Source of the DNA: Hyunsoonleella pacifica
Lineage (GTDB): Bacteria; Bacteroidota; Bacteroidia; Flavobacteriales; Flavobacteriaceae
DNA: 64,000 nucleotides
NCBI RefSeq assembly: GCF_004310335.1
Contig: NZ_SIRS01000005.1
Span: forward strand, 248,001 to 312,000
Reading direction: 5' to 3'
In this document: piece after piece, positions 1-64,000 of the stretch
How positions within the stretch are numbered: the stretch's first letter is position 1
How the letters are laid out: every line of letters starts with the position of its first letter
Program-made: the position numbers and the translations under genes
Notes under the pieces: generated by a model
Database searches by the model: none
Seen by the model: only the letters and a program-made list of their open reading frames with translations
Told to the model about the DNA's origin: nothing

Positions 1-79
1 ATAACTCTATTTTTTGAGCTAATTCTATAATGTCCTTTTGTACTATAGGATTTTCTATTTCAGTTTCGAAACTTCTCAT
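1..79 (-). CDS. Sulfite reductase, N-terminal fragment (cut by window edge)
   Basis: Reading leftwards from an ATG at 77-79, 26 codons run off the window edge, beginning MRSFETEIENPIVQKDIIEL. This opening resembles the N-terminus of the assimilatory sulfite/nitrite reductase (hemoprotein) encoded next to cysN in Flavobacteriia; the match is from memory of the family. It starts 12 nt after the cysN stop, so it is probably the next gene of the sulfate assimilation operon and would reduce the sulfite made by CysH to sulfide. Only the first residues are visible, so no catalytic motif can be checked. Confidence 0.6.
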   Translation of the reverse strand, partial: MRSFETEIENPIVQKDIIELAQKIEL

Positions 80-91
80 TTTCTTTTTCTT

Positions 92-1339
92 TTATTGGAT
101 AAATCCAGCGCCTACTGTATTGTTAGATTGCGGATCAATTAAAATGAAAGACCCATTAGTTCTATGGTTTTTAAATTGATCGTAGAAAATAGGCTTGTTT
201 AACTTAAACGTTACTGATGCAATATCATTAATACCTAAACCTGTAACATCTTTTTCAAAACCTGAATAATCAGGGTTAATTTTATGATTAATACGATCTA
301 CTTTTGCTAACACCTTGTTAATACCATGTTGAACAATATATTTCCCTCCTGGGTTTAGCTGCTCAGCATCCATCCAACATACATTTGCAGTAAACTGCTT
401 ATCTATGGTTGGCAAGTCGTTTTCTTTCACAATCATATCGCCACGACTTACATTAATATCATTTTCTAAAGTGATGGTAACTGACGAACGTCTTGATGCC
501 GTTTCGTACTTTTCATCATAGAAATAGATATCTTTTATTTTAGAACGTGTTTTTGATGGTAATACAATAATATCGTCGCCAACACTTAAATCGCCACCGT
601 ACACTTTACCAGCATAACCTCTAAAATCATGGTAATCTTCAGTTTTAGGACGAATAACGTATTGTACCGGGAAACGTGGTGTACCTACATTAAAGATATC
701 AGACTTATCGATAGCTTCTAAATGCTCTAACAAAGCTTCTCCGTCATACCAAGGCATATTATCAGAACGATTAACAACATTATCTCCTTTTAAAGCACTT
801 ACAGGAATAAATGTAATTTTTTGATCTTGATAATCACGTTTACTCATCAATTCCTCAAAATCAGCTTTAATTTTATTATAAACTTCTTCTGAGTAATCCA
901 CCAAGTCCATTTTATTAATAGCCACTACAATATCTTTAACTCTTAAAAGATTATTGATAAAAAAGTGACGATTAGTTTGCTCGATAACCCCTTTTCTAGC
1001 ATCAATTAAAATGATAGATGCCTGAGATGTTGAAGCCCCTGTTACCATGTTACGCGTATATTCTACATGACCCGGAGTATCTGCAATGATGTAACTTTTC
1101 TTTTTAGTTGAAAAATATATGTGTGCCACATCAATAGTGATACCTTGCTCTCTTTCTGCAACCAAACCATCGGTAGCTAATGAGAAATCTAAGTAATCGT
1201 ACCCACGCTGCTTACTGGTTTTTTCTATGGCTTCTAACTTATCTGTAGTTAAAGATTTTGTATCGTAAAGAATACGTCCTATTAAGGTACTTTTTCCGTC
1301 ATCTACACTTCCTGCTGTTGCTATTTTTAATACTTCCAT
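92..1339 (-). CDS. cysN: Sulfate adenylyltransferase large (GTPase) subunit CysN
   Basis: GTPase subunit of ATP sulfurylase. With CysD it makes adenosine 5'-phosphosulfate (APS) from sulfate and ATP in the cytoplasm, driven by GTP hydrolysis. The translational-GTPase signatures are present: P-loop GSVDDGKST near residue 11, switch II DTPGH near 88, and NKMD near 142, followed by EF-Tu-like beta-barrel domains. At 415 aa it is the usual length of stand-alone CysN without a fused CysC APS kinase. It lies downstream of cysD in the same operon, separated by about 130 bp that contain an inverted repeat. ATG start at 1337-1339. Confidence 0.96.
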   Translation of the reverse strand: MEVLKIATAGSVDDGKSTLIGRILYDTKSLTTDKLEAIEKTSKQRGYDYLDFSLATDGLVAEREQGITIDVAHIYFSTKKKSYIIADTPGHVEYTRNMVTGASTSQASIILIDARKGVIEQTNRHFFINNLLRVKDIVVAINKMDLVDYSEEVYNKIKADFEELMSKRDYQDQKITFIPVSALKGDNVVNRSDNMPWYDGEALLEHLEAIDKSDIFNVGTPRFPVQYVIRPKTEDYHDFRGYAGKVYGGDLSVGDDIIVLPSKTRSKIKDIYFYDEKYETASRRSSVTITLENDINVSRGDMIVKENDLPTIDKQFTANVCWMDAEQLNPGGKYIVQHGINKVLAKVDRINHKINPDYSGFEKDVTGLGINDIASVTFKLNKPIFYDQFKNHRTNGSFILIDPQSNNTVGAGFIQ

Positions 1340-1346
1340 TTTATAT

Positions 1347-1448
1347 TGGCTGTTGGCCTTTGGCTTTTAGCTGTTGGCTAATCTCCGCTTGCCTAATTTT
1401 AAATTCTTTTTAGTTTTGCTAAAGGCTAAAAGCCAATAGCTAAAGGCA
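1347..1448. repeat. Inverted dispersed-type repeat between cysD and cysN
   Basis: The cysD-cysN gap holds two arms (about 1347-1380 and 1418-1448) of low-complexity words such as TTGGCTTTTAGC in opposite orientation, so the mRNA could fold back across the gap. At its cysD-side edge a small hairpin, AAAATTTGC-TTTC-GCAAATTTT (1448-1469), overlaps the cysD stop codon. This type of 'ggcttttagc' repeat is intergenic in many Bacteroidota; I infer it is a dispersed repeat and not a gene-specific regulator. cysN presumably depends on read-through or re-initiation across it. Confidence 0.6.
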
Positions 1449-1467
1449 AAATTTGCTTTCGCAAATT

Positions 1468-2373
1468 TTAAAAGTACCCTTGTTGTTTACGTTTTTCCAT
1501 GGCTGCTTCAGAGCGTTTATCGTCTATACGTGCACCACGTTCTGAAATTGAAGAGTCTCTAATTTCTTCAACAACTTTATCAATTGAAACCGCATCAGAT
1601 AATACGGCTGCGGTACAACTCATATCACCTACGGTTCTAAAACGCACCATTTTTTCTAATACTTCTTCGTGCTCGTCTCTGTAAACCACCTCATCATCAG
1701 CAGACCAAATCATGCCATCTCTTAAAAACACTTTACGCTTGTGTGCAAAGTAGATTGAAGGAATTTCGATGTTTTCTTTTTCTATGTAAGACCAAACATC
1801 TAATTCTGTCCAGTTAGAAATTGGGAACACACGAACATTCTGTCCATGATCTATCTCGCCATTCAACATATCAAACAACTCTGGTCGTTGGTTTTTCTCA
1901 TCCCATTGTCCAAAATCATCACGTACAGAAAAAATACGTTCTTTTGCTCTTGCTTTTTCTTCATCACGTCTTGCTCCACCTATTGCTGCATCAAACTTAA
2001 ACTCTTCTAGAGCATCTAAAAGTGTTGTAGTTTGCAACATATTTCTACTAGCATAACGCCCAGATTCTTCTTTTACTTTTCCTGCATCGATAGAATCTTG
2101 TACGTTTCTTACAATCAACTCCAAACCTAGCTCTTTAACCAAACGGTCTCTAAACTCGATAGTTTCAGGAAAGTTATGTCCTGTATCAATGTGCATTAAA
2201 GGAAATGGAACTTTAGCTGGATAAAACGCTTTAACTGCTAATCTTACTAAAGTGATAGAATCCTTTCCTCCTGAGAATAACAACACTGGTTTTTCAAACT
2301 GTGCTGCTACTTCTCTCATGATGTAAATCGCTTCGTTTTCTAACGAGTTGATATGTGATGTATCTTTATTCAT
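1468..2373 (-). CDS. cysD: Sulfate adenylyltransferase small subunit CysD
   Basis: ATP-sulfurylase catalytic subunit, working with CysN to form APS. The PP-loop motif SGGKDS lies near residue 34, as expected for the adenylating N-type ATP pyrophosphatase fold, and the C-terminus ends ...KRKQQGYF, typical of CysD. I place the start at the ATG at 2371-2373 (MNKDTSHINSLENEA). The open frame continues 9 codons upstream into the CCTCC-type repeat, which encodes nonsense (MGRLGGPLI). The repeat also places an AGGAGG sequence about 10 nt upstream of this ATG, which supports the choice. Downstream of cysH, upstream of cysN. Confidence 0.96.
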   Translation of the reverse strand: MNKDTSHINSLENEAIYIMREVAAQFEKPVLLFSGGKDSITLVRLAVKAFYPAKVPFPLMHIDTGHNFPETIEFRDRLVKELGLELIVRNVQDSIDAGKVKEESGRYASRNMLQTTTLLDALEEFKFDAAIGGARRDEEKARAKERIFSVRDDFGQWDEKNQRPELFDMLNGEIDHGQNVRVFPISNWTELDVWSYIEKENIEIPSIYFAHKRKVFLRDGMIWSADDEVVYRDEHEEVLEKMVRFRTVGDMSCTAAVLSDAVSIDKVVEEIRDSSISERGARIDDKRSEAAMEKRKQQGYF

Positions 2374-2377
2374 AATT

Positions 2378-2432
2378 AAAGGCCCTCCTAACCTCCCCAT
2401 GAGGGAGGAAAACTTACTCGGGCGGAGTAAAT
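2378..2432. repeat. CCTCC-family repeat end upstream of cysD
   Basis: A 55-bp copy of the palindromic repeat family (CCTCCTAACCTCCCC, spacer, GAGGGAGG, then AACTTACTC) that also occurs before the metX-thrA fusion, proC, argB and the TIM-barrel gene at 60760. Read on the cysD strand it ends GGTTAGGAGGGCC just before the ATG, so it supplies a Shine-Dalgarno-like sequence. It fills part of the roughly 130-bp gap between cysH and cysD. Confidence 0.75.
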
Positions 2433-2501
2433 GTTTTTTGTTACTATTTTAATGTCTTAATCTGTTTCACTATTTACTGCCACTGTTAACTGAACACTGG
2501 A

Positions 2502-3128
2502 TTAAGCGTGTAAACCACACTCTCTATTTTCTAATGCTTTTGTTGGATCGAAATATTTAAATTCGTTTGGTAAATTATTATCTTCTAAGTATTTATCTAA
2601 ATCCTTATCAGTCCAATAATAAAACGGACTTACTTTTAAAACGCCATCTTTACTTAAACTAAATATACCAATGCTATTTCTAAAGGCAGTTTGCCCTTGA
2701 CGCAAGTTAGTAAACCACACATTTGGTTTATGCTCATCCATAGCTCTTTTAAAAGGCTCTAACTTTACTTGCTCTGTAAACTCTGCATGTTTTGGATCAT
2801 CTACAGAAGGAATACCCATAACAACGTCTCTATGAGAAGACGTTTGCTTTGGCACATACAAATGCACATTCAAGTTTAAATCTTTAATTACTTGTTCTGC
2901 ATGCCTGTAAGTTTGTGGCGTATTGTAACCTGTATCACACCATACAACAGGTATTTGAGATTCTACTTTACTTACCGCATGAAGGATTGCAGCTTCATAA
3001 GGTCTAAAGTTAGTTGTAACTACAGCATTATTATTAAGCTCAAAAGCTTTTTCTATAATTTCAGAAGGACTAGCATTCTGAAATAATAAATTTAAAGCAT
3101 CTAACTGTTCTTGTGATTTAATTTCCAT
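2502..3128 (-). CDS. cysH: Phosphoadenylyl-sulfate (PAPS/APS) reductase CysH
   Basis: Reduces activated sulfate to sulfite with thioredoxin. The PAPS-reductase motif WCDTGYNTPQTY is near residue 62, and the C-terminal catalytic cysteine lies in ECGLHA at the very end. The Cys-Cys and CxxC pairs that hold the [4Fe-4S] cluster of bacterial APS reductases are absent, so by family rule it should be a cluster-free PAPS-type enzyme, which would need an APS kinase (CysC); none is visible here. At 208 aa it is somewhat short for the family. It starts 11 nt after the DUF2061 gene, so the two are probably co-transcribed. Confidence 0.92.
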   Translation of the reverse strand: MEIKSQEQLDALNLLFQNASPSEIIEKAFELNNNAVVTTNFRPYEAAILHAVSKVESQIPVVWCDTGYNTPQTYRHAEQVIKDLNLNVHLYVPKQTSSHRDVVMGIPSVDDPKHAEFTEQVKLEPFKRAMDEHKPNVWFTNLRQGQTAFRNSIGIFSLSKDGVLKVSPFYYWTDKDLDKYLEDNNLPNEFKYFDPTKALENRECGLHA

Positions 3129-3138
3129 GTTTATTTAA

Positions 3139-3396
3139 TTATTTCCCCCATTTTATAGCATTCCAAATACGCTCATGGAAAAAGTACAACACTAATTTTG
3201 TTAAGAAATCCACAGAAGCAATAGAAGCTGCAAGAGATATTCTACCTGTTAGTATGTATGACACAACTAACGTATCTAAAGTACCTACTACTCTCCAACT
3301 AAGAGCTTTTGCAACACTTCTAATTGGTTTTTCTCCAACACTATCCTCCTTGTAAGTGGACTTTTGTTTACTTTTAACTAGCATTTGCGCAATCAT
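3139..3396 (-). CDS. DUF2061 small membrane protein
   Basis: An 85-aa protein with the DUF2061 pattern: a conserved RSVAKALSWRVVGTLDT stretch followed by two hydrophobic segments (about residues 38-56 and 60-74) and a short cationic tail. DUF2061 genes recur at the head of cysH-cysD-cysN operons in Bacteroidota, but no biochemical role is established to my knowledge. Here it is the first gene after the promoter and operator at 3418-3469. A link to sulfate uptake or an electron partner is inference from position only. Confidence 0.85.
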   Translation of the reverse strand: MIAQMLVKSKQKSTYKEDSVGEKPIRSVAKALSWRVVGTLDTLVVSYILTGRISLAASIASVDFLTKLVLYFFHERIWNAIKWGK

Positions 3397-3417
3397 TTGT
3401 CGTTATTTTATATTAAT

Positions 3418-3434
3418 CCTATCAATTTAGTAGG
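3418..3434 (-). promoter_or_regulatory. Probable Rrf2-type operator at the cys operon start site
   Basis: A 17-bp imperfect palindrome, CCTATCAATTTAGTAGG, with matching outer CCTA/TAGG arms and an AA-T-TT centre. It sits where transcription from the promoter at 3440-3469 should begin, a repressor-like position. The nine bases AATTTAGTA recur at 3993-4001 just upstream of the Rrf2 gene, which points to a shared binding protein. Confidence 0.55.
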
Positions 3435-3439
3435 GATTA

Positions 3440-3469
3440 CAAAAGTAATACTTTTTTTGGCTCTACAAA
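3440..3469 (-). promoter_or_regulatory. Bacteroidota-type promoter of the cys operon
   Basis: On the minus strand a -33 TTTG (3466-3469) is followed after 18 nt by TACTTTTG (3440-3447), an exact match to the Bacteroidota -7 consensus TAnnTTTG. The first gene (DUF2061) starts about 45 nt downstream. Confidence 0.65.
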
Positions 3470-3563
3470 CTTTGATCTTAATTTTTTAGAATAATGGACT
3501 ATTTTGACGATAAAATGAAGAAAACTTACAAGGTTTCCTTGTAAACTGTGAATTTTTAAATAA

Positions 3564-3977
3564 CTATACACCTGAAAGATCTGCTAAAGTTGTATTTCTA
3601 AACACTTTAAGTGTGCTATCTCTCACTTCAATCATGAGTTTATGTACACTACATTTGTGTTCATCAGGACAATCATCACACTTTTCGTAATAATTTAAAC
3701 TTACGCAAGGCACCATGGCAATGGGACCTTCAAGGACTCGCATTACATCAGTCATTTTTATTCCAGAAGGTTCATCTCGTAAATAATAACCTCCATGCTT
3801 TCCTTTTTTAGAACCTAAGATTCCTGATTTACGAAGTGTTAATAAAATACTTTCTAAAAACTTTTGAGGTATTTGCTCACTTTTAGCAATTACACTCACT
3901 TGAACTGGAACGTCATCGCCACTTCGCGCAATAAATGTTAAGGCTTTTAGTCCGTATTTTGTCTTTTTAGAAAGCAT
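3564..3977 (-). CDS. Rrf2-family transcriptional regulator (putative Fe-S or sulfur sensor)
   Basis: A 137-aa Rrf2 protein. It opens MLSKKTKYGLKALTFIA, the conserved first helix of the winged helix, followed by the recognition region and a C-terminal half with a cysteine cluster (CVSLNYYEKCDDCPDEHKC, about residues 92-110). Three-cysteine loops in this position ligate an Fe-S cluster in IscR and related regulators; four to five cysteines here make that plausible but unproven. Gene order (immediately upstream of the cys operon, same strand) and the shared operator-like word at both promoters suggest that it controls sulfate assimilation and its own synthesis. CymR-like control by cysteine status is an alternative. 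Confidence 0.9.
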   Translation of the reverse strand: MLSKKTKYGLKALTFIARSGDDVPVQVSVIAKSEQIPQKFLESILLTLRKSGILGSKKGKHGGYYLRDEPSGIKMTDVMRVLEGPIAMVPCVSLNYYEKCDDCPDEHKCSVHKLMIEVRDSTLKVFRNTTLADLSGV

Positions 3978-3992
3978 TGTGCTAATATAGAT

Positions 3993-4001
3993 AATTTAGT
4001 A
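3993..4001 (-). promoter_or_regulatory. Operator half-site shared with the cys promoter
   Basis: The word AATTTAGTA, identical to the core of the palindrome at 3418-3434, lies 16 nt upstream of the Rrf2 start codon and within a looser CTAA...TTAG inverted repeat. It fits autoregulation by the Rrf2 protein. Short AT-rich words recur by chance in this genome, so confidence is modest. Confidence 0.4.
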
Positions 4002-4025
4002 TTTGCACTAAAACTAAAAGCATAT

Positions 4026-5330
4026 TTAAAAATACTGACCTATTCCAAACACAAAACCATTAGCTCCATTACCTGTTACATTAATGCCATAATCAAAACG
4101 CAATACTGCATTAAAAATATATTTATGAATAAAACGCACACCCAAGCCTGAATATACACGGGTTGTATTTTGAGAAAACACATCTCCAAAATTAGCATCA
4201 GGACGTTGCACACCACTCACATCTAAAAAGCCATTTCCTTGTAACACAAACCAACCTTTTTCTAAAAGTGTATGTCGATACTCACTGTTTAATGCTACAA
4301 TGGCGGAGCCTCTATCTGTTATATTCCCAACGCCTCTTGTATTTAATTGGTTATCGATAACTAATGGTGCAAAAGCACTATTCTCTATCGGATTACTAAA
4401 TTGTAATTGTAGCTGACTTGCAAAATTACCTTTACTTCCTATTCGTTTAAAATACTGTGTCGTATTATTTATAATGAAATCTGTTTGTAAAAGAGTATTA
4501 CTATCACTAAACACGGTAGTTTCAAAAAGATTTCTAAACCCTGAAACGTTTTGATATTCAATATCAATATCTACATATTCATGAGAGCCTCTAAATGCTG
4601 TTCTCCTGATACTTGGTTCTGCTGAATTTATGGATTCTACATCATCATCGTCGGATAATAACACATAACTTTCATCTGAAGTTCTTACTCCAAACTCAAA
4701 CCTATTATTAAAGTTTAATTCATAAAATAAAATGGTTTCAAAACCTTTATTCGTAAATACATAATCGGTACCATTATCAATAGCATTAGGATCAAAAAAA
4801 ATAGGCTGCTGTGTACTATCATCCATATAATTTACACCTAAACCTAACTTGTTTGTAAACAAATACGGATGCTCTAAAAATACGCCAAAAGCATTAAAAA
4901 CTTCCTTTTTAAAAAAGCCTCCAAAAATAATATTGCGACCTAAGCCGTTAAATTCAAATGCTGAAAATCTATACGAAAAGCTATCATCTGCAGCTTGTCC
5001 AGCTCTAATACCAGGAATGATACTAAAATTCTCTTCAACTATATATGTGATTTTATAGCCTGCATTACCAACAGATTCCACTTTGTAATCGGCAAACGCA
5101 ATACCATCTAAACGTTTAAAACGTTCTATATCTGTTACTACTACAACACTATCGGTTTCCTGTCCTGCTTTTACTTTTGCTATTCTGGTTAAAAAACTGG
5201 CTTTAGTTTTTTTAAGGCCTTCGAAATTTAAACTTTCTACCTTGAATTTAGTTTGGGCTAAACTTTGAAGACTTGAGCAAACTAATAGAAGAATTACAAG
5301 AATGCTTTTATATCTAGATATCACAATCAT
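4026..5330 (-). CDS. BamA/TamA-like outer-membrane protein with one POTRA domain
   Basis: A 434-aa protein with a signal peptide (hydrophobic run VILLLVCSSLQSLA, cleavage near residue 25). One POTRA-like domain follows (about 27-97, from FKVESLNFEGLKKTKASFLTR to the YKITYIVEE strand). A C-terminal beta-barrel of the surface-antigen type ends in an aromatic residue (...FGIGQYF), the usual barrel terminus. It is shorter than BamA (five POTRAs), so it is a reduced Omp85-family member and not the essential assembly factor. Its cargo is unknown. It is on the same strand as the alginate lyase upstream but separated by about 110 bp; no obvious operon partner. Confidence 0.75.
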   Translation of the reverse strand: MIVISRYKSILVILLLVCSSLQSLAQTKFKVESLNFEGLKKTKASFLTRIAKVKAGQETDSVVVVTDIERFKRLDGIAFADYKVESVGNAGYKITYIVEENFSIIPGIRAGQAADDSFSYRFSAFEFNGLGRNIIFGGFFKKEVFNAFGVFLEHPYLFTNKLGLGVNYMDDSTQQPIFFDPNAIDNGTDYVFTNKGFETILFYELNFNNRFEFGVRTSDESYVLLSDDDDVESINSAEPSIRRTAFRGSHEYVDIDIEYQNVSGFRNLFETTVFSDSNTLLQTDFIINNTTQYFKRIGSKGNFASQLQLQFSNPIENSAFAPLVIDNQLNTRGVGNITDRGSAIVALNSEYRHTLLEKGWFVLQGNGFLDVSGVQRPDANFGDVFSQNTTRVYSGLGVRFIHKYIFNAVLRFDYGINVTGNGANGFVFGIGQYF

Positions 5331-5438
5331 TTTTTTTAAGATTGTAAGTCGAGATAGTTAAAAAGAAATTACTTGATAACTGATTATTATTTCAAATTAG
5401 AAAAAAACAGTTTCAAGTATAATGTCTGCAAAATAAAG

Positions 5439-6644
5439 TTACAATGTAGTATGAGACTTTTCTAATGCATAAAACGTAGCTTGAACATAATCGTCTGCAT
5501 CGCCAGAATTATTTTGGTTATAAACTCCAGCCTTAAAATACATATATTGCCCTCCAATATTAAATCCACTGCTGGCCATATTTATAGTTTTAACCACGTT
5601 ATCTTTTCCTTCCCTAAAGATAATAACCGTAAGTACATCTCCAACAGTCCTAATACGGTAGCTAAATTTTTCATTAAGAGCGATACCGTCTGTAGGGTTC
5701 GAAGCAGAACTGCTTCTTGATCCAATCATTTCGTGCCATTGTTCATTTCCATTACCATCTGTGGGTTCATGAGCAAAGTAAATTGATCCAAGCGAGTTGT
5801 TTGGTAACTTCCTATAATACAAACGTATAGGCTCATCATCATTGGCATGTATTTGTCCTATAATTACCCTACCCACTTGATTACTATTTCCTGTGGTGGT
5901 AACATGATTTACGGCCACGGTAGCATTCATCTCACCATCATAACCATAAGCAGCATTTTTATCCGCTAGAGGAGCTGTACCAAAAACCCAGTTGTTCTTA
6001 TTTACACCTTGCGTACTTATACTTGTATTAGTACCTCTTAACATTTCACGCAGTTCTACTCTTACATAACTTGTATTAGCAGAAGTTTTAAAACCATCAA
6101 CTGGACATTTAAACACCATGCCGCCATCATCACCAGTATAAAAATAGTTACTGTTTTCATAATTATTATTAATCTGGTTAACAGTAATTGTAGTTGCTGT
6201 ACCATTCCCTTTATCTTCTGGAATACTTAAATTCCACGTAGACAAATCAAAATTTTCTGAAGGTGTTTTACTTGCATCTAATCCTCCTGTATTTGGCTCT
6301 TTTCCCGTCTGGGTAATGGTTAAATTTCTTGATACATCTCCGCCTATAACACTAATTATTCCAGTACGTTTAACTTCCGTTGGGTTTGAAGACACAGCAA
6401 TATTTATAGTTCCATTATTTGTTCCGTTTGTGGGAGTAAGGATAATCCAATCATTGTTATTCTCAGTATACCAGTATAAATTAGCAGTTACTGCAAGTGA
6501 TTTTGTTTCTTGATTTGCTGAAAAATCAGAAATTGAAGACAAACTCAATTCTACAACTTTCTCTTCTTCATTTGAATCTTCCGAACTACAACTAATTATT
6601 GATATAAAAATTAGAAATGTAAAAATGATTTGTATTAGCTTCAT
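5439..6644 (-). CDS. PL7 alginate lyase lipoprotein with BACON-like domain
   Basis: An endo-acting alginate lyase candidate. The lipobox ISC at C19 indicates a lipoprotein. Residues about 32-115 look like a BACON-type carbohydrate-associated Ig domain. Residues about 128-398 carry all three PL7 signatures: RVELRE (195-200), QIH (264-266) and YFKAGVYNQ (369-377), with the catalytic Arg, Gln, His and Tyr in place. In PL7 enzymes QIH rather than QVH is associated with guluronate-containing substrate, so polyG or mixed alginate is likely. It stands alone without a SusCD pair, so it probably supplies oligosaccharides to an alginate system elsewhere. The promoter carries a large palindrome. Confidence 0.92.
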   Translation of the reverse strand: MKLIQIIFTFLIFISIISCSSEDSNEEEKVVELSLSSISDFSANQETKSLAVTANLYWYTENNNDWIILTPTNGTNNGTINIAVSSNPTEVKRTGIISVIGGDVSRNLTITQTGKEPNTGGLDASKTPSENFDLSTWNLSIPEDKGNGTATTITVNQINNNYENSNYFYTGDDGGMVFKCPVDGFKTSANTSYVRVELREMLRGTNTSISTQGVNKNNWVFGTAPLADKNAAYGYDGEMNATVAVNHVTTTGNSNQVGRVIIGQIHANDDEPIRLYYRKLPNNSLGSIYFAHEPTDGNGNEQWHEMIGSRSSSASNPTDGIALNEKFSYRIRTVGDVLTVIIFREGKDNVVKTINMASSGFNIGGQYMYFKAGVYNQNNSGDADDYVQATFYALEKSHTTL

Positions 6645-6657
6645 AACATGTTTTTTA

Positions 6658-6665
6658 CAAAAATA
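6658..6665 (-). promoter_or_regulatory. -7 element of the alginate lyase promoter
   Basis: TATTTTTG on the minus strand matches the Bacteroidota -7 consensus TAnnTTTG, 13 nt upstream of the ATG at 6642-6644. No clear TTG is seen at -33; that region is occupied by the palindrome at 6677-6700. Confidence 0.5.
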
Positions 6666-6676
6666 GTAACTTAACC

Positions 6677-6700
6677 TTTAAATTGGTTAACCAATTTAAA
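6677..6700. promoter_or_regulatory. Perfect 24-bp palindrome, GntR-type operator candidate
   Basis: Two perfect inverted arms of TTTAAATTGGTT meet head to head, giving the core TTGGTTAACCAA. FadR/GntR-family repressors commonly bind TGGTnnnACCA-type sites, and GntR-family control of alginate lyase genes is known in marine flavobacteria. The site covers the -33 region of the promoter, so binding should repress. No GntR gene is in the window. Confidence 0.65.
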
Positions 6701-6744
6701 AATTCTTTGTAAAACGTTGAAAAACATGCTATACACCTATAAAA

Positions 6745-7911
6745 TTAAGACAAAGCCTGCTCAATATCGGCAATAATATCATCAATATGTTCTAATCCTA
6801 AAGAGCAACGCACCATTCCATCCGTAATACCAGCAGCAGCTTTAACATCGGCTTCAACCTTAGCATGCGTGGTACTTGCAGGATGTGTTACGATAGTTCT
6901 CGTATCTCCTAAATTAGCCGAAAGCGAACACATTTTAATTGCATTTAAAAATGCTCTACCACCATCTAAACCACCTTCCACTTCAAACGCCACAATATTA
7001 CCACCAAGTTTCATCTGTTTTTTGGCAATCTCATATTTTGGGTGCGATTTTAAAAACGGATATTTCACCCATTTCACTTTAGGGTGTGCCTCCAAAAATT
7101 CAGCCAATTTTAAAGCATTCTCACAATGCTTATCCACACGAATGGCCAATGTTTCTAAAGATTTAGACAGTACCCATGCGTTAAACGGACTCATAGATGG
7201 TCCCGTTAACCTCGAAAACAAATAAATTTCACGAATCAAGTCTGCCCTACCAACGGTAACTCCGCCTAAAACACGCCCTTGTCCGTCCATTAATTTTGTA
7301 GCCGAATGTATTACCAAATCTGCACCAAACTTTATAGGATTTTGCAAATACGGTGTCGCAAAACAGTTATCAATTACCAATAGCAAATCGTGTTTTTTAC
7401 AAATGGCACTTAAAAATTCCAAGTCCAACACATCCACACCTGGATTGGTTGGCGTTTCAGCATAAATAAATTTGGTGTTGGGTTGTATCAACGCTTCAAC
7501 CGCATCTACGTCGTTAATGCTAAAATACGAGCACTCAATATTCCATTTCGGAAAATATTTGGTAAATAATCCGTGGGTTGCCCCAAATACCGAGCTACAC
7601 GACACCACATGGTCGCCCGCATCCAGCAAGGTGGCAAATGTAGAAAATACCGCCGCCATACCGCTCGCAAAGGCAAACCCCGCTTCCGCACCTTCCATGG
7701 CGCACACTTTCTCCACAAACTCGTTAGTATTTGGGTTGCTGTAGCGGCTGTACAAATCGCGCTGCTTCTCCTCGGCAAACGAAGCGCGCATCTCCTCGGC
7801 ATCCTCAAATACAAATCCCGATGTTAAGTACAACGGCACCGAATGTTCCGAAAACTGAGAGCGCTCACTCTGCGTTCTTATCGCGTTGGTTTCAAATTTT
7901 TTATGCTTCAC
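6745..7911 (-). CDS. metZ: MetZ-type PLP sulfhydrylase (homoserine ester sulfhydrylase / cystathionine synthase family)
   Basis: A 388-aa Cys/Met-metabolism PLP enzyme. The PLP lysine lies in SATKLMDGQGR, with YSRYSNPN near residue 54 and the conserved SASTTHA-like phosphate region as PASTTHA. It would condense an activated homoserine with sulfide (or cysteine). It is the last gene of the SAM-riboswitch-headed operon. The first codon of the conserved N-terminus (residues KHKKFETNAIRTQSERSQF follow it) is GTG at 7909-7911; no ATG precedes it nearby. A 240-bp segment (7561-7800) is about 57% GC by my count, against 35-42% on both sides, although the protein looks normal. Exact substrate (O-succinyl- or O-acetylhomoserine) cannot be read from sequence. 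Confidence 0.88.
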   Translation of the reverse strand: MKHKKFETNAIRTQSERSQFSEHSVPLYLTSGFVFEDAEEMRASFAEEKQRDLYSRYSNPNTNEFVEKVCAMEGAEAGFAFASGMAAVFSTFATLLDAGDHVVSCSSVFGATHGLFTKYFPKWNIECSYFSINDVDAVEALIQPNTKFIYAETPTNPGVDVLDLEFLSAICKKHDLLLVIDNCFATPYLQNPIKFGADLVIHSATKLMDGQGRVLGGVTVGRADLIREIYLFSRLTGPSMSPFNAWVLSKSLETLAIRVDKHCENALKLAEFLEAHPKVKWVKYPFLKSHPKYEIAKKQMKLGGNIVAFEVEGGLDGGRAFLNAIKMCSLSANLGDTRTIVTHPASTTHAKVEADVKAAAGITDGMVRCSLGLEHIDDIIADIEQALS

Positions 7912-7926
7912 TTTAATTTTTTTATG

Positions 7927-8021
7927 TTTTTTTTGGCGTTACCCACAAGGGGTCGGGCTTTCACTACTCAATCCCTCCTACGTCGGGGATTTCAAACATG
8001 TCGTTCAATCCCTAACGCGGG
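7927..8021 (+). repeat. Core-family intergenic repeat (GGCGTTACCC...CAATCCCTAACGC)
   Basis: A copy of the second repeat family: it opens GGCGTTACCCACAAGGGG TCGGGCTTTC in two adjoining words and closes TTCAATCCCTAACGCGGG. Other copies are at 12201-12322, 55501-55601 and, inverted, 16744-16909, with a remnant at 60830-60870. It fills most of the gap between the DUF4145 gene and metZ. Confidence 0.75.
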
Positions 8022-8059
8022 CATATCCGCTAAATTCATTTTATTCCTAAGAGTTTGTT

Positions 8060-8671
8060 TTAATTTTCAGTTTCTGTATTTCCCGACGCATTCTCAATTC
8101 CACGTTGAATTCTAGAAGGTAATACAAACAAATATTCCCCTAAAGCAATAGTAAAATCAATTGCTTTTTGGGCGTCATCAGAATCTGGTAAATCTGCATC
8201 TTCATCGGCATGTCTTTCGTCATTTGCATCAAGTCTAACCTCATGAGCCCATGTAGCCATATTATCTGTTATTAGATGATCAGTAACTGCTGTATTAATT
8301 CTTGAATATAAACTTCCTTGATTATATCCTTTTTCTTTCAGCATTGCATCCACAGAACTTGCACACAGCATTATTGCTCCAGATGGTGCATGTATACTAT
8401 TAATAGCTTGTTCAAGAAAGGATTTTGCCTTGAATGGAATTGAATCACTAAGAGACTCAGATTCTGGATAATATTTTTCAACATAACCACCCTGCGTCCA
8501 AGAATATGCTGAAACAACTCCACCACATCTTTGGCATGAATAAATTTTCCATATTCTTCCATTCTTAGCGTCGGTTGCCTGTGTTGGAAAACTATGCAAC
8601 TCTCGCAAACTTGGACTATCAATTTTACAATGTGGGCATTTACTTAATAAAAGATATTGTTGTAATTTCAT
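8060..8671 (-). CDS. DUF4145 domain protein with zinc ribbon
   Basis: A 203-aa protein. The N-terminus carries two CxxC knuckles, CPHC (12-15) and CQRC (46-49), forming a probable zinc ribbon. The remainder is a helical DUF4145-type domain with the hallmark AHEVRLDANDERH segment near residue 142. DUF4145 domains occur alone and on restriction-modification or other defence-linked proteins; their activity is not established. It sits inside the methionine operon with 27 nt to the fusion gene upstream and a repeat before metZ. A role in methionine synthesis is unlikely, so it may be a passenger gene that arrived with the flanking repeats. Confidence 0.75.
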   Translation of the reverse strand: MKLQQYLLLSKCPHCKIDSPSLRELHSFPTQATDAKNGRIWKIYSCQRCGGVVSAYSWTQGGYVEKYYPESESLSDSIPFKAKSFLEQAINSIHAPSGAIMLCASSVDAMLKEKGYNQGSLYSRINTAVTDHLITDNMATWAHEVRLDANDERHADEDADLPDSDDAQKAIDFTIALGEYLFVLPSRIQRGIENASGNTETEN

Positions 8672-8698
8672 TTGAATTCATTTTATCAAATCGACTAA

Positions 8699-11600
8699 CT
8701 AATTAATATGCTTACTCAACCTTAATATATCCCCAAAAACCCCACGCGCTGTTACCTCAGCACCAGCACCAGCACCTTGGATCACGATAGGTTGCTCGCC
8801 ATAACTTTCGGTAAATATTTCAAAAATAGCATCACTACCTTTTACATGACCTAAGGTACTATCCTCTGGAATGGACACTAATTTCACTTCTAAATTCCCT
8901 TTATCTTGCGATAAATCTCCAGATAAATCGCCAACATATCTAAGTACATGTCCTTCTTTTTGGCCGTCCTTCAATTTTTGATACTGTGCATCCAATACCT
9001 CTAATTGCGATAAAAAGTCTTCCACCGAAATATCTCTATACGCCTCAGGAATCAAATTCAATACTTCTACATCATCAAACTCATTTTGTAAATCTAATTC
9101 CCTAGCTAAAATCAACAATTTTCTAGCTACATCATTTCCTGAAAAATCCTCACGTGGGTCTGGTTCTGTAAACCCTTTATCCACCGTTTCTTGAATAATG
9201 GCACTAAACGGTTTGTCTTCCACCGAAAAATTATTGAATAAATAACTTAACGTCCCAGAAAATACACCACGAATTCTAGTGATGTTTTCTCCAGATTCGT
9301 GCAATAGTTTTATCGTATCAATTAACGGTAAACCTGCACCAACTGTGGTTTCGTATAAATACTCTTTATTGTGTTGCTTTAAGTTTTCTCTTAATTCAGT
9401 ATAAAACTCATGCGAAATGGTATTCGCTATTTTGTTACTTGATACCAAATCAAAACCAGCTTCAATCAGCGGTATGTAATTTTTATAAAACACATTACTT
9501 GCTGTATTATCTACCGCAATTAAATTTTCAAGATGATGGTTTTTAGCATAGGTAATCACATCTTCAATAGAACTTTTAAAGGTGCTTGATGTAATCGCCT
9601 TCTCCCAATTGCCATTTACACCATTTTTATCCAAAACTAATTTTCTGGAGTTGGCAATAGCAAATACATTTAGGTTGATGCCTTTTCGTTTTTCAATATC
9701 GTCTTTCGACTTTAAAATCTGGTTAATCAAAGCACCACCAACACCTCCATGACCAAAAATGGCAATATTTATCTTTTTAGACACACCAAAAATCTCGCCG
9801 TGTACCACATTTACTGCCTTATGCAATTGCGTCTTTTTTACCACCAAACTCACATTCTTACCCGTTACGGTATTGTTGAATAACAACGGGGTAATCTGAT
9901 TTCGGATAAGCGCATTAAATGGCTTGTGGAAAGAGCTCAATTCTATACCAACAATTGAAATTACCGCCACATTATCGTTTACAGTAATAGCATTAACATC
10001 TTGTGATTGAAAATCGGTTTTAAACTCACGCTCCAAAGCTCTTACGGCTTGTGCCGCTTGGTCGGCTTCAATAATCAATCCGATACCTCTTTCTGATGAG
10101 CCTTGAGATACAATACTCACACTGATACCACTACTACCTAAGGCGCCAAAAATTCTAGCATCAACACCAATTTTCCCTAGCAGACCGCGACCTTCTAAAT
10201 TCAACAACGCCACATTATCCATCACAGAAAGTGAGGTTACTTCTTTACCGCTTGGGTTTGCCGTTATTAAAGTACCTACATCATCCGCATTAAAGGTATT
10301 TAGAATTCTTAAATTAATATTCTTTTCAACTAAAGGAATAATGGTTTTGGCATGCAATACCGATGTTCCAAAATTTGCCAATTCGTTGGCTTCACTAAAC
10401 GACAACTCACGAATCTGTTTTGCATCTACCACCAAATCTGGATTGGCTGTATAAATACCACTAACGTGGGTATAGTTTTCTAGTTCTTCAGCTTCCAAAA
10501 AATTAGCAATTAAAGCCGCTGTATAATTACTACCGTTGCGCCCTAAAGTTGTCGTTTCATTCTTTAAATTTGACGCAATAAAGCCCGTAACCACATTAAC
10601 CACATTTTTATGTTTTGAAAAATAATCTTGTGTGTTCTCCTTTGATAATTTGGTTAAAGGTTGGGCATTTCCAAACCCTTCATCTGTTTTTATCAATGCT
10701 CTAGCATCAGTAGCTTTTGCAGCTATTCCACGTTCATTAAGCAGACTAGAAATTAATTTTATAGATAATAATTCGCCCTGAGCCAAAATAGTATCCTTGG
10801 TTTTTTTGCTATAGTCGCGCAATAAACTTACACCTTCAAACAACTGGTCTAACAATGAAAACTCTTCCGAAAAATCAATGGTTTTTAAAGGTTCACTTTG
10901 GTAGGTTTTAAACGCTTCTAAATCCTCCTGATACGGTTTACCGTCCAAAGCCTTGTTCAACATAGCTTCCAAATCGTCCGTAGCAGAACCTCTTGCCGAA
11001 ACTACCACAGTAATCCGCTCTCCCGCTTCAACTTTGTTTGCAATAATAGAAAGTACAGTTTCTAAACCTTTACCATTGGCCAAGGATTTGCCACCAAACT
11101 TTAAGACTTTAATAGGTTTACGCTTAGACTCAGGTACAAAAACACCTTCCACTATTTTTTCCAACTGCTCATATTCCATTAAAAAGGCATCATGACCATG
11201 TAAAGAGTGAATCTCACTATAGGTTACATTTGGATTAGTTAGCGCTAATTGTTTTTGGGTTTCTCTGTTTTCTTCAGCAGTGAAAAACAAATCAGAATCC
11301 ACACCAATAATATGGATCTTTGCTTCTATATTTTCCAACACATTAAAGTTGCTCGATCTTCCTTTGGTAACATCAATAGTTTTCAGCAATTGGTTCATCA
11401 ACTTATACGCCGATAACTGAAAGCGTTCCTGTAGCTTTTTACCATGATGCAACAACCAACTCTCTACATTAAAGATCTCTAAATCCTCGTTTTTAGAACG
11501 CTTAAAACGCGCTTTAAACGACTCCGGCGTGCGGTAACACAACATCGCATGCATACGTGCATCATGCACAGGGTTTTTAGAATTCAATAAAAACTGTTCT

Positions 11601-12097
11601 TGTATTTGGCAGTTGGCAATCAACCAATCAGTAGATTTCCAATCGGTGGCCACTACCACCAAATGCTCCGTAAAATCCGGTTGTAATACTGCCATTTCCC
11701 AAGCAATACCTCCACCTAATGAGCCTCCAATAGTTGCAAATAATTTACCTGTATGGAGTATTTTTAATCCTTGTAAAAACAATTTTGCCACATCGCGGGC
11801 TACAAAATCCTTGTAATTATCAATCACAAATCCATCATAACCATTCCCAGGAATATTAAACGCCAAAATGGAGTACAATTTAGTATCAATAACCTTATCA
11901 TCTCCAATCAAATCTTTCCACCAACCGTTTTCGCCCGCAACCTCACTATTTCCAGTAAGCGCATGGTTAACCAACACAATTGGCGCATCGCCTAAAGGCT
12001 TTCCAAACACTTGGTAGCTTAATTGTATTGTAGGGTTAAGCACACCACTTTCTGTAGTGTAATTTTCAATTGTAATATGTTGTAATTCGTGTTTCAT
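8699..12097 (-). CDS. Trifunctional fusion: homoserine O-acyltransferase (MetX-like) + aspartokinase + homoserine dehydrogenase
   Basis: A 1132-aa protein. Residues 1-325 form an alpha/beta-hydrolase MetX-like domain with nucleophile elbow GGSLGG (Ser126), Asp near 267-269 and His302 in GHDAFL. Residues about 328-765 are aspartokinase (KFGGKS at 333-338, then paired ACT regulatory domains). Residues about 770-1132 are homoserine dehydrogenase (Rossmann GHGGVGG near 775; SNK and the GFTEPDPREDFSGNDVARK stretch). It thus holds the first and third steps from aspartate to homoserine plus homoserine activation for methionine; semialdehyde dehydrogenase is elsewhere. ThrA-type fusions are common; the added N-terminal MetX links flux to the methionine branch, matching the SAM riboswitch upstream. 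Frame is intact throughout. Confidence 0.93.
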   Translation of the reverse strand: MKHELQHITIENYTTESGVLNPTIQLSYQVFGKPLGDAPIVLVNHALTGNSEVAGENGWWKDLIGDDKVIDTKLYSILAFNIPGNGYDGFVIDNYKDFVARDVAKLFLQGLKILHTGKLFATIGGSLGGGIAWEMAVLQPDFTEHLVVVATDWKSTDWLIANCQIQEQFLLNSKNPVHDARMHAMLCYRTPESFKARFKRSKNEDLEIFNVESWLLHHGKKLQERFQLSAYKLMNQLLKTIDVTKGRSSNFNVLENIEAKIHIIGVDSDLFFTAEENRETQKQLALTNPNVTYSEIHSLHGHDAFLMEYEQLEKIVEGVFVPESKRKPIKVLKFGGKSLANGKGLETVLSIIANKVEAGERITVVVSARGSATDDLEAMLNKALDGKPYQEDLEAFKTYQSEPLKTIDFSEEFSLLDQLFEGVSLLRDYSKKTKDTILAQGELLSIKLISSLLNERGIAAKATDARALIKTDEGFGNAQPLTKLSKENTQDYFSKHKNVVNVVTGFIASNLKNETTTLGRNGSNYTAALIANFLEAEELENYTHVSGIYTANPDLVVDAKQIRELSFSEANELANFGTSVLHAKTIIPLVEKNINLRILNTFNADDVGTLITANPSGKEVTSLSVMDNVALLNLEGRGLLGKIGVDARIFGALGSSGISVSIVSQGSSERGIGLIIEADQAAQAVRALEREFKTDFQSQDVNAITVNDNVAVISIVGIELSSFHKPFNALIRNQITPLLFNNTVTGKNVSLVVKKTQLHKAVNVVHGEIFGVSKKINIAIFGHGGVGGALINQILKSKDDIEKRKGINLNVFAIANSRKLVLDKNGVNGNWEKAITSSTFKSSIEDVITYAKNHHLENLIAVDNTASNVFYKNYIPLIEAGFDLVSSNKIANTISHEFYTELRENLKQHNKEYLYETTVGAGLPLIDTIKLLHESGENITRIRGVFSGTLSYLFNNFSVEDKPFSAIIQETVDKGFTEPDPREDFSGNDVARKLLILARELDLQNEFDDVEVLNLIPEAYRDISVEDFLSQLEVLDAQYQKLKDGQKEGHVLRYVGDLSGDLSQDKGNLEVKLVSIPEDSTLGHVKGSDAIFEIFTESYGEQPIVIQGAGAGAEVTARGVFGDILRLSKHIN

Positions 12098-12100
12098 ACT

Positions 12101-12518
12101 AAAAAGCCCCTCCTAACCTCCCCGAAGGGAAGGAATTCTTACTCTTATGTTTTAAAGTCGACCGGAAATTTAAACCTATCAACTTTTATTTTATTTATTT
12201 TTTTTGCGCCTGCCTGCCGACAGGCAGGTTCCCCTATCGGGGAGCAGGCTTTCCGTTGCAAGTCCTCGCACCTCCTTCGTCAGGCTGTGGGCTTTCCACT
12301 GCAATCCCTAACGTGGGTGCGTTTGCTAAGGGCTGTATATTCCCAAAAGCTACTCCACTTTTGCATTTTACCCACCCCTAACCCCTCCAAGGAGGGGAAC
12401 ACTTATTGTGATTTATAAAATTGCCCCTTGCCTCCTCAATACTTTCACTACGCTCACTCAAAAGTAGTGCTCGCATGAGTATGGTTCCTCCCCTTTGGGG
12501 AGGTTAGGTGCGGCTCCT
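12101..12518. repeat. Composite MITE-like repeat cluster between metY and the fusion gene
   Basis: The 420-bp gap is almost entirely repeats. From left: a CCTCC-family end (12101-12144), the core family (12201-12322) carrying an 8-bp-arm palindrome CCTGCCTG-CCGA-CAGGCAGG, another CCTCC copy (12371-12404) and a final inverted CCTCC end (12473-12518). The outer ends are inverted relative to each other, as in miniature inverted-repeat elements. The left end lies 4 nt from the fusion gene's ATG and places GGAGGGG on its mRNA about 11 nt upstream. No protein of its own is encoded. Confidence 0.7.
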
Positions 12519-12519
12519 T

Positions 12520-13794
12520 TTATATCTTGGCAAATGCCTGTTTTAAATCGGCTTTTAAATCTTCAATATCCTCAATACCTACAGACAAACGTATTAAATC
12601 TGGACTTACACCTGCTGAAGCTTGTTCTGCTTCATCTAATTGCTGGTGTGTAGTACTTGATGGGTGGATAATTAATGATTTGGTGTCTCCAATATTTGCC
12701 AATAATGAAAATATTTGAGTCTCATCCGCAATCGTTTTTGCAGCATCAAATCCGCCTTTATGCCCAAAGGTTACAATACCACTTTGTCCTTTTGGTAAAT
12801 ATTTTTTAGCTAAAGCATTGTATTTACTACTTTCTAATCCTGGATAGTTAACCCAAGCCACTTCGTCCTGTGCTTCTAGCCATTTTGCTAATTCTAAAGC
12901 ATTTTCACTGTGTTGCTTGATACGAACTGGCAATGTTTCTAAACCTTGAATGATATTAAAGGCATTTGTTGGACTCATAGCACCTCCAAAATCTCTTAAT
13001 CCTTCTAAGATTAATTTAAACGTATACGATGCTGCACCTAAAGTTTCGTGATATTTTAAACCGTGATACCCTGCTGATGGCTCTGTAAATTCTGGGAATT
13101 TACCATTTGCCCAATCAAACGTTCCACCATCAATAATAGCACCACCAAGTGATGTTCCTTGACCACCAATATATTTTGTTAATGAGTGAATTACAATATT
13201 AGCACCGTGTTGTAAAGGATTTAATAATGCAGGCGTTGCTACCGTATTATCCACAATAAAAGGAACACCTGCTGCTTTTGAGTGTTCTGAAATCGCTTCT
13301 AAATCTAATACATCTAACTTAGGGTTTCCTAAAGACTCTACAAAGAATGCTCTGGTGTTATCTTGTACAGCATCCTTAAAATTATCTGGATTTGATGCAT
13401 CTACAAATGTGGTTGTAATACCCAATCTTGGTAATGTTACACTTAATAAATTGTACGTTCCACCATATAAACTGCTCGATGCTACAATATGATCTCCAGC
13501 TTTTAACAGCGTTAACAATCCTGTAGAAATTGCTGCTGTTCCTGAAGCAAATACTACGGCGCCTATACCGCCTTCTACAGCTGCTAAACGCTCTTGTAAA
13601 ATTTGATTGGTTGGGTTATTTAAACGCGTGTAAATAAACCCTAATTCTTGTAAAGAAAACAGATTTGCAGCATGGTCTGAATCGTTAAACACGTAAGACG
13701 TAGTTTGATAAATTGGTACTGCTCTTGCTCCACCATTGTTTGCTACGTCATGTCCTGCGTGTAATGCGTTTGTTGCTAATTTTTGATCGCTCAT
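12520..13794 (-). CDS. metY: O-acetylhomoserine sulfhydrylase MetY
   Basis: A 424-aa Cys/Met-metabolism PLP enzyme of the longer MetY type. The PLP lysine lies in SLTKYIGGQGTSLGG. The N-terminal pattern is ATNALHAGHD, with IYTRLNNPTN near residue 54. The C-terminal HPSSTTHQQL and SVGIEDIEDL stretches are typical of direct sulfhydrylation enzymes that make homocysteine from O-acetylhomoserine and sulfide. It is the first gene after the SAM-I riboswitch (ATG 120 nt downstream of the aptamer), followed by the metX-thrA fusion and metZ. Two paralogous sulfhydrylases in one operon suggests division of labour between substrates. Confidence 0.94.
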   Translation of the reverse strand: MSDQKLATNALHAGHDVANNGGARAVPIYQTTSYVFNDSDHAANLFSLQELGFIYTRLNNPTNQILQERLAAVEGGIGAVVFASGTAAISTGLLTLLKAGDHIVASSSLYGGTYNLLSVTLPRLGITTTFVDASNPDNFKDAVQDNTRAFFVESLGNPKLDVLDLEAISEHSKAAGVPFIVDNTVATPALLNPLQHGANIVIHSLTKYIGGQGTSLGGAIIDGGTFDWANGKFPEFTEPSAGYHGLKYHETLGAASYTFKLILEGLRDFGGAMSPTNAFNIIQGLETLPVRIKQHSENALELAKWLEAQDEVAWVNYPGLESSKYNALAKKYLPKGQSGIVTFGHKGGFDAAKTIADETQIFSLLANIGDTKSLIIHPSSTTHQQLDEAEQASAGVSPDLIRLSVGIEDIEDLKADLKQAFAKI

Positions 13795-13914
13795 TTTTCT
13801 AATATTTTTTAGTTAATTTTTAAAAACCAAAAATTCAAATGCACTTGCAATAAGTGAACTAAATAGAAAAATGTTATAAAGAATTTTTTAAAACTACAGA
13901 CTGTAATTTTTTTG

Positions 13915-14035
13915 GTTATCTATCCAAACACCAATAAATGAATTGGGGTTTAAGTAGAATTTAGCACCTTCTTTAATAAGTTTAAAGGGTTGCTAAGGTT
14001 TCATCGGGTCTAATCCCTCCACCTTTCTTGATAAC
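13915..14035 (-). ncRNA. SAM-I (S-box) riboswitch aptamer
   Basis: On the minus strand the sequence begins GTTATCAAGAAAGGTGGAGG, continues GGATTAGACCCGATGAAACC, then TTAGCAACC, and later GGTGCTAAATTC. These are the SAM-I core words in order. P1 closes with GTTATC (14030-14035) pairing with GATAAC (13915-13920). It lies 120 nt upstream of metY. The expression platform is not obvious: a CACTT-ATTGC-AAGTG hairpin and T-rich tracts follow, but no classical terminator and no clear SD sequestration, so the mode of control is open. The expected effect is shut-off of the whole met operon when SAM is high. Confidence 0.93.
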
Positions 14036-14065
14036 ATTTCAATACGTTTTTGAACTTTGTGATTG

Positions 14066-14096
14066 CAAATATCGTGTAGAAAAGTTAATCTGCAAA
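14066..14096 (-). promoter_or_regulatory. Candidate promoter of the met operon
   Basis: On the minus strand TTTG (14093-14096) is followed after 19 nt by GATATTTG (14066-14073), one mismatch from TAnnTTTG. Transcription would begin about 25-30 nt before the SAM-I aptamer, as expected for a riboswitch leader. Confidence 0.45.
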
Positions 14097-14356
14097 TTTT
14101 TTTAGAAAAATTTTGTTTTTATTCCTGAAATCTATTTGTAGAAATTTTCGGCTATCTTCGTTTAGCGTCAGATATAAGCCATTACCAACGGCGCATATCC
14201 ATCAACATTGTATGTCATTCCCGACATCAAGAGCATACCTAAAAATTAACGATAATCAAATTTAAAATCTAATCACAGTAATATAAATTATGACTAAAAA
14301 TTATTTTATGTTTTACATAAATTTATTTACGTTTGTATAAATAAAAGTTATTACTC
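14097..14356. other. Intergenic region between the divergent met operon and the DUF2975 gene
   Basis: 260 bp with no credible ORF. It contains TACGTTTG (14328-14335), an exact TAnnTTTG -7 element 21 nt before the DUF2975 start codon, and a degenerate fragment of a TGTCATTCCCG-type repeat around 14212. I see nothing else. Confidence 0.5.
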
Positions 14357-14914
14357 ATGAAACGAAATAAAATAATTCAGACCACATTAAACCTTAATAG
14401 ATTCACTTTTTGGTTGTCAATAGTTGGAGGGACTGCACTTATTCTTTATATAGGCTATTTATTTATTTTTCCAGAATCGTATCCCGATATTAAAATTTTA
14501 AATGATGGAAATATTTCAACCTTTTACTTATGTACTGAATGTGATTATACTGCAAAAAGTATCCCTATTGCGGAAGTTGGTTCAGGAATGAAAATCTGGA
14601 TACTACTGCGCCTAGCTACAATGGGTTTACTATTTATATTGATTACTAATGAAGTAATCAAAATTTTAAAATCAGTTAGAGGTTATAAAACATTCCATAG
14701 TCAAAACATGTTGTATTTCAAACGAATAGCTAAATATACCTTAGCAATCGCCTTTTTTAGAACCATCAATTTTGTTGACGAGGGACAACACGGGATAGGT
14801 TTAGAAATAGGGTTTCCACTAGATTTGTTGCTATTTGCGTTATTCAGCCTAAGTCTTAGTGAAGTTTTTAAAGAAGGTCAACTCTTGCAAGAGGATAAAG
14901 ATTCAATATTATGA
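14357..14914 (+). CDS. DUF2975 four-helix membrane protein
   Basis: A 185-aa integral membrane protein with four hydrophobic segments (about residues 15-36, 77-97, 120-140 and 150-172), matching DUF2975. Its stop overlaps the start of the following HTH gene in ATGA (14911-14914), a translationally coupled pair seen widely in Firmicutes and Bacteroidota. In such pairs the membrane protein is thought to modulate the small regulator; the signal is unknown. An exact Bacteroidota -7 box lies 21 nt upstream. Confidence 0.85.
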   Translation: MKRNKIIQTTLNLNRFTFWLSIVGGTALILYIGYLFIFPESYPDIKILNDGNISTFYLCTECDYTAKSIPIAEVGSGMKIWILLRLATMGLLFILITNEVIKILKSVRGYKTFHSQNMLYFKRIAKYTLAIAFFRTINFVDEGQHGIGLEIGFPLDLLLFALFSLSLSEVFKEGQLLQEDKDSIL

Positions 14915-15135
14915 GTATCGTTATAAATCTGGATGTAATGCTGGCCAAACGCAAAATGAAGCTAAAAGAATTAGCTGAAACCATTGGTATATCTGAAACC
15001 AATCTTTCACTTTTAAAAACCGGTAAGGTAAAAGGCATAAGGTTTAACACCCTAGATAGCATTTGTGAAATATTGGAATGTCAACCTGGAGATATCTTAG
15101 AACACGTTCCCTCTAATTCACGAAATGAAAACTAA
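14911..15135 (+). CDS. Small Cro/C1-type HTH regulator (YozG-like)
   Basis: A 74-aa single-domain XRE DNA-binding protein. It shows the HTH_26-type pattern MLAKRKMKLKELAETIGIS, then TNLSLLKTGKVKGIRFNTL, and the terminal segment ICEILECQPGDILE, where the CQPGDIL end is characteristic of YozG-like partners of DUF2975. It overlaps the DUF2975 gene by 4 nt. It probably regulates its own operon and perhaps the lipoprotein downstream. Confidence 0.9.
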   Translation: MSIVINLDVMLAKRKMKLKELAETIGISETNLSLLKTGKVKGIRFNTLDSICEILECQPGDILEHVPSNSRNEN

Positions 15136-15223
15136 CAGAAAACTGAGAACCTCATGATTTGAGGCACAATTAAGAAAAACTGCTTTTTAAAAGGAGCTAT
15201 TAAATCAATAATTATTAACGAAA

Positions 15224-16450
15224 ATGAAACTATATTCAATTATAGCAATAATCTTATTGTTTAACGCTTGCAACCCCTCTGCGCTAAACACAAAGGAACC
15301 AGTCATGGTAAATACACTAGAAAAACCACTAACACTTCCTTACGAAATCATCAATGGGCTAATCGTTATTAAACTGCAAATAAACAATTCAAATCCATTA
15401 AACTTTGTTTTGGATACTGGTGCACCCATCACATGTATTTTAGAATCTGATAGGTCCATTGGCTTTAAAGACCCTTTGAATGAGCATGATGAAATTGGCT
15501 CACACACAGAAAACTATATGGAAAAGTCCGTAAAGTTTATTGATGGGTTACATCTTAAATTGAATGATAGTATTTTTCTTAAAAACCTATCTGTAGCGCT
15601 GTGGCCTCCAGAAATGTTTTTCAAAAGCACTTCTTATGACAATGTACCCTATGATGGCATTATAGGCTATGATCTTTTGAGGTTTGTAACCTTAGAAATT
15701 AATCAAGAAAACAAAACCGTAACATTACATAACCCAAAGGAAGATATTCCCCAAAACCATTGGACCTATTCAAATCTTGAGTTTAAAAACAATAAGCCTT
15801 ATTGTAATATTAATTTACGGATTAAGCCTGAAGACGAAAAAATTCCACTTAAAGTACATTTTGATTTAGGAAACATGAACTACATGTGGGTAAAAACAAA
15901 TCTCAGCAAAAACATAATTGCTCCAGTAGAAAAGAAAGAACAAATTATTGGTATGGGAATAGATGGCAAACCAATGATGGGAGTTTTATGGCCCGCTCAT
16001 AGTTTGGAAATTGCTGGATTTACCAATTGGGCAATACCGATTAGGTATACATCCACTGGACATTCTCGCGATAAGAACAGAGCAGGACATATTGGCTTAA
16101 GAGAATTGGAACGCTTTAACTTATTGATTGACTACAATAACAAGAGACTTGGAATTCGCCCTATTAAAGAGGTCTTTTCAATCAATGATGCCTACTTAAA
16201 AATGTATGAAGGAGAATATTCATCTCCAAACCTTCCTTTTACAATCACATTAGAAGCAAAGAAAAACCTTTTATATCTTACTGCAAAGGGGGAAAACCCA
16301 CTCCCTATGGTTCCTGTAAATAATTACACGTTCAGCTTCAAGCCAATGCATATTTCGATAGTTTTTTCAAGAAATAAAGACGGTAAAATTGATTATTCTA
16401 CCTTGACCCTTAAAGAAACCAAAAGGAAATCAACATGGACAAAACTTTGA
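15224..16450 (+). CDS. Aspartyl-protease-like lipoprotein
   Basis: A 408-aa protein with lipobox LFNAC (Cys16), so a probable lipoprotein. It has two retropepsin/pepsin-like lobes: the first carries FVLDTGAP (about residues 62-69), the canonical DTG catalytic motif. The second has FDLGNMNYMWV near 219, where the usual D-T/S-G is D-L-G, so the second catalytic triad is degenerate. The GHIGLRELERFNLLIDY stretch near 290 is the usual end of such domains. Residues about 330-408 form an extra C-terminal beta domain. Protease activity is therefore uncertain. It is 88 bp after the HTH gene on the same strand; co-transcription is possible. Confidence 0.72.
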   Translation: MKLYSIIAIILLFNACNPSALNTKEPVMVNTLEKPLTLPYEIINGLIVIKLQINNSNPLNFVLDTGAPITCILESDRSIGFKDPLNEHDEIGSHTENYMEKSVKFIDGLHLKLNDSIFLKNLSVALWPPEMFFKSTSYDNVPYDGIIGYDLLRFVTLEINQENKTVTLHNPKEDIPQNHWTYSNLEFKNNKPYCNINLRIKPEDEKIPLKVHFDLGNMNYMWVKTNLSKNIIAPVEKKEQIIGMGIDGKPMMGVLWPAHSLEIAGFTNWAIPIRYTSTGHSRDKNRAGHIGLRELERFNLLIDYNNKRLGIRPIKEVFSINDAYLKMYEGEYSSPNLPFTITLEAKKNLLYLTAKGENPLPMVPVNNYTFSFKPMHISIVFSRNKDGKIDYSTLTLKETKRKSTWTKL

Positions 16451-16743
16451 CTTCAATGATTAAGATAAAAACTTAATGAATAAAAACCAACTAAATAGAA
16501 TTAGAAACTATTAATAGTAAATCCTTTTTTCCATCTCTAATAAACACACATTCTCTAAATGACTGATTAGTGAAATATTGCAATGTTAATCGAAGATGTA
16601 CTTACAAGTAAAAAGCCATACAACAAGGTATAAAATGTATACCCACCCAGCGGGATGGCTACAACATCTTATACAGAACGGTAAACGAACTTTCCAAAAA
16701 AAGCTAAGCCTACTAAATAGTTTAACCATAACTTAGCAAATAA
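16451..16743. other. Intergenic region after the protease-like gene
   Basis: About 290 bp with no ORF worth calling, no clear promoter and no terminator hairpin with a T-run. The two flanking genes converge here. It leads directly into the repeat at 16744-16909. Confidence 0.4.
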
Positions 16744-16909
16744 ACCCCGCGCAAGGGATTGCAGCGACATCCTTTTTGCGAACTTAAAACAAGAGAATTT
16801 AAATAATCTTTGGATTTGACTAGACTAATGGAATCCCGAAACAAGTTCGGGACGCTTCGTGAAAAGATATAGTGAAAAGCCCGACCCCTTTTGGGTTGCG
16901 CCCAAAAAA
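16744..16909 (-). repeat. Core-family repeat, inverted copy, interrupted by a second palindrome
   Basis: Read on the minus strand it begins TTTTTTGGGCGCAACCC, AAAAGGGGTCGGGCTTTTC, and ends TGCAATCCCTTGCGCGGGG, the hallmarks of the family at 55501-55601. Inside lies a separate palindromic repeat TCCCGAA-ACAAG-TTCGGGA (16834-16852), so one repeat appears nested in another. It abuts the stop of the helical-repeat gene at 16911. Confidence 0.65.
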
Positions 16910-16910
16910 T

Positions 16911-18461
16911 TTAAGTTTGTGTTTGCAAAAATTTATCGCGGATAACTTGTCCGATTGGTCGGTTTTCTATTTTAGATTCTAACCATGAAATGATATCTAA
17001 ATACAGGAACGCCCGACTTTGGTATGGGTCGTTCTCAAACTCTTTTAACTTTTTGTGCAGTTTGATGAATTCGCCTTTTACTTCGTGCGGATATATATCT
17101 GGTAACACACGTAAAAACTTGATAAACTCCTTCTGCACTTCGTACAAATCTTCCATTTTTATTAGAAACTTATACGTACTCCTGATGAGCACATCTAGGT
17201 TGTAATCTAAACCTGCTTCGTAGTGTGCCACTAAATTTAATATGCGAGAAAAGCACAATAAATCTTCCCGCATTTGCAGCGATTTGTTGCTTATTATTTT
17301 ATCCAAATAATAGATGCATTTTCTAATTTCGCCTGCTCCAAAATACATGCTTGCCATTTTATAATAAAACACCATGATATGATGCTCATCAATACGACTT
17401 TTGTAGTTTTTTAGTTTTTCTAAAACCTCATCTATTAATGGTAAACCGTCTTGAAAACTACCTTCAATAAAATGCAAGTTAAACTTGTTGTTGTAGATGT
17501 ACAAAAAGGCTAAGGACTCTGTATTATCATCTAATGGAAACCATTTTTCTTGTGTTATAGCTTCGAATTTTGCGAGCGTTTCCTGAAATTTTTCGTGTTG
17601 CCTTAAGTAGAATAGTGCTTCTAGCAAATAGTGGTTGCCACGAAGAAAAAACACAGGATTTAGCACAATCATCTCTTTATTATCATAAAATAAGCCTACC
17701 CATTTAGAGGCGTATTTATAGCAGGCTAAAAAGTCTACCGTTAAAAAACTGTACCATAATTTTGCTTTATACAACCACAGTTTTTCTCTAAAACCTAGTT
17801 TGTTAATATCGTATCTGGGTAATCTGTCGTGATAGTATTTATCAATAATCTGATATTCTTCATCATTTTTTACATAACCTGTTTTTAAAAACAGCCCATA
17901 TAACTGCAAGGACAGGTTAGAGAGTTTGCTTGCTAGCACATTTTGTAAACTTAACTCTTTTGCTTGTATGGTAAGTTCGTCTGCACGATTGCTAATACTT
18001 CTGGTAATGTATTGAGATTCAATAACTTTTTCTAATTCCACAATCTCATACGCCACATTTTTTTCCTCGTTTGACACTGCTAAATTCTTAGCTTTATCAA
18101 GGATTTTTAAACTTTGTTTGTAAAGTCCTTTATGATATAAAATTGTTGCAAAATCGAGTTGTTCACGGATTTGAATCCTGATATCTTGATGTGATGGGTT
18201 TAAGCGTAAACTAATTAAAATCTGCTTGTACAAATGTGCTTTAAGGTTGGATAACTGCTGCTTTTTTACAATACCTTTTTTTAAAATAGCAGCTTCATCA
18301 TAGGTTTTTAATTTATCCAGAATATTGAATAGCATTAAAAACTTTGAATCTTCGTTTACTCCCAATCGACCAACGTAAAGCTTGAATTGTCGCTTTTCAG
18401 ACTTTGAAAGGGATTTTACCAAAACAAATAAGTTATCTTTTTGCTCTTTTACCATAGTCAT
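16911..18461 (-). CDS. Conserved helical-repeat (TPR-like) protein of unknown function
   Basis: A 516-aa all-helical protein rich in Tyr, Leu and Lys, with no signal peptide and no membrane segment. The residue pattern (for example YHKGLYKQSLKILDKAKNLA near 113) suggests tetratricopeptide-like pairs without strict TPR signatures. The N-terminus, LVKSLSKSEKRQFKLY, looks like a conserved motif of a flavobacterial family, but I recognise no function. ATG starts are available at residues 1 and 3. It is transcribed divergently from leuA across 143 bp, and may be unrelated to leucine synthesis. Confidence 0.7.
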   Translation of the reverse strand: MTMVKEQKDNLFVLVKSLSKSEKRQFKLYVGRLGVNEDSKFLMLFNILDKLKTYDEAAILKKGIVKKQQLSNLKAHLYKQILISLRLNPSHQDIRIQIREQLDFATILYHKGLYKQSLKILDKAKNLAVSNEEKNVAYEIVELEKVIESQYITRSISNRADELTIQAKELSLQNVLASKLSNLSLQLYGLFLKTGYVKNDEEYQIIDKYYHDRLPRYDINKLGFREKLWLYKAKLWYSFLTVDFLACYKYASKWVGLFYDNKEMIVLNPVFFLRGNHYLLEALFYLRQHEKFQETLAKFEAITQEKWFPLDDNTESLAFLYIYNNKFNLHFIEGSFQDGLPLIDEVLEKLKNYKSRIDEHHIMVFYYKMASMYFGAGEIRKCIYYLDKIISNKSLQMREDLLCFSRILNLVAHYEAGLDYNLDVLIRSTYKFLIKMEDLYEVQKEFIKFLRVLPDIYPHEVKGEFIKLHKKLKEFENDPYQSRAFLYLDIISWLESKIENRPIGQVIRDKFLQTQT

Positions 18462-18604
18462 AAAATCATATTCAAAAAACTGATTTTCAAATATTTAACA
18501 AATCATCAACTCAGTTAAACGTCGTAAAAAAAATGAGATGAATAGTAACTTTTACGAAACCAAAATATAAATTCGTATCACAATAAGAAAATATATTCTA
18601 ATAA

Positions 18605-19780
18605 ATGTCTGATAATCACGTTCAAATTTTTGATACTACCCTCCGAGACGGAGAGCAAGTCCCTGGTTGCAAGCTTAACACTGAGCAAAAACTAGTTATT
18701 GCGGAACAGCTGGATGAATTAGGGGTAGACATTATTGAAGCGGGGTTTCCCGTCTCTAGCCCAGGGGATTTTAAATCGGTAGAAGAAATTTCTAAGATTG
18801 TAAAAAACGCTACGGTTTGTGGTTTAACCCGATCTGTAGAAAATGATATAAAAGTTGCTGGAGAAGCACTTAAATATGCAAAGACTCCTAGAATTCACAC
18901 AGGAATAGGCACTTCTGACTCTCATATAAAATTCAAATTTAAATCTACTCAAGAAGCTATTATAGAACGTGCTGTTAAAGCAGTAAGTTACGCCAAAACT
19001 TTTGTTGAGGATGTTGAGTTTTATGCCGAAGATGCTGGAAGAACTGATAATGAATATTTAGCTCGCGTTTGCGAAGCTGTAATTAAAGCAGGTGCTACTG
19101 TACTAAATATTCCTGATACTACAGGGTACTGTTTGCCGCATGAGTATGGTGCAAAAATTAAGTATTTAAAAGAGAATGTAAAAGATATTGATAAAGCTAT
19201 TTTATCATGCCACTGCCATAATGATTTAGGTTTGGCTACTGCAAACTCTATAGAAGGTGTTATTAATGGTGCACGCCAAATAGAATGTACTATAAATGGT
19301 ATAGGAGAACGCGCTGGAAATACTGCTTTAGAAGAGGTAGTGATGATTTTAAGACAACATCCTTATTTGAATTTAGATACTAGAATTAAATCTGAAATGC
19401 TATATGGTATTAGTCAATTAGTATCAGACAGCATGGGTATTTACACGCAACCTAATAAAGCTATAGTAGGCGCAAACGCTTTTGCGCATAGTTCTGGAAT
19501 ACACCAAGATGGTGTAATAAAAAATCGTGAAACTTACGAAATTATAGATCCTAAAGACGTTGGTGTAACAGAATCTGCTATTGTATTAACAGCTCGTAGT
19601 GGAAGAGCTGCATTAGCCTATAGAGCCAAAAATATTGGTTACGAATTGACCAAATTACAATTAGATGAAATCTACACTAATTTCTTAGATTTTGCTGATA
19701 AGAAAAAAGAAGTGGATGATAACGATATTCACAAAATTATAGAGAATAGTAAGGTATATAAAGAAATTGTATCCTCTTAA
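18605..19780 (+). CDS. leuA: 2-Isopropylmalate synthase LeuA, short form
   Basis: Condenses acetyl-CoA with 2-oxoisovalerate, the first step of leucine synthesis. The HMGL-like TIM barrel carries [12 protein letters not shown] near residue 10, the metal-binding [12 protein letters not shown] near 200 and GIGERAGN near 231. At 391 aa it lacks the roughly 120-residue C-terminal LeuA regulatory domain of the 510-aa forms, so leucine feedback through that domain is not expected. Re-citrate or homocitrate synthases share these motifs, but the adjacent leuB favours LeuA. leuC and leuD, often beside it, are not in the window. Confidence 0.88.
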
Positions 19781-19805
19781 TCGAAAAAATTTTATTAATA
19801 ATTCT

Positions 19806-19833
19806 AAAGCTTCTTAATTTACAAGAAGCTTTT
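19806..19833 (+). terminator. Strong hairpin between leuA and leuB
   Basis: A 10-bp perfect stem, AAAGCTTCTT (19806-19815) with AAGAAGCTTT (19823-19832), and a 7-nt loop, followed by only a short T-run. It may be a partial terminator or an mRNA-stability element that reduces leuB expression relative to leuA. Confidence 0.5.
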
Positions 19834-19862
19834 CAATTTAAGAGATAAAAACCATAAATCAA

Positions 19863-20981
19863 ATGAAATTAAACATTGCTGTTTTACCTGGTGATGGTAT
19901 AGGGCCTGAGGTTACTGCTGAAGCAGTTAAGGTGCTAAAAGCTATTGGTATGGTATTCGAGCATACATTTAATTTTAAATATGGACTAGTTGGAGCGGCG
20001 GCTATAGACGCTTTTGAAAATCCTTTACCTGAAGAAACTATAGATTTGTGTAAAGACACTGATGCTGTTCTTTTTGGCGCAATTGGAGATACAGCTTATG
20101 ATATTGATCCTGATGCTAAAATACGTCCAGAACAAGGCCTTTTAGGTATTCGTAAGGCATTAGGACTTCACACCAATATTCGGCCAGTAATTGCTTATGA
20201 TGATTTATTGAATAAGTCATCTTTAAAAGTTAAGCAAATTAAAGATACTGATATTCTCATCTATCGCGAGCTCACTGGAGGTATTTATTTTGGAGAAAAA
20301 AGTTTAAGCAGTGATGGCAATACCGCATATGATGTTTGCGAGTACCACCGTTTTGAAATTGAACGTATTGCTCATGCTGCATTTAAAGCGGCTCAATCTA
20401 GAAAAGGTAAAGTTACCTTAGTAGACAAAGCTAATGTTTTAGAAAGCTCGAGACTGTGGCGCCGTGTGGTTTTAGAGCTGGCCAAACATTATCCGAACGT
20501 AGTTTTGGATTTTATGTTTATTGATAATGCTGCCGTTGAGCTTATTAAAAATCCTAGACAGTTTGATGTGATTTTAACCGAAAACATGTTTGGGGATATC
20601 ATATCTGAAGAGGCTAGTGTTATTGTGGGCTCTATAGGATTATTAGCATCGGCTTCTACTGGAGATACTCATGCTATGTTCGAGCCTATTCATGGCTCCT
20701 ATAGCAAAGCGAAAAACAAGGGGATTGCCAACCCAATTGCATCTATACTTTCTGCTTCTATGCTGTTGGATCATTTTAATTTATCTGAAGAAGCGGCTTT
20801 AGTAAGAGAGGCTGTAGAAAAATCGTTAAAATTACATATTACCACTCCAGATTTAAATACTAAATACGATAATATTACCACAAGTAAGGTGGGAGATTTT
20901 ATAGAAGATTTTATAAATAATCCAGAAGAAACCAATCTAAACTTTACTAATATTCACTTAGGACAATCCACAATTATTTAA
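19863..20981 (+). CDS. leuB: 3-Isopropylmalate dehydrogenase LeuB
   Basis: NAD-dependent oxidative decarboxylation of 3-isopropylmalate in leucine synthesis. Motifs: PGDGIGPEVTAEAVKVL at the N-terminus, ELTGGIYFGEKS near residue 137 with the substrate-binding arginines just before it, the catalytic lysine in DKANVLESSRLWR, and NMFGDIISEEASVIVGSIGL near 239 with the metal aspartates. 372 aa is slightly above the usual 350-365. It follows leuA by 82 bp with a hairpin between, and is followed by a clear terminator. Confidence 0.95.
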   Translation: MKLNIAVLPGDGIGPEVTAEAVKVLKAIGMVFEHTFNFKYGLVGAAAIDAFENPLPEETIDLCKDTDAVLFGAIGDTAYDIDPDAKIRPEQGLLGIRKALGLHTNIRPVIAYDDLLNKSSLKVKQIKDTDILIYRELTGGIYFGEKSLSSDGNTAYDVCEYHRFEIERIAHAAFKAAQSRKGKVTLVDKANVLESSRLWRRVVLELAKHYPNVVLDFMFIDNAAVELIKNPRQFDVILTENMFGDIISEEASVIVGSIGLLASASTGDTHAMFEPIHGSYSKAKNKGIANPIASILSASMLLDHFNLSEEAALVREAVEKSLKLHITTPDLNTKYDNITTSKVGDFIEDFINNPEETNLNFTNIHLGQSTII

Positions 20982-21045
20982 TTATTTGAATTAGTCACCA
21001 ATACAATTAAATACCAAACTAAACTTTACGGAAATGTCCGGAACG

Positions 21046-21076
21046 AGAGCCCAATTCTAGGGCTCTTTTTCTTTTT
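21046..21076 (+). terminator. Rho-independent terminator of leuAB
   Basis: Stem AGAGCCC (21046-21052) with GGGCTCT (21060-21066), 7-nt loop, followed by TTTTCTTTTT. It also separates leuB from the convergent amylase operon. Confidence 0.85.
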
Positions 21077-21102
21077 GAATGGTTTATTTCTAATAGCTAA
21101 TA

Positions 21103-22770
21103 TTAACGTGGAGATTTAAACAAATGTAATGGTTCCAATAGAATAGTAGATCCTAGAGCCTCTACATTAACGTTCCCATTTTCAACCTTTAGGATGTTGC
21201 CACTGTAAAACTCGGTTAAAGTTTGTCCTTCTAAAAAAACGTCCGACACGCTAATTTGTTTGACATCTGTTGAGACATTTAAAGCAATAACCACTTTATC
21301 CTTAAAATCTCCTCTTGAATATACTCTTGAGAATACATAGGGTGTTTCAGTTAATATTTGATGCATCCCAGCTCCAACAGCAGGATGGTTAGCTCTAAAT
21401 TGCCCTAATTTTTGCCAATGCCGTAAAATGACTTCATTTTTTTCTAAATCATCCCAATTCATCACTGAACGCAGTGTTGCATCACCTTGAGTATCTTCAA
21501 CCAGTAAAGACCTTGCTATTTCGTCGCCATAATATACCTGAGATGCCCCAGGACACAACAATAATTTGTTTGCTGTTTCATAAGGTTTTTCTCTTGAGGG
21601 GTCGAATGGTTGACCATCGTCATGTGAACTTAAATAATTTAACACACCATAACCTTTTAAATCTGAATTTAAAATATCTGAATATTTAGTAAAAAAATCA
21701 TCTATAGGCATTTGTGCTGCATTCCATTTTGCCTCAAAGTTTATCAATCCATTAAAAGCATTATCAAAATAGTTAACTTTTTTATTGCCAAAATCAAATG
21801 CTTTTTTAGCCGAAACCCCATAATTGTAGACCTCTCCAACTAAATAGAAGTCGTTATTATCTAAAACTTTATCAGGATTATTTTTTTTAAATTCTGCAAA
21901 TGCTACATCACATTCAGTTTTAAACTCCTGCCAGACGTATGATTCAGTATGCTTTACTGTATCTACACGATAACCGTCTATTCCAAACTCAATAATGTAA
22001 TCCGTTAGCCATTTCATTATGTAAAAGCGGGGTGCTTTAGGATGTCCTGTTCTTTTAAAAAACGCATCTAGTTCTGTCACTTCTTGTTCATATCTGCCTT
22101 CAGTTTTCCATTTATGCACTAATTGAGTGGGTAATTCTACAGCTTCATTACTTTCAGTTTTAATGTCTGGTAAATTCTTAACTAAAGTACAGGTTATCGT
22201 ATTTTCGTAAGATTGGTAATCACATTGCGGTTCTGTTCTTACCCATGTCCCTGGCCAAAGTGAATCCTTTTCTGTAACTGGTCCTGTGTGATTAATCACA
22301 GCATCTAATAAAATACGGATACCGTTATTGTGCGCCGTTTGTACTAGTTCTTGTAAATCTGCTTTTGTTCCAAAATTTGGATCTATAGCTGTCCAATCGC
22401 TGGTCCAATACCCATGAAACCCATAGGTAAAACCTGTTCCTTCATCTGTTCCTCCCTGGATTTGTTCAACAATTGGTGTCATCCAAATAGCATTAATCCC
22501 TAGATTGGTAAAATAACCTTCCTTAATTTTCTGTGTTACACCTTTAATATCACCTCCTTCAAACCCACGTAATTTTCCAGTTTCTCCTATTCTATTGAAA
22601 TTGACATCATTTGAAGTATCGCCATTATTAAACCTGTCTGTTAATAAGAAATAGACATTAGCGCCTTCCCAGACAAAAGGAACTTCTGCTTTTTCTTTTG
22701 GATTTTGTTTTTTGTCTTTACAATTGAAAAGAAACAAAACCAATGGTAGAACTAAAATATATCGCTTCAT
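21103..22770 (-). CDS. GH13 alpha-amylase-family lipoprotein
   Basis: A 555-aa protein with lipobox LFNC (Cys17), predicted to be periplasm- or surface-anchored. The GH13 (beta/alpha)8 barrel shows the conserved regions: DAVINH near 156, nucleophile Asp270 in GIDGYRVDTVKH, acid/base Glu313 in LVGEVYN and Asp384 in SSHDD. A C-terminal beta domain follows. It should hydrolyse alpha-1,4-glucans or maltodextrins. Last gene of the minus-strand alpha-glucan operon, 3 nt after the preceding GH13 start. Exact subfamily and product size cannot be set by eye. Confidence 0.92.
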   Translation of the reverse strand: MKRYILVLPLVLFLFNCKDKKQNPKEKAEVPFVWEGANVYFLLTDRFNNGDTSNDVNFNRIGETGKLRGFEGGDIKGVTQKIKEGYFTNLGINAIWMTPIVEQIQGGTDEGTGFTYGFHGYWTSDWTAIDPNFGTKADLQELVQTAHNNGIRILLDAVINHTGPVTEKDSLWPGTWVRTEPQCDYQSYENTITCTLVKNLPDIKTESNEAVELPTQLVHKWKTEGRYEQEVTELDAFFKRTGHPKAPRFYIMKWLTDYIIEFGIDGYRVDTVKHTESYVWQEFKTECDVAFAEFKKNNPDKVLDNNDFYLVGEVYNYGVSAKKAFDFGNKKVNYFDNAFNGLINFEAKWNAAQMPIDDFFTKYSDILNSDLKGYGVLNYLSSHDDGQPFDPSREKPYETANKLLLCPGASQVYYGDEIARSLLVEDTQGDATLRSVMNWDDLEKNEVILRHWQKLGQFRANHPAVGAGMHQILTETPYVFSRVYSRGDFKDKVVIALNVSTDVKQISVSDVFLEGQTLTEFYSGNILKVENGNVNVEALGSTILLEPLHLFKSPR

Positions 22771-22773
22771 AGT

Positions 22774-24648
22774 TTACTTTAATTTTAAAATAAAAGACTC
22801 TAATGGTTTTAGTTGTATTTTAATACTGCCTAATCCGTTTTCAACATTTAAAGTCGGATTGAAATTGTAGAACAATTGATCTTCTAGCTTATAATTCCCA
22901 TTTATCAACTTCCACTTACTAATGATATCTTTGGATAACTTTAAATTAAATTCGCAACTATTCTCACTATCAAAATTTGAAACAACAATCAACTTTTCAT
23001 TATCGTTCCAACGCACAAAAGACAATACTTTATCAGAATAATTTTTCGTGTGTTTTCTGTTTAATTGATGAATATCTTGGTATTTTCCTGTTAAGGCTTC
23101 ACTACCAATTGTAAAGTTTAAAAGTCGCTTGTAAAAAGCTCTTAAACGCCTTTCTTTATCTGATAATTGTCCTCCATCAAATTGTTTATTATTTACCCAT
23201 CGCTGATGTGCTGGAACACCCACATAATCAAAAATTGATGTTCTTGTAGGAGCTCCAAAACCTGCGTTTTCAGAACCATCTTCTCCTACTTCTTGTCCAA
23301 AATAAATCATAGTAGGAGCTGTGGTTAATGTTGCAGAAACAACCATAGCTGGTTTTCCTTTTTTTGCATCTCCAGCAAAATCAGGACTTGCTAAACGCTG
23401 TTCATCATGGTTTTCTAGGAAGTGCAACATGTGATGTTCGATATCTTTTAAATCTTCTAATATTGGTGGAATATTATCTGTCTTTCCGTAGCCTTGAATT
23501 ACATGCTTTAAGGTATCATAAAGCTGTACCTTATCATATAAATAATCCATTTTACCTCTTTTGATATAATCTCTATACAATGAGGGATTATAAACCTCAG
23601 CCAACAAAAATGCCTCAGAATTTTTCATTTTAATAGATGAATTCATAAAACTCCAAAATTCTACAGGCACCATTTCTGCCATATCATAACGAAAACCATC
23701 TACTCCTCTTTCTAGCCAATACAGCCCAATATCCCTAAACTTTAACCAAGAATTAGGAACATCTTTACCCCTCCAAAACTCAAAATGCTTTTTATAATTC
23801 TTATTTTCAAAACTATCTGGAAGTAGATCAAAATCTTTTTTACCATCAGGTAAAATTCCATAATTCACTTTTACGGTTTCATACCAATCGTTCATATCGG
23901 GTTGTGACAACTTTGAACCATTTCCTGTCCATTTTGCAGGTTGTTCTGGAAATACACCATCTTCTAATGGATGCGTTTCATTGCCCAATGGCGAATAGTC
24001 GTTTTTCCATTCAGGCACTCTAAAGACCTCATATGGATTATAGTAAAAATTGTTATCCCTATCATAAACTACAGAAAGATCGTCGTTTTCCCCAAAATCT
24101 TTTACACCTTCTGGCTTAGAATTACTCTGATAGTTACGTGCTACATGATTTGGTACAATATCAATAATCACTTTTAATCCTGCCTGATGTGTTCGCTTTA
24201 TAAGAGCTTCAAATTCATCCAAACGGTTCTCAACATTTTTAGCTAAATCTGGATTTACGTTGTAATAATCCTTAACTGCGTAAGGCGAACCAGCACGTCC
24301 TTTAACTACATCTGGATCATCATTTGTAATACCGTATTTAGTATAATCGTTAATTACAGCATGATGTGGCACACCTGTATACCAAATATGTGTTACACCT
24401 AAATCTTTAATTTCTTGCAAAGCTTTTTCGGTAAAATCATTGAACTTCCCAACGCCATTCTCCTCGATTGTTCCCCAAGGTTTGTTGGTGGTATTTGTAT
24501 TACCAAATAAACGGGTAAACACTTGATATATCACGTATTTTTTCTTAGCTGACTTTTCATCAATTACTGCTAAATTTTCTCGAACTTCAGATTTACAACC
24601 CAGCGTACCTATTACCAAAACAACTATAAAAAAACGGACGAACTTCAT
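22774..24648 (-). CDS. GH13 alpha-amylase-family lipoprotein (longer barrel)
   Basis: A 624-aa lipoprotein (LGC, Cys18). GH13 catalytic residues: Asp322 in GVDGFRYDMAEM, Glu351 in LLAEVYNPS, Asp415 in ENHDEQR, with DIVPNH near 163. A long insertion between strands 3 and 4 (about residues 170-300, from SNSKPEGVKDF to LKFRDIG) distinguishes it from its neighbours and probably shapes a distinct binding cleft. It is near-contiguous with the 555-aa GH13 and about 80 bp after the neopullulanase-like gene. Confidence 0.92.
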   Translation of the reverse strand: MKFVRFFIVVLVIGTLGCKSEVRENLAVIDEKSAKKKYVIYQVFTRLFGNTNTTNKPWGTIEENGVGKFNDFTEKALQEIKDLGVTHIWYTGVPHHAVINDYTKYGITNDDPDVVKGRAGSPYAVKDYYNVNPDLAKNVENRLDEFEALIKRTHQAGLKVIIDIVPNHVARNYQSNSKPEGVKDFGENDDLSVVYDRDNNFYYNPYEVFRVPEWKNDYSPLGNETHPLEDGVFPEQPAKWTGNGSKLSQPDMNDWYETVKVNYGILPDGKKDFDLLPDSFENKNYKKHFEFWRGKDVPNSWLKFRDIGLYWLERGVDGFRYDMAEMVPVEFWSFMNSSIKMKNSEAFLLAEVYNPSLYRDYIKRGKMDYLYDKVQLYDTLKHVIQGYGKTDNIPPILEDLKDIEHHMLHFLENHDEQRLASPDFAGDAKKGKPAMVVSATLTTAPTMIYFGQEVGEDGSENAGFGAPTRTSIFDYVGVPAHQRWVNNKQFDGGQLSDKERRLRAFYKRLLNFTIGSEALTGKYQDIHQLNRKHTKNYSDKVLSFVRWNDNEKLIVVSNFDSENSCEFNLKLSKDIISKWKLINGNYKLEDQLFYNFNPTLNVENGLGSIKIQLKPLESFILKLK

Positions 24649-24726
24649 ACTAATTTGCTCTCAAAAGAAAAGTTAATAACCTATGTAAACGTAGATTCCA
24701 TAAAATAACAAACACTCATTTCATTA

Positions 24727-26691
24727 CTACAGCTTTTTTGTAGTTAACATCACACTACCTTTAGTATTGAATTTTAATGTCTTATCCCATTTTACAGTTG
24801 CTCCCGTTATTATATTTTTTAAAGATTTTCCATCCAATCCTATCTCCTTAAATCTACTCAAATCTAAATCTACTTCGTCTATATTCTTGTTAAGAATATG
24901 AACAAACGTTTCATCTTTATGAAGTCTAAATAATACGTATATCCCATTTTTAGGTGCAAAATGCACTGTCTTTCCTTTGTGAATAGCCTTGCTGTTTTTA
25001 CGATAATTCAATACTTTTTTTAAAAAAGACTGCATATTCATCTGGTCTGGTTTTAGTCCTTCTCCAGAAAAAGCATTAACCTTATCATTTGCCCAGCCTC
25101 CAGGAAAATCACTTCTGATTAATCCATGGTCTCCAGGTTTATCAAAATCATGCATCAAGATCTCTGTACCGTAATATATTTGAGGAATTCTGGGTAATGT
25201 TAACGTATAACTTAGTGCCATTTTGGTATTCACTAAGTTACCATGTAACTGCGTAAAAACACGACTCATATCATGGTTGTCAGGAAAAATCATTATGTCT
25301 TTCGGGCTGGCATAATGAAAATCGTTGGCCAATCCTTCGTACATCTTAATCAAACCTGTATCCCATTGCTCTTCTTCATTTAGTGCCTCAACAATTAAGC
25401 GCTGCATAGCAAAATCCATAGGCGACTTTAAATTTGATTTATAACCATCTCTGTTATTTGCGCCATCTTGCCAATATCCAATTAGCAAAGGATTTAAACT
25501 CCATTCTTCTCCAACAATACTAAAATTAGGATATTCTGTCATAATTTCCCCAGCCCATTGACTCATAAAATCTTTATCTGGGTATGGATAGGTATCCTGA
25601 CGAATACCTCCAAGATTTGCTGTTTCTATCCACCAAATACTATTTTGAATGGTATAACGTGCCATGAAAGGATTACGCTGATTTAAATCGGGCATAACTG
25701 AAACAAACCAACCTACACTCATGTTTTCTTTATCAATTTTAGAGGCATATATATCTTGGTTCGTAGTACGTTTGTGATTAGTGGTTTTGCTCATATTACC
25801 CGTCCAATGCTCAATGTTTTCTTCATAATGTGCCTGATGATTAATCCAATCCTTAAAAGGTAAATCTTTCATCCACCAGTGCTCCAATCCACAGTGATTG
25901 GCTACTTGATCCATGATTAATTTCATACCACTTTCTTTCAATTTTAAGGATAAAGACACATAATCCTCCAAGGTACCATAGCGAGGGTCAATCTGATAAT
26001 AATCCGTAATAGCGTACCCATGATACGAACTCTCTGGCATATCGTTGGTTAATAGCGGACAAGACCAAATAGCGGTAAACCCCATATCTTCTATATAATC
26101 CAGATGATTGATGATCCCCTGAATATCACCTCCATGTCGTGCATAATTATCTTTTCTACTTATGGTTTCTTCCTTCATACCTAAAACCACATCATTTTTA
26201 GGATTACCATTAGCGAAACGGTCTGGTGTAATTAAATACACGACATCACTACTATCAAAACCTTTAAAATCATCCGAAGGGCTTTGGCGCTTTTTCAACT
26301 CATAGGTATGTAATAAATCTTTTTCGCCTTCTTTTTGAAATATGATGTTAAATTTTCCTGCGACAGTTGATTCTGCTATATGCAAATCAATAAAGAGATA
26401 ATTGGGACTATCTCCTTGATACACTTTTTTTATCACGACGCCTTGATGGGCTATTTTTGGTTCCCACTTTGAAATATTAGGATGATGCACCAATAATTGT
26501 AATTTTGGGTTTTTAAAACCTATCCACCAATGCATTGGCTCAACACGATTGATATCGTTTTGTTCAATAGCCTCAGATGGTACTGAGAATTCTTCTTTAG
26601 ACATATTCACTTCTTTTTTGCACGCTGTAGTAAGTGCTACTAAAAATAGTAATACACCTGCAAAATATCTGTATTTTGAACCTCTAATCAT
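24727..26691 (-). CDS. GH13 neopullulanase / cyclomaltodextrinase-like lipoprotein (SusA-like)
   Basis: A 654-aa lipoprotein (TTAC, Cys24). Residues about 38-138 form the N-terminal immunoglobulin-like domain of cyclomaltodextrinases and neopullulanases, followed by the GH13 barrel with Asp366 in GGIRQDTYPY, Glu395 in IVGEEW and Asp474 in PDNHDMSR, and a C-terminal beta domain. This is the architecture of Bacteroides SusA, a periplasmic enzyme that cuts imported maltooligosaccharides. It follows the GH97 gene by 10 nt, so the two are an operon pair equivalent to susA-susB. Confidence 0.92.
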   Translation of the reverse strand: MIRGSKYRYFAGVLLFLVALTTACKKEVNMSKEEFSVPSEAIEQNDINRVEPMHWWIGFKNPKLQLLVHHPNISKWEPKIAHQGVVIKKVYQGDSPNYLFIDLHIAESTVAGKFNIIFQKEGEKDLLHTYELKKRQSPSDDFKGFDSSDVVYLITPDRFANGNPKNDVVLGMKEETISRKDNYARHGGDIQGIINHLDYIEDMGFTAIWSCPLLTNDMPESSYHGYAITDYYQIDPRYGTLEDYVSLSLKLKESGMKLIMDQVANHCGLEHWWMKDLPFKDWINHQAHYEENIEHWTGNMSKTTNHKRTTNQDIYASKIDKENMSVGWFVSVMPDLNQRNPFMARYTIQNSIWWIETANLGGIRQDTYPYPDKDFMSQWAGEIMTEYPNFSIVGEEWSLNPLLIGYWQDGANNRDGYKSNLKSPMDFAMQRLIVEALNEEEQWDTGLIKMYEGLANDFHYASPKDIMIFPDNHDMSRVFTQLHGNLVNTKMALSYTLTLPRIPQIYYGTEILMHDFDKPGDHGLIRSDFPGGWANDKVNAFSGEGLKPDQMNMQSFLKKVLNYRKNSKAIHKGKTVHFAPKNGIYVLFRLHKDETFVHILNKNIDEVDLDLSRFKEIGLDGKSLKNIITGATVKWDKTLKFNTKGSVMLTTKKL

Positions 26692-26701
26692 TATTTAAAC
26701 T

Positions 26702-28822
<2,121 letters not shown>

Positions 28823-28850
28823 TTATTGCTTATTTTTTTGAAACCCTTTA

Positions 28851-31160
28851 TTAACTTACCGCTTTTAGCACATTACTTTCTAAGACTAAAGGTTTATCAT
28901 TAAATAAAATCTCTAATTCTTCTCCACAAAGCATTTCTAAATAGGTTTGTTCTTGTGTAACATTTACCTTTAAAACATGGTTTCTAAAGTTTATTTTAAA
29001 GGAGTACCCTTTCCATTGTTTTGGTATTTTTGGAGCAAAAGATAGCTTTCCATTTATAACTCGCATGCCCCCAAAACCTTCAACAATACTCATCCAAGTT
29101 CCTGCCATAGAAGTAATATGCAAACCTTCATGAACCTCATGATTATAATCATCTAAATCTAATCTCGAAGTTCTTAAATAGAATGTATAAGCTTGTTCCA
29201 TTCTACCTAATTTTGCTGCTTGAATACTATGTACACATGGAGACAATGAACTTTCGTGAACTGTAAATGGTTCGTAAAAATCAAAATGCCGTTCTAAAGA
29301 TTCATCTGTAAATTGATCTTCAAAAAAGTAAAATCCTTGTAGCACATCTGCTTGTTTGATATACGGTGAGCGTAATATTCTATCCCAACTCCATTTCTGA
29401 TTTATTGGTCTTTGCGTCTTTGATAAATCTTTTACGGAAATCAATTCCTTATCTAAGAAACCATCTTGTTGCAGATACACTTGATGTTTCTCTGAATATG
29501 GAAAATACATATTATCTGCAACGGCTTTCCAAAGTGCTAACTCTTTTTTGGTTAACTTTACTTTTTTAGCTATTCTAGAAAAATCACTAGAAAATTCTGC
29601 TTCAACATTTTCAATTTGTGCTATAGTATAATCAATACACCACTTAGCTAAATAGTTTGTATACCAATTGTTATTTACATTATTTTCGTACTCATTTGGC
29701 CCTGTTACTCCTAAAATGACATACTTGTTTTTGGATTTAGAAAAGTTAGCGCGTTGTTGCCAAAAACGTGCGATACCTATTAAGACCTCTAAACCTTTTT
29801 CTGGAATATAACTATAATCCCCTGTAAAACGATGATAGTTATAAATAGCAAAGGCAATAGCTCCATTTCTATGAATTTCCTCAAATGTAATTTCCCATTC
29901 GTTATGGCATTCTTCTCCATTCATAGTAACCATTGGATATAATGCCGCACCATTAGTAAATCCTAATTTTTCTGCGTTTTCTATTGCTTTATCTAAATGA
30001 TTGTAACGATATTCTAAAAGTGTTCTAGCCACCTTTTGATCTTTGGTGGCCATATAAAATGGAATACAATAGGCCTCTGTATCCCAATAGGTGCTTCCTC
30101 CATATTTTTCTCCTGTAAAACCCTTTGGACCAATATTTAACCTAGAATCTTTACCCAAATATGTTTGGTTTAATTGAAATATGTTAAAGCGAATACCTTG
30201 TTGTGCTTTTACATCACCATCAATAGTAACATCTGCCATTTCCCAAATATTAGCCCATGCTTTTTTTTGATCTTCAAGTAATTTTAAAAATCCTTTTTTT
30301 GTAGCAGTCTTTAAAGCACGTTTAGCTTCTTTAATAAGTTCAGATTTTTTATGATTTCTATCAACAGTATACCCTCCATACTTATGAATACTATAAGTGT
30401 CTCCTTGCTTTACAGGATATGCATAACTAAATGACACATGATTGGAATCCGCTTTAACATTGTGTTCTACGAGAATAGGCTTATTAGAAATGTACACTTT
30501 AGACTCCATAAACGTACAAGTATGAAAATCAGTTTTCATAGTTTTTGCCTCAATAAATGCTTGATTATTTATGTGGCTTACTTCTGTAGTATCCCAAAAC
30601 TTATCATCCCAATTTGTGTCTTCATTGGTAATCCCTGAATCTAAATAGGGTTGAAATATAATTTCTGCATCAGAATTCAATGGTTTTATCTCATAGTTAA
30701 TAGCTCCAACTTCATCTAAATCTAAGCTCAAAAAACGTTTTATATATACTTCAACTTGAATATTATTTAATAAGGTTGCTTTGAAACTTCTTGACAACCA
30801 ACCTTCTTTCATATTTAATTCTCTACGAAAATTAGCAACAGATTTACAAGTATTTAAATCTAATTGTTCTCCATTAACCGATACATTAATCCCAATCCAA
30901 TTTGGTGCATTTAGCACTTTGGCAAAATATTCAGGATATCCATTTTTCCACCAACCAACACGTGTTTTATCAGGGTAATACACACCAGCAATATAGCTTC
31001 CTTGAAAAGTATTACCTGTATATTGTTCTTCAAAGTTGGCACGTTGTCCCATAGCACCGTTACCAATGCTGAACAAACTCTCAGAAGACTTTACACGACT
31101 AGCATCAAACCCTTCTTCTATGATAGACCAATTATCTGGTTTTATATAATCTTGGTTCAT
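28851..31160 (-). CDS. GH65 maltose phosphorylase
   Basis: A 769-aa cytoplasmic enzyme without signal peptide. The GH65 architecture is an N-terminal beta-sandwich, an (alpha/alpha)6 barrel with VTGPNEYENNV (general-acid Glu near residue 488) and a C-terminal beta layer. It phosphorolyses maltose to glucose and beta-glucose 1-phosphate. Its start overlaps the end of pgmB by 29 nt, tying it to the next step. Kojibiose, nigerose and trehalose phosphorylases share the fold, but the amylolytic operon and pgmB neighbour favour maltose. Confidence 0.92.
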   Translation of the reverse strand: MNQDYIKPDNWSIIEEGFDASRVKSSESLFSIGNGAMGQRANFEEQYTGNTFQGSYIAGVYYPDKTRVGWWKNGYPEYFAKVLNAPNWIGINVSVNGEQLDLNTCKSVANFRRELNMKEGWLSRSFKATLLNNIQVEVYIKRFLSLDLDEVGAINYEIKPLNSDAEIIFQPYLDSGITNEDTNWDDKFWDTTEVSHINNQAFIEAKTMKTDFHTCTFMESKVYISNKPILVEHNVKADSNHVSFSYAYPVKQGDTYSIHKYGGYTVDRNHKKSELIKEAKRALKTATKKGFLKLLEDQKKAWANIWEMADVTIDGDVKAQQGIRFNIFQLNQTYLGKDSRLNIGPKGFTGEKYGGSTYWDTEAYCIPFYMATKDQKVARTLLEYRYNHLDKAIENAEKLGFTNGAALYPMVTMNGEECHNEWEITFEEIHRNGAIAFAIYNYHRFTGDYSYIPEKGLEVLIGIARFWQQRANFSKSKNKYVILGVTGPNEYENNVNNNWYTNYLAKWCIDYTIAQIENVEAEFSSDFSRIAKKVKLTKKELALWKAVADNMYFPYSEKHQVYLQQDGFLDKELISVKDLSKTQRPINQKWSWDRILRSPYIKQADVLQGFYFFEDQFTDESLERHFDFYEPFTVHESSLSPCVHSIQAAKLGRMEQAYTFYLRTSRLDLDDYNHEVHEGLHITSMAGTWMSIVEGFGGMRVINGKLSFAPKIPKQWKGYSFKINFRNHVLKVNVTQEQTYLEMLCGEELEILFNDKPLVLESNVLKAVS

Positions 31161-31830
31161 TGTTATTTGATATTTTTTCTGAAATAACTCGAGTAAAGAA
31201 ATTACTTGGAATTTCAGTTAAACTGTTAAAATTAAAATTGGCTTCACTTAAAGTATTTTTATCTCCTATACCGATGGATATCATGTTTGCTGTATTGGCA
31301 GCTTCAATACCTGCAATTGCATCTTCAAAAACCACACAATGCTCTGGTTGTAGTTTTAATTTTTTAGCGCCAATCAAGAATACTTCTGGATTTGGTTTCG
31401 CTTTAGAGACACTATTTCCATCAACAATTCCAGTAAATCTTTCATAAAGATGTACCTGTTTTAATATTAGCGGTGCATTTTTACTGGCAGAACCTAATAC
31501 ATAGTTGATACCTAACGTATCAAGTAAATCTAATAATTCACTTGCACCAGGGAGAATTTCTTTGGGTCCCATTTTATGGATATACTCTAAATAATGTGCA
31601 TTCTTACTTATTAAGTATTCTTGTTTTTTTGCTTCGGAAAGTTCAACATTTCCTATGCCTAGTAAAATTTCTAAAGACCTTACGCGACTCACTCCTTTCA
31701 ATAATTCATTGTGAGTTTCGGTAAATTCAAAACCTAATTCATCTGCAAGATCTTTCCAGGCTAAAAAGTGATATTTAGCAGTGTCAACAATAACACCGTC
31801 TAAATCAAATATGACTCCTATTTTATTCAT
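31132..31830 (-). CDS. pgmB: Beta-phosphoglucomutase (HAD family)
   Basis: Converts beta-glucose 1-phosphate, the GH65 product, to glucose 6-phosphate. HAD motifs: FDLDGVIVDT with nucleophile Asp9 and Asp11, the SAS motif in LGSASKNA near 115, Lys in SKAKPNPEVF and acidic motif VFEDAIAGIEAA. 232 aa with a slightly long C-terminus that overlaps the GH65 start. It follows the MFS gene by 1 nt; the three genes form a transport-phosphorolysis-isomerisation unit. Confidence 0.95.
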   Translation of the reverse strand: MNKIGVIFDLDGVIVDTAKYHFLAWKDLADELGFEFTETHNELLKGVSRVRSLEILLGIGNVELSEAKKQEYLISKNAHYLEYIHKMGPKEILPGASELLDLLDTLGINYVLGSASKNAPLILKQVHLYERFTGIVDGNSVSKAKPNPEVFLIGAKKLKLQPEHCVVFEDAIAGIEAANTANMISIGIGDKNTLSEANFNFNSLTEIPSNFFTRVISEKISNNNEPRLYKTR

Positions 31831-31831
31831 T

Positions 31832-33193
31832 TTATGATTTAATTATATCATCAACATCCTTTACTTTATACACTAAGGATGCTGCAATCAAAAAACTAAC
31901 TCCACTCATTACCAGAGCAAAAATGGCATGGTTTCCATAAGCATATTTAACAAGTGGCCCACCAATTAAGGCATTAATAATTTGTGGAATTACAATGAAG
32001 AAATTGAATATTCCCATATATACTCCCATTTTTTTTGGCGAAATAGACCCTGCCAATATAGCATATGGCATAGCTAAAATACTTGCCCATGCAATTCCCA
32101 CTCCTACCATGGAAAAAATTAACCAGTTTTTATCTGGCATTATGTAAATAGATAATAATCCAATACCACCCATAATTAAGGAAACAGAATGTGTTTTCTT
32201 TCTACCAATCTTTTTCGCGATATATGGTAATGCAAAGGCATAAAATGCAGAGATTAGATTGTAAACTCCAAACAGAATACCTATCCAGTCACCTACTTCC
32301 TGATACTTTGAACTACTACCATCAGTATATGGCAAACCATAAACATGTTGTGCGATAGCTGGTGTTGTAAACACCCACATTCCAAAAAGACCAAACCATG
32401 AAAAGAATTGCACCCAACTTAATTGGCGCATGGTTACTGGCATTTTTTTGAAATCTTCAAAAATATCCAACAAGCTTGATTTTTTTTCTTTGTCATCATT
32501 TGACATAGCTTCAACATGCTCTTGTTCATCTTTAAAACTAGCCAATTCTTCAGGTGAGTACTCCTTAGTTGTAATTACTGTTACCAAAATTGAAATAATT
32601 AGGATAGTAGCTCCTATTATAAAAGAAAGGATTAAGTTAAAAGGGACCGTACCTTCTATAGCTTCATTAGATACTCCAAACCAATTTGTTAGAACGTATG
32701 GCAACCAAGATCCTATAACTGCACCAAATCCTATCAACGCAGTTTGCACACTAAAACCTAGTGTTCTTTGGTCTGTTCTAAGGTTATCACCAACTAAAGC
32801 CCTAAAGGGCTCCATTGCTATATTGAAAGAAGCATCCATTATCATCAACATGCCTGCTCCAACCCAAAGCGCTGGAAGGTATGCTATAAAAATATCTGCT
32901 TGAGGCATAAGCGCTAGACCAATAGAAGCTAAAATTGCTCCAACAAGAAAATATGGCTTGCGTCTTCCAAATTTCCCCCAGGTTTTGTCACTGTAATGTC
33001 CAATTACAGGCTGAACTATTAAACCCATTAATGGTGCAATTATCCAGAACCATGATAACTGATGTACATCAGCTCCAAAACTTTGGAGAATTCTACTTGC
33101 ATTGGCATTTTGGAGAGCAAACCCCATCTGTATCCCCAGAAATCCAAAACTCATGTTCCAGATTTGCCAGAAACTTAATTTACGCTTTTCCAT
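31832..33193 (-). CDS. MFS maltose/oligosaccharide transporter
   Basis: A 453-aa inner-membrane protein with twelve hydrophobic segments in two halves split by a charged cytoplasmic loop (about residues 218-250, containing EEHVEAMSNDDKEKKSS). The N-terminal pattern SFGFLGIQMGFALQ and the loop GHYSDKTWGKFGRRKPY resemble the GPH/SLC45-type sugar:cation symporters found in flavobacterial maltodextrin loci. It should import maltose for GH65. First gene of the minus-strand operon; the promoter region carries a 9-bp-arm inverted repeat. Confidence 0.9.
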   Translation of the reverse strand: MEKRKLSFWQIWNMSFGFLGIQMGFALQNANASRILQSFGADVHQLSWFWIIAPLMGLIVQPVIGHYSDKTWGKFGRRKPYFLVGAILASIGLALMPQADIFIAYLPALWVGAGMLMIMDASFNIAMEPFRALVGDNLRTDQRTLGFSVQTALIGFGAVIGSWLPYVLTNWFGVSNEAIEGTVPFNLILSFIIGATILIISILVTVITTKEYSPEELASFKDEQEHVEAMSNDDKEKKSSLLDIFEDFKKMPVTMRQLSWVQFFSWFGLFGMWVFTTPAIAQHVYGLPYTDGSSSKYQEVGDWIGILFGVYNLISAFYAFALPYIAKKIGRKKTHSVSLIMGGIGLLSIYIMPDKNWLIFSMVGVGIAWASILAMPYAILAGSISPKKMGVYMGIFNFFIVIPQIINALIGGPLVKYAYGNHAIFALVMSGVSFLIAASLVYKVKDVDDIIKS

Positions 33194-33218
33194 TAAATAG
33201 TATATTAGATTAATACTA

Positions 33219-33243
33219 TTTGATAAGCGATATACTTATCAAA
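33219..33243. promoter_or_regulatory. Inverted repeat in the 5' UTR of the transporter operon
   Basis: Perfect 9-bp arms TTTGATAAG (33219-33227) and CTTATCAAA (33235-33243) around a 7-nt spacer, about 26 nt upstream of the MFS start codon and downstream of the -7 box. It could be an operator or an mRNA hairpin affecting translation. It differs from the LacI-type site at 34546. Confidence 0.5.
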
Positions 33244-33284
33244 ACTTATTGTGAGAAGTAAAAATATAAGTCTTGATTTCTATT

Positions 33285-33292
33285 CAAAGATA
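33285..33292 (-). promoter_or_regulatory. -7 element of the transporter/amylase operon
   Basis: TATCTTTG on the minus strand matches TAnnTTTG, about 90 nt upstream of the MFS start. No TTG is visible at the expected -33 distance, which suits an activator-dependent promoter. Confidence 0.45.
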
Positions 33293-33347
33293 TAAAAGAT
33301 TTTTGTTTTTCCTAATTATGCTTTTGTCTTAGATTGATGTTACGAAA

Positions 33348-34421
33348 CTATTTAGTAGATTCTCTTTCAATAATTTCGGTTTCAATAACCATCTTTATAA
33401 AATCACGTTTTTGCTCATTATTTGTAAAGTATTGCTCGGTTTCTGCTTCTTCTGCTTCTAACCTATCTATCAATAAATTTGCAGACTGCTCTCCTATTTT
33501 CTGACCATGTTGACTAACAGTTGTTAAACTAGGTGTAGCATGTTTAGAAAGTACACCATCTGTAAAACCAATAACTTGTATATCATCAGGAATAGTTAAA
33601 CCTATTTTTCTTGCTACTTTCATCGCTGTTACTGCGTATAACTCATTTACGGCAAAAACACCATCAATACTAGGGTTAGACTTAAAAAAATGTACAATTT
33701 CGGTCTCTAATACTTCTAAATGATTTTCTACATCTAAACTATCATCAATCTTTAAAATCAGATTAGAATCGGCCTCAATTCCACTAGATTGTAATGCATC
33801 AAGATAACCTTGAGTTCTAAGCCTACCAACACTAACATAATCCATTGTTGTAATTAAAGCGATATTTTTACATTCGTTTTCAATCAACTTTTTTACAGCT
33901 TTTACCGCCCCATTAAAATCATCAACGATAACCTTATCACAATTTACCTCATTTACCACACGATCAAACATCACAATAGGCATACCTTGATCTATAGTTG
34001 CATTAAAATGATGGTAATCCTGCTTAAGCAAAGTTTCTTTTGAAATAGAGAGAATAAAACCGTCAATACTGCCATTAGCAAGCATTTCCATATTTATAAT
34101 TTCTTTAGTAAACGACTCATTAGAAAGACCTACAATAACATTATATCCTCTTCGATTAGCAACACGTTCAATACCACGAATTACTGTTGAGAAAAAATGA
34201 TGTACTATTTCTGGAATCAAAATACCTATCGTCTTAGTTTTTCTATTTTTTAAACTAAGCGCTATATTATTAGGCTTGTAATTATAGAGTTTTGCAAATG
34301 CCTGGATTTTCTTAGTAGTATCCTCACTAATTTCTTTACTATTACTTAACGCCTTAGAAACAGTTGAAACTGAGACATCTAACTCTCTAGCTATTTGTTT
34401 TAATGTAATCTTTTTCTTCAT
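33348..34421 (-). CDS. LacI-family regulator of the alpha-glucan locus
   Basis: A LacI/GalR regulator. N-terminal HTH MKKKITLKQIARELDVSVST followed by VSKALSNSKEIS, hinge NNIALSLKNRKTKTIGILIPE, then a periplasmic-binding-like sensor domain. I start it at ATG 34419-34421; the frame extends upstream only to a TTG that would add MKII. It lies between the two arms of the locus, and a perfect 16-bp operator-like palindrome sits in its upstream region, shared with the susC promoter. It is expected to sense maltose or a maltodextrin. Both repressor and activator roles occur in flavobacterial relatives. Confidence 0.93.
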   Translation of the reverse strand: MKKKITLKQIARELDVSVSTVSKALSNSKEISEDTTKKIQAFAKLYNYKPNNIALSLKNRKTKTIGILIPEIVHHFFSTVIRGIERVANRRGYNVIVGLSNESFTKEIINMEMLANGSIDGFILSISKETLLKQDYHHFNATIDQGMPIVMFDRVVNEVNCDKVIVDDFNGAVKAVKKLIENECKNIALITTMDYVSVGRLRTQGYLDALQSSGIEADSNLILKIDDSLDVENHLEVLETEIVHFFKSNPSIDGVFAVNELYAVTAMKVARKIGLTIPDDIQVIGFTDGVLSKHATPSLTTVSQHGQKIGEQSANLLIDRLEAEEAETEQYFTNNEQKRDFIKMVIETEIIERESTK

Positions 34422-34545
34422 AATAATTTTCAAGCTCTAAAATAAGAATTATTTAGTCTCTTTCTCTCGTTAAGAATAAAGTTTTTAATCAGCTAAATTA
34501 TGCGATTTTCTTAATTTAAGATAAAAAAAATATAAAGTTGTCAAC

Positions 34546-34561
34546 ACGAAAACGTTTTCGT
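34546..34561. promoter_or_regulatory. LacI-type operator palindrome
   Basis: ACGAAAACGTTTTCGT is a perfect 16-bp palindrome with the central CG typical of LacI/GalR operators. It lies between the divergent lacI-type gene and susC, about 46 nt upstream of the susC -7 box, and is the obvious site for the adjacent regulator. At that distance it fits activation of susC better than simple repression. Confidence 0.75.
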
Positions 34562-34606
34562 TAAATATTTCGTAATTATAAATTATCTCTTAACAATTTC
34601 TTTACA

Positions 34607-34614
34607 TAGATTTG
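34607..34614 (+). promoter_or_regulatory. -7 element of the susC operon
   Basis: TAGATTTG matches TAnnTTTG exactly, 56 nt upstream of the susC ATG. There is no TTG at -33, again consistent with a need for an activator bound upstream. Confidence 0.55.
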
Positions 34615-34669
34615 AAGTGAGGAGTAAAAATATAAACTAACTAATTAGAACATTAAATTAACAAAACTA

Positions 34670-37615
34670 ATGAAAACAAGAACTCAAAAATTACTGTTTT
34701 TCATGATGCTACTGCCCGTATTTATATTTGGGCAAAGTATCGTTAAAGGAACAGTAACAGAACAATCTACCTCCATCCCTCTTCCTGGAGTTAATGTCAT
34801 TATAAAAGGCACCACTACTGGAACTACTACAGATTTTGATGGAAACTATCAGATTGAAGCAAACAATGGAGATATTGTTATTTTTTCATACGTGGGCTAT
34901 GCCTCACAAGAAGTTACATACTCTGGTCAATCCACTCTAGATGTACAATTAGCTGAAGATGCAGCCCAATTAGATGAGGTGGTTGTAATTGGTTATGGTA
35001 CTACTACGAGAAAAGATGCTACAGGCTCTGTTGAGGCTATTACTTCCAAAGGATTTACTAAAGGTAATATTGTAACTCCTGAGAACTTAATTAACGGACG
35101 TATTGCTGGTGTAAGTGTTAATACCAGTGGTGCTCCAGGATCCGGTTCTCAAATTAGAATTCGTGGTGGAGCATCTATTAATGGTTCAAATGAACCTTTA
35201 ATTATAATAGATGGTTTACCTATATCTAATGACGGTGTTACAGGTTCCAGAGGTGTATTATCTTCTATTAATCCAAATGATATTGATTCCTTTTCTGTTT
35301 TAAAGGATGCTTCAGCCACTGCAATTTACGGTTCTCGGGCATCAAACGGTGTAATAATTATTGTTACCAAAAAAGGAAAATCTACATTTAGTGCCACTTA
35401 TGATACACAGTATAGCTTTGGTGAAGTAACCAATACCATTGATGTGTTTTCGGCAGATGCCTACAGACAATTAGTAGCATCTCAACCTATTAACGGCACT
35501 ACAATCGATGAAAGCTTATTAGGAAACGCTAATACAAACTGGCAAAATGAAATTTTTAGAAACACTGTGTCTTCCCAACACAACATCTCTATGCAAGGAT
35601 CTTTATTTAAAGTGTTACCCGCAAGATTTTCTTTTGGTGTTGTAGACCAAGAAGGTGCTTTAAAAACATCTAAATTCGAAAGACGTAACTTAAGTTTATC
35701 ATTAAACCCTAAGTTTTTTGATGATCATTTAAAAGTAAGCCTTAATGCGAATTTTGCATTTGAGGATAACCGATTTGCTGATGCAGGACAAATTGGTGCT
35801 GCAATGCGTTATGATCCTACACAACCTGTATTTGATGCTGATTCTCCTTTTGGTGGATTCTATCAGCATAGAACTGGAAACCAAGTAGCAAACGGCACTA
35901 CTAACCCTGTTGCGCAATTATTACAAAGAAACAACCTTGGTGATGCCAATAGGCTTTATGGTAATTTAAATTTTGATTATAAATTTCACTTTCTACCTGA
36001 ACTGAGAGCTGTAATAAATCTTGGTTATGACAAAACTGAAGCTAAAGGCTTTGATACAAGAGATAGGTTACAAGCAACTACAGATCAAGATATTCTATTC
36101 AAGGGAGAGTCTAGACAAAACACTCAAGAGAGAACAAACGAGCTATTTGATGGATATCTTAACTACAAAAAAGATATAGATAATGTAGGTTTAGATTTTA
36201 CTGCTGGTTATTCATACCAAAGATTTACTAATGGAGGTAAAAATGGTAGAAATATAACTGATCCATTGAGTGTTGATGATTTTTACACTGATCCAGATGT
36301 AGTACTGATTGGCTTTTTTGGTAGAGCTAACTTCTCATTAGATGATAAATATTTATTGACCCTTACTTACAGACGTGATGGAACTTCTCGTTTTAGCAAA
36401 GAAAACCAATGGGGTAATTTCCCAGCTGCTGCCTTTGCTTGGAGTATTAGTGATGAAGATTTTATGACCGATTCTAAAGTATTTTCAAACTTAAAATTAC
36501 GTTTAGGTTATGGTATTACTGGTCAACAAAGTATAACTGAAAAGGATATTTTCTTAAACCGTTATAGAGGAGGTATAGCAAACTCTCAATTTCAATTTGG
36601 TAATGAAATTATTGAGTCTTTGATAGCTTCTGAAATAAATCCAGATCTAAAATGGGAAGAAACCACTACAATGGAAGTTGGGATAGATTATGGACTATTC
36701 AATAACAAAGTTTCTGGTTCATTAAATTTCTTCCAAAAAAACTCAACAGATTTATTGTTTACGGCTGCTGTCCCTGATGGTGCCAACTTTTCCAACAGTG
36801 TTATTCAAAACATTGGAGAATTACAAATACAAGGTTTAGAATTCTCTGTGAATACTGATGTTATAAGTAATAACGACTTAAAAGTAGACTTTAACTTTAA
36901 TGCTACATTATTAGATAGAGAAGTTAAAGAACTAGCTCTAGGGCAAGATGTGAGAACTGGGGGTATTAGTGGAGGAACCGGTACAAATATTCAATTACAC
37001 AGAGAAGGTGAAGCACCAAATTCATTTTATGTCTTCAAACAATTGTACGATGGTAATGGAAGACCTATTGAAGGTGCTTATGCCGATTTAAATGGAGATA
37101 ACATTATCAATGATAATGATAGATATATTAAAGAAAACCCTGGGGCAAATGCAATTTTTGGTTTTCAATCTAATCTCTTTTATAAAAACTTAGATTTCTC
37201 ATTTAACTTAAGAGCAAACCTTGGAAATTATGTGTATAATAACGTAAAATCTTCTAGAGCACAATACGAATTATTATTGGATAACGCTGTACTAGGCAAC
37301 ATCCCTACTAGTGTTTTAGATACCGATTTTCAAAGAACTGCTGATGTTATTATTTCAGATCTTTTTGTTGAAAATGCATCATTCTTAAGAATGGACAATA
37401 TAACTTTAGGATACACCTTTAACAACATATCTAAAACACTTAAGAGTGTTAGAGTTTGGGGTGGTGTTCAAAATGTATTCACAATAACAAACTACAGTGG
37501 TTTAGATCCTGAAGTTACCGATAATGACTCAGACCTAACACTTACGTTAGGTATAGATAATGTAGTATATCCAAGACCAAGAACTGTTTTGGTAGGAGCT
37601 AACATTAAATTTTAA
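34670..37615 (+). CDS. SusC-like TonB-dependent outer-membrane transporter
   Basis: 981 aa. A signal peptide ending FGQ precedes a carboxypeptidase-D-like regulatory domain (about 22-100, VKGTVTEQSTSIPLPGVNV). Then come the LDEVVVIGYG motif (about 104-113) that marks SusC proteins, the plug domain (VSVNTSGAPGSGSQIRIRGG) and a 22-strand barrel ending VLVGANIKF. With SusD it imports glucan oligosaccharides across the outer membrane using TonB energy. First gene of the plus-strand operon; susD starts 11 nt downstream. Confidence 0.97.
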   Translation: MKTRTQKLLFFMMLLPVFIFGQSIVKGTVTEQSTSIPLPGVNVIIKGTTTGTTTDFDGNYQIEANNGDIVIFSYVGYASQEVTYSGQSTLDVQLAEDAAQLDEVVVIGYGTTTRKDATGSVEAITSKGFTKGNIVTPENLINGRIAGVSVNTSGAPGSGSQIRIRGGASINGSNEPLIIIDGLPISNDGVTGSRGVLSSINPNDIDSFSVLKDASATAIYGSRASNGVIIIVTKKGKSTFSATYDTQYSFGEVTNTIDVFSADAYRQLVASQPINGTTIDESLLGNANTNWQNEIFRNTVSSQHNISMQGSLFKVLPARFSFGVVDQEGALKTSKFERRNLSLSLNPKFFDDHLKVSLNANFAFEDNRFADAGQIGAAMRYDPTQPVFDADSPFGGFYQHRTGNQVANGTTNPVAQLLQRNNLGDANRLYGNLNFDYKFHFLPELRAVINLGYDKTEAKGFDTRDRLQATTDQDILFKGESRQNTQERTNELFDGYLNYKKDIDNVGLDFTAGYSYQRFTNGGKNGRNITDPLSVDDFYTDPDVVLIGFFGRANFSLDDKYLLTLTYRRDGTSRFSKENQWGNFPAAAFAWSISDEDFMTDSKVFSNLKLRLGYGITGQQSITEKDIFLNRYRGGIANSQFQFGNEIIESLIASEINPDLKWEETTTMEVGIDYGLFNNKVSGSLNFFQKNSTDLLFTAAVPDGANFSNSVIQNIGELQIQGLEFSVNTDVISNNDLKVDFNFNATLLDREVKELALGQDVRTGGISGGTGTNIQLHREGEAPNSFYVFKQLYDGNGRPIEGAYADLNGDNIINDNDRYIKENPGANAIFGFQSNLFYKNLDFSFNLRANLGNYVYNNVKSSRAQYELLLDNAVLGNIPTSVLDTDFQRTADVIISDLFVENASFLRMDNITLGYTFNNISKTLKSVRVWGGVQNVFTITNYSGLDPEVTDNDSDLTLTLGIDNVVYPRPRTVLVGANIKF

Positions 37616-37625
37616 AAAAACAACT

Positions 37626-39230
37626 ATGAAAACAAGATTTAAAATGCACAAAACAATTGGAGTAATATGCTTTTGTCTCTTAGCGCTAGTCTCGTGTACC
37701 GATGATTTAAATATTACCCCTAACGATGATCAAACTGTTTTAAGTGAAAACCTTTTTGAAGATGAAAGCGCTTACGAACAAGTTTTAGCTGGTATTTATG
37801 CAAATTTAGCATTAACAGGAACTGACGGCCCTGAGAGTTCTAACTTAAAAGATATTGATGCTGGTACTAGTCAATTTGGGCGTGTATTATTATACACTCA
37901 AACACTTACTACGGATTTAATGGTATGGTCTTATGAAAACGATGCTGGTACCAGAGAACTTCAAAGAAATATCTGGACAGCCCAAAACCCTCTACTATTA
38001 GGAATGTTTAGTAGAGCTCATTTATCTGTAGCATTGGCCAATAACTTTTTACGCGAAACTACTGATGATAAATTAGACTCTAGAAATGTTTCTGAAAGCA
38101 CAAGAAATAATATCCCAGAATATAGAGCGGAAGCAAGACTAATGAGAGCTATGGCATATTATTATTTGATGGATTTATTTGGAAAAGCAAACTTTACAGA
38201 TGAAAACACACCATTAAACACACAACCAGAAGTTTATGAAAGAGCACAACTATTCTCTTTTATAGAGGCAGAATTATTAGATATTGAAGATGATTTAGTT
38301 GCTCCCAGACAAAACGAATATGGAAGAGCTGATAGCGCTGTTGCCCAAATGATTTTAGCTAAAATTTATTTAAATGCTGAAGTTTACATAAGTGAGAATC
38401 GCTATAGCGATTGTATGAATTATTGTGAGAAGATCATTGGCGGTGGTTATGAATTAGCAGACAGTTATTTACATAATTTTATGGCAGACAACAATACTAA
38501 TTCTGCAACCAAGGAAATTATTTTTCCAATTGTATCTGATGGAGTAACTACCCAAAATTATGGACCAACAACAGTTATGGTAAATGGCTCTGTTGGAAGT
38601 TTAGAAAAAAATGGCGATGAAGTTGGTGTAGGTACCGAAGGCTGGGGAGGTGCTTTGAGAATAAAAAGACAATTTGCTGAACTTTTTGGTGCTGCATTTG
38701 CAAATGATGATAGAAACACTGTAATCTCTGCAGATAGACCAATCGATATCCCAGATATATCTGATAGAGATACAGGATATGTTATCCAAAAATATTCTAA
38801 TGCAACCTCAACGGGCGGATTCGGTGCCGATAAAACATTTGTTGACACAGACTTTCCTCTATACAGACTTGCTGATGTATACTTGATGTATGCTGAAGCA
38901 CACTTAAGAGGTGGTGGAGGCAATTTAACTACTGCCGTTGAATATATTAATGCATTAAGAACCAGAGCAAATAACCCTAGCTCTATTTCATCTGGAGATC
39001 TAACCCTTGATTTTATTTTGGATGAAAGAGCTCGTGAGTTACACTGGGAAGCTCATAGAAGACAAGATTTAATTAGATATAGTAGATACACTGGCGGGAA
39101 TTATAACTGGGCTTGGAAAGGTAACGGGAGTAATGGAATCGCAATACCTTCACATTTTGATGTATTCCCTATACCAACAGGTAGTATAGCTGCTAATCCA
39201 GATAACTTGAAACAAAATACAGGGTACTAA
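37626..39230 (+). CDS. SusD/RagB-family starch-binding lipoprotein
   Basis: 534 aa with lipobox VSC (Cys24). The SusD fold is evident: N-terminal NLFEDESAYEQVLAGIYANL, the TPR-like helices with EYRAEARLMRAMAYYYLMDLFG near 170, and the C-terminal LADVYLMYAEAHLRGG and ILDERARELHWEAHRRQDLIRY segments. It caps the SusC barrel at the cell surface and binds glucan. ATG also available at residue 7. Confidence 0.97.
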   Translation: MKTRFKMHKTIGVICFCLLALVSCTDDLNITPNDDQTVLSENLFEDESAYEQVLAGIYANLALTGTDGPESSNLKDIDAGTSQFGRVLLYTQTLTTDLMVWSYENDAGTRELQRNIWTAQNPLLLGMFSRAHLSVALANNFLRETTDDKLDSRNVSESTRNNIPEYRAEARLMRAMAYYYLMDLFGKANFTDENTPLNTQPEVYERAQLFSFIEAELLDIEDDLVAPRQNEYGRADSAVAQMILAKIYLNAEVYISENRYSDCMNYCEKIIGGGYELADSYLHNFMADNNTNSATKEIIFPIVSDGVTTQNYGPTTVMVNGSVGSLEKNGDEVGVGTEGWGGALRIKRQFAELFGAAFANDDRNTVISADRPIDIPDISDRDTGYVIQKYSNATSTGGFGADKTFVDTDFPLYRLADVYLMYAEAHLRGGGGNLTTAVEYINALRTRANNPSSISSGDLTLDFILDERARELHWEAHRRQDLIRYSRYTGGNYNWAWKGNGSNGIAIPSHFDVFPIPTGSIAANPDNLKQNTGY

Positions 39231-39247
39231 AACTAAATAAAATTAAG

Positions 39248-40381
39248 ATGATGAAAACAATAAAACGAATTTCAGCACTTTGCATGATTGGGTTAGTTTT
39301 ACTATACCTTGGTTCATGTGATGACGATTCAACACTATTTACAGTATCTGATCCTAATGCACCTGTTTTGGCAGATTTAGGAATTACTCAAATTGAATTA
39401 GATGCTGCCAATACAGGAAACCCTGCCATAGCACTAAACTGGTCTGAGTCTGATTATGGACAACCAACAGCAGTAAGCTACGACGTACAATTTTCAATGG
39501 ATGAAGCATTTACTGCTCCAGTCACAGCAACAAGTGTTACAGGACGCAATAATATTACATTATCTATTGGAGAAGTAAATTCTGCGGCAGGTAATGCAGG
39601 TTTAAACCCATTTGAATGGGCTACATTATACACAAGAGTTGTTGCTTCATTAGGCACACAACAAAGTGAAGCAATAAATTCTAACACCCTTCAATTTGAA
39701 GTATTTCCTTTTTTCAATTACATATTTAATGACTATTATTTAGTTGGAAACGGTACTGCTCCTGGGTGGGATAACAATGCTAATAATCCGCCATTATTTA
39801 GAGACGCAGGTAATGCTAACCTATACTATTATACTGGTTTCTTTACTAAAGGTGGAGGCGATTTTAACGACGGAAGATTTAAAGTTTTAGAATTTAGAGG
39901 TTTATGGCAACCACAATGGGGCGTAACTGATAATGAAGGTGAGGATGAAATCAAAACTGATGGGGATATAGCAGGAAATCCTGCAACTCAAGATGGAGAC
40001 CCTGGTCGTTTTGGAGTTCCATCTGATGGATACTACGAATTCACAATAAACTTTTCTACAAAGAAGTATACAATGACCCCTTTTGATGCTTCAGGAGCCA
40101 CTATGTTCTCTGGTATGAGCATTCAAGGATCAAGTGTTGCAACTACTGCAATGACACAACTAACATTTGACGGGCATATTTGGTATGCTGCTGGAATTCG
40201 CTTAACACCCGGCGAAGTATCATTCTTAACAGACACAGGAGCTACTTGGGGAGCTGCTACTGGTTTTTCAGGTGTAGCTACAAACGGAGGAAGTGCTATT
40301 CCTGTGGTTGTTGAAGATGATTATGATGTTTGGTTTAACACCTTAACCGGTCGTTACATCCTTATACCATTAAATTTATAA
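39248..40381 (+). CDS. SusE-like glycan-binding lipoprotein
   Basis: 377 aa, lipobox LGSC (Cys24). Residues about 38-155 form the SusE N-terminal fibronectin/Ig-like domain (ALNWSESDYGQPTAVSYDVQFS). Two C-terminal starch-binding-type domains follow, one opening DYYLVGNGTAPGWDNN near 162 and one near 285. It is probably displayed on the cell surface to retain alpha-glucan. It lies in the SusCDEF position, 17 nt after susD. Confidence 0.88.
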   Translation: MMKTIKRISALCMIGLVLLYLGSCDDDSTLFTVSDPNAPVLADLGITQIELDAANTGNPAIALNWSESDYGQPTAVSYDVQFSMDEAFTAPVTATSVTGRNNITLSIGEVNSAAGNAGLNPFEWATLYTRVVASLGTQQSEAINSNTLQFEVFPFFNYIFNDYYLVGNGTAPGWDNNANNPPLFRDAGNANLYYYTGFFTKGGGDFNDGRFKVLEFRGLWQPQWGVTDNEGEDEIKTDGDIAGNPATQDGDPGRFGVPSDGYYEFTINFSTKKYTMTPFDASGATMFSGMSIQGSSVATTAMTQLTFDGHIWYAAGIRLTPGEVSFLTDTGATWGAATGFSGVATNGGSAIPVVVEDDYDVWFNTLTGRYILIPLNL

Positions 40382-40405
40382 GACTAACGTAATAATTAAA
40401 GAGAA

Positions 40406-42082
40406 ATGAAATCAATTATAAATAAAATAGGTCTTCTACTGCTAGTAGTAACTCTAGTGTTTACATCTTGCGAGACAGAAGAAACCTTAGAAATTACAAC
40501 TCCAGAAGCAGAGTTTATATTAAATACACCAGGTATTAGTACCGTGTTTTTAAATTTTGCATTACCAGATAACCCTGCGTTTACAATTTCATGGGATGAT
40601 GAGGTAACTGGAAGTTCATCATATACTGTGGAGATGGCAACTGATGCCGACTTTACATCTCCTATGACGTTAGGAACTTCTGATTCCAATAACTTTTCAA
40701 TGTCAGTTTCAGAATTTAATAATGCACTCACATCAACTGGAAATACCCAATTTAAAGATATTCCTGTTTATATGAGAGTTCTGGCTAGTAATCAAATTAG
40801 TAATAGCATTTTAATACTGGCCACTACTTATCCAGTTAACGAACCTACCATTAATAGTGTAGCTGATGGCGATACATTTGTATTATCCATTGATAATAAT
40901 GACGCTGTTGCAATGACATTTGAATGGACAGATCCTATTCTAGACTCTTCTTTAAATTTAGATGTTGAATATATATTACAAGCTGCTTTAGCCGGTACTA
41001 ATTTTGCAGTACCCGTTGAAGCTGGAACTGCAACAAACACAAACAGTATTACTCTTACTAACGCTCAACTAAATGCTGCAGCTATCCAAAGTGGCATTGA
41101 AGCTGATACTACAGGCGATTTAGATTTACGTTTAGTTGCTATAATTACAGATAACGCTTCTGGCAGTGTTTTAGAAAGAACTACAGATGCAGTAACTATC
41201 ACAGTAACAACCTATGCTACAGCTTTAGATTTATCAACTAATTGGGGAGTAGTTGGATCTGCTGCAAATGATTGGGGTGCAACTCCTGATTTACCATTCT
41301 TTAAAACAGATACTGATGGTGTATTAGCTGCCTATGTAAATCTGATTGATGGTGAGATCAAGTTTAGAGAGAATAATGATTGGGCAAACAATTTAGGCGA
41401 CAATGATGCCGATGGCACACTAGAACAAGGCGGAGCAAATATTGCAGTAACTGCTGGTTCATATAAAATTACAATGAACTTAAATGACTTTACCTATACC
41501 ATTGAACCTTTCTCTCTAGGAATTGTAGGTGGTGCCTATAACGATTGGGGGGCAACTCCTGATTTTATGCTAGAGTATGATCAGTACTCGGATGTATTTA
41601 GAGGTATCGTTACGCTTATTGATGGTGAGATGAAATTTAGAATGAACAACGATTGGGGTACCAATTGGGGTGATGATGGTGCAGATGGCACTCTAGAACT
41701 TAACGGAGCAAACATTGTTGTAACTGCTGGAATTTATATAGCCACAGTAAATATGAATGATTTAACATACACCTTAGAACCAATCGATTATGTTTGGGGG
41801 CTTGTTGGTGGTGCTTATAATGATTGGGGGGCTACGCCAGATGCTCAATTCACAAGAGATTGGTCTCGCCCATTTGATGATATCTGGATTTTAAATGATG
41901 TAACACTTATTGATGGTGAGTTTAAGTTTAGAGCCAATAACGACTGGGGAACAAACTATGGAGACGATGGTGGCGATGGTGTATTGGAGCTAAATGGAGC
42001 CAATATTGTAGCAACCGCTGGAACATACTCATTCGTTCTAGACTTCTCAGACCCTGCAAACCCAACATATACACAAAATTAA
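40406..42082 (+). CDS. SusE/SusF-like lipoprotein with three tandem starch-binding repeats
   Basis: 558 aa, lipobox FTSC (Cys22). An N-terminal SusE domain (about 30-140) and a second Ig-like domain (about 150-270) are followed by three tandem repeats of about 92 aa (near 278-369, 371-462 and 464-558). Each opens with the block NDWGATPD and contains LIDGE(I/M/F)KFR.NNDW and a GANI.(A/V)TAG segment, with conserved tryptophans suited to stacking on glucan. Repeats 2 and 3 are also very similar at DNA level, suggesting recent duplication. Surface glucan binding is inferred from the SusF family. Confidence 0.88.
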   Translation: MKSIINKIGLLLLVVTLVFTSCETEETLEITTPEAEFILNTPGISTVFLNFALPDNPAFTISWDDEVTGSSSYTVEMATDADFTSPMTLGTSDSNNFSMSVSEFNNALTSTGNTQFKDIPVYMRVLASNQISNSILILATTYPVNEPTINSVADGDTFVLSIDNNDAVAMTFEWTDPILDSSLNLDVEYILQAALAGTNFAVPVEAGTATNTNSITLTNAQLNAAAIQSGIEADTTGDLDLRLVAIITDNASGSVLERTTDAVTITVTTYATALDLSTNWGVVGSAANDWGATPDLPFFKTDTDGVLAAYVNLIDGEIKFRENNDWANNLGDNDADGTLEQGGANIAVTAGSYKITMNLNDFTYTIEPFSLGIVGGAYNDWGATPDFMLEYDQYSDVFRGIVTLIDGEMKFRMNNDWGTNWGDDGADGTLELNGANIVVTAGIYIATVNMNDLTYTLEPIDYVWGLVGGAYNDWGATPDAQFTRDWSRPFDDIWILNDVTLIDGEFKFRANNDWGTNYGDDGGDGVLELNGANIVATAGTYSFVLDFSDPANPTYTQN

Positions 42083-42105
42083 GTTTAGTTTAGTTGAGAG
42101 TGTCT

Positions 42106-42141
42106 AAAAAAGGCTGTACAAGAATTGATACAGCCTTTTTT
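42106..42141 (+). terminator. Terminator after the susCDEF-like genes
   Basis: A 13-bp perfect stem, AAAAAAGGCTGTA (42106-42118) with TACAGCCTTTTTT (42129-42141), and a 10-nt loop. The secreted amylase gene starts 24 nt downstream, so that gene is either transcribed by read-through at reduced level or from its own promoter. Confidence 0.85.
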
Positions 42142-42164
42142 GATTAAATTTTAAAGGAACAAAT

Positions 42165-45100
42165 ATGAAAAAGAAAATATTTTTTTTCCTCTTTCTGTAT
42201 AGCGCATTAGTTTATGGACAGTCTGTATCTACTGTACCCGCAATTCCAACTGCGGACAATGCCCTAACCATAACATTTGATGCAACTGGTTCTGAGCTTG
42301 AAAATTACACAGGAGATGTTTACGCTCACACTGGTGTTCTTACCTCAGAATCTACAAGCAATACAGATTGGAAATATGCTATAGGTTCTTGGGGAAACAA
42401 CGCCCTACAGCCAAGGTTAACACGGTTAACGACTAACACTTATGAGCTTTCTATTACACCAGACATTGCATCGTTTTATAACGTAGGTACTGGAGAAACC
42501 ATAACCAATATAGCCATTGTGTTTAGAAGTGCTGATGGTAACCAACAATCTAGACCAGATCTATTTATAGAGGTTTTTGAGGCTGGTTTAAACATTACAA
42601 TCATAAATCCTTCAAACGATGATGTTTTTGATGTAAACGATAACATTACGATTACAGCAGAATCCAGCACTACAGCTAATTTAGAGCTAAAAGTTAATAA
42701 CACTACCATTGGTACCGAAACCGCTTCAACTAGCATTGCTACATCATACACATTTACTACTACAGGGGCATTCACTATTAATGCAAGTGCTGTACAAGGT
42801 GCAGAAACCAGAGAAGAAACCATTTCGGTTTACGTAAAAACACCCACGCAAACAGAAACTGTCCCAACTGGTCTAGAGTATGGTTTAAATAAAAACAATG
42901 ATGGTTCTGTAACTTTTGTATTGCAAGCTCCGATGAAAACTGATGTTTTCCTCATAGGAAGTTTTAACAATTGGGGAGTAGACCCAATGTACCAAATGAA
43001 AAAAGATGGCGATACGTTTTGGCTTACATTAAACGGCCTTGATCCCGATACCGAATATGCATATCAATACTTTATAGATTATACGTTGCGTCTTGCAGAC
43101 CCTTACTCAAAAAAAGTACTAGACCCTAGTAATGACCAATTCATTTCAGATACCACCTACACTAATTTAATGGATTACCCAGAAGGTGCCTCAGGCATTG
43201 TATCCACCTTTCAAATCAATGAAGTAGCCTATAACTGGCAAGTCGACTCTTTTTCCAAACCTAACCAAGAAAATCTGATAGTTTACGAAATGCTAATTCG
43301 TGACTTTACTGAAGATGATTCATTTTTAGCAGCTATGACGCATCTAGACTACCTTGAAAATTTAGGTATTAACGCAATCGAATTAATGCCAGTAAGCGAA
43401 TTTGAAGGTAATGATAGCTGGGGTTATAACCCATCGTTTCATGGGGCTTTAGATAAATATTATGGCACTCAAAATCATTTTAAAGCATTTGTAGATGCAT
43501 GTCATGAAAGAGGGATTGCTGTTATTATTGATGTAGTGTACAACCATGCGTTTAGCCAAAGCCCGCTTGCACAAATGTATTGGGATAGCGCTAATTTTAA
43601 GCCAACAGCAGACAACCCTTGGTTAAACCCAGATGCAAAGCATCCTTTTAATGTAGGTTATGATTTTAACCATGAAAGCGAATACACGAAAACCTATGTA
43701 AAACAAACTTTAAAATACTGGATTGATGAGTTTAAAGTAGACGGGTTTAGATTTGATTTATCAAAAGGATTTACACAAACTAATAATCCAGATAATGTAG
43801 GTGCGTGGGGCAATAGGGATGTCTCAAGAATTGCTATTCTCCAAGATTATGGCGACTACATTTGGAATAATGTGTCAAGTGATGCATACTTGATTTTAGA
43901 ACATTTTGCAGACAATACTGAAGAAAAAGAACTGGCGGACTATGGTTTTATGTTCTGGGGTAACTTAAACCACAGTTTTAACCAAAACACAATGGGGTTT
44001 GCCTCTGATGCTAATGTATCTTGGTTATCTTATACCGAGCGTAATTGGAACGCCCCTCATGTTGTTGGCTACATGGAAAGTCATGACGAAGAACGACTTA
44101 TGGTTAGAAACATTAACAATGGTAATTCCAATGCAGAGCACGATACTAAAGATTTTCAAACGGCATTAGACAGGATTAAAGCCGCTACAGCAATTTTTTA
44201 TAGTGTACCTGGACCTAAAATGCTATGGCAATTTGGCGAACTGGGTTACGATAAAAGTATAAATTGTGAAAACGATATTACCAATGGTAACTGTCGCTTA
44301 GATAGAAAGCCAATAGCTTGGACTTTAAATTATGATGAAGATGAGGACCGTTTAGATTTATACCGAGTTACTGCCAAAATGATACAATTAAAAATAGATT
44401 ACCCTTCAACGTTTAACACAGATGATTTTAGCTACAGTTTAGACGGCCTAGTGAAACGTATTAATTTAAATGATAATACTGGAAACTTTGATGTAGTGGT
44501 AATTGCTAATTTTGATATTGTTGAAAAATCTATAACTCCAAACTTTTCAAAAACAGGCACATGGTACAATATTCTTGACAATAATAAACCTCTTGATGTT
44601 ACCAATGTATCATCTTCAATAGCATTAACACCCGGGGAGTACCGTGTTTATGGTACGCAACCTGTTATAGATCCTAATGATTTAGATAGTGATGGTGTTC
44701 CTAATACAGATGATGCCTGTGCCAATACACCAATAGGAGCAAACGTTGACGCTACAGGCTGTGAAGTATTTATTTTACCAGCCACCAACTTTAGGCTACA
44801 AATTGCCAGTGAAACATGTAGAAATAGTAACAACGGCATTATTGATATAATGGCAGCAGAAAATTTAAACTACTCAGTGGCTATTACTGGAAATGGTTTA
44901 AATACTTCTGAAACTTTTACAAGCACATACATAAAATCCGATTTAAGCGCAGGAGATTATCGTATATGTATCACTGTGGACGGACAAGCTAATTATGAGC
45001 AATGTTTTAATATCACTATTACAGAACCTGAGGATTTATCAGTATCCTCCAAAGTTATTGAAAGTAAAAATGTAGTTGCTTTAAGTTTGGATGGTGGCGA

Positions 45101-45482
45101 GTTATATAAAATTGACATAAATGGCACCATTATCGAAACTACAGCCTCACAAATAGAATTACCATTACAAATGGGGAAAAACAATATAACAATTAAAACC
45201 GATAAAGACTGTCAGGGTGTTTATAAAACATCACTCTTTTTAGAGAGTAAAGCCCTTGTAAGCCCCAATCCTTTTAATGGTTATCTTAATGTATTTACAG
45301 GTGTATCAAATGGTACAAATGCATCGATAGAAGTGTACTCCATTCTAGGAAATCTAGTTTATAATACTACCAGTATAAAGTCTAACTTAAACATTGATAC
45401 TTCTGGTCTTTCAAAAGGTATCTATATACTTAGAGTTACCACAGATGCAAGTATTAAAACATTTAAAATCATAAAAGAATAA
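42165..45482 (+). CDS. Secreted multidomain GH13 amylase/pullulanase-type enzyme with T9SS domain
   Basis: 1105 aa. Signal peptide (residues 1-19, ending VYGQ); N-terminal beta domain (about 20-145); Ig-like domain (about 148-228); CBM48-type E-set domain (about 235-335, VFLIGSFNNWG). The GH13 barrel has YNPSFHGAL, DVVYNH, nucleophile Asp531 in VDGFRFD, acid/base Glu579 in LILEHF and Asp641 in ESHDEER. A thrombospondin-type-3 calcium motif DLDSDGVPNTDDACANTP lies near 842, and a type IX secretion sorting domain (about 1030-1105, SPNPFNGYLNV...IYILRV) ends the protein. It is therefore exported to the surface or medium to attack polymeric alpha-glucan. Stop overlaps the next ATG by one base. 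Confidence 0.93.
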   Translation: MKKKIFFFLFLYSALVYGQSVSTVPAIPTADNALTITFDATGSELENYTGDVYAHTGVLTSESTSNTDWKYAIGSWGNNALQPRLTRLTTNTYELSITPDIASFYNVGTGETITNIAIVFRSADGNQQSRPDLFIEVFEAGLNITIINPSNDDVFDVNDNITITAESSTTANLELKVNNTTIGTETASTSIATSYTFTTTGAFTINASAVQGAETREETISVYVKTPTQTETVPTGLEYGLNKNNDGSVTFVLQAPMKTDVFLIGSFNNWGVDPMYQMKKDGDTFWLTLNGLDPDTEYAYQYFIDYTLRLADPYSKKVLDPSNDQFISDTTYTNLMDYPEGASGIVSTFQINEVAYNWQVDSFSKPNQENLIVYEMLIRDFTEDDSFLAAMTHLDYLENLGINAIELMPVSEFEGNDSWGYNPSFHGALDKYYGTQNHFKAFVDACHERGIAVIIDVVYNHAFSQSPLAQMYWDSANFKPTADNPWLNPDAKHPFNVGYDFNHESEYTKTYVKQTLKYWIDEFKVDGFRFDLSKGFTQTNNPDNVGAWGNRDVSRIAILQDYGDYIWNNVSSDAYLILEHFADNTEEKELADYGFMFWGNLNHSFNQNTMGFASDANVSWLSYTERNWNAPHVVGYMESHDEERLMVRNINNGNSNAEHDTKDFQTALDRIKAATAIFYSVPGPKMLWQFGELGYDKSINCENDITNGNCRLDRKPIAWTLNYDEDEDRLDLYRVTAKMIQLKIDYPSTFNTDDFSYSLDGLVKRINLNDNTGNFDVVVIANFDIVEKSITPNFSKTGTWYNILDNNKPLDVTNVSSSIALTPGEYRVYGTQPVIDPNDLDSDGVPNTDDACANTPIGANVDATGCEVFILPATNFRLQIASETCRNSNNGIIDIMAAENLNYSVAITGNGLNTSETFTSTYIKSDLSAGDYRICITVDGQANYEQCFNITITEPEDLSVSSKVIESKNVVALSLDGGELYKIDINGTIIETTASQIELPLQMGKNNITIKTDKDCQGVYKTSLFLESKALVSPNPFNGYLNVFTGVSNGTNASIEVYSILGNLVYNTTSIKSNLNIDTSGLSKGIYILRVTTDASIKTFKIIKE

Positions 45483-46210
45483 TGAAAAAGTTAAGTACAT
45501 ATATCTTAGTGGGTGTTATCATATGTGGCTTCCATTTTAGCTGTAGCAGTGGTGGAGGTGGAGATGATGATATGTCAAGCCCAGATCCAGACCCAATTGC
45601 CATAGACCCGCCAAGTGCAGCTGCGTTGGTGTTTCCAGAACAAAACTCAGAATGTACAACGGGGTCTAATCTAACCAGTACAGAAAGTACAATTGTTTTT
45701 AATTGGAATGATGCCAGCAATGCAACTTCATATCAATTATTTGTTAAAAATTTAAACACACAAAATACTCAAAATTACACCTCTAACGTTTCAGAAAAAA
45801 GTGTAACAATTATGAGAGGCACACCTTATTCATGGTATGTTATTTCAAAAAATTCAAGTACAGAAACTGCTCAAAGTCCAACATGGAAATTTTACAATGC
45901 AGGAGAGGCTGTATCATCCTATGCTCCATTTCCAGCTGAATTAATATCACCTGCTCTGTCTGAAACTCTAGATGCAACAACTACAAGTGTTGTATTAGAA
46001 TGGAATGGAGCCGATGTAGAAAATGATATAAAGGAGTATGATGTGTTTTTTGGCACTGAAAACTCTCCAACAAATAAAGAAGTTACTACTAACAGTACTA
46101 ATACATCAGTAAGCGTGAGCTCAGGAAATACATACTATTGGAAAATTATAACTTACGACGAGCAAAATCATAATTCTGAGTCGCAAGTATTTCAATTTCA
46201 TATAGAATAA
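45482..46210 (+). CDS. Lipoprotein with two fibronectin-like domains
   Basis: 242 aa; lipobox SC (Cys20) followed by an SSGGGGDDD linker, typical of Bacteroidota surface-exposed lipoproteins. Two beta-sandwich repeats follow: IVFNWNDASNATSYQLFV near 62 and VVLEWNGADVENDIKEYDVFF near 165. Its ATG overlaps the amylase stop in TAATG, so it is translationally coupled. It may help bind substrate or dock the secreted enzyme; no specific family was recognised. Confidence 0.7.
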   Translation: MKKLSTYILVGVIICGFHFSCSSGGGGDDDMSSPDPDPIAIDPPSAAALVFPEQNSECTTGSNLTSTESTIVFNWNDASNATSYQLFVKNLNTQNTQNYTSNVSEKSVTIMRGTPYSWYVISKNSSTETAQSPTWKFYNAGEAVSSYAPFPAELISPALSETLDATTTSVVLEWNGADVENDIKEYDVFFGTENSPTNKEVTTNSTNTSVSVSSGNTYYWKIITYDEQNHNSESQVFQFHIE

Positions 46211-46261
46211 AACTTCTAGTTTAGTTTGTTTTTTGGTTGACTTTGATCAACTCTCAAAGCT

Positions 46262-46290
46262 AAAAGGCTTCCAATCGAAAGCCTTTTTAA
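46262..46290. terminator. Bidirectional terminator between convergent operons
   Basis: Stem AAAAGGCTT (46262-46270) with AAGCCTTTT (46279-46287), flanked by T-runs on the plus strand and by A-rich sequence on the other side. It can end both the plus-strand amylase operon and the minus-strand arg operon. Confidence 0.75.
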
Positions 46291-46300
46291 TAACGTAAAT

Positions 46301-47575
46301 TTAATTAGGAAACTTAGCTCTAATTTTATCTAAAGATAGGTTGTGGATGCTTCCTACATGGGTATGCTGTTTTGAGGTATCTGGAATATAAGTACCATCC
46401 TGTACTTGCCCACCTATTTTTTGGTAGGCCTCTCTAAAGCTCTGACCCTCCACCACTAGCGTATTTATATTATCTACCGTGAATAGGTATTTATATTTAT
46501 CATCATTCAAATCGATGTCTTTTATAATGACTTGCTGAATGGCATAATTAAAAATGTCCAGAATATCTTTTAATTCCTCAAAAGCGGCAATCATATTTTC
46601 TTTTAATAACTGAAAATCTCTGTGATATCCGCTTGGTAAATTATTGGTAATTAATACCATTTCGGTTTGTAATGCTTGTATTTTATTGCACTTACCACGA
46701 ATCAATTCAAACACATCTGGGTTCTTTTTATGTGGCATGATGCTACTACCGGTTGTTAACTCGTCTGGAAAAGTGACAAAGCCAAAATTCTGACTCATAT
46801 ACAAGCACACATCCATTGCAAATCTAGATAGTGTGTTGGCTAAACTTCCTAAAGCTGCGGCAATAGTGCGCTCGTTTTTACCGCGTCCCATTTGGGCAGC
46901 CACCACGTTATATTTTAGCGTAGCAAAATCCATTTCTTTAGTGGTTAATTCTCTATCTATTGGAAATGAACTCCCATAACCAGCAGCCGAACCTAGCGGA
47001 TTTTGGTCCACCGTTTTTAAGGCAGCGTTTAGTAAATACACATCGTCAATCATTAATTCAGCATAAGCCGAAAACCATAATCCAAAGGATGATGGCATGG
47101 CTACTTGTAAATGGGTATATCCTGGTAAGAGTTTGTCTTTATGTGTTTCAGCTAAATCTAAAAGCGTATCAAATAATGTTTTTACTTTAGATTGTACTAC
47201 CTGTAAATTCTCTTTATAGTATAAATGGCATGCCACTAAAACCTGGTCGTTTCTGGAGCGCGCCGTATGTATTTTTTTCCCAACCTCTCCCAAAGATTTG
47301 GTTAATTCGAACTCAATTTTAGAGTGTACATCTTCAAATTGTGCATCAATTTGAAACGTACCTTCCTCAATTTGTTGTGCCAACACCTCTAAACCTCCTA
47401 AAAGTTGTTCTAATTCTTCGGAAGTTAAAATGCTTATACTCTGTAGCATTTTTGCATGCGCTTTGGACGCGATGATATCATATTTTGCTATATGAATATC
47501 AATTTCACGGTCGTTACCAACTGTAAATTGCTCTATTTTGTTGTCTATTGATATGCCTTTATCCCAGAGTTTCAT
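46301..47575 (-). CDS. argH: Argininosuccinate lyase ArgH
   Basis: Final step of arginine synthesis: argininosuccinate to arginine and fumarate. The superfamily signature GSSIMPHKKNPDVFELIRGK is complete, and HTARSRNDQV near 100 and TPGYTHLQ-like LPGYTHLQVAMPSS near 153 are present. The open frame reaches back six codons into the CATTCCCGCG repeat (MTKNLI), but the natural N-terminus MKLWDKGISIDNKIEQFT starts at ATG 47573-47575. Last gene of the arg/pro operon. Confidence 0.96.
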   Translation of the reverse strand: MKLWDKGISIDNKIEQFTVGNDREIDIHIAKYDIIASKAHAKMLQSISILTSEELEQLLGGLEVLAQQIEEGTFQIDAQFEDVHSKIEFELTKSLGEVGKKIHTARSRNDQVLVACHLYYKENLQVVQSKVKTLFDTLLDLAETHKDKLLPGYTHLQVAMPSSFGLWFSAYAELMIDDVYLLNAALKTVDQNPLGSAAGYGSSFPIDRELTTKEMDFATLKYNVVAAQMGRGKNERTIAAALGSLANTLSRFAMDVCLYMSQNFGFVTFPDELTTGSSIMPHKKNPDVFELIRGKCNKIQALQTEMVLITNNLPSGYHRDFQLLKENMIAAFEELKDILDIFNYAIQQVIIKDIDLNDDKYKYLFTVDNINTLVVEGQSFREAYQKIGGQVQDGTYIPDTSKQHTHVGSIHNLSLDKIRAKFPN

Positions 47576-47588
47576 TATTAAGTTTTTT

Positions 47589-47654
47589 GTCATTCCCGCG
47601 AAGGCGGGAATCTATTTTTTAATTTATTGGATTCCTGCCTTCGCAGGAATGACA
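47589..47654. repeat. Pair of REP-like palindromes between argE-like and argH
   Basis: Two palindromic repeats, TGTCATTCCCGCGAAGG CGGGAATC and GGATTCCTGCCTTCGCAGG AATGACA, are arranged head to head with 16 bp between, so each folds alone and the pair can fold together. It is a common dispersed repeat type in Bacteroidota and here fills the argE-argH gap. Confidence 0.75.
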
Positions 47655-47660
47655 GAATTG

Positions 47661-48725
47661 CTAAACGATAACCCGTTCCAACAATTCAACATATATTTTA
47701 ATGCCTTCTTCTATTTCTTTTAAATAAATAAATTCATCTGCACTATGTGAACGCGTACTATCGCCTGGACCTAATTTTAAACTAGGGCAGGATAATACCG
47801 CTTGGTCTGATAATGTTGGCGACCCGTATGTGCTTCGTCCCATAGCAACACCTGCTTTTACGAGTGCATGGTCTGTTGGTATGGAGGATGAATTTAATCT
47901 TAAACTACGTGGTGTAATGCTGGTTACTGGTGCTTCTTTTTGTAAAATTTCGGCAATTTCAGCATTGCTGTAAGCATCATTAACGCGCACATCTATCACT
48001 AAACTTAAATCGGCTGGTACGGCATTGTGTTGCTTCCCTGCACTTATCTGACTTACGGTTAACTTTACATCGCCTAAAGCTTCAGAGCCTTTTTCAAATC
48101 TGTAATCTTTAAACCATTGCAAGGTGTCAATTGCTTTGTAAATCACATTATCATCATTTGGATGTGCTGCATGACTTGGTGTTCCTGTTAAAACAGCATC
48201 GAACACTACGAGACCTTTTTCAGCGACAGCTAAATTCATCAACGTAGGTTCTCCCACAATAGCTACATCTACTTTTGGAATGATTGGCAGCATACTGTTT
48301 AATCCGTTAGCTCCACTACTTTCTTCTTCCGCGGAAGCGACAATCACTAAGTTATAGTTTAAGTTTTCATGGTTGTAGTAATAGGTAAATGTTGCTATTA
48401 AACTTACCAAACAACCCCCAGCATCGTTACTGCCTAAACCATATAGCTTCCCATCTTCTACAATAGCCTTAAATGGGTCTTTTGTGTAAGCAGAATTAGG
48501 TTTTACCGTATCGTGATGTGAATTTAAAAGTAAAGTTGGCTTTCCTGCTTTAAAATGTTTATTTACTGCCCAAACGTTATTTTTTGTGCGCTTGAAATCT
48601 ATACCATAACGCTGAAACCATCCTTCAATATGAGATGCCGTTTGGTCTTCTTCTGATGAAAACGATTGGGTTTCTATCAGTTGTTTTAACAGCGATATGG
48701 CATCTTGCGTTAATTCCTGAATCAT
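47661..48725 (-). CDS. argE: M20-family N-acyl-ornithine/citrulline deacylase (ArgE-like)
   Basis: A 354-aa metallopeptidase-fold deacylase. Zinc-site motifs: LNSHHDTVKP near 82, GLGSNDAGG near 113, EEESSGANG near 134 with the catalytic Glu, and the C-terminal histidine in TRSHSADEF. In an operon with an acylornithine-type transcarbamylase its substrate should be N-acyl-citrulline instead of acetylornithine. If the succinyl prediction for ArgF' holds, it removes succinate. It begins 3 nt after the argB stop. Confidence 0.9.
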   Translation of the reverse strand: MIQELTQDAISLLKQLIETQSFSSEEDQTASHIEGWFQRYGIDFKRTKNNVWAVNKHFKAGKPTLLLNSHHDTVKPNSAYTKDPFKAIVEDGKLYGLGSNDAGGCLVSLIATFTYYYNHENLNYNLVIVASAEEESSGANGLNSMLPIIPKVDVAIVGEPTLMNLAVAEKGLVVFDAVLTGTPSHAAHPNDDNVIYKAIDTLQWFKDYRFEKGSEALGDVKLTVSQISAGKQHNAVPADLSLVIDVRVNDAYSNAEIAEILQKEAPVTSITPRSLRLNSSSIPTDHALVKAGVAMGRSTYGSPTLSDQAVLSCPSLKLGPGDSTRSHSADEFIYLKEIEEGIKIYVELLERVIV

Positions 48726-48727
48726 AA

Positions 48728-49504
48728 TTACAAGGTTATGGTTGTGAAATTATCATTTTCTTGTGTTAACATGGCTGTATTCCCCATGTTAATAGAATGT
48801 ACACCATTGTTTAAAGCATCAAAACAATTTTCTAGCTTTGGTAACATACCGTCTGCAATAATACCTTTTTCTAACAATTCGGCATACAATTTAGTATCAA
48901 TATGTTTTATTACAGAGTTTTTATCGTTAATATCTTCTAATACCCCATTTAACTCAAAACAATAATAAATAGAAACATCATATAAATGACTCATTCCTAC
49001 AGCTACCTGACTTGTAATAGTATCAGCATTAGTGTTCAATAATTGTCCATTTCCATCGTGAGTAATGGCACAAAACACTGGTGTAAAATCAGCTTTAATC
49101 AATTTATCTATGGATTTACCTGATACTGTTTTTACATCGCCTACAAAACCGAAATCTACATCCTTCACTGGTCTTTTATCAGAAGTAATACTGTTTATAT
49201 CTGCACCTGTTAGACCAATAGCATCGATATTTAGCCCTTGTAATTTAGCTACTATGTTTTTATTAACTAATCCGCCATACACCATAGTAATGACTTCTAA
49301 GGTGTCGGCATCAGTAATACGTCTACCATTAACCATTTTAGACTCAATACCCAGTTTTGCAGCTATACTAGTAGCGCGTTTTCCACCACCATGTACCAGT
49401 ATCTTTTTGCCTTCTAACTTTGAAAATAATTGTAGAAAGTTATCTAAAGCATTGGCATCTTCAATGATGTTTCCTCCTATTTTTACGATGGATAGTTTTT
49501 CCAT
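48728..49504 (-). CDS. argB: N-acylglutamate kinase ArgB
   Basis: Phosphorylates N-acetyl- (or N-succinyl-) glutamate, the second step of arginine synthesis. 258 aa, the usual length. Amino-acid-kinase motifs: VKIGGNIIED at the N-terminus, LVHGGGKRATSIAAKLG near 36, NGRRITDADTLEVITMVYGG near 59, and LNTNADTITSQVAVG near 156. A CCTCC-type repeat lies directly upstream, putting GGAGAGGCC next to the ATG on the mRNA. Confidence 0.95.
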   Translation of the reverse strand: MEKLSIVKIGGNIIEDANALDNFLQLFSKLEGKKILVHGGGKRATSIAAKLGIESKMVNGRRITDADTLEVITMVYGGLVNKNIVAKLQGLNIDAIGLTGADINSITSDKRPVKDVDFGFVGDVKTVSGKSIDKLIKADFTPVFCAITHDGNGQLLNTNADTITSQVAVGMSHLYDVSIYYCFELNGVLEDINDKNSVIKHIDTKLYAELLEKGIIADGMLPKLENCFDALNNGVHSINMGNTAMLTQENDNFTTITL

Positions 49505-49546
49505 TGGCCTCTCCCTCCGCCCTCTCCAAAGGAGAGGGAACTTTTT
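49505..49546. repeat. CCTCC-family repeat end upstream of argB
   Basis: GCCTCTCCCTCCGCCCTCTCC, then AAAGGAGAGGG, then AACTTTTT: a divergent member of the CCTCC palindrome family, filling most of the 49-bp gap between argF' and argB. It abuts the argB start codon with one base between. Confidence 0.7.
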
Positions 49547-49553
49547 AAGTTCG

Positions 49554-50495
49554 TTATATGTTCTCTAACAATTTCTTTAACACCAATTGTGCGGCGTAAG
49601 TTCTATTATTAGCTTGTTCAATAACTATAGAACTGTCGCTATCTAATACGGCATCTTCTACCACTACATTACGTCTTACTGGTAAACAGTGCATAAATTT
49701 TGCATTGCCTAGTTTTTCTTTGGTTATCATCCAATTAGGGTCTGTATTTACTACTTTTCCATAATCTTCGTAAGAACTCCAGTTTTTGGTGTATACAAAA
49801 TCTGCATCCTTAAAAGCTTCCTCTTGGTTATGATAAATTGGCGTATCTCCAGTTATTTCTGGGTTTAAATCATATCCTTCAGGATTTGCAATAACGAATT
49901 CTACATCCATTTTTTGCATGGCTTGGGTAAAGCTGTTGGCTACAGCGTGTGGCAACGGTTTTATGTGTGGTGCCCAACTTAACACTACCTTTGGCTTTGC
50001 TTTTGTTGCATGTTCTGAAATGGTCAATGCATCTGTTAAGCCTTGTAATGGATGTCCTGTGGCACTTTCCATATTTACAATGGGTACAGACGCATATTCC
50101 ATAAAGGCGTTCATGACTTGTTCGCTTTCATCTTTGGCTTTATCAGTTAGCGTTGGAAATGCACGTACCGCTATGATATCACAGTATTGTGATACGACGG
50201 CAGCAGCTTCTTTAATATGCTCGGCGGTATTGCCGTTCATAACTGTACCGTCTTCAAACTCTAAGCCCCAAGCATCGCCAGACACATTCATTACAATAGG
50301 GTTCATCCCTAAATTTAAGGCCGCCTTTTGCGTACTTAAACGTGTTCTTAAACTGGAATTAAAAAATAACAATCCTAGGGTTTTGTTTTTCCCTAAGTCA
50401 ATATGTTTTAAAGGATTTGTTTTTAAAGCCTTTGCGTCTTCAATCCAATCTTCAATATTATCAATATTATTTATGGAGGTGTAATGTTTCATCAT
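49554..50495 (-). CDS. N-acylornithine carbamoyltransferase, succinyl-type signature (ArgF')
   Basis: A 313-aa transcarbamylase of the acylornithine branch. Carbamoyl-phosphate motif FFNSSLRTRLSTQKAALNLG (45-63), HPLQGLTD near 155 and MHCLPVRRNVVV near 265. In this family one residue sets the acyl group: Glu92 in the Xanthomonas acetylornithine enzyme, Pro90 in the Bacteroides succinylornithine enzyme; published swaps to Ala, Ser, Val or Pro gave succinyl specificity. By alignment of VMNGNTAEHIKEA here with VIMDGDKPEHLLEA, the residue is Ala91 (codon at 50223-50225), predicting N-succinylornithine. Two consecutive ATGs are possible starts; the upstream GNAT stop overlaps them. Confidence 0.92.
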   Translation of the reverse strand: MMKHYTSINNIDNIEDWIEDAKALKTNPLKHIDLGKNKTLGLLFFNSSLRTRLSTQKAALNLGMNPIVMNVSGDAWGLEFEDGTVMNGNTAEHIKEAAAVVSQYCDIIAVRAFPTLTDKAKDESEQVMNAFMEYASVPIVNMESATGHPLQGLTDALTISEHATKAKPKVVLSWAPHIKPLPHAVANSFTQAMQKMDVEFVIANPEGYDLNPEITGDTPIYHNQEEAFKDADFVYTKNWSSYEDYGKVVNTDPNWMITKEKLGNAKFMHCLPVRRNVVVEDAVLDSDSSIVIEQANNRTYAAQLVLKKLLENI

Positions 50496-50932
50496 GCTTT
50501 CAATTCCATTTTTTGGTGAATAATTCCGGTTTTAAGTGATGGATATAGCTCTCCAACAGGTTTAAAATTAAACTTACTATAAAAACCTAAAGCTGTTTCT
50601 CTAGCACTTAAAACGATTTTAGTCACGCCTTTTTCTTCACTATATTCTATTAATGCTTTTAATATTTTGGCACCAATACCTTGCTTTTGAAAATTTGTAT
50701 TAACAGCCATTTGAGATATAATCCCTGTATTATCTTCAATATTTAAACGCCCTGTTCCAACAACTTCATTTTCATTCAAACACACTAAATGTAAGCCATC
50801 AGATTCTAAAGCATCGTTAATTAAATCTGAACTATTTTTCATGTTCTTGAAGAACTGTTCTTTTCTAATTGCTACTGCTTTTTGATACAAAGGGTCTTCA
50901 ATTGTTATATATTTCAATTTCAAACTAAACAC
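50492..50932 (-). CDS. Small GNAT N-acetyltransferase within the arg operon
   Basis: A 146-aa GNAT with the acetyl-CoA loop QMAVNTNFQKQGIGAKILKAL (about 74-94) and the C-terminal beta-bulge region ARETALGFYSKFNFKPVGE, close to the ElaA/YitI type. The first usable codon is GTG at 50930-50932, immediately after an in-frame TAA; there is no ATG until residue 31. It overlaps argF' by 4 nt. A role in acyl-glutamate formation is possible, but the other GNAT at 57895 is the better candidate for that step; this one may be a housekeeping acetyltransferase. Confidence 0.8.
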   Translation of the reverse strand: MFSLKLKYITIEDPLYQKAVAIRKEQFFKNMKNSSDLINDALESDGLHLVCLNENEVVGTGRLNIEDNTGIISQMAVNTNFQKQGIGAKILKALIEYSEEKGVTKIVLSARETALGFYSKFNFKPVGELYPSLKTGIIHQKMELKA

Positions 50933-50952
50933 TTACTCTTTTAGTTTATGAT

Positions 50953-50980
50953 GAGATGCTGAAATAAATTCAGCATGACA
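50953..50980. repeat. GATGCTGAA palindromic repeat, proB-GNAT gap
   Basis: GAGATGCTGAAATAAATTCAGCATGACA contains ATGCTGAA and TTCAGCAT arms, written here as arms ATGCTGAA and TTCAGCAT around a short A/T spacer. A near-identical copy is at 56676-56703 in the argC-argG gap of the same operon, so this is a third small repeat family. Confidence 0.7.
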
Positions 50981-50987
50981 TTTCATA

Positions 50988-51755
50988 TCATTTTATCTTA
51001 GTAAACGGCACCTCATTTTCCATAGCATTGACTATAAAATTATCTTCGAGTCCGTTTACAATCCATGTTTCAACCTCAGCTTCTTTCGCCACCTTTGCAG
51101 CTTCTATTTTGCTTTGCATGCCACCACTTCCGTGCGAAGATTTAGAATTAACCACCTCATCTGTCAATTCACTAAAATTGGTAACTTCTTTAATAGTTTT
51201 TGGCGTACCACTTTCTATAGATGCTTTGGTATAAATACCATTGGTGTTGGTAGCAATGACAAATAAATCGGCATTTAATAACGAAGCGGTTAAGGCTCCT
51301 AATTTATCGTTGTCTCCAAATTTAATCTCATCAGTAGCTACTGTATCATTTTCGTTAATAATAGGTATGTAATTGTTATTTACTAATACGTTAATGGTAT
51401 TTGTAATATTGACTTTGCTTTCTTCTTTTTCAAAATCTGAATACGATAACAAACATTGCGAAGTAAGCAACCCATATTCTCTAAAAATCTCCTGATAAAT
51501 ACGTATGAGATGTGGCTGACCGATAGATGCTAAGGCTTGTTTTACAAAAACATCTTCTTGCTTACTCTCTAATTTTACAAATTGCTTAGCTACAGCAATA
51601 GCTCCAGAGCTTACAATAATAAATTCGCAAGTATCTTGAAGTTGTGCAATTTGATTTGCAATATCTTCAATCTTACCTCTGGAAATATTATTGGTTTCCT
51701 TGGTTAGGGTATTAGACCCCATCTTTAGCAATATGCGTTTCTTTTTCTTATGCAT
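50988..51755 (-). CDS. proB: Glutamate 5-kinase ProB, lacking the PUA domain
   Basis: First step of proline synthesis. 255 aa: the amino-acid-kinase domain is complete (LLKMGSNTLT, FIIVSSGAIAVA near 44, INENDTVATDEIKFGDND near 132, SHGSGGMQSKIEAA near 206), but the roughly 100-residue C-terminal PUA domain of the 367-aa E. coli form is absent. Such short ProB proteins occur in several phyla. It sits with proA and proC inside the arginine operon; both pathways use glutamate. Confidence 0.94.
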   Translation of the reverse strand: MHKKKKRILLKMGSNTLTKETNNISRGKIEDIANQIAQLQDTCEFIIVSSGAIAVAKQFVKLESKQEDVFVKQALASIGQPHLIRIYQEIFREYGLLTSQCLLSYSDFEKEESKVNITNTINVLVNNNYIPIINENDTVATDEIKFGDNDKLGALTASLLNADLFVIATNTNGIYTKASIESGTPKTIKEVTNFSELTDEVVNSKSSHGSGGMQSKIEAAKVAKEAEVETWIVNGLEDNFIVNAMENEVPFTKIK

Positions 51756-51802
51756 GTCTTGTTTGTAAAATCTTTACAGTAATTAGACCTCAACTTTTAT
51801 CT

Positions 51803-52195
51803 TCAATTACTTTCCCCTAATTGAATACTACTTCCTGATATTACCTGCCATTGACGATTAATCAATTTCCAGGTTCTAATAATTTTATATGTTCCGTCAA
51901 TGACAAAATCAAAATACATCCCTTTCATGTTGATTGTTGTTGAAACAATAGCAGTATCTTCTATTAAATTTATATCTTGATTTGTAGCATGGATATCCGT
52001 TATTTTCATATTACCTGAACCATACGTTTCTAAATCCATAACCTTGGTTATCGTTTGTCCGTTAGGAATATTAAAAAGTAACTTATCATGTAATAAATCA
52101 TCTAATTTGTTAATATCAGCTCGTTTCATGGCAAGTAAAAGCTCGCTTTCTACTTCTATTATTGCATCCTTATCTTTTAACTTAATATTGTCCAT
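51803..52195 (-). CDS. NTF2-like (DUF4440/SnoaL-type) small protein
   Basis: A 130-aa cone-fold protein, no signal peptide. N-terminal helix DAIIEVESELLLAMKRADIN followed by DDLLHDKLLFNIPNGQTITK and the strands TWKLINRQWQVISGSSIQL, as in DUF4440 proteins. Catalytic function is unknown. It is inserted between proA and proB on the same strand and is probably co-transcribed, but no biosynthetic role is evident. Confidence 0.75.
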   Translation of the reverse strand: MDNIKLKDKDAIIEVESELLLAMKRADINKLDDLLHDKLLFNIPNGQTITKVMDLETYGSGNMKITDIHATNQDINLIEDTAIVSTTINMKGMYFDFVIDGTYKIIRTWKLINRQWQVISGSSIQLGESN

Positions 52196-52224
52196 TCAGA
52201 TTTCAATTTCAAAATTAGCTACAT

Positions 52225-53421
52225 TTATCTAATTTGTCCGTTACCGTGAACATACCATTTATTGGTTACCAAATGCTGTAAACCAATAGGCCCGCGTTGG
52301 TGCAATTTATCGGTACTGATGGCTAACTCGCCTCCTAAACCAAACTCAAATCCATCTGTGAAACGTGTAGATGCATTATGGTAAACTGCACCACAGTCTA
52401 CTGCCATCATAAAGTTCTCAGCAATAGCATTATCATTTGTTACAATAGTTGCTGAATGTCCGCCACTATATTTATTAATCATTTCTATAGCTGCTTGAGC
52501 ATTTTCTATACTGCCTATTACTATTTTATAATCTAAAAACTCTTCATACCAAATGGCATCGTTATCTATTTGATTTACAGTACTATAATCACTAAGTGAT
52601 GCATCTCCCTGAATTTCGACATTATGAGATTCTAAACGTGCTATTAAATCGCTGATAAACTGTGACTTGTTTGGTAAATCGTTATCTATAATAACTTTAT
52701 CTACAGCATTACAGCCTGATACTTTTTGCGTTTTACCATTAACTATAATATCTAAAGCCATAGTAGCATCAACATTTTTGTGGACATACACAAAATTATT
52801 GCCTCGACCACTCACAATAACTGGACATTTAGCATTTAACTTTACAAACTCTATTAAACGCTCGCCACCACGAGGTACTATTAAATCTAAATTTTGAGTT
52901 GGATTTTCTAAAAAGGCTTGTGTTTCTGTACGATTATAATTTAAATACTCTACCCAATCTGTACTTACTCCATTATCTTTTAAAGCTTTATGCCAAAGGT
53001 TTACAATAGCCAAATTAGAATTTAGAGATTCTTTACCTCCTTTTAATAAAATTTTATTCCCAGATTTAAACGCAATTCCTCCGGCCTCAATAGTTACATC
53101 TGGCCTAGATTCGTAGATAATCATCACGGTACCAAACGATGCTGTTTTATTATAAATCTGCATCCCATTGTCGTGCGTAAAACGGAAACGTTCTACTCCC
53201 ACAGGGTCTTCTAATTCAGATAATTGACGTAAGGACTCAACCATACCATCAATTTTAGCATCGTCGACCTTTAAACGGTCTCGCATTGCTAAATCGCCTC
53301 CAGCATAGGCATCCATATCTATTTTATTAGCATCCAAAATAGTATCCGCATGTTCTTTTACCAATGTTTTCATGGTCTTTAACACGGCATTCCGTTTATC
53401 TATGCTTAGTATCTCATTCAT
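52225..53421 (-). CDS. proA: Glutamate-5-semialdehyde dehydrogenase ProA
   Basis: NADPH-dependent reduction of glutamyl 5-phosphate, the second step of proline synthesis. Aldehyde-dehydrogenase-fold protein, 398 aa. IYESRPDVTIEAGGIAFKSGN near 127 and LIVPRGGERLIEFV near 182 are characteristic, with the catalytic cysteine in the VSGCNAVDKV region near 237 and a C-terminal RFTDGFEFGLGGELAIST segment. Follows argD by 30 nt. Confidence 0.95.
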   Translation of the reverse strand: MNEILSIDKRNAVLKTMKTLVKEHADTILDANKIDMDAYAGGDLAMRDRLKVDDAKIDGMVESLRQLSELEDPVGVERFRFTHDNGMQIYNKTASFGTVMIIYESRPDVTIEAGGIAFKSGNKILLKGGKESLNSNLAIVNLWHKALKDNGVSTDWVEYLNYNRTETQAFLENPTQNLDLIVPRGGERLIEFVKLNAKCPVIVSGRGNNFVYVHKNVDATMALDIIVNGKTQKVSGCNAVDKVIIDNDLPNKSQFISDLIARLESHNVEIQGDASLSDYSTVNQIDNDAIWYEEFLDYKIVIGSIENAQAAIEMINKYSGGHSATIVTNDNAIAENFMMAVDCGAVYHNASTRFTDGFEFGLGGELAISTDKLHQRGPIGLQHLVTNKWYVHGNGQIR

Positions 53422-53451
53422 TTTTATTAGTATTTTACAAGTAACTATAGG

Positions 53452-54597
53452 TTATACAGTTGCTTCAATTTTAACTAAAGCTTTTGTTAAAGCCTCAAAA
53501 AACTGGTCTATATGCTGTTTTTCAATATTTAAAGGGGGTAAAATTCGCAACAGCTTTTTATTCGCTGCTCCTCCTGTAAATATCTTATAGTTATAGATTA
53601 AATCTTTGCGTAGGTCGCCCACTTCAAAATCAAACTCTAAGCCTAGCATTAAACCTCTTCCTTTTATTTGTTTTATCTGTGGAATTGCTTTAGCCTTTTC
53701 AACAAAGTAAGCTCCTATGTTATTAACGTTATCTAATAAGTTCTCAGACTCTATAGTATTTAACACCGATAAACCAGCTGCACACGCTAAATGGTTACCC
53801 CCAAAAGTGGTTCCTAGCATACCATATTTTGCTTCTATATCTGGATGAATAAAAATTCCTCCTATTGGAAATCCGTTACCCATTCCTTTAGCCAGAGAAA
53901 TAATATCTGGGGTAACGTTATAATGCTGAAACGCAAAGAATTTCCCCGAACGTGCATAACCACATTGAATTTCATCTGCAATAAACATAGTATTGTTCGC
54001 TTTACACAAGGCATCTACTTGCTCAAAGAATTCTGTAGTACCTTGGTCTAAACCACCAACACCTTGAATAAACTCCACAATAACAGCGCAAACATCCCCT
54101 TTTTCAAGTTCTCTTTTTACACCTTCAACATCGTTTAACTCTAAAAAAGTTACTTTTTGTTGTGCATTAAGAGGTGCAACCACATTAGGGTTGTCTGTAG
54201 CAGCAACTGCAGCTGATGTACGCCCATGAAATCCATTTTTAAAGGCTATTACACGAGATTTTCCCGTTTTAAACGATGCTAATTTTAATGCATTTTCATT
54301 CGCCTCAGCACCAGAATTCACTAAAAACAACTGGTAGTCTTTACAGCCAGAAAGCTGTTCTAATTTATTGGCTAATTGTTTTTGTAACGGATTTTGAATC
54401 GCATTAGAATAAAATCCTAATGTTTCAACTTGTTTTGTAACTGCCTCTACATAATTTGGATGTGCATGCCCAATGGAAATCACTGCATGCCCACCGTAAA
54501 GGTCTAAATACTCAGTCCCTTGGTCATCATATACATGAATGCCCTTGCCCGAAACTGGTGTTACATTATATAATGGATAAACGTCAAATAATGGCAT
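53452..54597 (-). CDS. argD: N-acylornithine aminotransferase ArgD
   Basis: A 381-aa class-III PLP aminotransferase. NSGAEANENALKLA near 102, IADEIQCGYARSGKFFAF near 206 and SLAKGMGNGFPIGG near 234 with the PLP lysine. It converts the acyl-glutamate semialdehyde to acylornithine. It follows proC by 1 nt and precedes proA, showing how the two pathways are interleaved. Confidence 0.95.
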   Translation of the reverse strand: MPLFDVYPLYNVTPVSGKGIHVYDDQGTEYLDLYGGHAVISIGHAHPNYVEAVTKQVETLGFYSNAIQNPLQKQLANKLEQLSGCKDYQLFLVNSGAEANENALKLASFKTGKSRVIAFKNGFHGRTSAAVAATDNPNVVAPLNAQQKVTFLELNDVEGVKRELEKGDVCAVIVEFIQGVGGLDQGTTEFFEQVDALCKANNTMFIADEIQCGYARSGKFFAFQHYNVTPDIISLAKGMGNGFPIGGIFIHPDIEAKYGMLGTTFGGNHLACAAGLSVLNTIESENLLDNVNNIGAYFVEKAKAIPQIKQIKGRGLMLGLEFDFEVGDLRKDLIYNYKIFTGGAANKKLLRILPPLNIEKQHIDQFFEALTKALVKIEATV

Positions 54598-54598
54598 T

Positions 54599-55393
54599 TT
54601 AACTCTTTTTTAATTGATTAATTTTCTCAAACGAAGCCGTAATTCCTTGAATTAAGGCAGAGCTCAATCCCTTGTGCTCCATTTCATTTAAGCCTGCGAT
54701 AGTACATCCACTTGGTGTGGTAACCCTATCAATTTCTGCTTCTGGGTGCCTACCAGATTCTTTAAGTAAACTAGCAGCACCATAGCAGGTTTGTAATGCT
54801 AAATTATGGGCTTCATCAGCTTCAAAACCTAGCTGAATTGCTCCTTGAGTAGTCGCACGCACAAGGCGCATCCAAAATGCAATACCACTGGCACAAATTA
54901 CCGTAGCAGCCTGTATTTGTTCTTCAGGAATTACCATGGTAGTTCCTAATTGGTTAAATATACTTTTCGCTAATTCAAGCTTCAACTGGCCCACATCATT
55001 AGCCGATAAACAGGTCATCGATTTCCCTATAGAAATCGCCGTATTCGGCATCACACGAATAATATGTTTATCATCGCCTATGATACTTTCAATTTTAGCT
55101 ATGGAAAAACCAGCAGCCACCGACATTATCACATGGTCTTCAGTAATTAAAGGTTCCAATTCCTTTAAAACGCCTTCAATATGTCGCGGCTGAAGCGCAA
55201 AAATCACAACATCACTGTTCTCTACGGCCGTGGCGTTGCTGTTTGTGATTTTCACATAATCTTCATCTACAAACTCATTGACTTGCGCCGTATTTCTATC
55301 ACTTAAATACAACGATGTAAACGACTTGTTTTTAATAAGTCCTTTTGCAATTGAACTTCCTAAATTCCCGGTTCCTATAATGGCTATTTTCAT
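54599..55393 (-). CDS. proC: Pyrroline-5-carboxylate reductase ProC
   Basis: Last step of proline synthesis. 264 aa with Rossmann GTGNLGSSIAKGL at the N-terminus, VIMSVAAGFSIAKIE near 93, RVMPNTAISIGKSMTCL near 115 and the C-terminal signature TTPSGCTIAGLNEMEHKG. A CCTCC repeat end starts about 8 nt upstream of its ATG (55391-55393). Confidence 0.95.
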   Translation of the reverse strand: MKIAIIGTGNLGSSIAKGLIKNKSFTSLYLSDRNTAQVNEFVDEDYVKITNSNATAVENSDVVIFALQPRHIEGVLKELEPLITEDHVIMSVAAGFSIAKIESIIGDDKHIIRVMPNTAISIGKSMTCLSANDVGQLKLELAKSIFNQLGTTMVIPEEQIQAATVICASGIAFWMRLVRATTQGAIQLGFEADEAHNLALQTCYGAASLLKESGRHPEAEIDRVTTPSGCTIAGLNEMEHKGLSSALIQGITASFEKINQLKKS

Positions 55394-55400
55394 AATACTA

Positions 55401-55670
55401 AAAAGAAGCCTCCCCCAACCCCTCCAAAGGAAGGGAGTACTTACTCATATTTTAAAATTATTATATTCATTTTTAAGCCTTTCAGCTTTATTTTTATTCT
55501 TTTTTTGGGCGTTACCCACAAGGGGTCGGGCTTTCCGTTCCAAGTCCTCGCTGCACCCTAAAGGGATTCCGCTGTGGGCTTTCCTCTACAATCCCTAACG
55601 CACTCACTCAAGCGCAACAATACGCATGAGTAAATCCCTCCCCTTCGGGGAGGTTAGGTGGGGCTTCGGG
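55401..55670. repeat. Composite MITE-like element between argC and proC
   Basis: Left end AAGCCTCCCCCAACCCCTCC...TTACTCA (55401-55448), core-family repeat GGGCGTTACCCACAAGGGG ... CAATCCCTAACGC (55501-55601), right end TGAGTAAATCCCTCC...GGTGGGGCTT (55624-55666). The two ends are inverted copies of each other of about 40 bp, and the whole fills the gap from 2 bp after the argC stop to 8 bp before the proC ATG. It has the same plan as 12101-12518. No ORF of its own; it looks like a non-autonomous mobile unit. Confidence 0.75.
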
Positions 55671-55672
55671 CT

Positions 55673-56656
55673 TTAAAAATAAGTTCCTTTCAAACCTAAG
55701 CCCATAGTTTCTTCCAATCCAAACATTAAATTCATATTCTGTATGGCTTGTCCAGAAGCACCTTTCAATAAATTATCAATCGTACTTGTAATTAATAATT
55801 TACCATTATGCTTATGTAAATGCACTAAACACTTGTTGGTGTTTACTACTTGTTTCATATGCAAAAACTCATCCGACACAAATGTAAATTTTGCATCCTT
55901 ATAAAACGAGTTATAAATAGCTTTCGCATCGTCTACAGAACCATCAAAATCCGTATAAATAGTAGCAAAAATACCTCTAGAAAAATTACCTCTATTTGGC
56001 ATAAAAATAATTTCTGAAGAAAAATTGGCTTGCAACTGATTTACCGACTGATTAATCTCTCCTAAATGCTGATGCGTAAACGGTTTGTAATACGAAAAAT
56101 TATTATCTCGCCAGGTGTAATGCGTTGTAGCAGATAACGAGGTTCCCGCACCAGTAGCACCAGTAACAGCATTTACATGCACATCTTTTTTAAGTAAGCC
56201 AGCATCAGCCAAAGGCAATAATCCTAACTGAATAGCCGTAGCAAAACACCCAGGATTAGCAATATAATTCGCATTTACAATAGCCTCTTTATTCAATTCT
56301 GGTAATCCATATACAAACGTTTTACCATCAAAAACTTTATCAGCTTCCAATCTAAAATCGTTACCTAAATCAATAATTTTAGTACTATCAGAAAACGTAT
56401 TAGCTGATAAAAACTTAACCGAATTTCCGTGCCCTAAGCACAGAAATAACACATCTACGTTTGGGTTAACGGTATCAGTAAACACGCGATTTAAAGACCC
56501 AACCAAATCTTGGTGTACTTTAGAAATTTGATTTCCTGCATTACTTGTACTATACACAAAATCTATCTCAACCTCAGGATGATGTATCAATAGTCTGATT
56601 AATTCCCCTGCGGTGTACCCTGCGCCTCCTATGATACCTACTTTTATTTTCTTCAT
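55673..56656 (-). CDS. argC: N-acyl-gamma-glutamyl-phosphate reductase ArgC
   Basis: NADPH-dependent reduction of acyl-glutamyl phosphate. 327 aa with N-terminal Rossmann GIIGGAGYTAGELIRLL, the active-site motif ANPGCFATAIQLGLLPL near 134 with the catalytic Cys, and HQHLGEINQ with the active-site histidine near 196. Downstream of argG across a 53-bp gap that contains a GATGCTGAA repeat. Confidence 0.95.
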   Translation of the reverse strand: MKKIKVGIIGGAGYTAGELIRLLIHHPEVEIDFVYSTSNAGNQISKVHQDLVGSLNRVFTDTVNPNVDVLFLCLGHGNSVKFLSANTFSDSTKIIDLGNDFRLEADKVFDGKTFVYGLPELNKEAIVNANYIANPGCFATAIQLGLLPLADAGLLKKDVHVNAVTGATGAGTSLSATTHYTWRDNNFSYYKPFTHQHLGEINQSVNQLQANFSSEIIFMPNRGNFSRGIFATIYTDFDGSVDDAKAIYNSFYKDAKFTFVSDEFLHMKQVVNTNKCLVHLHKHNGKLLITSTIDNLLKGASGQAIQNMNLMFGLEETMGLGLKGTYF

Positions 56657-56675
56657 TTCAATTTATAATTCTATT

Positions 56676-56703
56676 GAGATGCTGAAACGAGTTCAGCATG
56701 ACA
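56676..56703. repeat. GATGCTGAA palindromic repeat, argC-argG gap
   Basis: GAGATGCTGAA, ACGAG, TTCAGCATGACA: second copy of the small palindrome at 50953-50980, in the same orientation relative to the operon. Confidence 0.7.
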
Positions 56704-56709
56704 AAAAGA

Positions 56710-57885
56710 TTAAGAGTTTACCTGCTGATAAATCTTATTTTGATTTCCTATAATTTTAATAAATCCTTTCGCATCGTCGGCAGTCCATGCTTTATTTTCT
56801 TCGCCATAACTACCAAACTTCGCACTCATTAAATCATGTTCAGATGTGATACCGTCTAATGAGAAATGATACGGTTTTAATGTTACTGTAACGTCTCCCG
56901 AAACTTTTTCTTGACTGTTAGATAAAAACGCTTCAATATCTCGCATTACAGGGTCTAAATACTGTCCTTCATGTAAATGCATACCGTAAAAACTAGACAA
57001 ATACTCTTTATGCTGTAATTGCCACTTCGTAAGCGTATGCTTTTCTAATAAATGGTGTGCTTTCACAGTAATTAAAGCCGCTGCAGCTTCAAATCCTACA
57101 CGCCCTTTTATACCCACAATCGTATCTCCTACGTGAATATCTCTACCAATAGCATAAGCCGATGCTAAATCATTCAATTTTTCAATATTTACCTCTGGTG
57201 CATTAGTTGCGCCATTCAAAGCTACAAACTCGCCTTTATCAAAAGTTAAGGTCACTTTTTCCTCGCCTTCTTTTTCTAATTGCGACGGATACGCTTCACT
57301 TGGTAATGGCTTTTCAGAAGTTAATGTTTCTGCGCCACCTACACTAGTACCCCACAATCCTTTGTTTACGGAGTATTGTGCTTTTTCCCAAGACATATCA
57401 ATACCATTAGCTTTTAAATATTCTATCTCCTCTTGTCTCGATAGTTTTTGGTCTCTAATTGGTGTGATGATTTTTATACCTGGTGCTAGTGTTTGAAAAA
57501 TCATATCAAAACGCACTTGGTCGTTTCCGGCACCTGTACTTCCATGAGCAATATATTCAGCATCAATACTTTTAGCGTACTCAATAATTTCAATAGCTTG
57601 TACAATACGCTCAGCACTTACAGATAGTGGATAGGTGTTATTTTTCAACACATTGCCAAAAATTAAATACTTCACTACCTTTTGGTAAAAGGTTGCTACA
57701 GCATCTATATTTTTATAGGTAGAAACACCCATTTTATAGGCATTACTTTCAATATGTTTAATTTCATCTTGTGTAAAACCTCCTGTGTTTACACTTACCG
57801 CATGCACATCGTATTCTTTGGATAAACTTACTGCACAATACGATGTATCTAATCCGCCACTATAGGCTATTACTAACTTTTTCAT
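56710..57885 (-). CDS. argG: Argininosuccinate synthase ArgG
   Basis: ATP-dependent condensation of citrulline with aspartate. 391 aa. N-type PP-loop AYSGGLDTSYCA at residues 8-19, and the AHGSTGAGNDQVRFD motif near 115. Three residues of the usual cofactor-binding pattern are in place in the SVNKGLWGTSVGG region. It lies 9 nt after the first GNAT gene. Confidence 0.95.
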   Translation of the reverse strand: MKKLVIAYSGGLDTSYCAVSLSKEYDVHAVSVNTGGFTQDEIKHIESNAYKMGVSTYKNIDAVATFYQKVVKYLIFGNVLKNNTYPLSVSAERIVQAIEIIEYAKSIDAEYIAHGSTGAGNDQVRFDMIFQTLAPGIKIITPIRDQKLSRQEEIEYLKANGIDMSWEKAQYSVNKGLWGTSVGGAETLTSEKPLPSEAYPSQLEKEGEEKVTLTFDKGEFVALNGATNAPEVNIEKLNDLASAYAIGRDIHVGDTIVGIKGRVGFEAAAALITVKAHHLLEKHTLTKWQLQHKEYLSSFYGMHLHEGQYLDPVMRDIEAFLSNSQEKVSGDVTVTLKPYHFSLDGITSEHDLMSAKFGSYGEENKAWTADDAKGFIKIIGNQNKIYQQVNS

Positions 57886-57894
57886 GAATTTGTT

Positions 57895-58482
57895 TTAACT
57901 AATATTTTTAAGAATCTTATTAAACTGATTGATTTTAGATTCGAAATATGGATTAACGTAATATTTATATTTAAACTCATCCCTTAACTTTCCCAGCTTT
58001 TCAAGTGTTTCAATTAAAACAGGCGATAAGTCTTTTAATGTAATAAACTTCATGCCTAACAACTCATTGTTAAGATGCACGGTTTTATCTTGAGCTATTG
58101 AAATAAGAAATGCTTTTGAAAATTTTTTGGTCAACGCATCCATCAATAACAACCCTAAATTATGATTTCTATAGGTTTTATGAATCCATAAAGAGGAACG
58201 CTCGTACACAGAGTGTTTTTCTATAGTGTGCCTGTGTGCAAAAATATGACCAACGATATCATCATCTTTTAATAGCAAAAAACAACCATTGTTAAGTCTA
58301 TCAAGCAACATACCTACACTAGCATGATACATCGCAGGAAGATTTTTAGTTCTTTCTGAAATAATCTGTAGCTGTGTTTTGGAAACCTCATGCGTAAAAA
58401 CAAGCTCTAAGCCTTTATCTTCGCAAAAGGCTGTTGCTTCTAATAAAGCTTTATTAATATCTTTTTCCAATGTCGTTTCCAT
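57895..58482 (-). CDS. GNAT acyltransferase, candidate N-acyl(succinyl)glutamate synthase
   Basis: A 195-aa GNAT-fold protein and the first structural gene of the arg/pro operon. N-terminal helices, then the core strands GCFLLLKDDDIVGHIFAHRHT and WIHKTYRNHNLGLLLMDAL (acyl-CoA loop, less canonical than Q/RxxGxG). It occupies the same place (just before argG) as the Bacteroides thetaiotaomicron gene assigned genetically to N-succinylglutamate synthesis, and no classical argA or argJ is in the window. I infer it catalyses the first committed step, with succinyl-CoA if the ArgF' signature is right. Confidence 0.72.
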   Translation of the reverse strand: METTLEKDINKALLEATAFCEDKGLELVFTHEVSKTQLQIISERTKNLPAMYHASVGMLLDRLNNGCFLLLKDDDIVGHIFAHRHTIEKHSVYERSSLWIHKTYRNHNLGLLLMDALTKKFSKAFLISIAQDKTVHLNNELLGMKFITLKDLSPVLIETLEKLGKLRDEFKYKYYVNPYFESKINQFNKILKNIS

Positions 58483-58669
58483 TTTTAGTTGTTGTTTTTT
58501 TCAAAACACATTTCTAGTTTAATATTCAACTTTGACCTAAATAGGTGTGAATTTTAAATTACTTTTCTGCTAAAATCTTCCATAATGGAATAATCCCAAC
58601 AAACTTTAATACTTCAATACATAACGAAAATCGCGAAAGTGAATTACTTTCTTAAACAGATACACCCCA
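58483..58669 (-). other. Arg operon 5' leader, distal part
   Basis: About 190 nt between the leader ORF stop and the first enzyme gene. It contains two small hairpins on the minus strand: GAAAGT-AATTC-ACTTTC (about 58634-58650), followed by a T-rich stretch, and TTCCA-TTA-TGGAA (58578-58590), followed by GATTTTAG. Neither is a strong terminator by itself, but the arrangement is compatible with attenuation. Confidence 0.4.
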
Positions 58670-58762
58670 CTAGGGGCGTGTTTGAGGAAAACGCACAACA
58701 ACTGCCTCAGCATTGGCTGCTGAAACAAAAGAGATAAAAGATATGTTGTTTCCTGTTTTCAC
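58670..58762 (-). CDS. Leader peptide ORF of the arg/pro operon, ending Arg-Pro-stop
   Basis: A 30-codon ORF that would start at GTG (58760-58762) and stop at TAG (58670-58672), 60 nt after the predicted transcription start. It begins (M)KTGNNISFIS and ends AEAVVVRFPQTRP-stop, with Arg codons CGT and CGC near the end. The RNA over it forms TCAGCA-GCCAA-TGCTGA, and a second hairpin, ACGCCCC-TAGT-GGGGTGT, whose loop is the stop codon. Ending in Arg-Pro-stop recalls the E. coli TnaC arrest peptide. Too short for homology; the GTG start and translation are inferred. Confidence 0.45.
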   Translation of the reverse strand: MKTGNNISFISFVSAANAEAVVVRFPQTRP

Positions 58763-58827
58763 TGAATAACCATCTTAACTATTAACTCTAAATCGTCGGC
58801 GTGAGCCCCTTTCGTTAATATGAGCGG

Positions 58828-58857
58828 CAAAATTACAACTTATTATGAATTAAACAA
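58828..58857 (-). promoter_or_regulatory. Promoter of the arg/pro operon
   Basis: On the minus strand TTG (58855-58857) is followed after 19 nt by TAATTTTG (58828-58835), an excellent match to the Bacteroidota TTG-N19-TAnnTTTG promoter. It predicts a 5' leader of about 340 nt before the first enzyme gene, unusually long for this operon-dense genome. Confidence 0.7.
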
Positions 58858-58900
58858 CTACTAAATGTAAAAAATAAAATCTACGGAAATAAAAGTTGTT

Positions 58901-59704
58901 TTAATCCAACGCTCTAATCCAAATATTTCTGTAGCTCACACGGCTATTATCGCCATGGTCTTGTAACATTAAAGGTAGTTTACCATGGGGATTGTACTTT
59001 GGAAAACCTACATGTGCCACAGCGCCTTGGATTTCAAAATTATCCTGAATTAACACACCGTTGTGTAATACTGTAATGGTTGCCTCTTTTATCACACGTC
59101 CTAAATCATTAAACCTTGGTGCGTGAAAAATTATATCGTAAGTATTCCAATCGCCGCTTGCAACCGATGCTTTTACCAATGGTATCGATTGTTTATATAT
59201 GGCTCCAACCTGTCCGTTAACATAAGTATCGTTGTTGTTATTATCTAAAATTTGGACTTCATATTGACCTTGCAAGAACACGCCACTATTGGCACGGTGC
59301 TGTCCATTTCCTCGAATATCCTCTGGCGATTTCCACTCTATGTGTAATTGAACGCTCCCAAATTGTTGCTTGGTTTGAATGTCTCCAGATTTATCTTTTA
59401 CCGTCATAGAGCCGTCTTCATTTAAAATCCATTGTACGGCACTGCTATCCTTTACGTGTTCCCAAGCCTCAAAATTGCTACCATCAAAAAGCACAATGGC
59501 ATCACTAGGCACTCCGTTTTGTCCTGTGGGGCTGACCGTTGGCGGTACAGGTTTATACAACTCTGTCTCTTCCGGAGTTTTGGGTTCTTCTTTATTGAGT
59601 GCTTTTTCTTTGGCTAACTTTTCACTTTTATCTTCAAGCAAATAGTTGCAGGAACTTATTGCAAGCAATAATAACAATAAGGGTAAAATTCGCTTCAAAA
59701 ACAT
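58901..59704 (-). CDS. DUF1080 (3-keto-disaccharide hydrolase-type) lipoprotein
   Basis: 267 aa, lipobox ISSC (Cys19), then a Lys/Glu/Pro-rich linker to about residue 65. The DUF1080 concanavalin-like domain runs from about 68 to the end (IVLFDGSNFEAWEHV, HIEWKSPEDIRGNGQHRANSGVF, the QVGAIYKQ segment, terminal RNIWIRALD). DUF1080 members hydrolyse 3-keto-glycosides in Bacteroides. Last gene of the cluster with Gfo/Idh and TIM-barrel genes, 3 nt after the isomerase-like gene, so a joint pathway is likely. Periplasmic or surface location. Confidence 0.88.
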   Translation of the reverse strand: MFLKRILPLLLLLLAISSCNYLLEDKSEKLAKEKALNKEEPKTPEETELYKPVPPTVSPTGQNGVPSDAIVLFDGSNFEAWEHVKDSSAVQWILNEDGSMTVKDKSGDIQTKQQFGSVQLHIEWKSPEDIRGNGQHRANSGVFLQGQYEVQILDNNNNDTYVNGQVGAIYKQSIPLVKASVASGDWNTYDIIFHAPRFNDLGRVIKEATITVLHNGVLIQDNFEIQGAVAHVGFPKYNPHGKLPLMLQDHGDNSRVSYRNIWIRALD

Positions 59705-59707
59705 AAC

Positions 59708-60760
59708 TTAGATACCTAGTATACTTTTTAAATAATCCTCATCTATATCGCCTCCAGCAAAATCATCAAAACTTCGTGTAGCTGCTTCAATAATATGCTT
59801 TTGAATGAAAGGTGCGCCTTCCCTAGCTCCTTGTTCAGAGGATTTTATGCAACACTCCCATTCCATAACTGCCCACAAATCGAGTCCGTATTTGGTCAAT
59901 TTTGAAAAAATAGCACTAAAATCCACCTGGCCGTCTCCCAAACTTCTAAAACGTCCTGCTCTATCTTTCCAATCGGTATAACCACCATACACCCCTTGCC
60001 GCCCTGTGGGGTTAAACTCTGCATCCTTTACATGAAATGCTTTAATTCTTTCGTGGTAAATATCAATAAACTGCAAATAATCCAGTTGCTGTAATACAAA
60101 ATGACTGGGGTCGTATAACAAATTAGCGCGAGAATGATTTCCAGTTGCTTCTAAAAACCGCTCATAAGAAATTCCATCATGCAAATCTTCGCCTGGATGA
60201 ATTTCATAACACACATCTACGCCACAGTCATCAAAATGATTCAAAATAGGCAACCATCTTTTGGCTAATTCTTTAAAACCCATATCCACCAAACCAGTTG
60301 GTCGTTGAGGCCAAGGGTATACTGTATGCCACATTAATGCTCCAGAGAACGACGCGTGCGATTTTAAACCTAAACGCTTACTTACTATTCCACATTTTTT
60401 TACAAAATCTATTGCCCACTCGGTTCTCGCTTTAGGGTTGCCTCGAACAGCTTCTGGCGCAAAACCATCAAACATGGTGTCGTATGCTGGGTTTACGGCA
60501 ACTAATTGGCCTTGTAAATGCGTAGATAATTCTGTGATTTCCAATCCATAAGATTGTACTTTTCCTTTAAGCTCGTCGCAATAGGTCTGACTTTCGGCTC
60601 CTTTATCAATATCTATTAAGCTAGATTCCCATGTTGGGATTTGTATACCTTTATAGCCTAAATCGGCAGCCCATTTACACATACCGCCTAAACTATTAAA
60701 TGGTGCTTCACTACCTGCAAATTGCGCTAAAAATACCGCTGGTCCTTTTATTGTTTTCAT
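59708..60760 (-). CDS. Sugar phosphate isomerase/epimerase family TIM-barrel protein
   Basis: 350 aa, AP-endonuclease-2/xylose-isomerase-like TIM barrel. Metal-ligand stretches in order: CYEIHPGED near 180, YDPSHFVLQ near 206, AFHVKDAEF near 233 and VMEWEC near 293. No signal peptide, so cytoplasmic. Proteins of this type act on keto-sugars in glycoside-oxidation pathways as isomerases, epimerases or dehydratase-like enzymes; the substrate cannot be set here. Preceded by a CCTCC-type repeat. Confidence 0.85.
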   Translation of the reverse strand: MKTIKGPAVFLAQFAGSEAPFNSLGGMCKWAADLGYKGIQIPTWESSLIDIDKGAESQTYCDELKGKVQSYGLEITELSTHLQGQLVAVNPAYDTMFDGFAPEAVRGNPKARTEWAIDFVKKCGIVSKRLGLKSHASFSGALMWHTVYPWPQRPTGLVDMGFKELAKRWLPILNHFDDCGVDVCYEIHPGEDLHDGISYERFLEATGNHSRANLLYDPSHFVLQQLDYLQFIDIYHERIKAFHVKDAEFNPTGRQGVYGGYTDWKDRAGRFRSLGDGQVDFSAIFSKLTKYGLDLWAVMEWECCIKSSEQGAREGAPFIQKHIIEAATRSFDDFAGGDIDEDYLKSILGI

Positions 60761-60774
60761 AAATTCTCTGTACC

Positions 60775-60870
60775 TAAAGCCCCACCTAACCTCCCCAAAG
60801 GGGAGGAACTGAGTACTCTTTTATTATTTATTTTTTGGGCGACTGTATTGAAACAGGTAATCCTAACGCA
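60775..60870. repeat. CCTCC-family end with a degenerate core remnant
   Basis: AAGCCCCACCTAACCTCCCC, AAAGGGGAGG, ACTGAGTACTC (60775-60817) is followed by TTTTTTGGGCG ... TAATCCTAACGC (60830-60870), a shortened core with most of its middle missing and no right end. It looks like a decayed copy of the composite element at 55401-55670, oriented with its CCTCC end toward the TIM-barrel start codon. Confidence 0.65.
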
Positions 60871-60892
60871 AAAAAATCAGCCCAAACCTATG

Positions 60893-61399
60893 TCAATCAT
60901 TTAGCTTATTTATTATCTTCTCAATCAAGACATCATCTTCCTCTTTTAGGAAAATAATTGTCGGACCATACACATTATTCACTGCAAGAAGCCCGTAGTC
61001 TTCATTATACAATATCGGCCCAGTTCCATCAACAACAGGACTTTCTAAATTGTAAAATCCAAATTTCAAATTATCTAACTTTTTGCTAATAAAAGGTCTT
61101 TTATTAATACTTATAAATTTTTCGAAACCGAAAAATAAAAAATTTGAATCTTTAATCTTTCTAATAGAAATAACTTTTGAGGAGTCGATTCGATTTACAT
61201 ACTTATAATTCAATGAATCTCCATTTCTTGTGAATGTTGATATAAACCTCTCTTCTCTAAGCTCTGCCCCATACAATATTATCGCATCCATTTCTGTTTT
61301 CCTTTCTACATTTTTCTCAGAACAATTGTTACAAAGCATAAATAGCAATATGTAGACAAAACAAAATCTCAAAAAATTAAATCTTCGTCCAATTAGCAT
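60893..61399 (-). CDS. Small lipoprotein of unknown function
   Basis: A 168-aa protein starting at ATG 61397-61399 (MLIGRRFNFLRFC); a GTG four codons upstream is possible. Hydrophobic signal segment FCFVYILLFMLCNNC with lipobox Cys at 26, then a beta-rich domain of about 140 aa with no motif I recognise. It overlaps the 3' end of the Gfo/Idh gene by 23 nt. Lower GC and a simpler amino-acid make-up than its neighbours, plus the repeat on its other side, suggest a later insertion into the cluster. Confidence 0.6.
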   Translation of the reverse strand: MLIGRRFNFLRFCFVYILLFMLCNNCSEKNVERKTEMDAIILYGAELREERFISTFTRNGDSLNYKYVNRIDSSKVISIRKIKDSNFLFFGFEKFISINKRPFISKKLDNLKFGFYNLESPVVDGTGPILYNEDYGLLAVNNVYGPTIIFLKEEDDVLIEKIINKLND

Positions 61400-62522
61400 T
61401 GTTCTTATCACTTTCTACAGCAGCATAAATAAATTTCATGCCACGTACACCATCTGTAATGGTCGGATAATCTGGATTTTCAATAGTTTTTCCTTCATTT
61501 ACCGCAGATAAGTGCAATGCAAAATTTTTATATATCGTAGCAAAGGCTTCTAGATAACCTTCGGGATGACCTGCTGGAATTCTACAGACCGCCAAAGCCT
61601 CGTCGTGCAAACCGTTACCGTTTGGTGTATAAATTGTTTTAGGTGCTTCCAGCCAGCGCGCTGTTAATTCATTTGGGTTTTCTTGATACCATTCTATACT
61701 CCCTTTTGTTCCATATACTTTAATTCCCAAATTGTTTTCTTCGCCCAGTGCTATTTGCGAAATAGAAATCGTGCCTTTCGCACCATTCTCCATACGTATC
61801 AACATATTGCCATCATCATCCAAAACCCTGCCTTCTCCAAAGCGTCCTAAATCGGCTGCAATTTCTTCGATTTTTAAGCCTGTAACGTATTCTATCAAGT
61901 TTTCAGCATGCGTACCAATATCTCCTAAAGCACCTCCAATTCCCGAACGTTTAGGATCTACCCGCCATGCGGCTTGTTTTTGTTCGGTTTTTTCTAATGA
62001 TGTAGATAACCATCCTTGCAAATATTGCGCTTGTATTTTTCTAATGGTACCCAATTCGCCTTTAGCCACCATAGCTTTAGCTTGTTTTACCATAGAATTT
62101 CCCGTGTAATTATGGGTTAGTGCAAATAATTTTCCGCTTTTAGCAACTACGTCTTGTAATGCTTCAGCCTCATCTAAAGTTAAGGTTACAGGCTTATCGC
62201 ACACCACATGAAAACCATTCTCTAAAGCTAGTTTTGCTGGTGGAAAATGCATGTGATTAGGCGTTACGATGACTACAAAGTCCATTCTAACATCTTCAGG
62301 GAGTGCTTTCTCCTTTACAATCATTTCTTCAAATGTTCCATAGCATCTTGTTTCGTCTAGACCTAATGCTATCCCAGAGGTTATCGATTTTTCGGCAGTA
62401 CTACTAAACGCACCGCACACCAACTCAATCATGCCATCAATGGCTGCAGCTTTTCTATGCACATCGCCGATAAAAGAGCCTGTACCACCGCCGACCATTC
62501 CCATTCTTAATTTTTTACTCAT
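61377..62522 (-). CDS. Gfo/Idh/MocA-family oxidoreductase
   Basis: 381 aa, no signal peptide. NAD(P)-binding Rossmann motif MGMVGGGTGSFIGDVHRKAA at the N-terminus, FVVIVTPNHMH near 83, CDKPVTLTLDEAEAL near 108 (the EKP-type motif, here DKP) and the substrate-domain GGALGDIGTHAENLIEYV near 196 with the catalytic His region. Probable sugar or inositol dehydrogenase acting at C3, in a cluster with DUF1080 and TIM-barrel proteins. It starts 7 nt after the MFS stop. Confidence 0.9.
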   Translation of the reverse strand: MSKKLRMGMVGGGTGSFIGDVHRKAAAIDGMIELVCGAFSSTAEKSITSGIALGLDETRCYGTFEEMIVKEKALPEDVRMDFVVIVTPNHMHFPPAKLALENGFHVVCDKPVTLTLDEAEALQDVVAKSGKLFALTHNYTGNSMVKQAKAMVAKGELGTIRKIQAQYLQGWLSTSLEKTEQKQAAWRVDPKRSGIGGALGDIGTHAENLIEYVTGLKIEEIAADLGRFGEGRVLDDDGNMLIRMENGAKGTISISQIALGEENNLGIKVYGTKGSIEWYQENPNELTARWLEAPKTIYTPNGNGLHDEALAVCRIPAGHPEGYLEAFATIYKNFALHLSAVNEGKTIENPDYPTITDGVRGMKFIYAAVESDKNNANWTKI

Positions 62523-62529
62523 AAATAAT

Positions 62530-63720
62530 TTATACTTCTGAAGTTTGATATTTTTTTCTCATATAAATATGCAATCCCAAAAATGCCACAATTAAAATAG
62601 CTGGTAAAATAGACATAGTCCGCAATGCTTCTGCAGCATTAGCATCATCCATAAGTTTTCCCATAATTGGCAAAACTAAAGATACCGAAAACATGCCCGC
62701 ACCTCCCATAATAGAAAGTCCCAACGCACCTGTTTCTGGTAAATATTCTGCCACAAACCCTAACATAGTTGGCCAAAAGAATGTGACCCCTATAGCAAAA
62801 ACCGCCGCTGCTACAAAGGTCATTCCGCCACTTGTAATGGTTAACAACCATAAGCCAATAAAGGTAAAAATAGCGGAATACAATAACATCCCCGAAGGAC
62901 TTAACTTATGCACCACTTGCCCTGCAAAAAGTCGCCCCAAAGCCATAATACCATTAATAAATGCCAACACCAATAACGGTGCGGTTACCGATTCTTTTAA
63001 TAAGGATTCTATACGCTGCGTAGTCCCTAATTCTGAAGCGGCCGTTAAAAACATACACGCTACCATAAATAAAAACAAAGGCTTTAAGACACTGGAGAAC
63101 ATTTTTTTATTACTAATACCCATTTGCACACGTTCAGTAACGGGAATCTTTTGCCCCCAAAACAACAAACCATAGATAATAAGTGGAATGAATAAAGTCC
63201 CTACCATAACTTGCCAGCTTTCAAAACCTAAAAAACTTAAATCTAATTTATCCATAACTAACCAGCCCACAAGCGCACCAATTACAATACCTCCAGGAAA
63301 CCATACATGAAACCGGTTTAGCATTTTGGTTTTTTCGTCCAGATACATTGACGCCACCATAGGATTTAAAGCCGCCTCTACAAAACCATTACCTATACCT
63401 ATAAATAAGGTTGCTATAAATAGTGAGGTCATGGAATCTGCTAATAAAGTCAATACGATTCCAACAGCGTGGGTTACAAACGCCATCCACGTAATTTTTT
63501 TAATTCCCAATAAATCCACCAAAGGTCCACCAATAATCATGGCGATGGTAAACCCAAAAAAGGCTGGTGCAAAGGCATAACCTATTTGCTCTAGTGTTAA
63601 GCCTACGCCTTCTGGTCCAAACACCGTTTCTAATCTTGCCCTAATAGCAAAGGTCATGGCAGTCGTAATTAAAGCCAAACAACTCCCGAGGAATAACCTG
63701 TTCTTATTAATCGTTTCCAT
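62530..63720 (-). CDS. MFS sugar transporter
   Basis: 396 aa with twelve hydrophobic segments. Inner-membrane major facilitator, with conserved loop GGPLVDLLGIKKITWMAF after helix 2 and a Gly/Pro-rich second half (GVTFFWPTMLGFVAEYLPETGALG). It resembles the FucP/NHS-like sugar or nucleoside importers found with Gfo/Idh genes. It probably brings the cluster's sugar or keto-sugar into the cytoplasm. 26 nt after the next TIM-barrel gene. Confidence 0.88.
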   Translation of the reverse strand: METINKNRLFLGSCLALITTAMTFAIRARLETVFGPEGVGLTLEQIGYAFAPAFFGFTIAMIIGGPLVDLLGIKKITWMAFVTHAVGIVLTLLADSMTSLFIATLFIGIGNGFVEAALNPMVASMYLDEKTKMLNRFHVWFPGGIVIGALVGWLVMDKLDLSFLGFESWQVMVGTLFIPLIIYGLLFWGQKIPVTERVQMGISNKKMFSSVLKPLFLFMVACMFLTAASELGTTQRIESLLKESVTAPLLVLAFINGIMALGRLFAGQVVHKLSPSGMLLYSAIFTFIGLWLLTITSGGMTFVAAAVFAIGVTFFWPTMLGFVAEYLPETGALGLSIMGGAGMFSVSLVLPIMGKLMDDANAAEALRTMSILPAILIVAFLGLHIYMRKKYQTSEV

Positions 63721-63746
63721 TTATATTTAGTTTGGTTAGTTGTGTT

Positions 63747-64000
63747 TTAAGCAAGTTGTTTCCCTACTTTCTTTAGCAAGTCTCGCGTTGCAGTAATACC
63801 TGCTTCTTCAGTCATACCACGGCCTTCAAACTCAATACCCACAAAGCCAGTATACCCAACTTCCTTAACTAGCTTCATTAATCTTAAATAGTCTAGTTTC
63901 GTTTCGTTTCCTTCAGCATCAAAATGATATGATTTTGCACTTACTGCTTTTGCAAACGGCAATAGTTCTTTCACGCCTTTATAAGTATCATAGGCCTCCA
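63747..64000 (-). CDS. Sugar phosphate isomerase/epimerase TIM-barrel protein, C-terminal part (5' end outside the window)
   Basis: At least 84 codons in an open frame that continues past the window edge (upstream residues EAYDTYKG before VKELLPFAKAVSAKSYHF). The final third of an AP-endonuclease-2-like TIM barrel: AKSYHFDAEGNETKLDY and GFVGIEFEGRGMTEEAGI carry the last metal ligand region. A GTG at 63972-63974 is an internal valine codon and not a start. First visible gene of the Gfo/Idh cluster. Confidence 0.8.
   Translation of the reverse strand, partial: EAYDTYKGVKELLPFAKAVSAKSYHFDAEGNETKLDYLRLMKLVKEVGYTGFVGIEFEGRGMTEEAGITATRDLLKKVGKQLA

Follow-up and report, generated by a model that had tools for sequence, protein, structure and literature searches.

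Classical amino-acid attenuators are known from the his, trp, leu and thr leaders of enteric bacteria, and to our knowledge arginine is not among them. The E. coli TnaC leader peptide ends in Arg-Pro-stop, and the SpeFL leader ORF has about 30 codons. According to the available sections of one paper, TnaC stalling requires Trp12, Asp16, Ile19 and Pro24, residues 23 and 24 being Arg and Pro, and SpeFL is named as an ornithine arrest peptide (PMC8429421). A transcriptome study of Flavobacterium psychrophilum reports clues for leader-peptide attenuation 5' of amino-acid biosynthesis operons; in the available part of that source pheA and hisG, and not arg, are named for conserved structured 5' elements (PMC9723704). 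In Bacteroides thetaiotaomicron, short ORFs in long 5' UTRs are described, in the sections available, as reminiscent of attenuation leader peptides (PMC7366714). An arginine leader is not treated in the available part of PMC4833913, and no description of one in Flavobacteriaceae stood out in the open-licence literature, taken without supplements.

The window (the whole 64,000-nt stretch of Hyunsoonleella pacifica DNA that was analysed) carries an arginine/proline operon behind a leader whose ORF ends in Arg-Pro-stop. The leader, the ORF, both of its hairpins and the promoter-like boxes all lie on the minus strand, 5' of a GNAT-argG gene pair:

58828..58857, minus strand: promoter-like TTG (58857-58855), 19-nt spacer and TAATTTTG (58835-58828), read from the letters
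near 58821, minus strand: putative transcription start, the presumed 5' end of the leader being TATTAACG
58670..58762, minus strand: leader ORF, GTG to TAG, 30 aa, ending RFPQTRP-stop (translation, homologues)
57895..58482, minus strand: GNAT acetyltransferase, operon gene 1 (PF00583, 25.7 bits, cut-off 20.7)
57885..56710, minus strand: argG (ORF; best NCBIfam matches all below cut-offs)
46301..57885, minus strand: remaining operon, with argG, argC, proC, argD, proA, DUF4440, proB, small GNAT, N-acetylornithine carbamoyltransferase, argB, argE-like and argH (ORFs)

The window's GNAT has no match in NCBIfam, and the GNAT protein of a congener (G002) is 100% identical to it. The argC and N-acetylornithine carbamoyltransferase genes exceed NCBIfam cut-offs, and the others (proC, argD, proA, proB, argB, argE-like and argH) are presumably what their names say, judging by their sequences. 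We infer that the arg/pro genes down to 46301 share one transcript. The DUF4440 protein and the small GNAT (51803-52195 and 50492-50932, minus strand; Pfam) are embedded among the proline and arginine genes. Elsewhere in the window there is a SAM riboswitch (RF00162, 13913-14037, minus strand, 74.3 bits).

The initial annotation, made from the letters, described a near-perfect promoter and a leader of roughly 340 nt. TTG-N19-TAATTTTG is indeed seen, and is promoter-like by what we take to be the Bacteroidota -33/-7 consensus; in a six-row alignment (A1), the TAnnTTTG box is present in 6/6 rows and the upstream TTG in 4/6 (absent from L006 and L007). A sigma-70-type promoter scan was uninformative on this point (3 sites vs 2.0 ± 1.5 in shuffles). 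The leader length holds, from about 58821 to 58483. The folding energy of the first 196 nt is -58.6 kcal/mol vs -42.7 ± 4.0 in shuffles, with 0/200 shuffles as low.

Similar leaders precede argG across the family, and the leader is probably an arginine-responsive leader-peptide attenuator of the arg/pro operon, in the window and family-wide. argG was found at E 1e-120 in 116/159 family genomes, and 112 argG upstream regions from 111 genomes were surveyed (28 initial loci, 80 more and five congeners, G009 among them). L146, which could not be oriented, and G063, G171, G303, G129, G677, G059 and G090 were omitted; the window is not among the 112 regions, which include five other window-type leaders. 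An ORF of 15-80 codons ending in RP-stop lies within 450 nt 5' of the first gene in 88/112 regions (0.75 expected), and the ending is RRP-stop in 81/112 (0.05 expected), the expectations coming from 20 dinucleotide shuffles per region. Examples of such peptides are MKEQRHIPVSRNASIPSPVRPFFTRRRRP and MNGHTYIFSVLGTPAPVRPFVVRRRP; from the N-terminus to the RRP core the peptides vary widely. The common form of these leaders is here called type B. Among the other 24 regions, the frame continues beyond RP in 14 (mostly as RRPLG-type) and RRL or RRT takes its place in 3, and no such ORF was found in 7/112 (L077, L085, L143, L152, L159, L160 and L161). The survey may have missed the leaders of L077 and L085, since the usual GNAT gene sits upstream of the anchor gene there, and that of L159, where the anchor gene is truncated and a stretch resembling hairpins I and II is present. 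Operon gene 1 is of the window's GNAT type in 9/112 regions, of another type (MKVVIADxSHIKYAE...) in 101/112 and unassigned in two; in L077 and L085 the second GNAT type lies just upstream of the first.

The Arg codons are the recurring feature of these ORFs. The 11-residue core has at least three Arg in 95/105 (in L088, L097 and L110 a neighbouring ORF was scored, the actual ends being VRPFG, RRPFG and RRT). CGC accounts for 210/429 of leader Arg codons vs 12/227 in argG genes, an excess that would suit codons which also serve as a hairpin arm: the ORFs before argG usually end in Arg codons plus Pro, these codons form the 5' arm of a hairpin (hairpin I), and the stop is usually in its loop. 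Hairpin I is present in 78/105 by one criterion, vs 20.8 in mononucleotide shuffles. In alignment A6 (87/112 regions, selected by a CGYCY...GGG stretch and then the loop motif) it has at least 4 pairs in 87/87, which proves nothing, since A6 was selected for it; CGCCC-GUAA-GGGUG or GCCC-GUAA-GGGU is the commonest form (57/87). About 17 nt past hairpin I is hairpin II, with loop AGGUGWGUCC and arms that are independent of the A6 selection. These arms covary, with a mean stem of 6.31; exchanging the flanks among genomes gives 4.75 ± 0.12, and no more than 5.08 in any of 500 permutations. A pattern for the hairpin II loop and 3' arm had 15 matches in 13/19 genomes, 13 at the arg leader, as judged by position relative to argG, and 2 inside genes, which makes it specific to arg; 6/19 genomes, G000 among them, had no match to the pattern. 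Type B ORFs have a weak conservative bias in frame 0 (z 2.3 and 2.1), the set having been pre-filtered to keep that frame open; values in the two remaining forward frames are negative. The Arg codons plus the hairpin look like the conserved unit.

Two narrower searches had little reach. The exact pattern RRFPRRP-stop matched in 5/299 family genomes and was too narrow, the argG survey being used instead, and a type B covariance model (R2, 4 base pairs, stricter filters) found 2/247 class genomes, both of this family. In many type B loci another conserved, Arg-rich ORF, e.g. MKNLKNKIRCTTPGLPVRNRRRF-stop, precedes the RRP ORF by about 120 nt and the GNAT start by about 300 nt (L042-L045, L048, L057, L060, L065 and others), and tandem leader peptides are possible in these loci.

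The window-type leader (type A) was found with covariance model R1, built on six leaders (alignment A4), in 14/397 family genomes from 9 genera (168-232 bits; family search with stricter filters). Against 296 order genomes, R1 was strong only in two of the 14 already known, with 3 more at E 0.09 to 0.85. The leader is carried by 7/12 congeners, and the identical seven carry the window's GNAT gene; in the other 5/12, argG stands behind a different GNAT and a different leader. Alignment A5 has 21 leaders (20 distinct sequences), and all 21 stand before GNAT-argG (the window, 19 loci and L005).

The ORF itself is as first annotated, a 30-aa frame from GTG to TAG ending in Arg-Pro-stop, with two Arg codons near its end (CGT, codon 24; CGC, codon 29); its peptide is VKTGNNISFISFVSAANAEAVVVRFPQTRP. 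GTG is invariant and the frame is open in 21/21 aligned leaders. The sole indels inside the frame, in L004 and L007, are +3 and add one Arg codon; indels of other sizes are found before and after the ORF. The end is RP-stop in 17/21, with read-through in L004, L007, L023 and L029, and there are one to four Arg codons per ORF (two in the window, one in L032). There is no synonymous excess in frame 0 (16% of differing codon pairs vs 21.5% in column shuffles, z_syn -0.93), and codons 1-11 have zero synonymous changes, varying only non-synonymously; the few synonymous changes suggest that much of the conservation in this ORF acts at the nucleotide level. Judged on these sequences, homology is a stronger argument for the frame than codon statistics. 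The alignment of relatives proposed in the initial annotation bears out a conserved frame and a covarying hairpin within it (6/10 pairs), with no synonymous bias in the window-type ORF; the C-terminal residues recur in most leaders of both types, with read-through or RRL/RRT in some others. A second Arg-rich leader ORF in the 5' element (frame NERG-RRRFRVNS) was considered and rejected as a general feature: TAA interrupts the frame in L007 and L064, and the window lacks a usual start codon for it.

Conservation is strongest at the 5' end. Mean identity to the window is 98% over leader positions 1-41, 96% over codons 1-11 and 75% over codons 12-30 (20 comparisons, two from one genome), vs 60% at argG third codon positions (first 720 nt), and the 5' half is thus held at the nucleotide level far above background. 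Among the 20 distinct sequences, 38/41 first leader columns are invariant. The conservation of the leader, the compensatory changes in the ORF hairpin and the Arg-Pro-stop ORFs before argG exceed chance. One element lies at the presumed 5' end of the transcript:

58783..58816, minus strand: ultraconserved 34-nt element AACGAAAGGGGCTnnnGCCGACGATTTAGAGTTA

With 31 fixed positions, this element was found in 19/359 family genomes from 12 genera, at one site each; 18 genomes have 0 mismatches and one has 1, though 3 were permitted. Fourteen of the 19 genomes are the 14 found with the covariance model. In the remaining five (type C), the element lies directly before an ATG-started ORF, all five 5' of argG, the peptides being MKTSNYIITEINAHFLSMLFNTFIPARRFRRPLRV, MKTTNYIYTQVNAQFMSILFNAFIPARRFRRPLRV, MKTLHFFTSDFNQSIFLEDLLICVRRFRRPIGL, MKTAKNTHTEIIVRYQNISVNPSILLSRFRRPLGV and MKTVNFIITEVKVQFLNILVNITNPARRFRRPLGV. 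The type C M-K-T start aligns with V-K-T of the window, and RFRRP with RFPQTRP, so that ATG replaces GTG at the homologous start in five divergent homologues.

The window-type leader appears highly structured. The elements read from the letters or obtained with RNAalifold on A5 (21 sequences) are:

58810..58817, minus strand: 5' strand of helix P1, UAACGAAA, partner UUUCGUUA at 58629-58622 (8 pairs)
58805..58810, minus strand: AGGGGC, predicted alternative partner of GCCCCU at 58677-58672 (RNAalifold)
58750..58766, minus strand: predicted GNRA-type hairpin UUC-A-GU-GAAA-AC-A-GGAA containing the GTG (RNAalifold, helix 6)
58702..58728, minus strand: hairpin inside the ORF, TTGTTTCAGCA-GCCAA-TGCTGAGGCAG (helix 7)
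58694..58702, minus strand: codons for Val-Val-Val, GTTGTTGTG; predicted partner GCCGACGA in the 5' element (helix 3)
58662..58679, minus strand: hairpin I, ACGCCCC-TAGT-GGGGTGT, stop codon in loop (letters; helix 8)
58635..58651, minus strand: hairpin GAAAGT-AATTC-ACTTTC followed by a U-rich stretch, a candidate attenuator (helix 9)

RNAalifold predicts a UAACGAA/UUCGUUA closing helix, AGGGGC/GYCCCU, GCCGACG with UGUUGUG, and local hairpins. The 8 pairs of P1 are unvarying in the 20 distinct sequences, so covariation speaks neither for nor against this helix. AGGGGC/GCCCCU can pair in 21/21, with one position G-U in two sequences and otherwise no variation; GCCCCU consists of the last Arg-Pro codons and the first base of the stop, and the Arg-Pro-stop sequence being the partner of AGGGGC gives another reason for a fixed CGCCCC. 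Two features initially left unexplained, the VVV run and the non-ATG start, have predicted roles in this structure. For the VVV run (GUUGUUGUG) the predicted partner, wobble pairs included, is the invariant GCCGACGA near the 5' end (90.5% of cells paired, zero double changes), and as one strand of the GCCGACG pairing the Val codons would have a reason to be kept. The invariant GTG is predicted to lie inside the GNRA-type hairpin (99.0% of cells paired, zero double changes), in which GGAA substitutes GAAA in L018/L021 (one genome); the five distant homologues have ATG.

Both hairpins of the initial annotation are present. The ORF-internal one, also written TTTCAGCA-GCCAA-TGCTGAGG, has both-sided changes in 6/10 pairs. 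Hairpin I, with 85.0% of cells paired and no double changes, has a counterpart in type B; its loop holds the stop in the window, and 17/21 leaders end in RP-stop, but the in-loop stop is not strictly conserved, as four leaders read on. The GAAAGT/ACTTTC hairpin (100% of cells paired, double changes in 2/6 pairs) was not called by the terminator scan of the window, in which the terminator-like calls in the leader were hairpin I and the ORF hairpin (2 vs 0.3 ± 0.5 in shuffles). Over the whole model structure, paired cells amount to 93.7% and both-sided changes occur in 8 pairs (6 in the ORF hairpin, 2 in GAAAGU/ACUUUC), most helices having no double changes. Four of five measures lie above nearly all of 500 shuffles, and the measure of further pair types does not (133/500 reach it); A5 was fitted to the structure under test, a bias in its favour, and relatedness is not modelled in the shuffles. 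As the initial annotation had it, the leader matches no described system that could be recognised: Rfam 15 has no match at gathering score, E up to 5 yields only a microRNA match (E 4.1, far below gathering score), no known family appears in 8 related loci searched up to E 0.5, and nothing comparable stood out in the open-licence literature.

An alternative reading for the window's lineage is that the leader is mainly a structured RNA sensor (aptamer-like for arginine/ornithine, or protein-binding) and the ORF a remnant or auxiliary. The essentially invariant element in 19 genomes of 12 genera, the 38/41 invariant columns, the predicted closing helix P1 with its nested helices, the purely non-synonymous variation of codons 1-11 and the reduction to one to four Arg codons are all consistent with this. 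However, the 34-nt element also occurs in the five type C leaders with an ATG ORF, an RFRRP core and hairpin II-like arms, and by eye no UUUCGUUA strand is found downstream of the ORF in those five. The frame is also open in 21/21 with only +3 indels, P1, a predicted pairing, is unvarying, and there is no Rfam match. A mainly RNA-based sensor is therefore an unlikely explanation for the window's lineage, which keeps some weight because Arg codons are few and the competing hairpin of a classical attenuator is weak. A hybrid is similarly improbable yet conceivable: the window-type leader may be an RNA of about 200 nt with the invariant 5' element as an arginine-, ornithine- or protein-binding core that is reset by translation of an ORF from which most Arg codons have been lost. 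A codon-counting attenuator would then be on its way to becoming a metabolite-sensing RNA, and the leaders that combine the 5' element with an RFRRP peptide would be surviving intermediates.

Termination arrest as in TnaC or SpeFL, with the ...RFPQTRP chain sensing arginine or ornithine in the exit tunnel and the stop in the A site, is less likely again. Arg-Pro-stop in 88/112 argG leaders and 17/21 window-type leaders, and a length near 30 aa, would suit an arrest peptide. On the other hand, the window ORF has no Trp and no Asp, leaving TnaC Trp12 and Asp16 without counterpart and only the final Pro in common with the required residues, and its Arg-Pro codons double as an arm of hairpin I. 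Ahead of the RRP core the peptides are highly variable from the N-terminus on, and L004, L007, L023 and L029 read past the stop. L110 and L111 have RRT, with Thr for Pro, and have lost the in-loop stop, while complementary arms of another sequence persist (GCGCAC/GUGCGC in L110, by eye; CGCAC/GUGCG in L111); L107, with RRL, has only a 3-pair stem (by eye). These few cases suggest that the hairpin is what is kept, and not Arg-Pro-stop. The initial annotation had proposed attenuation or a ligand-sensing arrest peptide and drawn the parallel with TnaC; a conserved arg/pro leader, a translated-looking ORF and recurring Arg codons in the stop hairpin agree with the proposal, but the TnaC parallel fails on the absent Trp and Asp and on L110 and L111. 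That the frame arose by chance in an unremarkable 5' untranslated region, as the window-type ORF with its weak coding signal might by itself suggest, is very improbable given the leader in 14/397 genomes, RP-stop in 88/112 regions, 98% vs 60% identity, the 34-nt element and the ATG-started ORFs of type C.

For the arginine-responsive attenuator, Arg codons in a hairpin arm before an arginine operon suggest that the ribosome translating them senses Arg-tRNA. When Arg-tRNA is short, the ribosome would pause at the Arg codons and the 5' arm of the hairpin would stay open; in the window's lineage, the paused ribosome would also keep open the pairing of that arm with the 5' element. When arginine is plentiful, the ribosome would reach the stop and leave, the hairpins would close and operon expression would fall. 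In the window's lineage GGGGC...GCCGACGA could pair with the region of the Val-Val-Val-Arg and Arg-Pro codons, and translation of the ORF would thus reset a larger RNA switch. Control may act on transcription, by termination, or on translation, by exposing or hiding the start codon of the GNAT gene.

Several observations count against the attenuator. Two Arg codons in the window, and one in L032, are few for codon counting, and the window-type ORF has no synonymous enrichment. The competing hairpin needed by the classical type (linker vs hairpin II 5' arm) is weak, with a mean of -0.99 vs -0.57 shuffled and only 46% below their own shuffled mean; against permuted partners the cognate value is -0.99 vs -0.82 ± 0.08, with at least 1 of 60 permutations lower. 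A U-run after hairpin II is missing in most of the type B rows listed, L067 and L104 having 6-7 T. Lastly, in genus g143 7/7 extra loci with argG show neither leader nor loop motif; in L143, L200 and L202-L207 the GNAT-argG pair is present, and the stretch inspected contains neither an RRP ORF nor the hairpin II motif.

Nine further loci of the same family and 20 argG loci from outside it were also inspected. Among the former, L201 has the leader and the loop motif, and one could not be oriented. Among the latter, for which the genomes of about 600 kb of family f16 and some others were omitted by choice, 3/20 could not be oriented, leaving 17. In family f3 (L184) the leader ORF ends in ...APRFFRRPLWVLN-stop. 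Arg-containing ORFs of another form are found in families f15 (3 loci), f7 (1) and f9 (2/3), and among nine loci of family f5 two have Arg-containing ORFs without RRP and seven have nothing.

The C-terminal domain of ArgR (PF02863) was found in 0/31 family genomes, including G000, with 8/14 controls positive, including a Bacteroides. The leader-peptide system looks like an undescribed form of arginine sensing in bacteria seemingly without the usual arginine repressor, and the argG leaders suggest an answer to how Flavobacteriaceae control arginine synthesis genes. The leaders form a series, from the Arg-codon leader (type B) through the leader with the 34-nt element in five genomes (type C) to the structured leader with few Arg codons (type A). 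We infer this direction, and the series would allow direct study of an attenuator evolving into a more RNA-based switch.

Compared with described systems, the locus shares with classical attenuators a short ORF with codons for the pathway's amino acid, before a biosynthetic operon and beside hairpins. Arg-codon enrichment is seen family-wide (at least three Arg in the core of 95/105), the window ORF having only 2. Unlike in the classical leaders, the stop is often in a GUAA loop, type B has hairpin II with its conserved AGGUGWGUCC loop and mostly no U-run, and the window type adds an invariant 34-nt 5' element to few control codons. TnaC has the same Arg-Pro-stop C-terminus, but its operon is catabolic and this one biosynthetic, and here the Arg-Pro codons additionally build one arm of a hairpin. 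With SpeFL the leader shares an ORF of about 30 codons and possibly an arginine-related metabolite; the operon type differs, and no similarity to the SpeFL sequence is apparent by eye. The short ORFs of B. thetaiotaomicron are from the same phylum, the named example being a hypothetical protein, and arginine goes unmentioned in the available main text (PMC7366714). The F. psychrophilum elements are from the same bacterial family, and lie at pheA and hisG rather than at arg.
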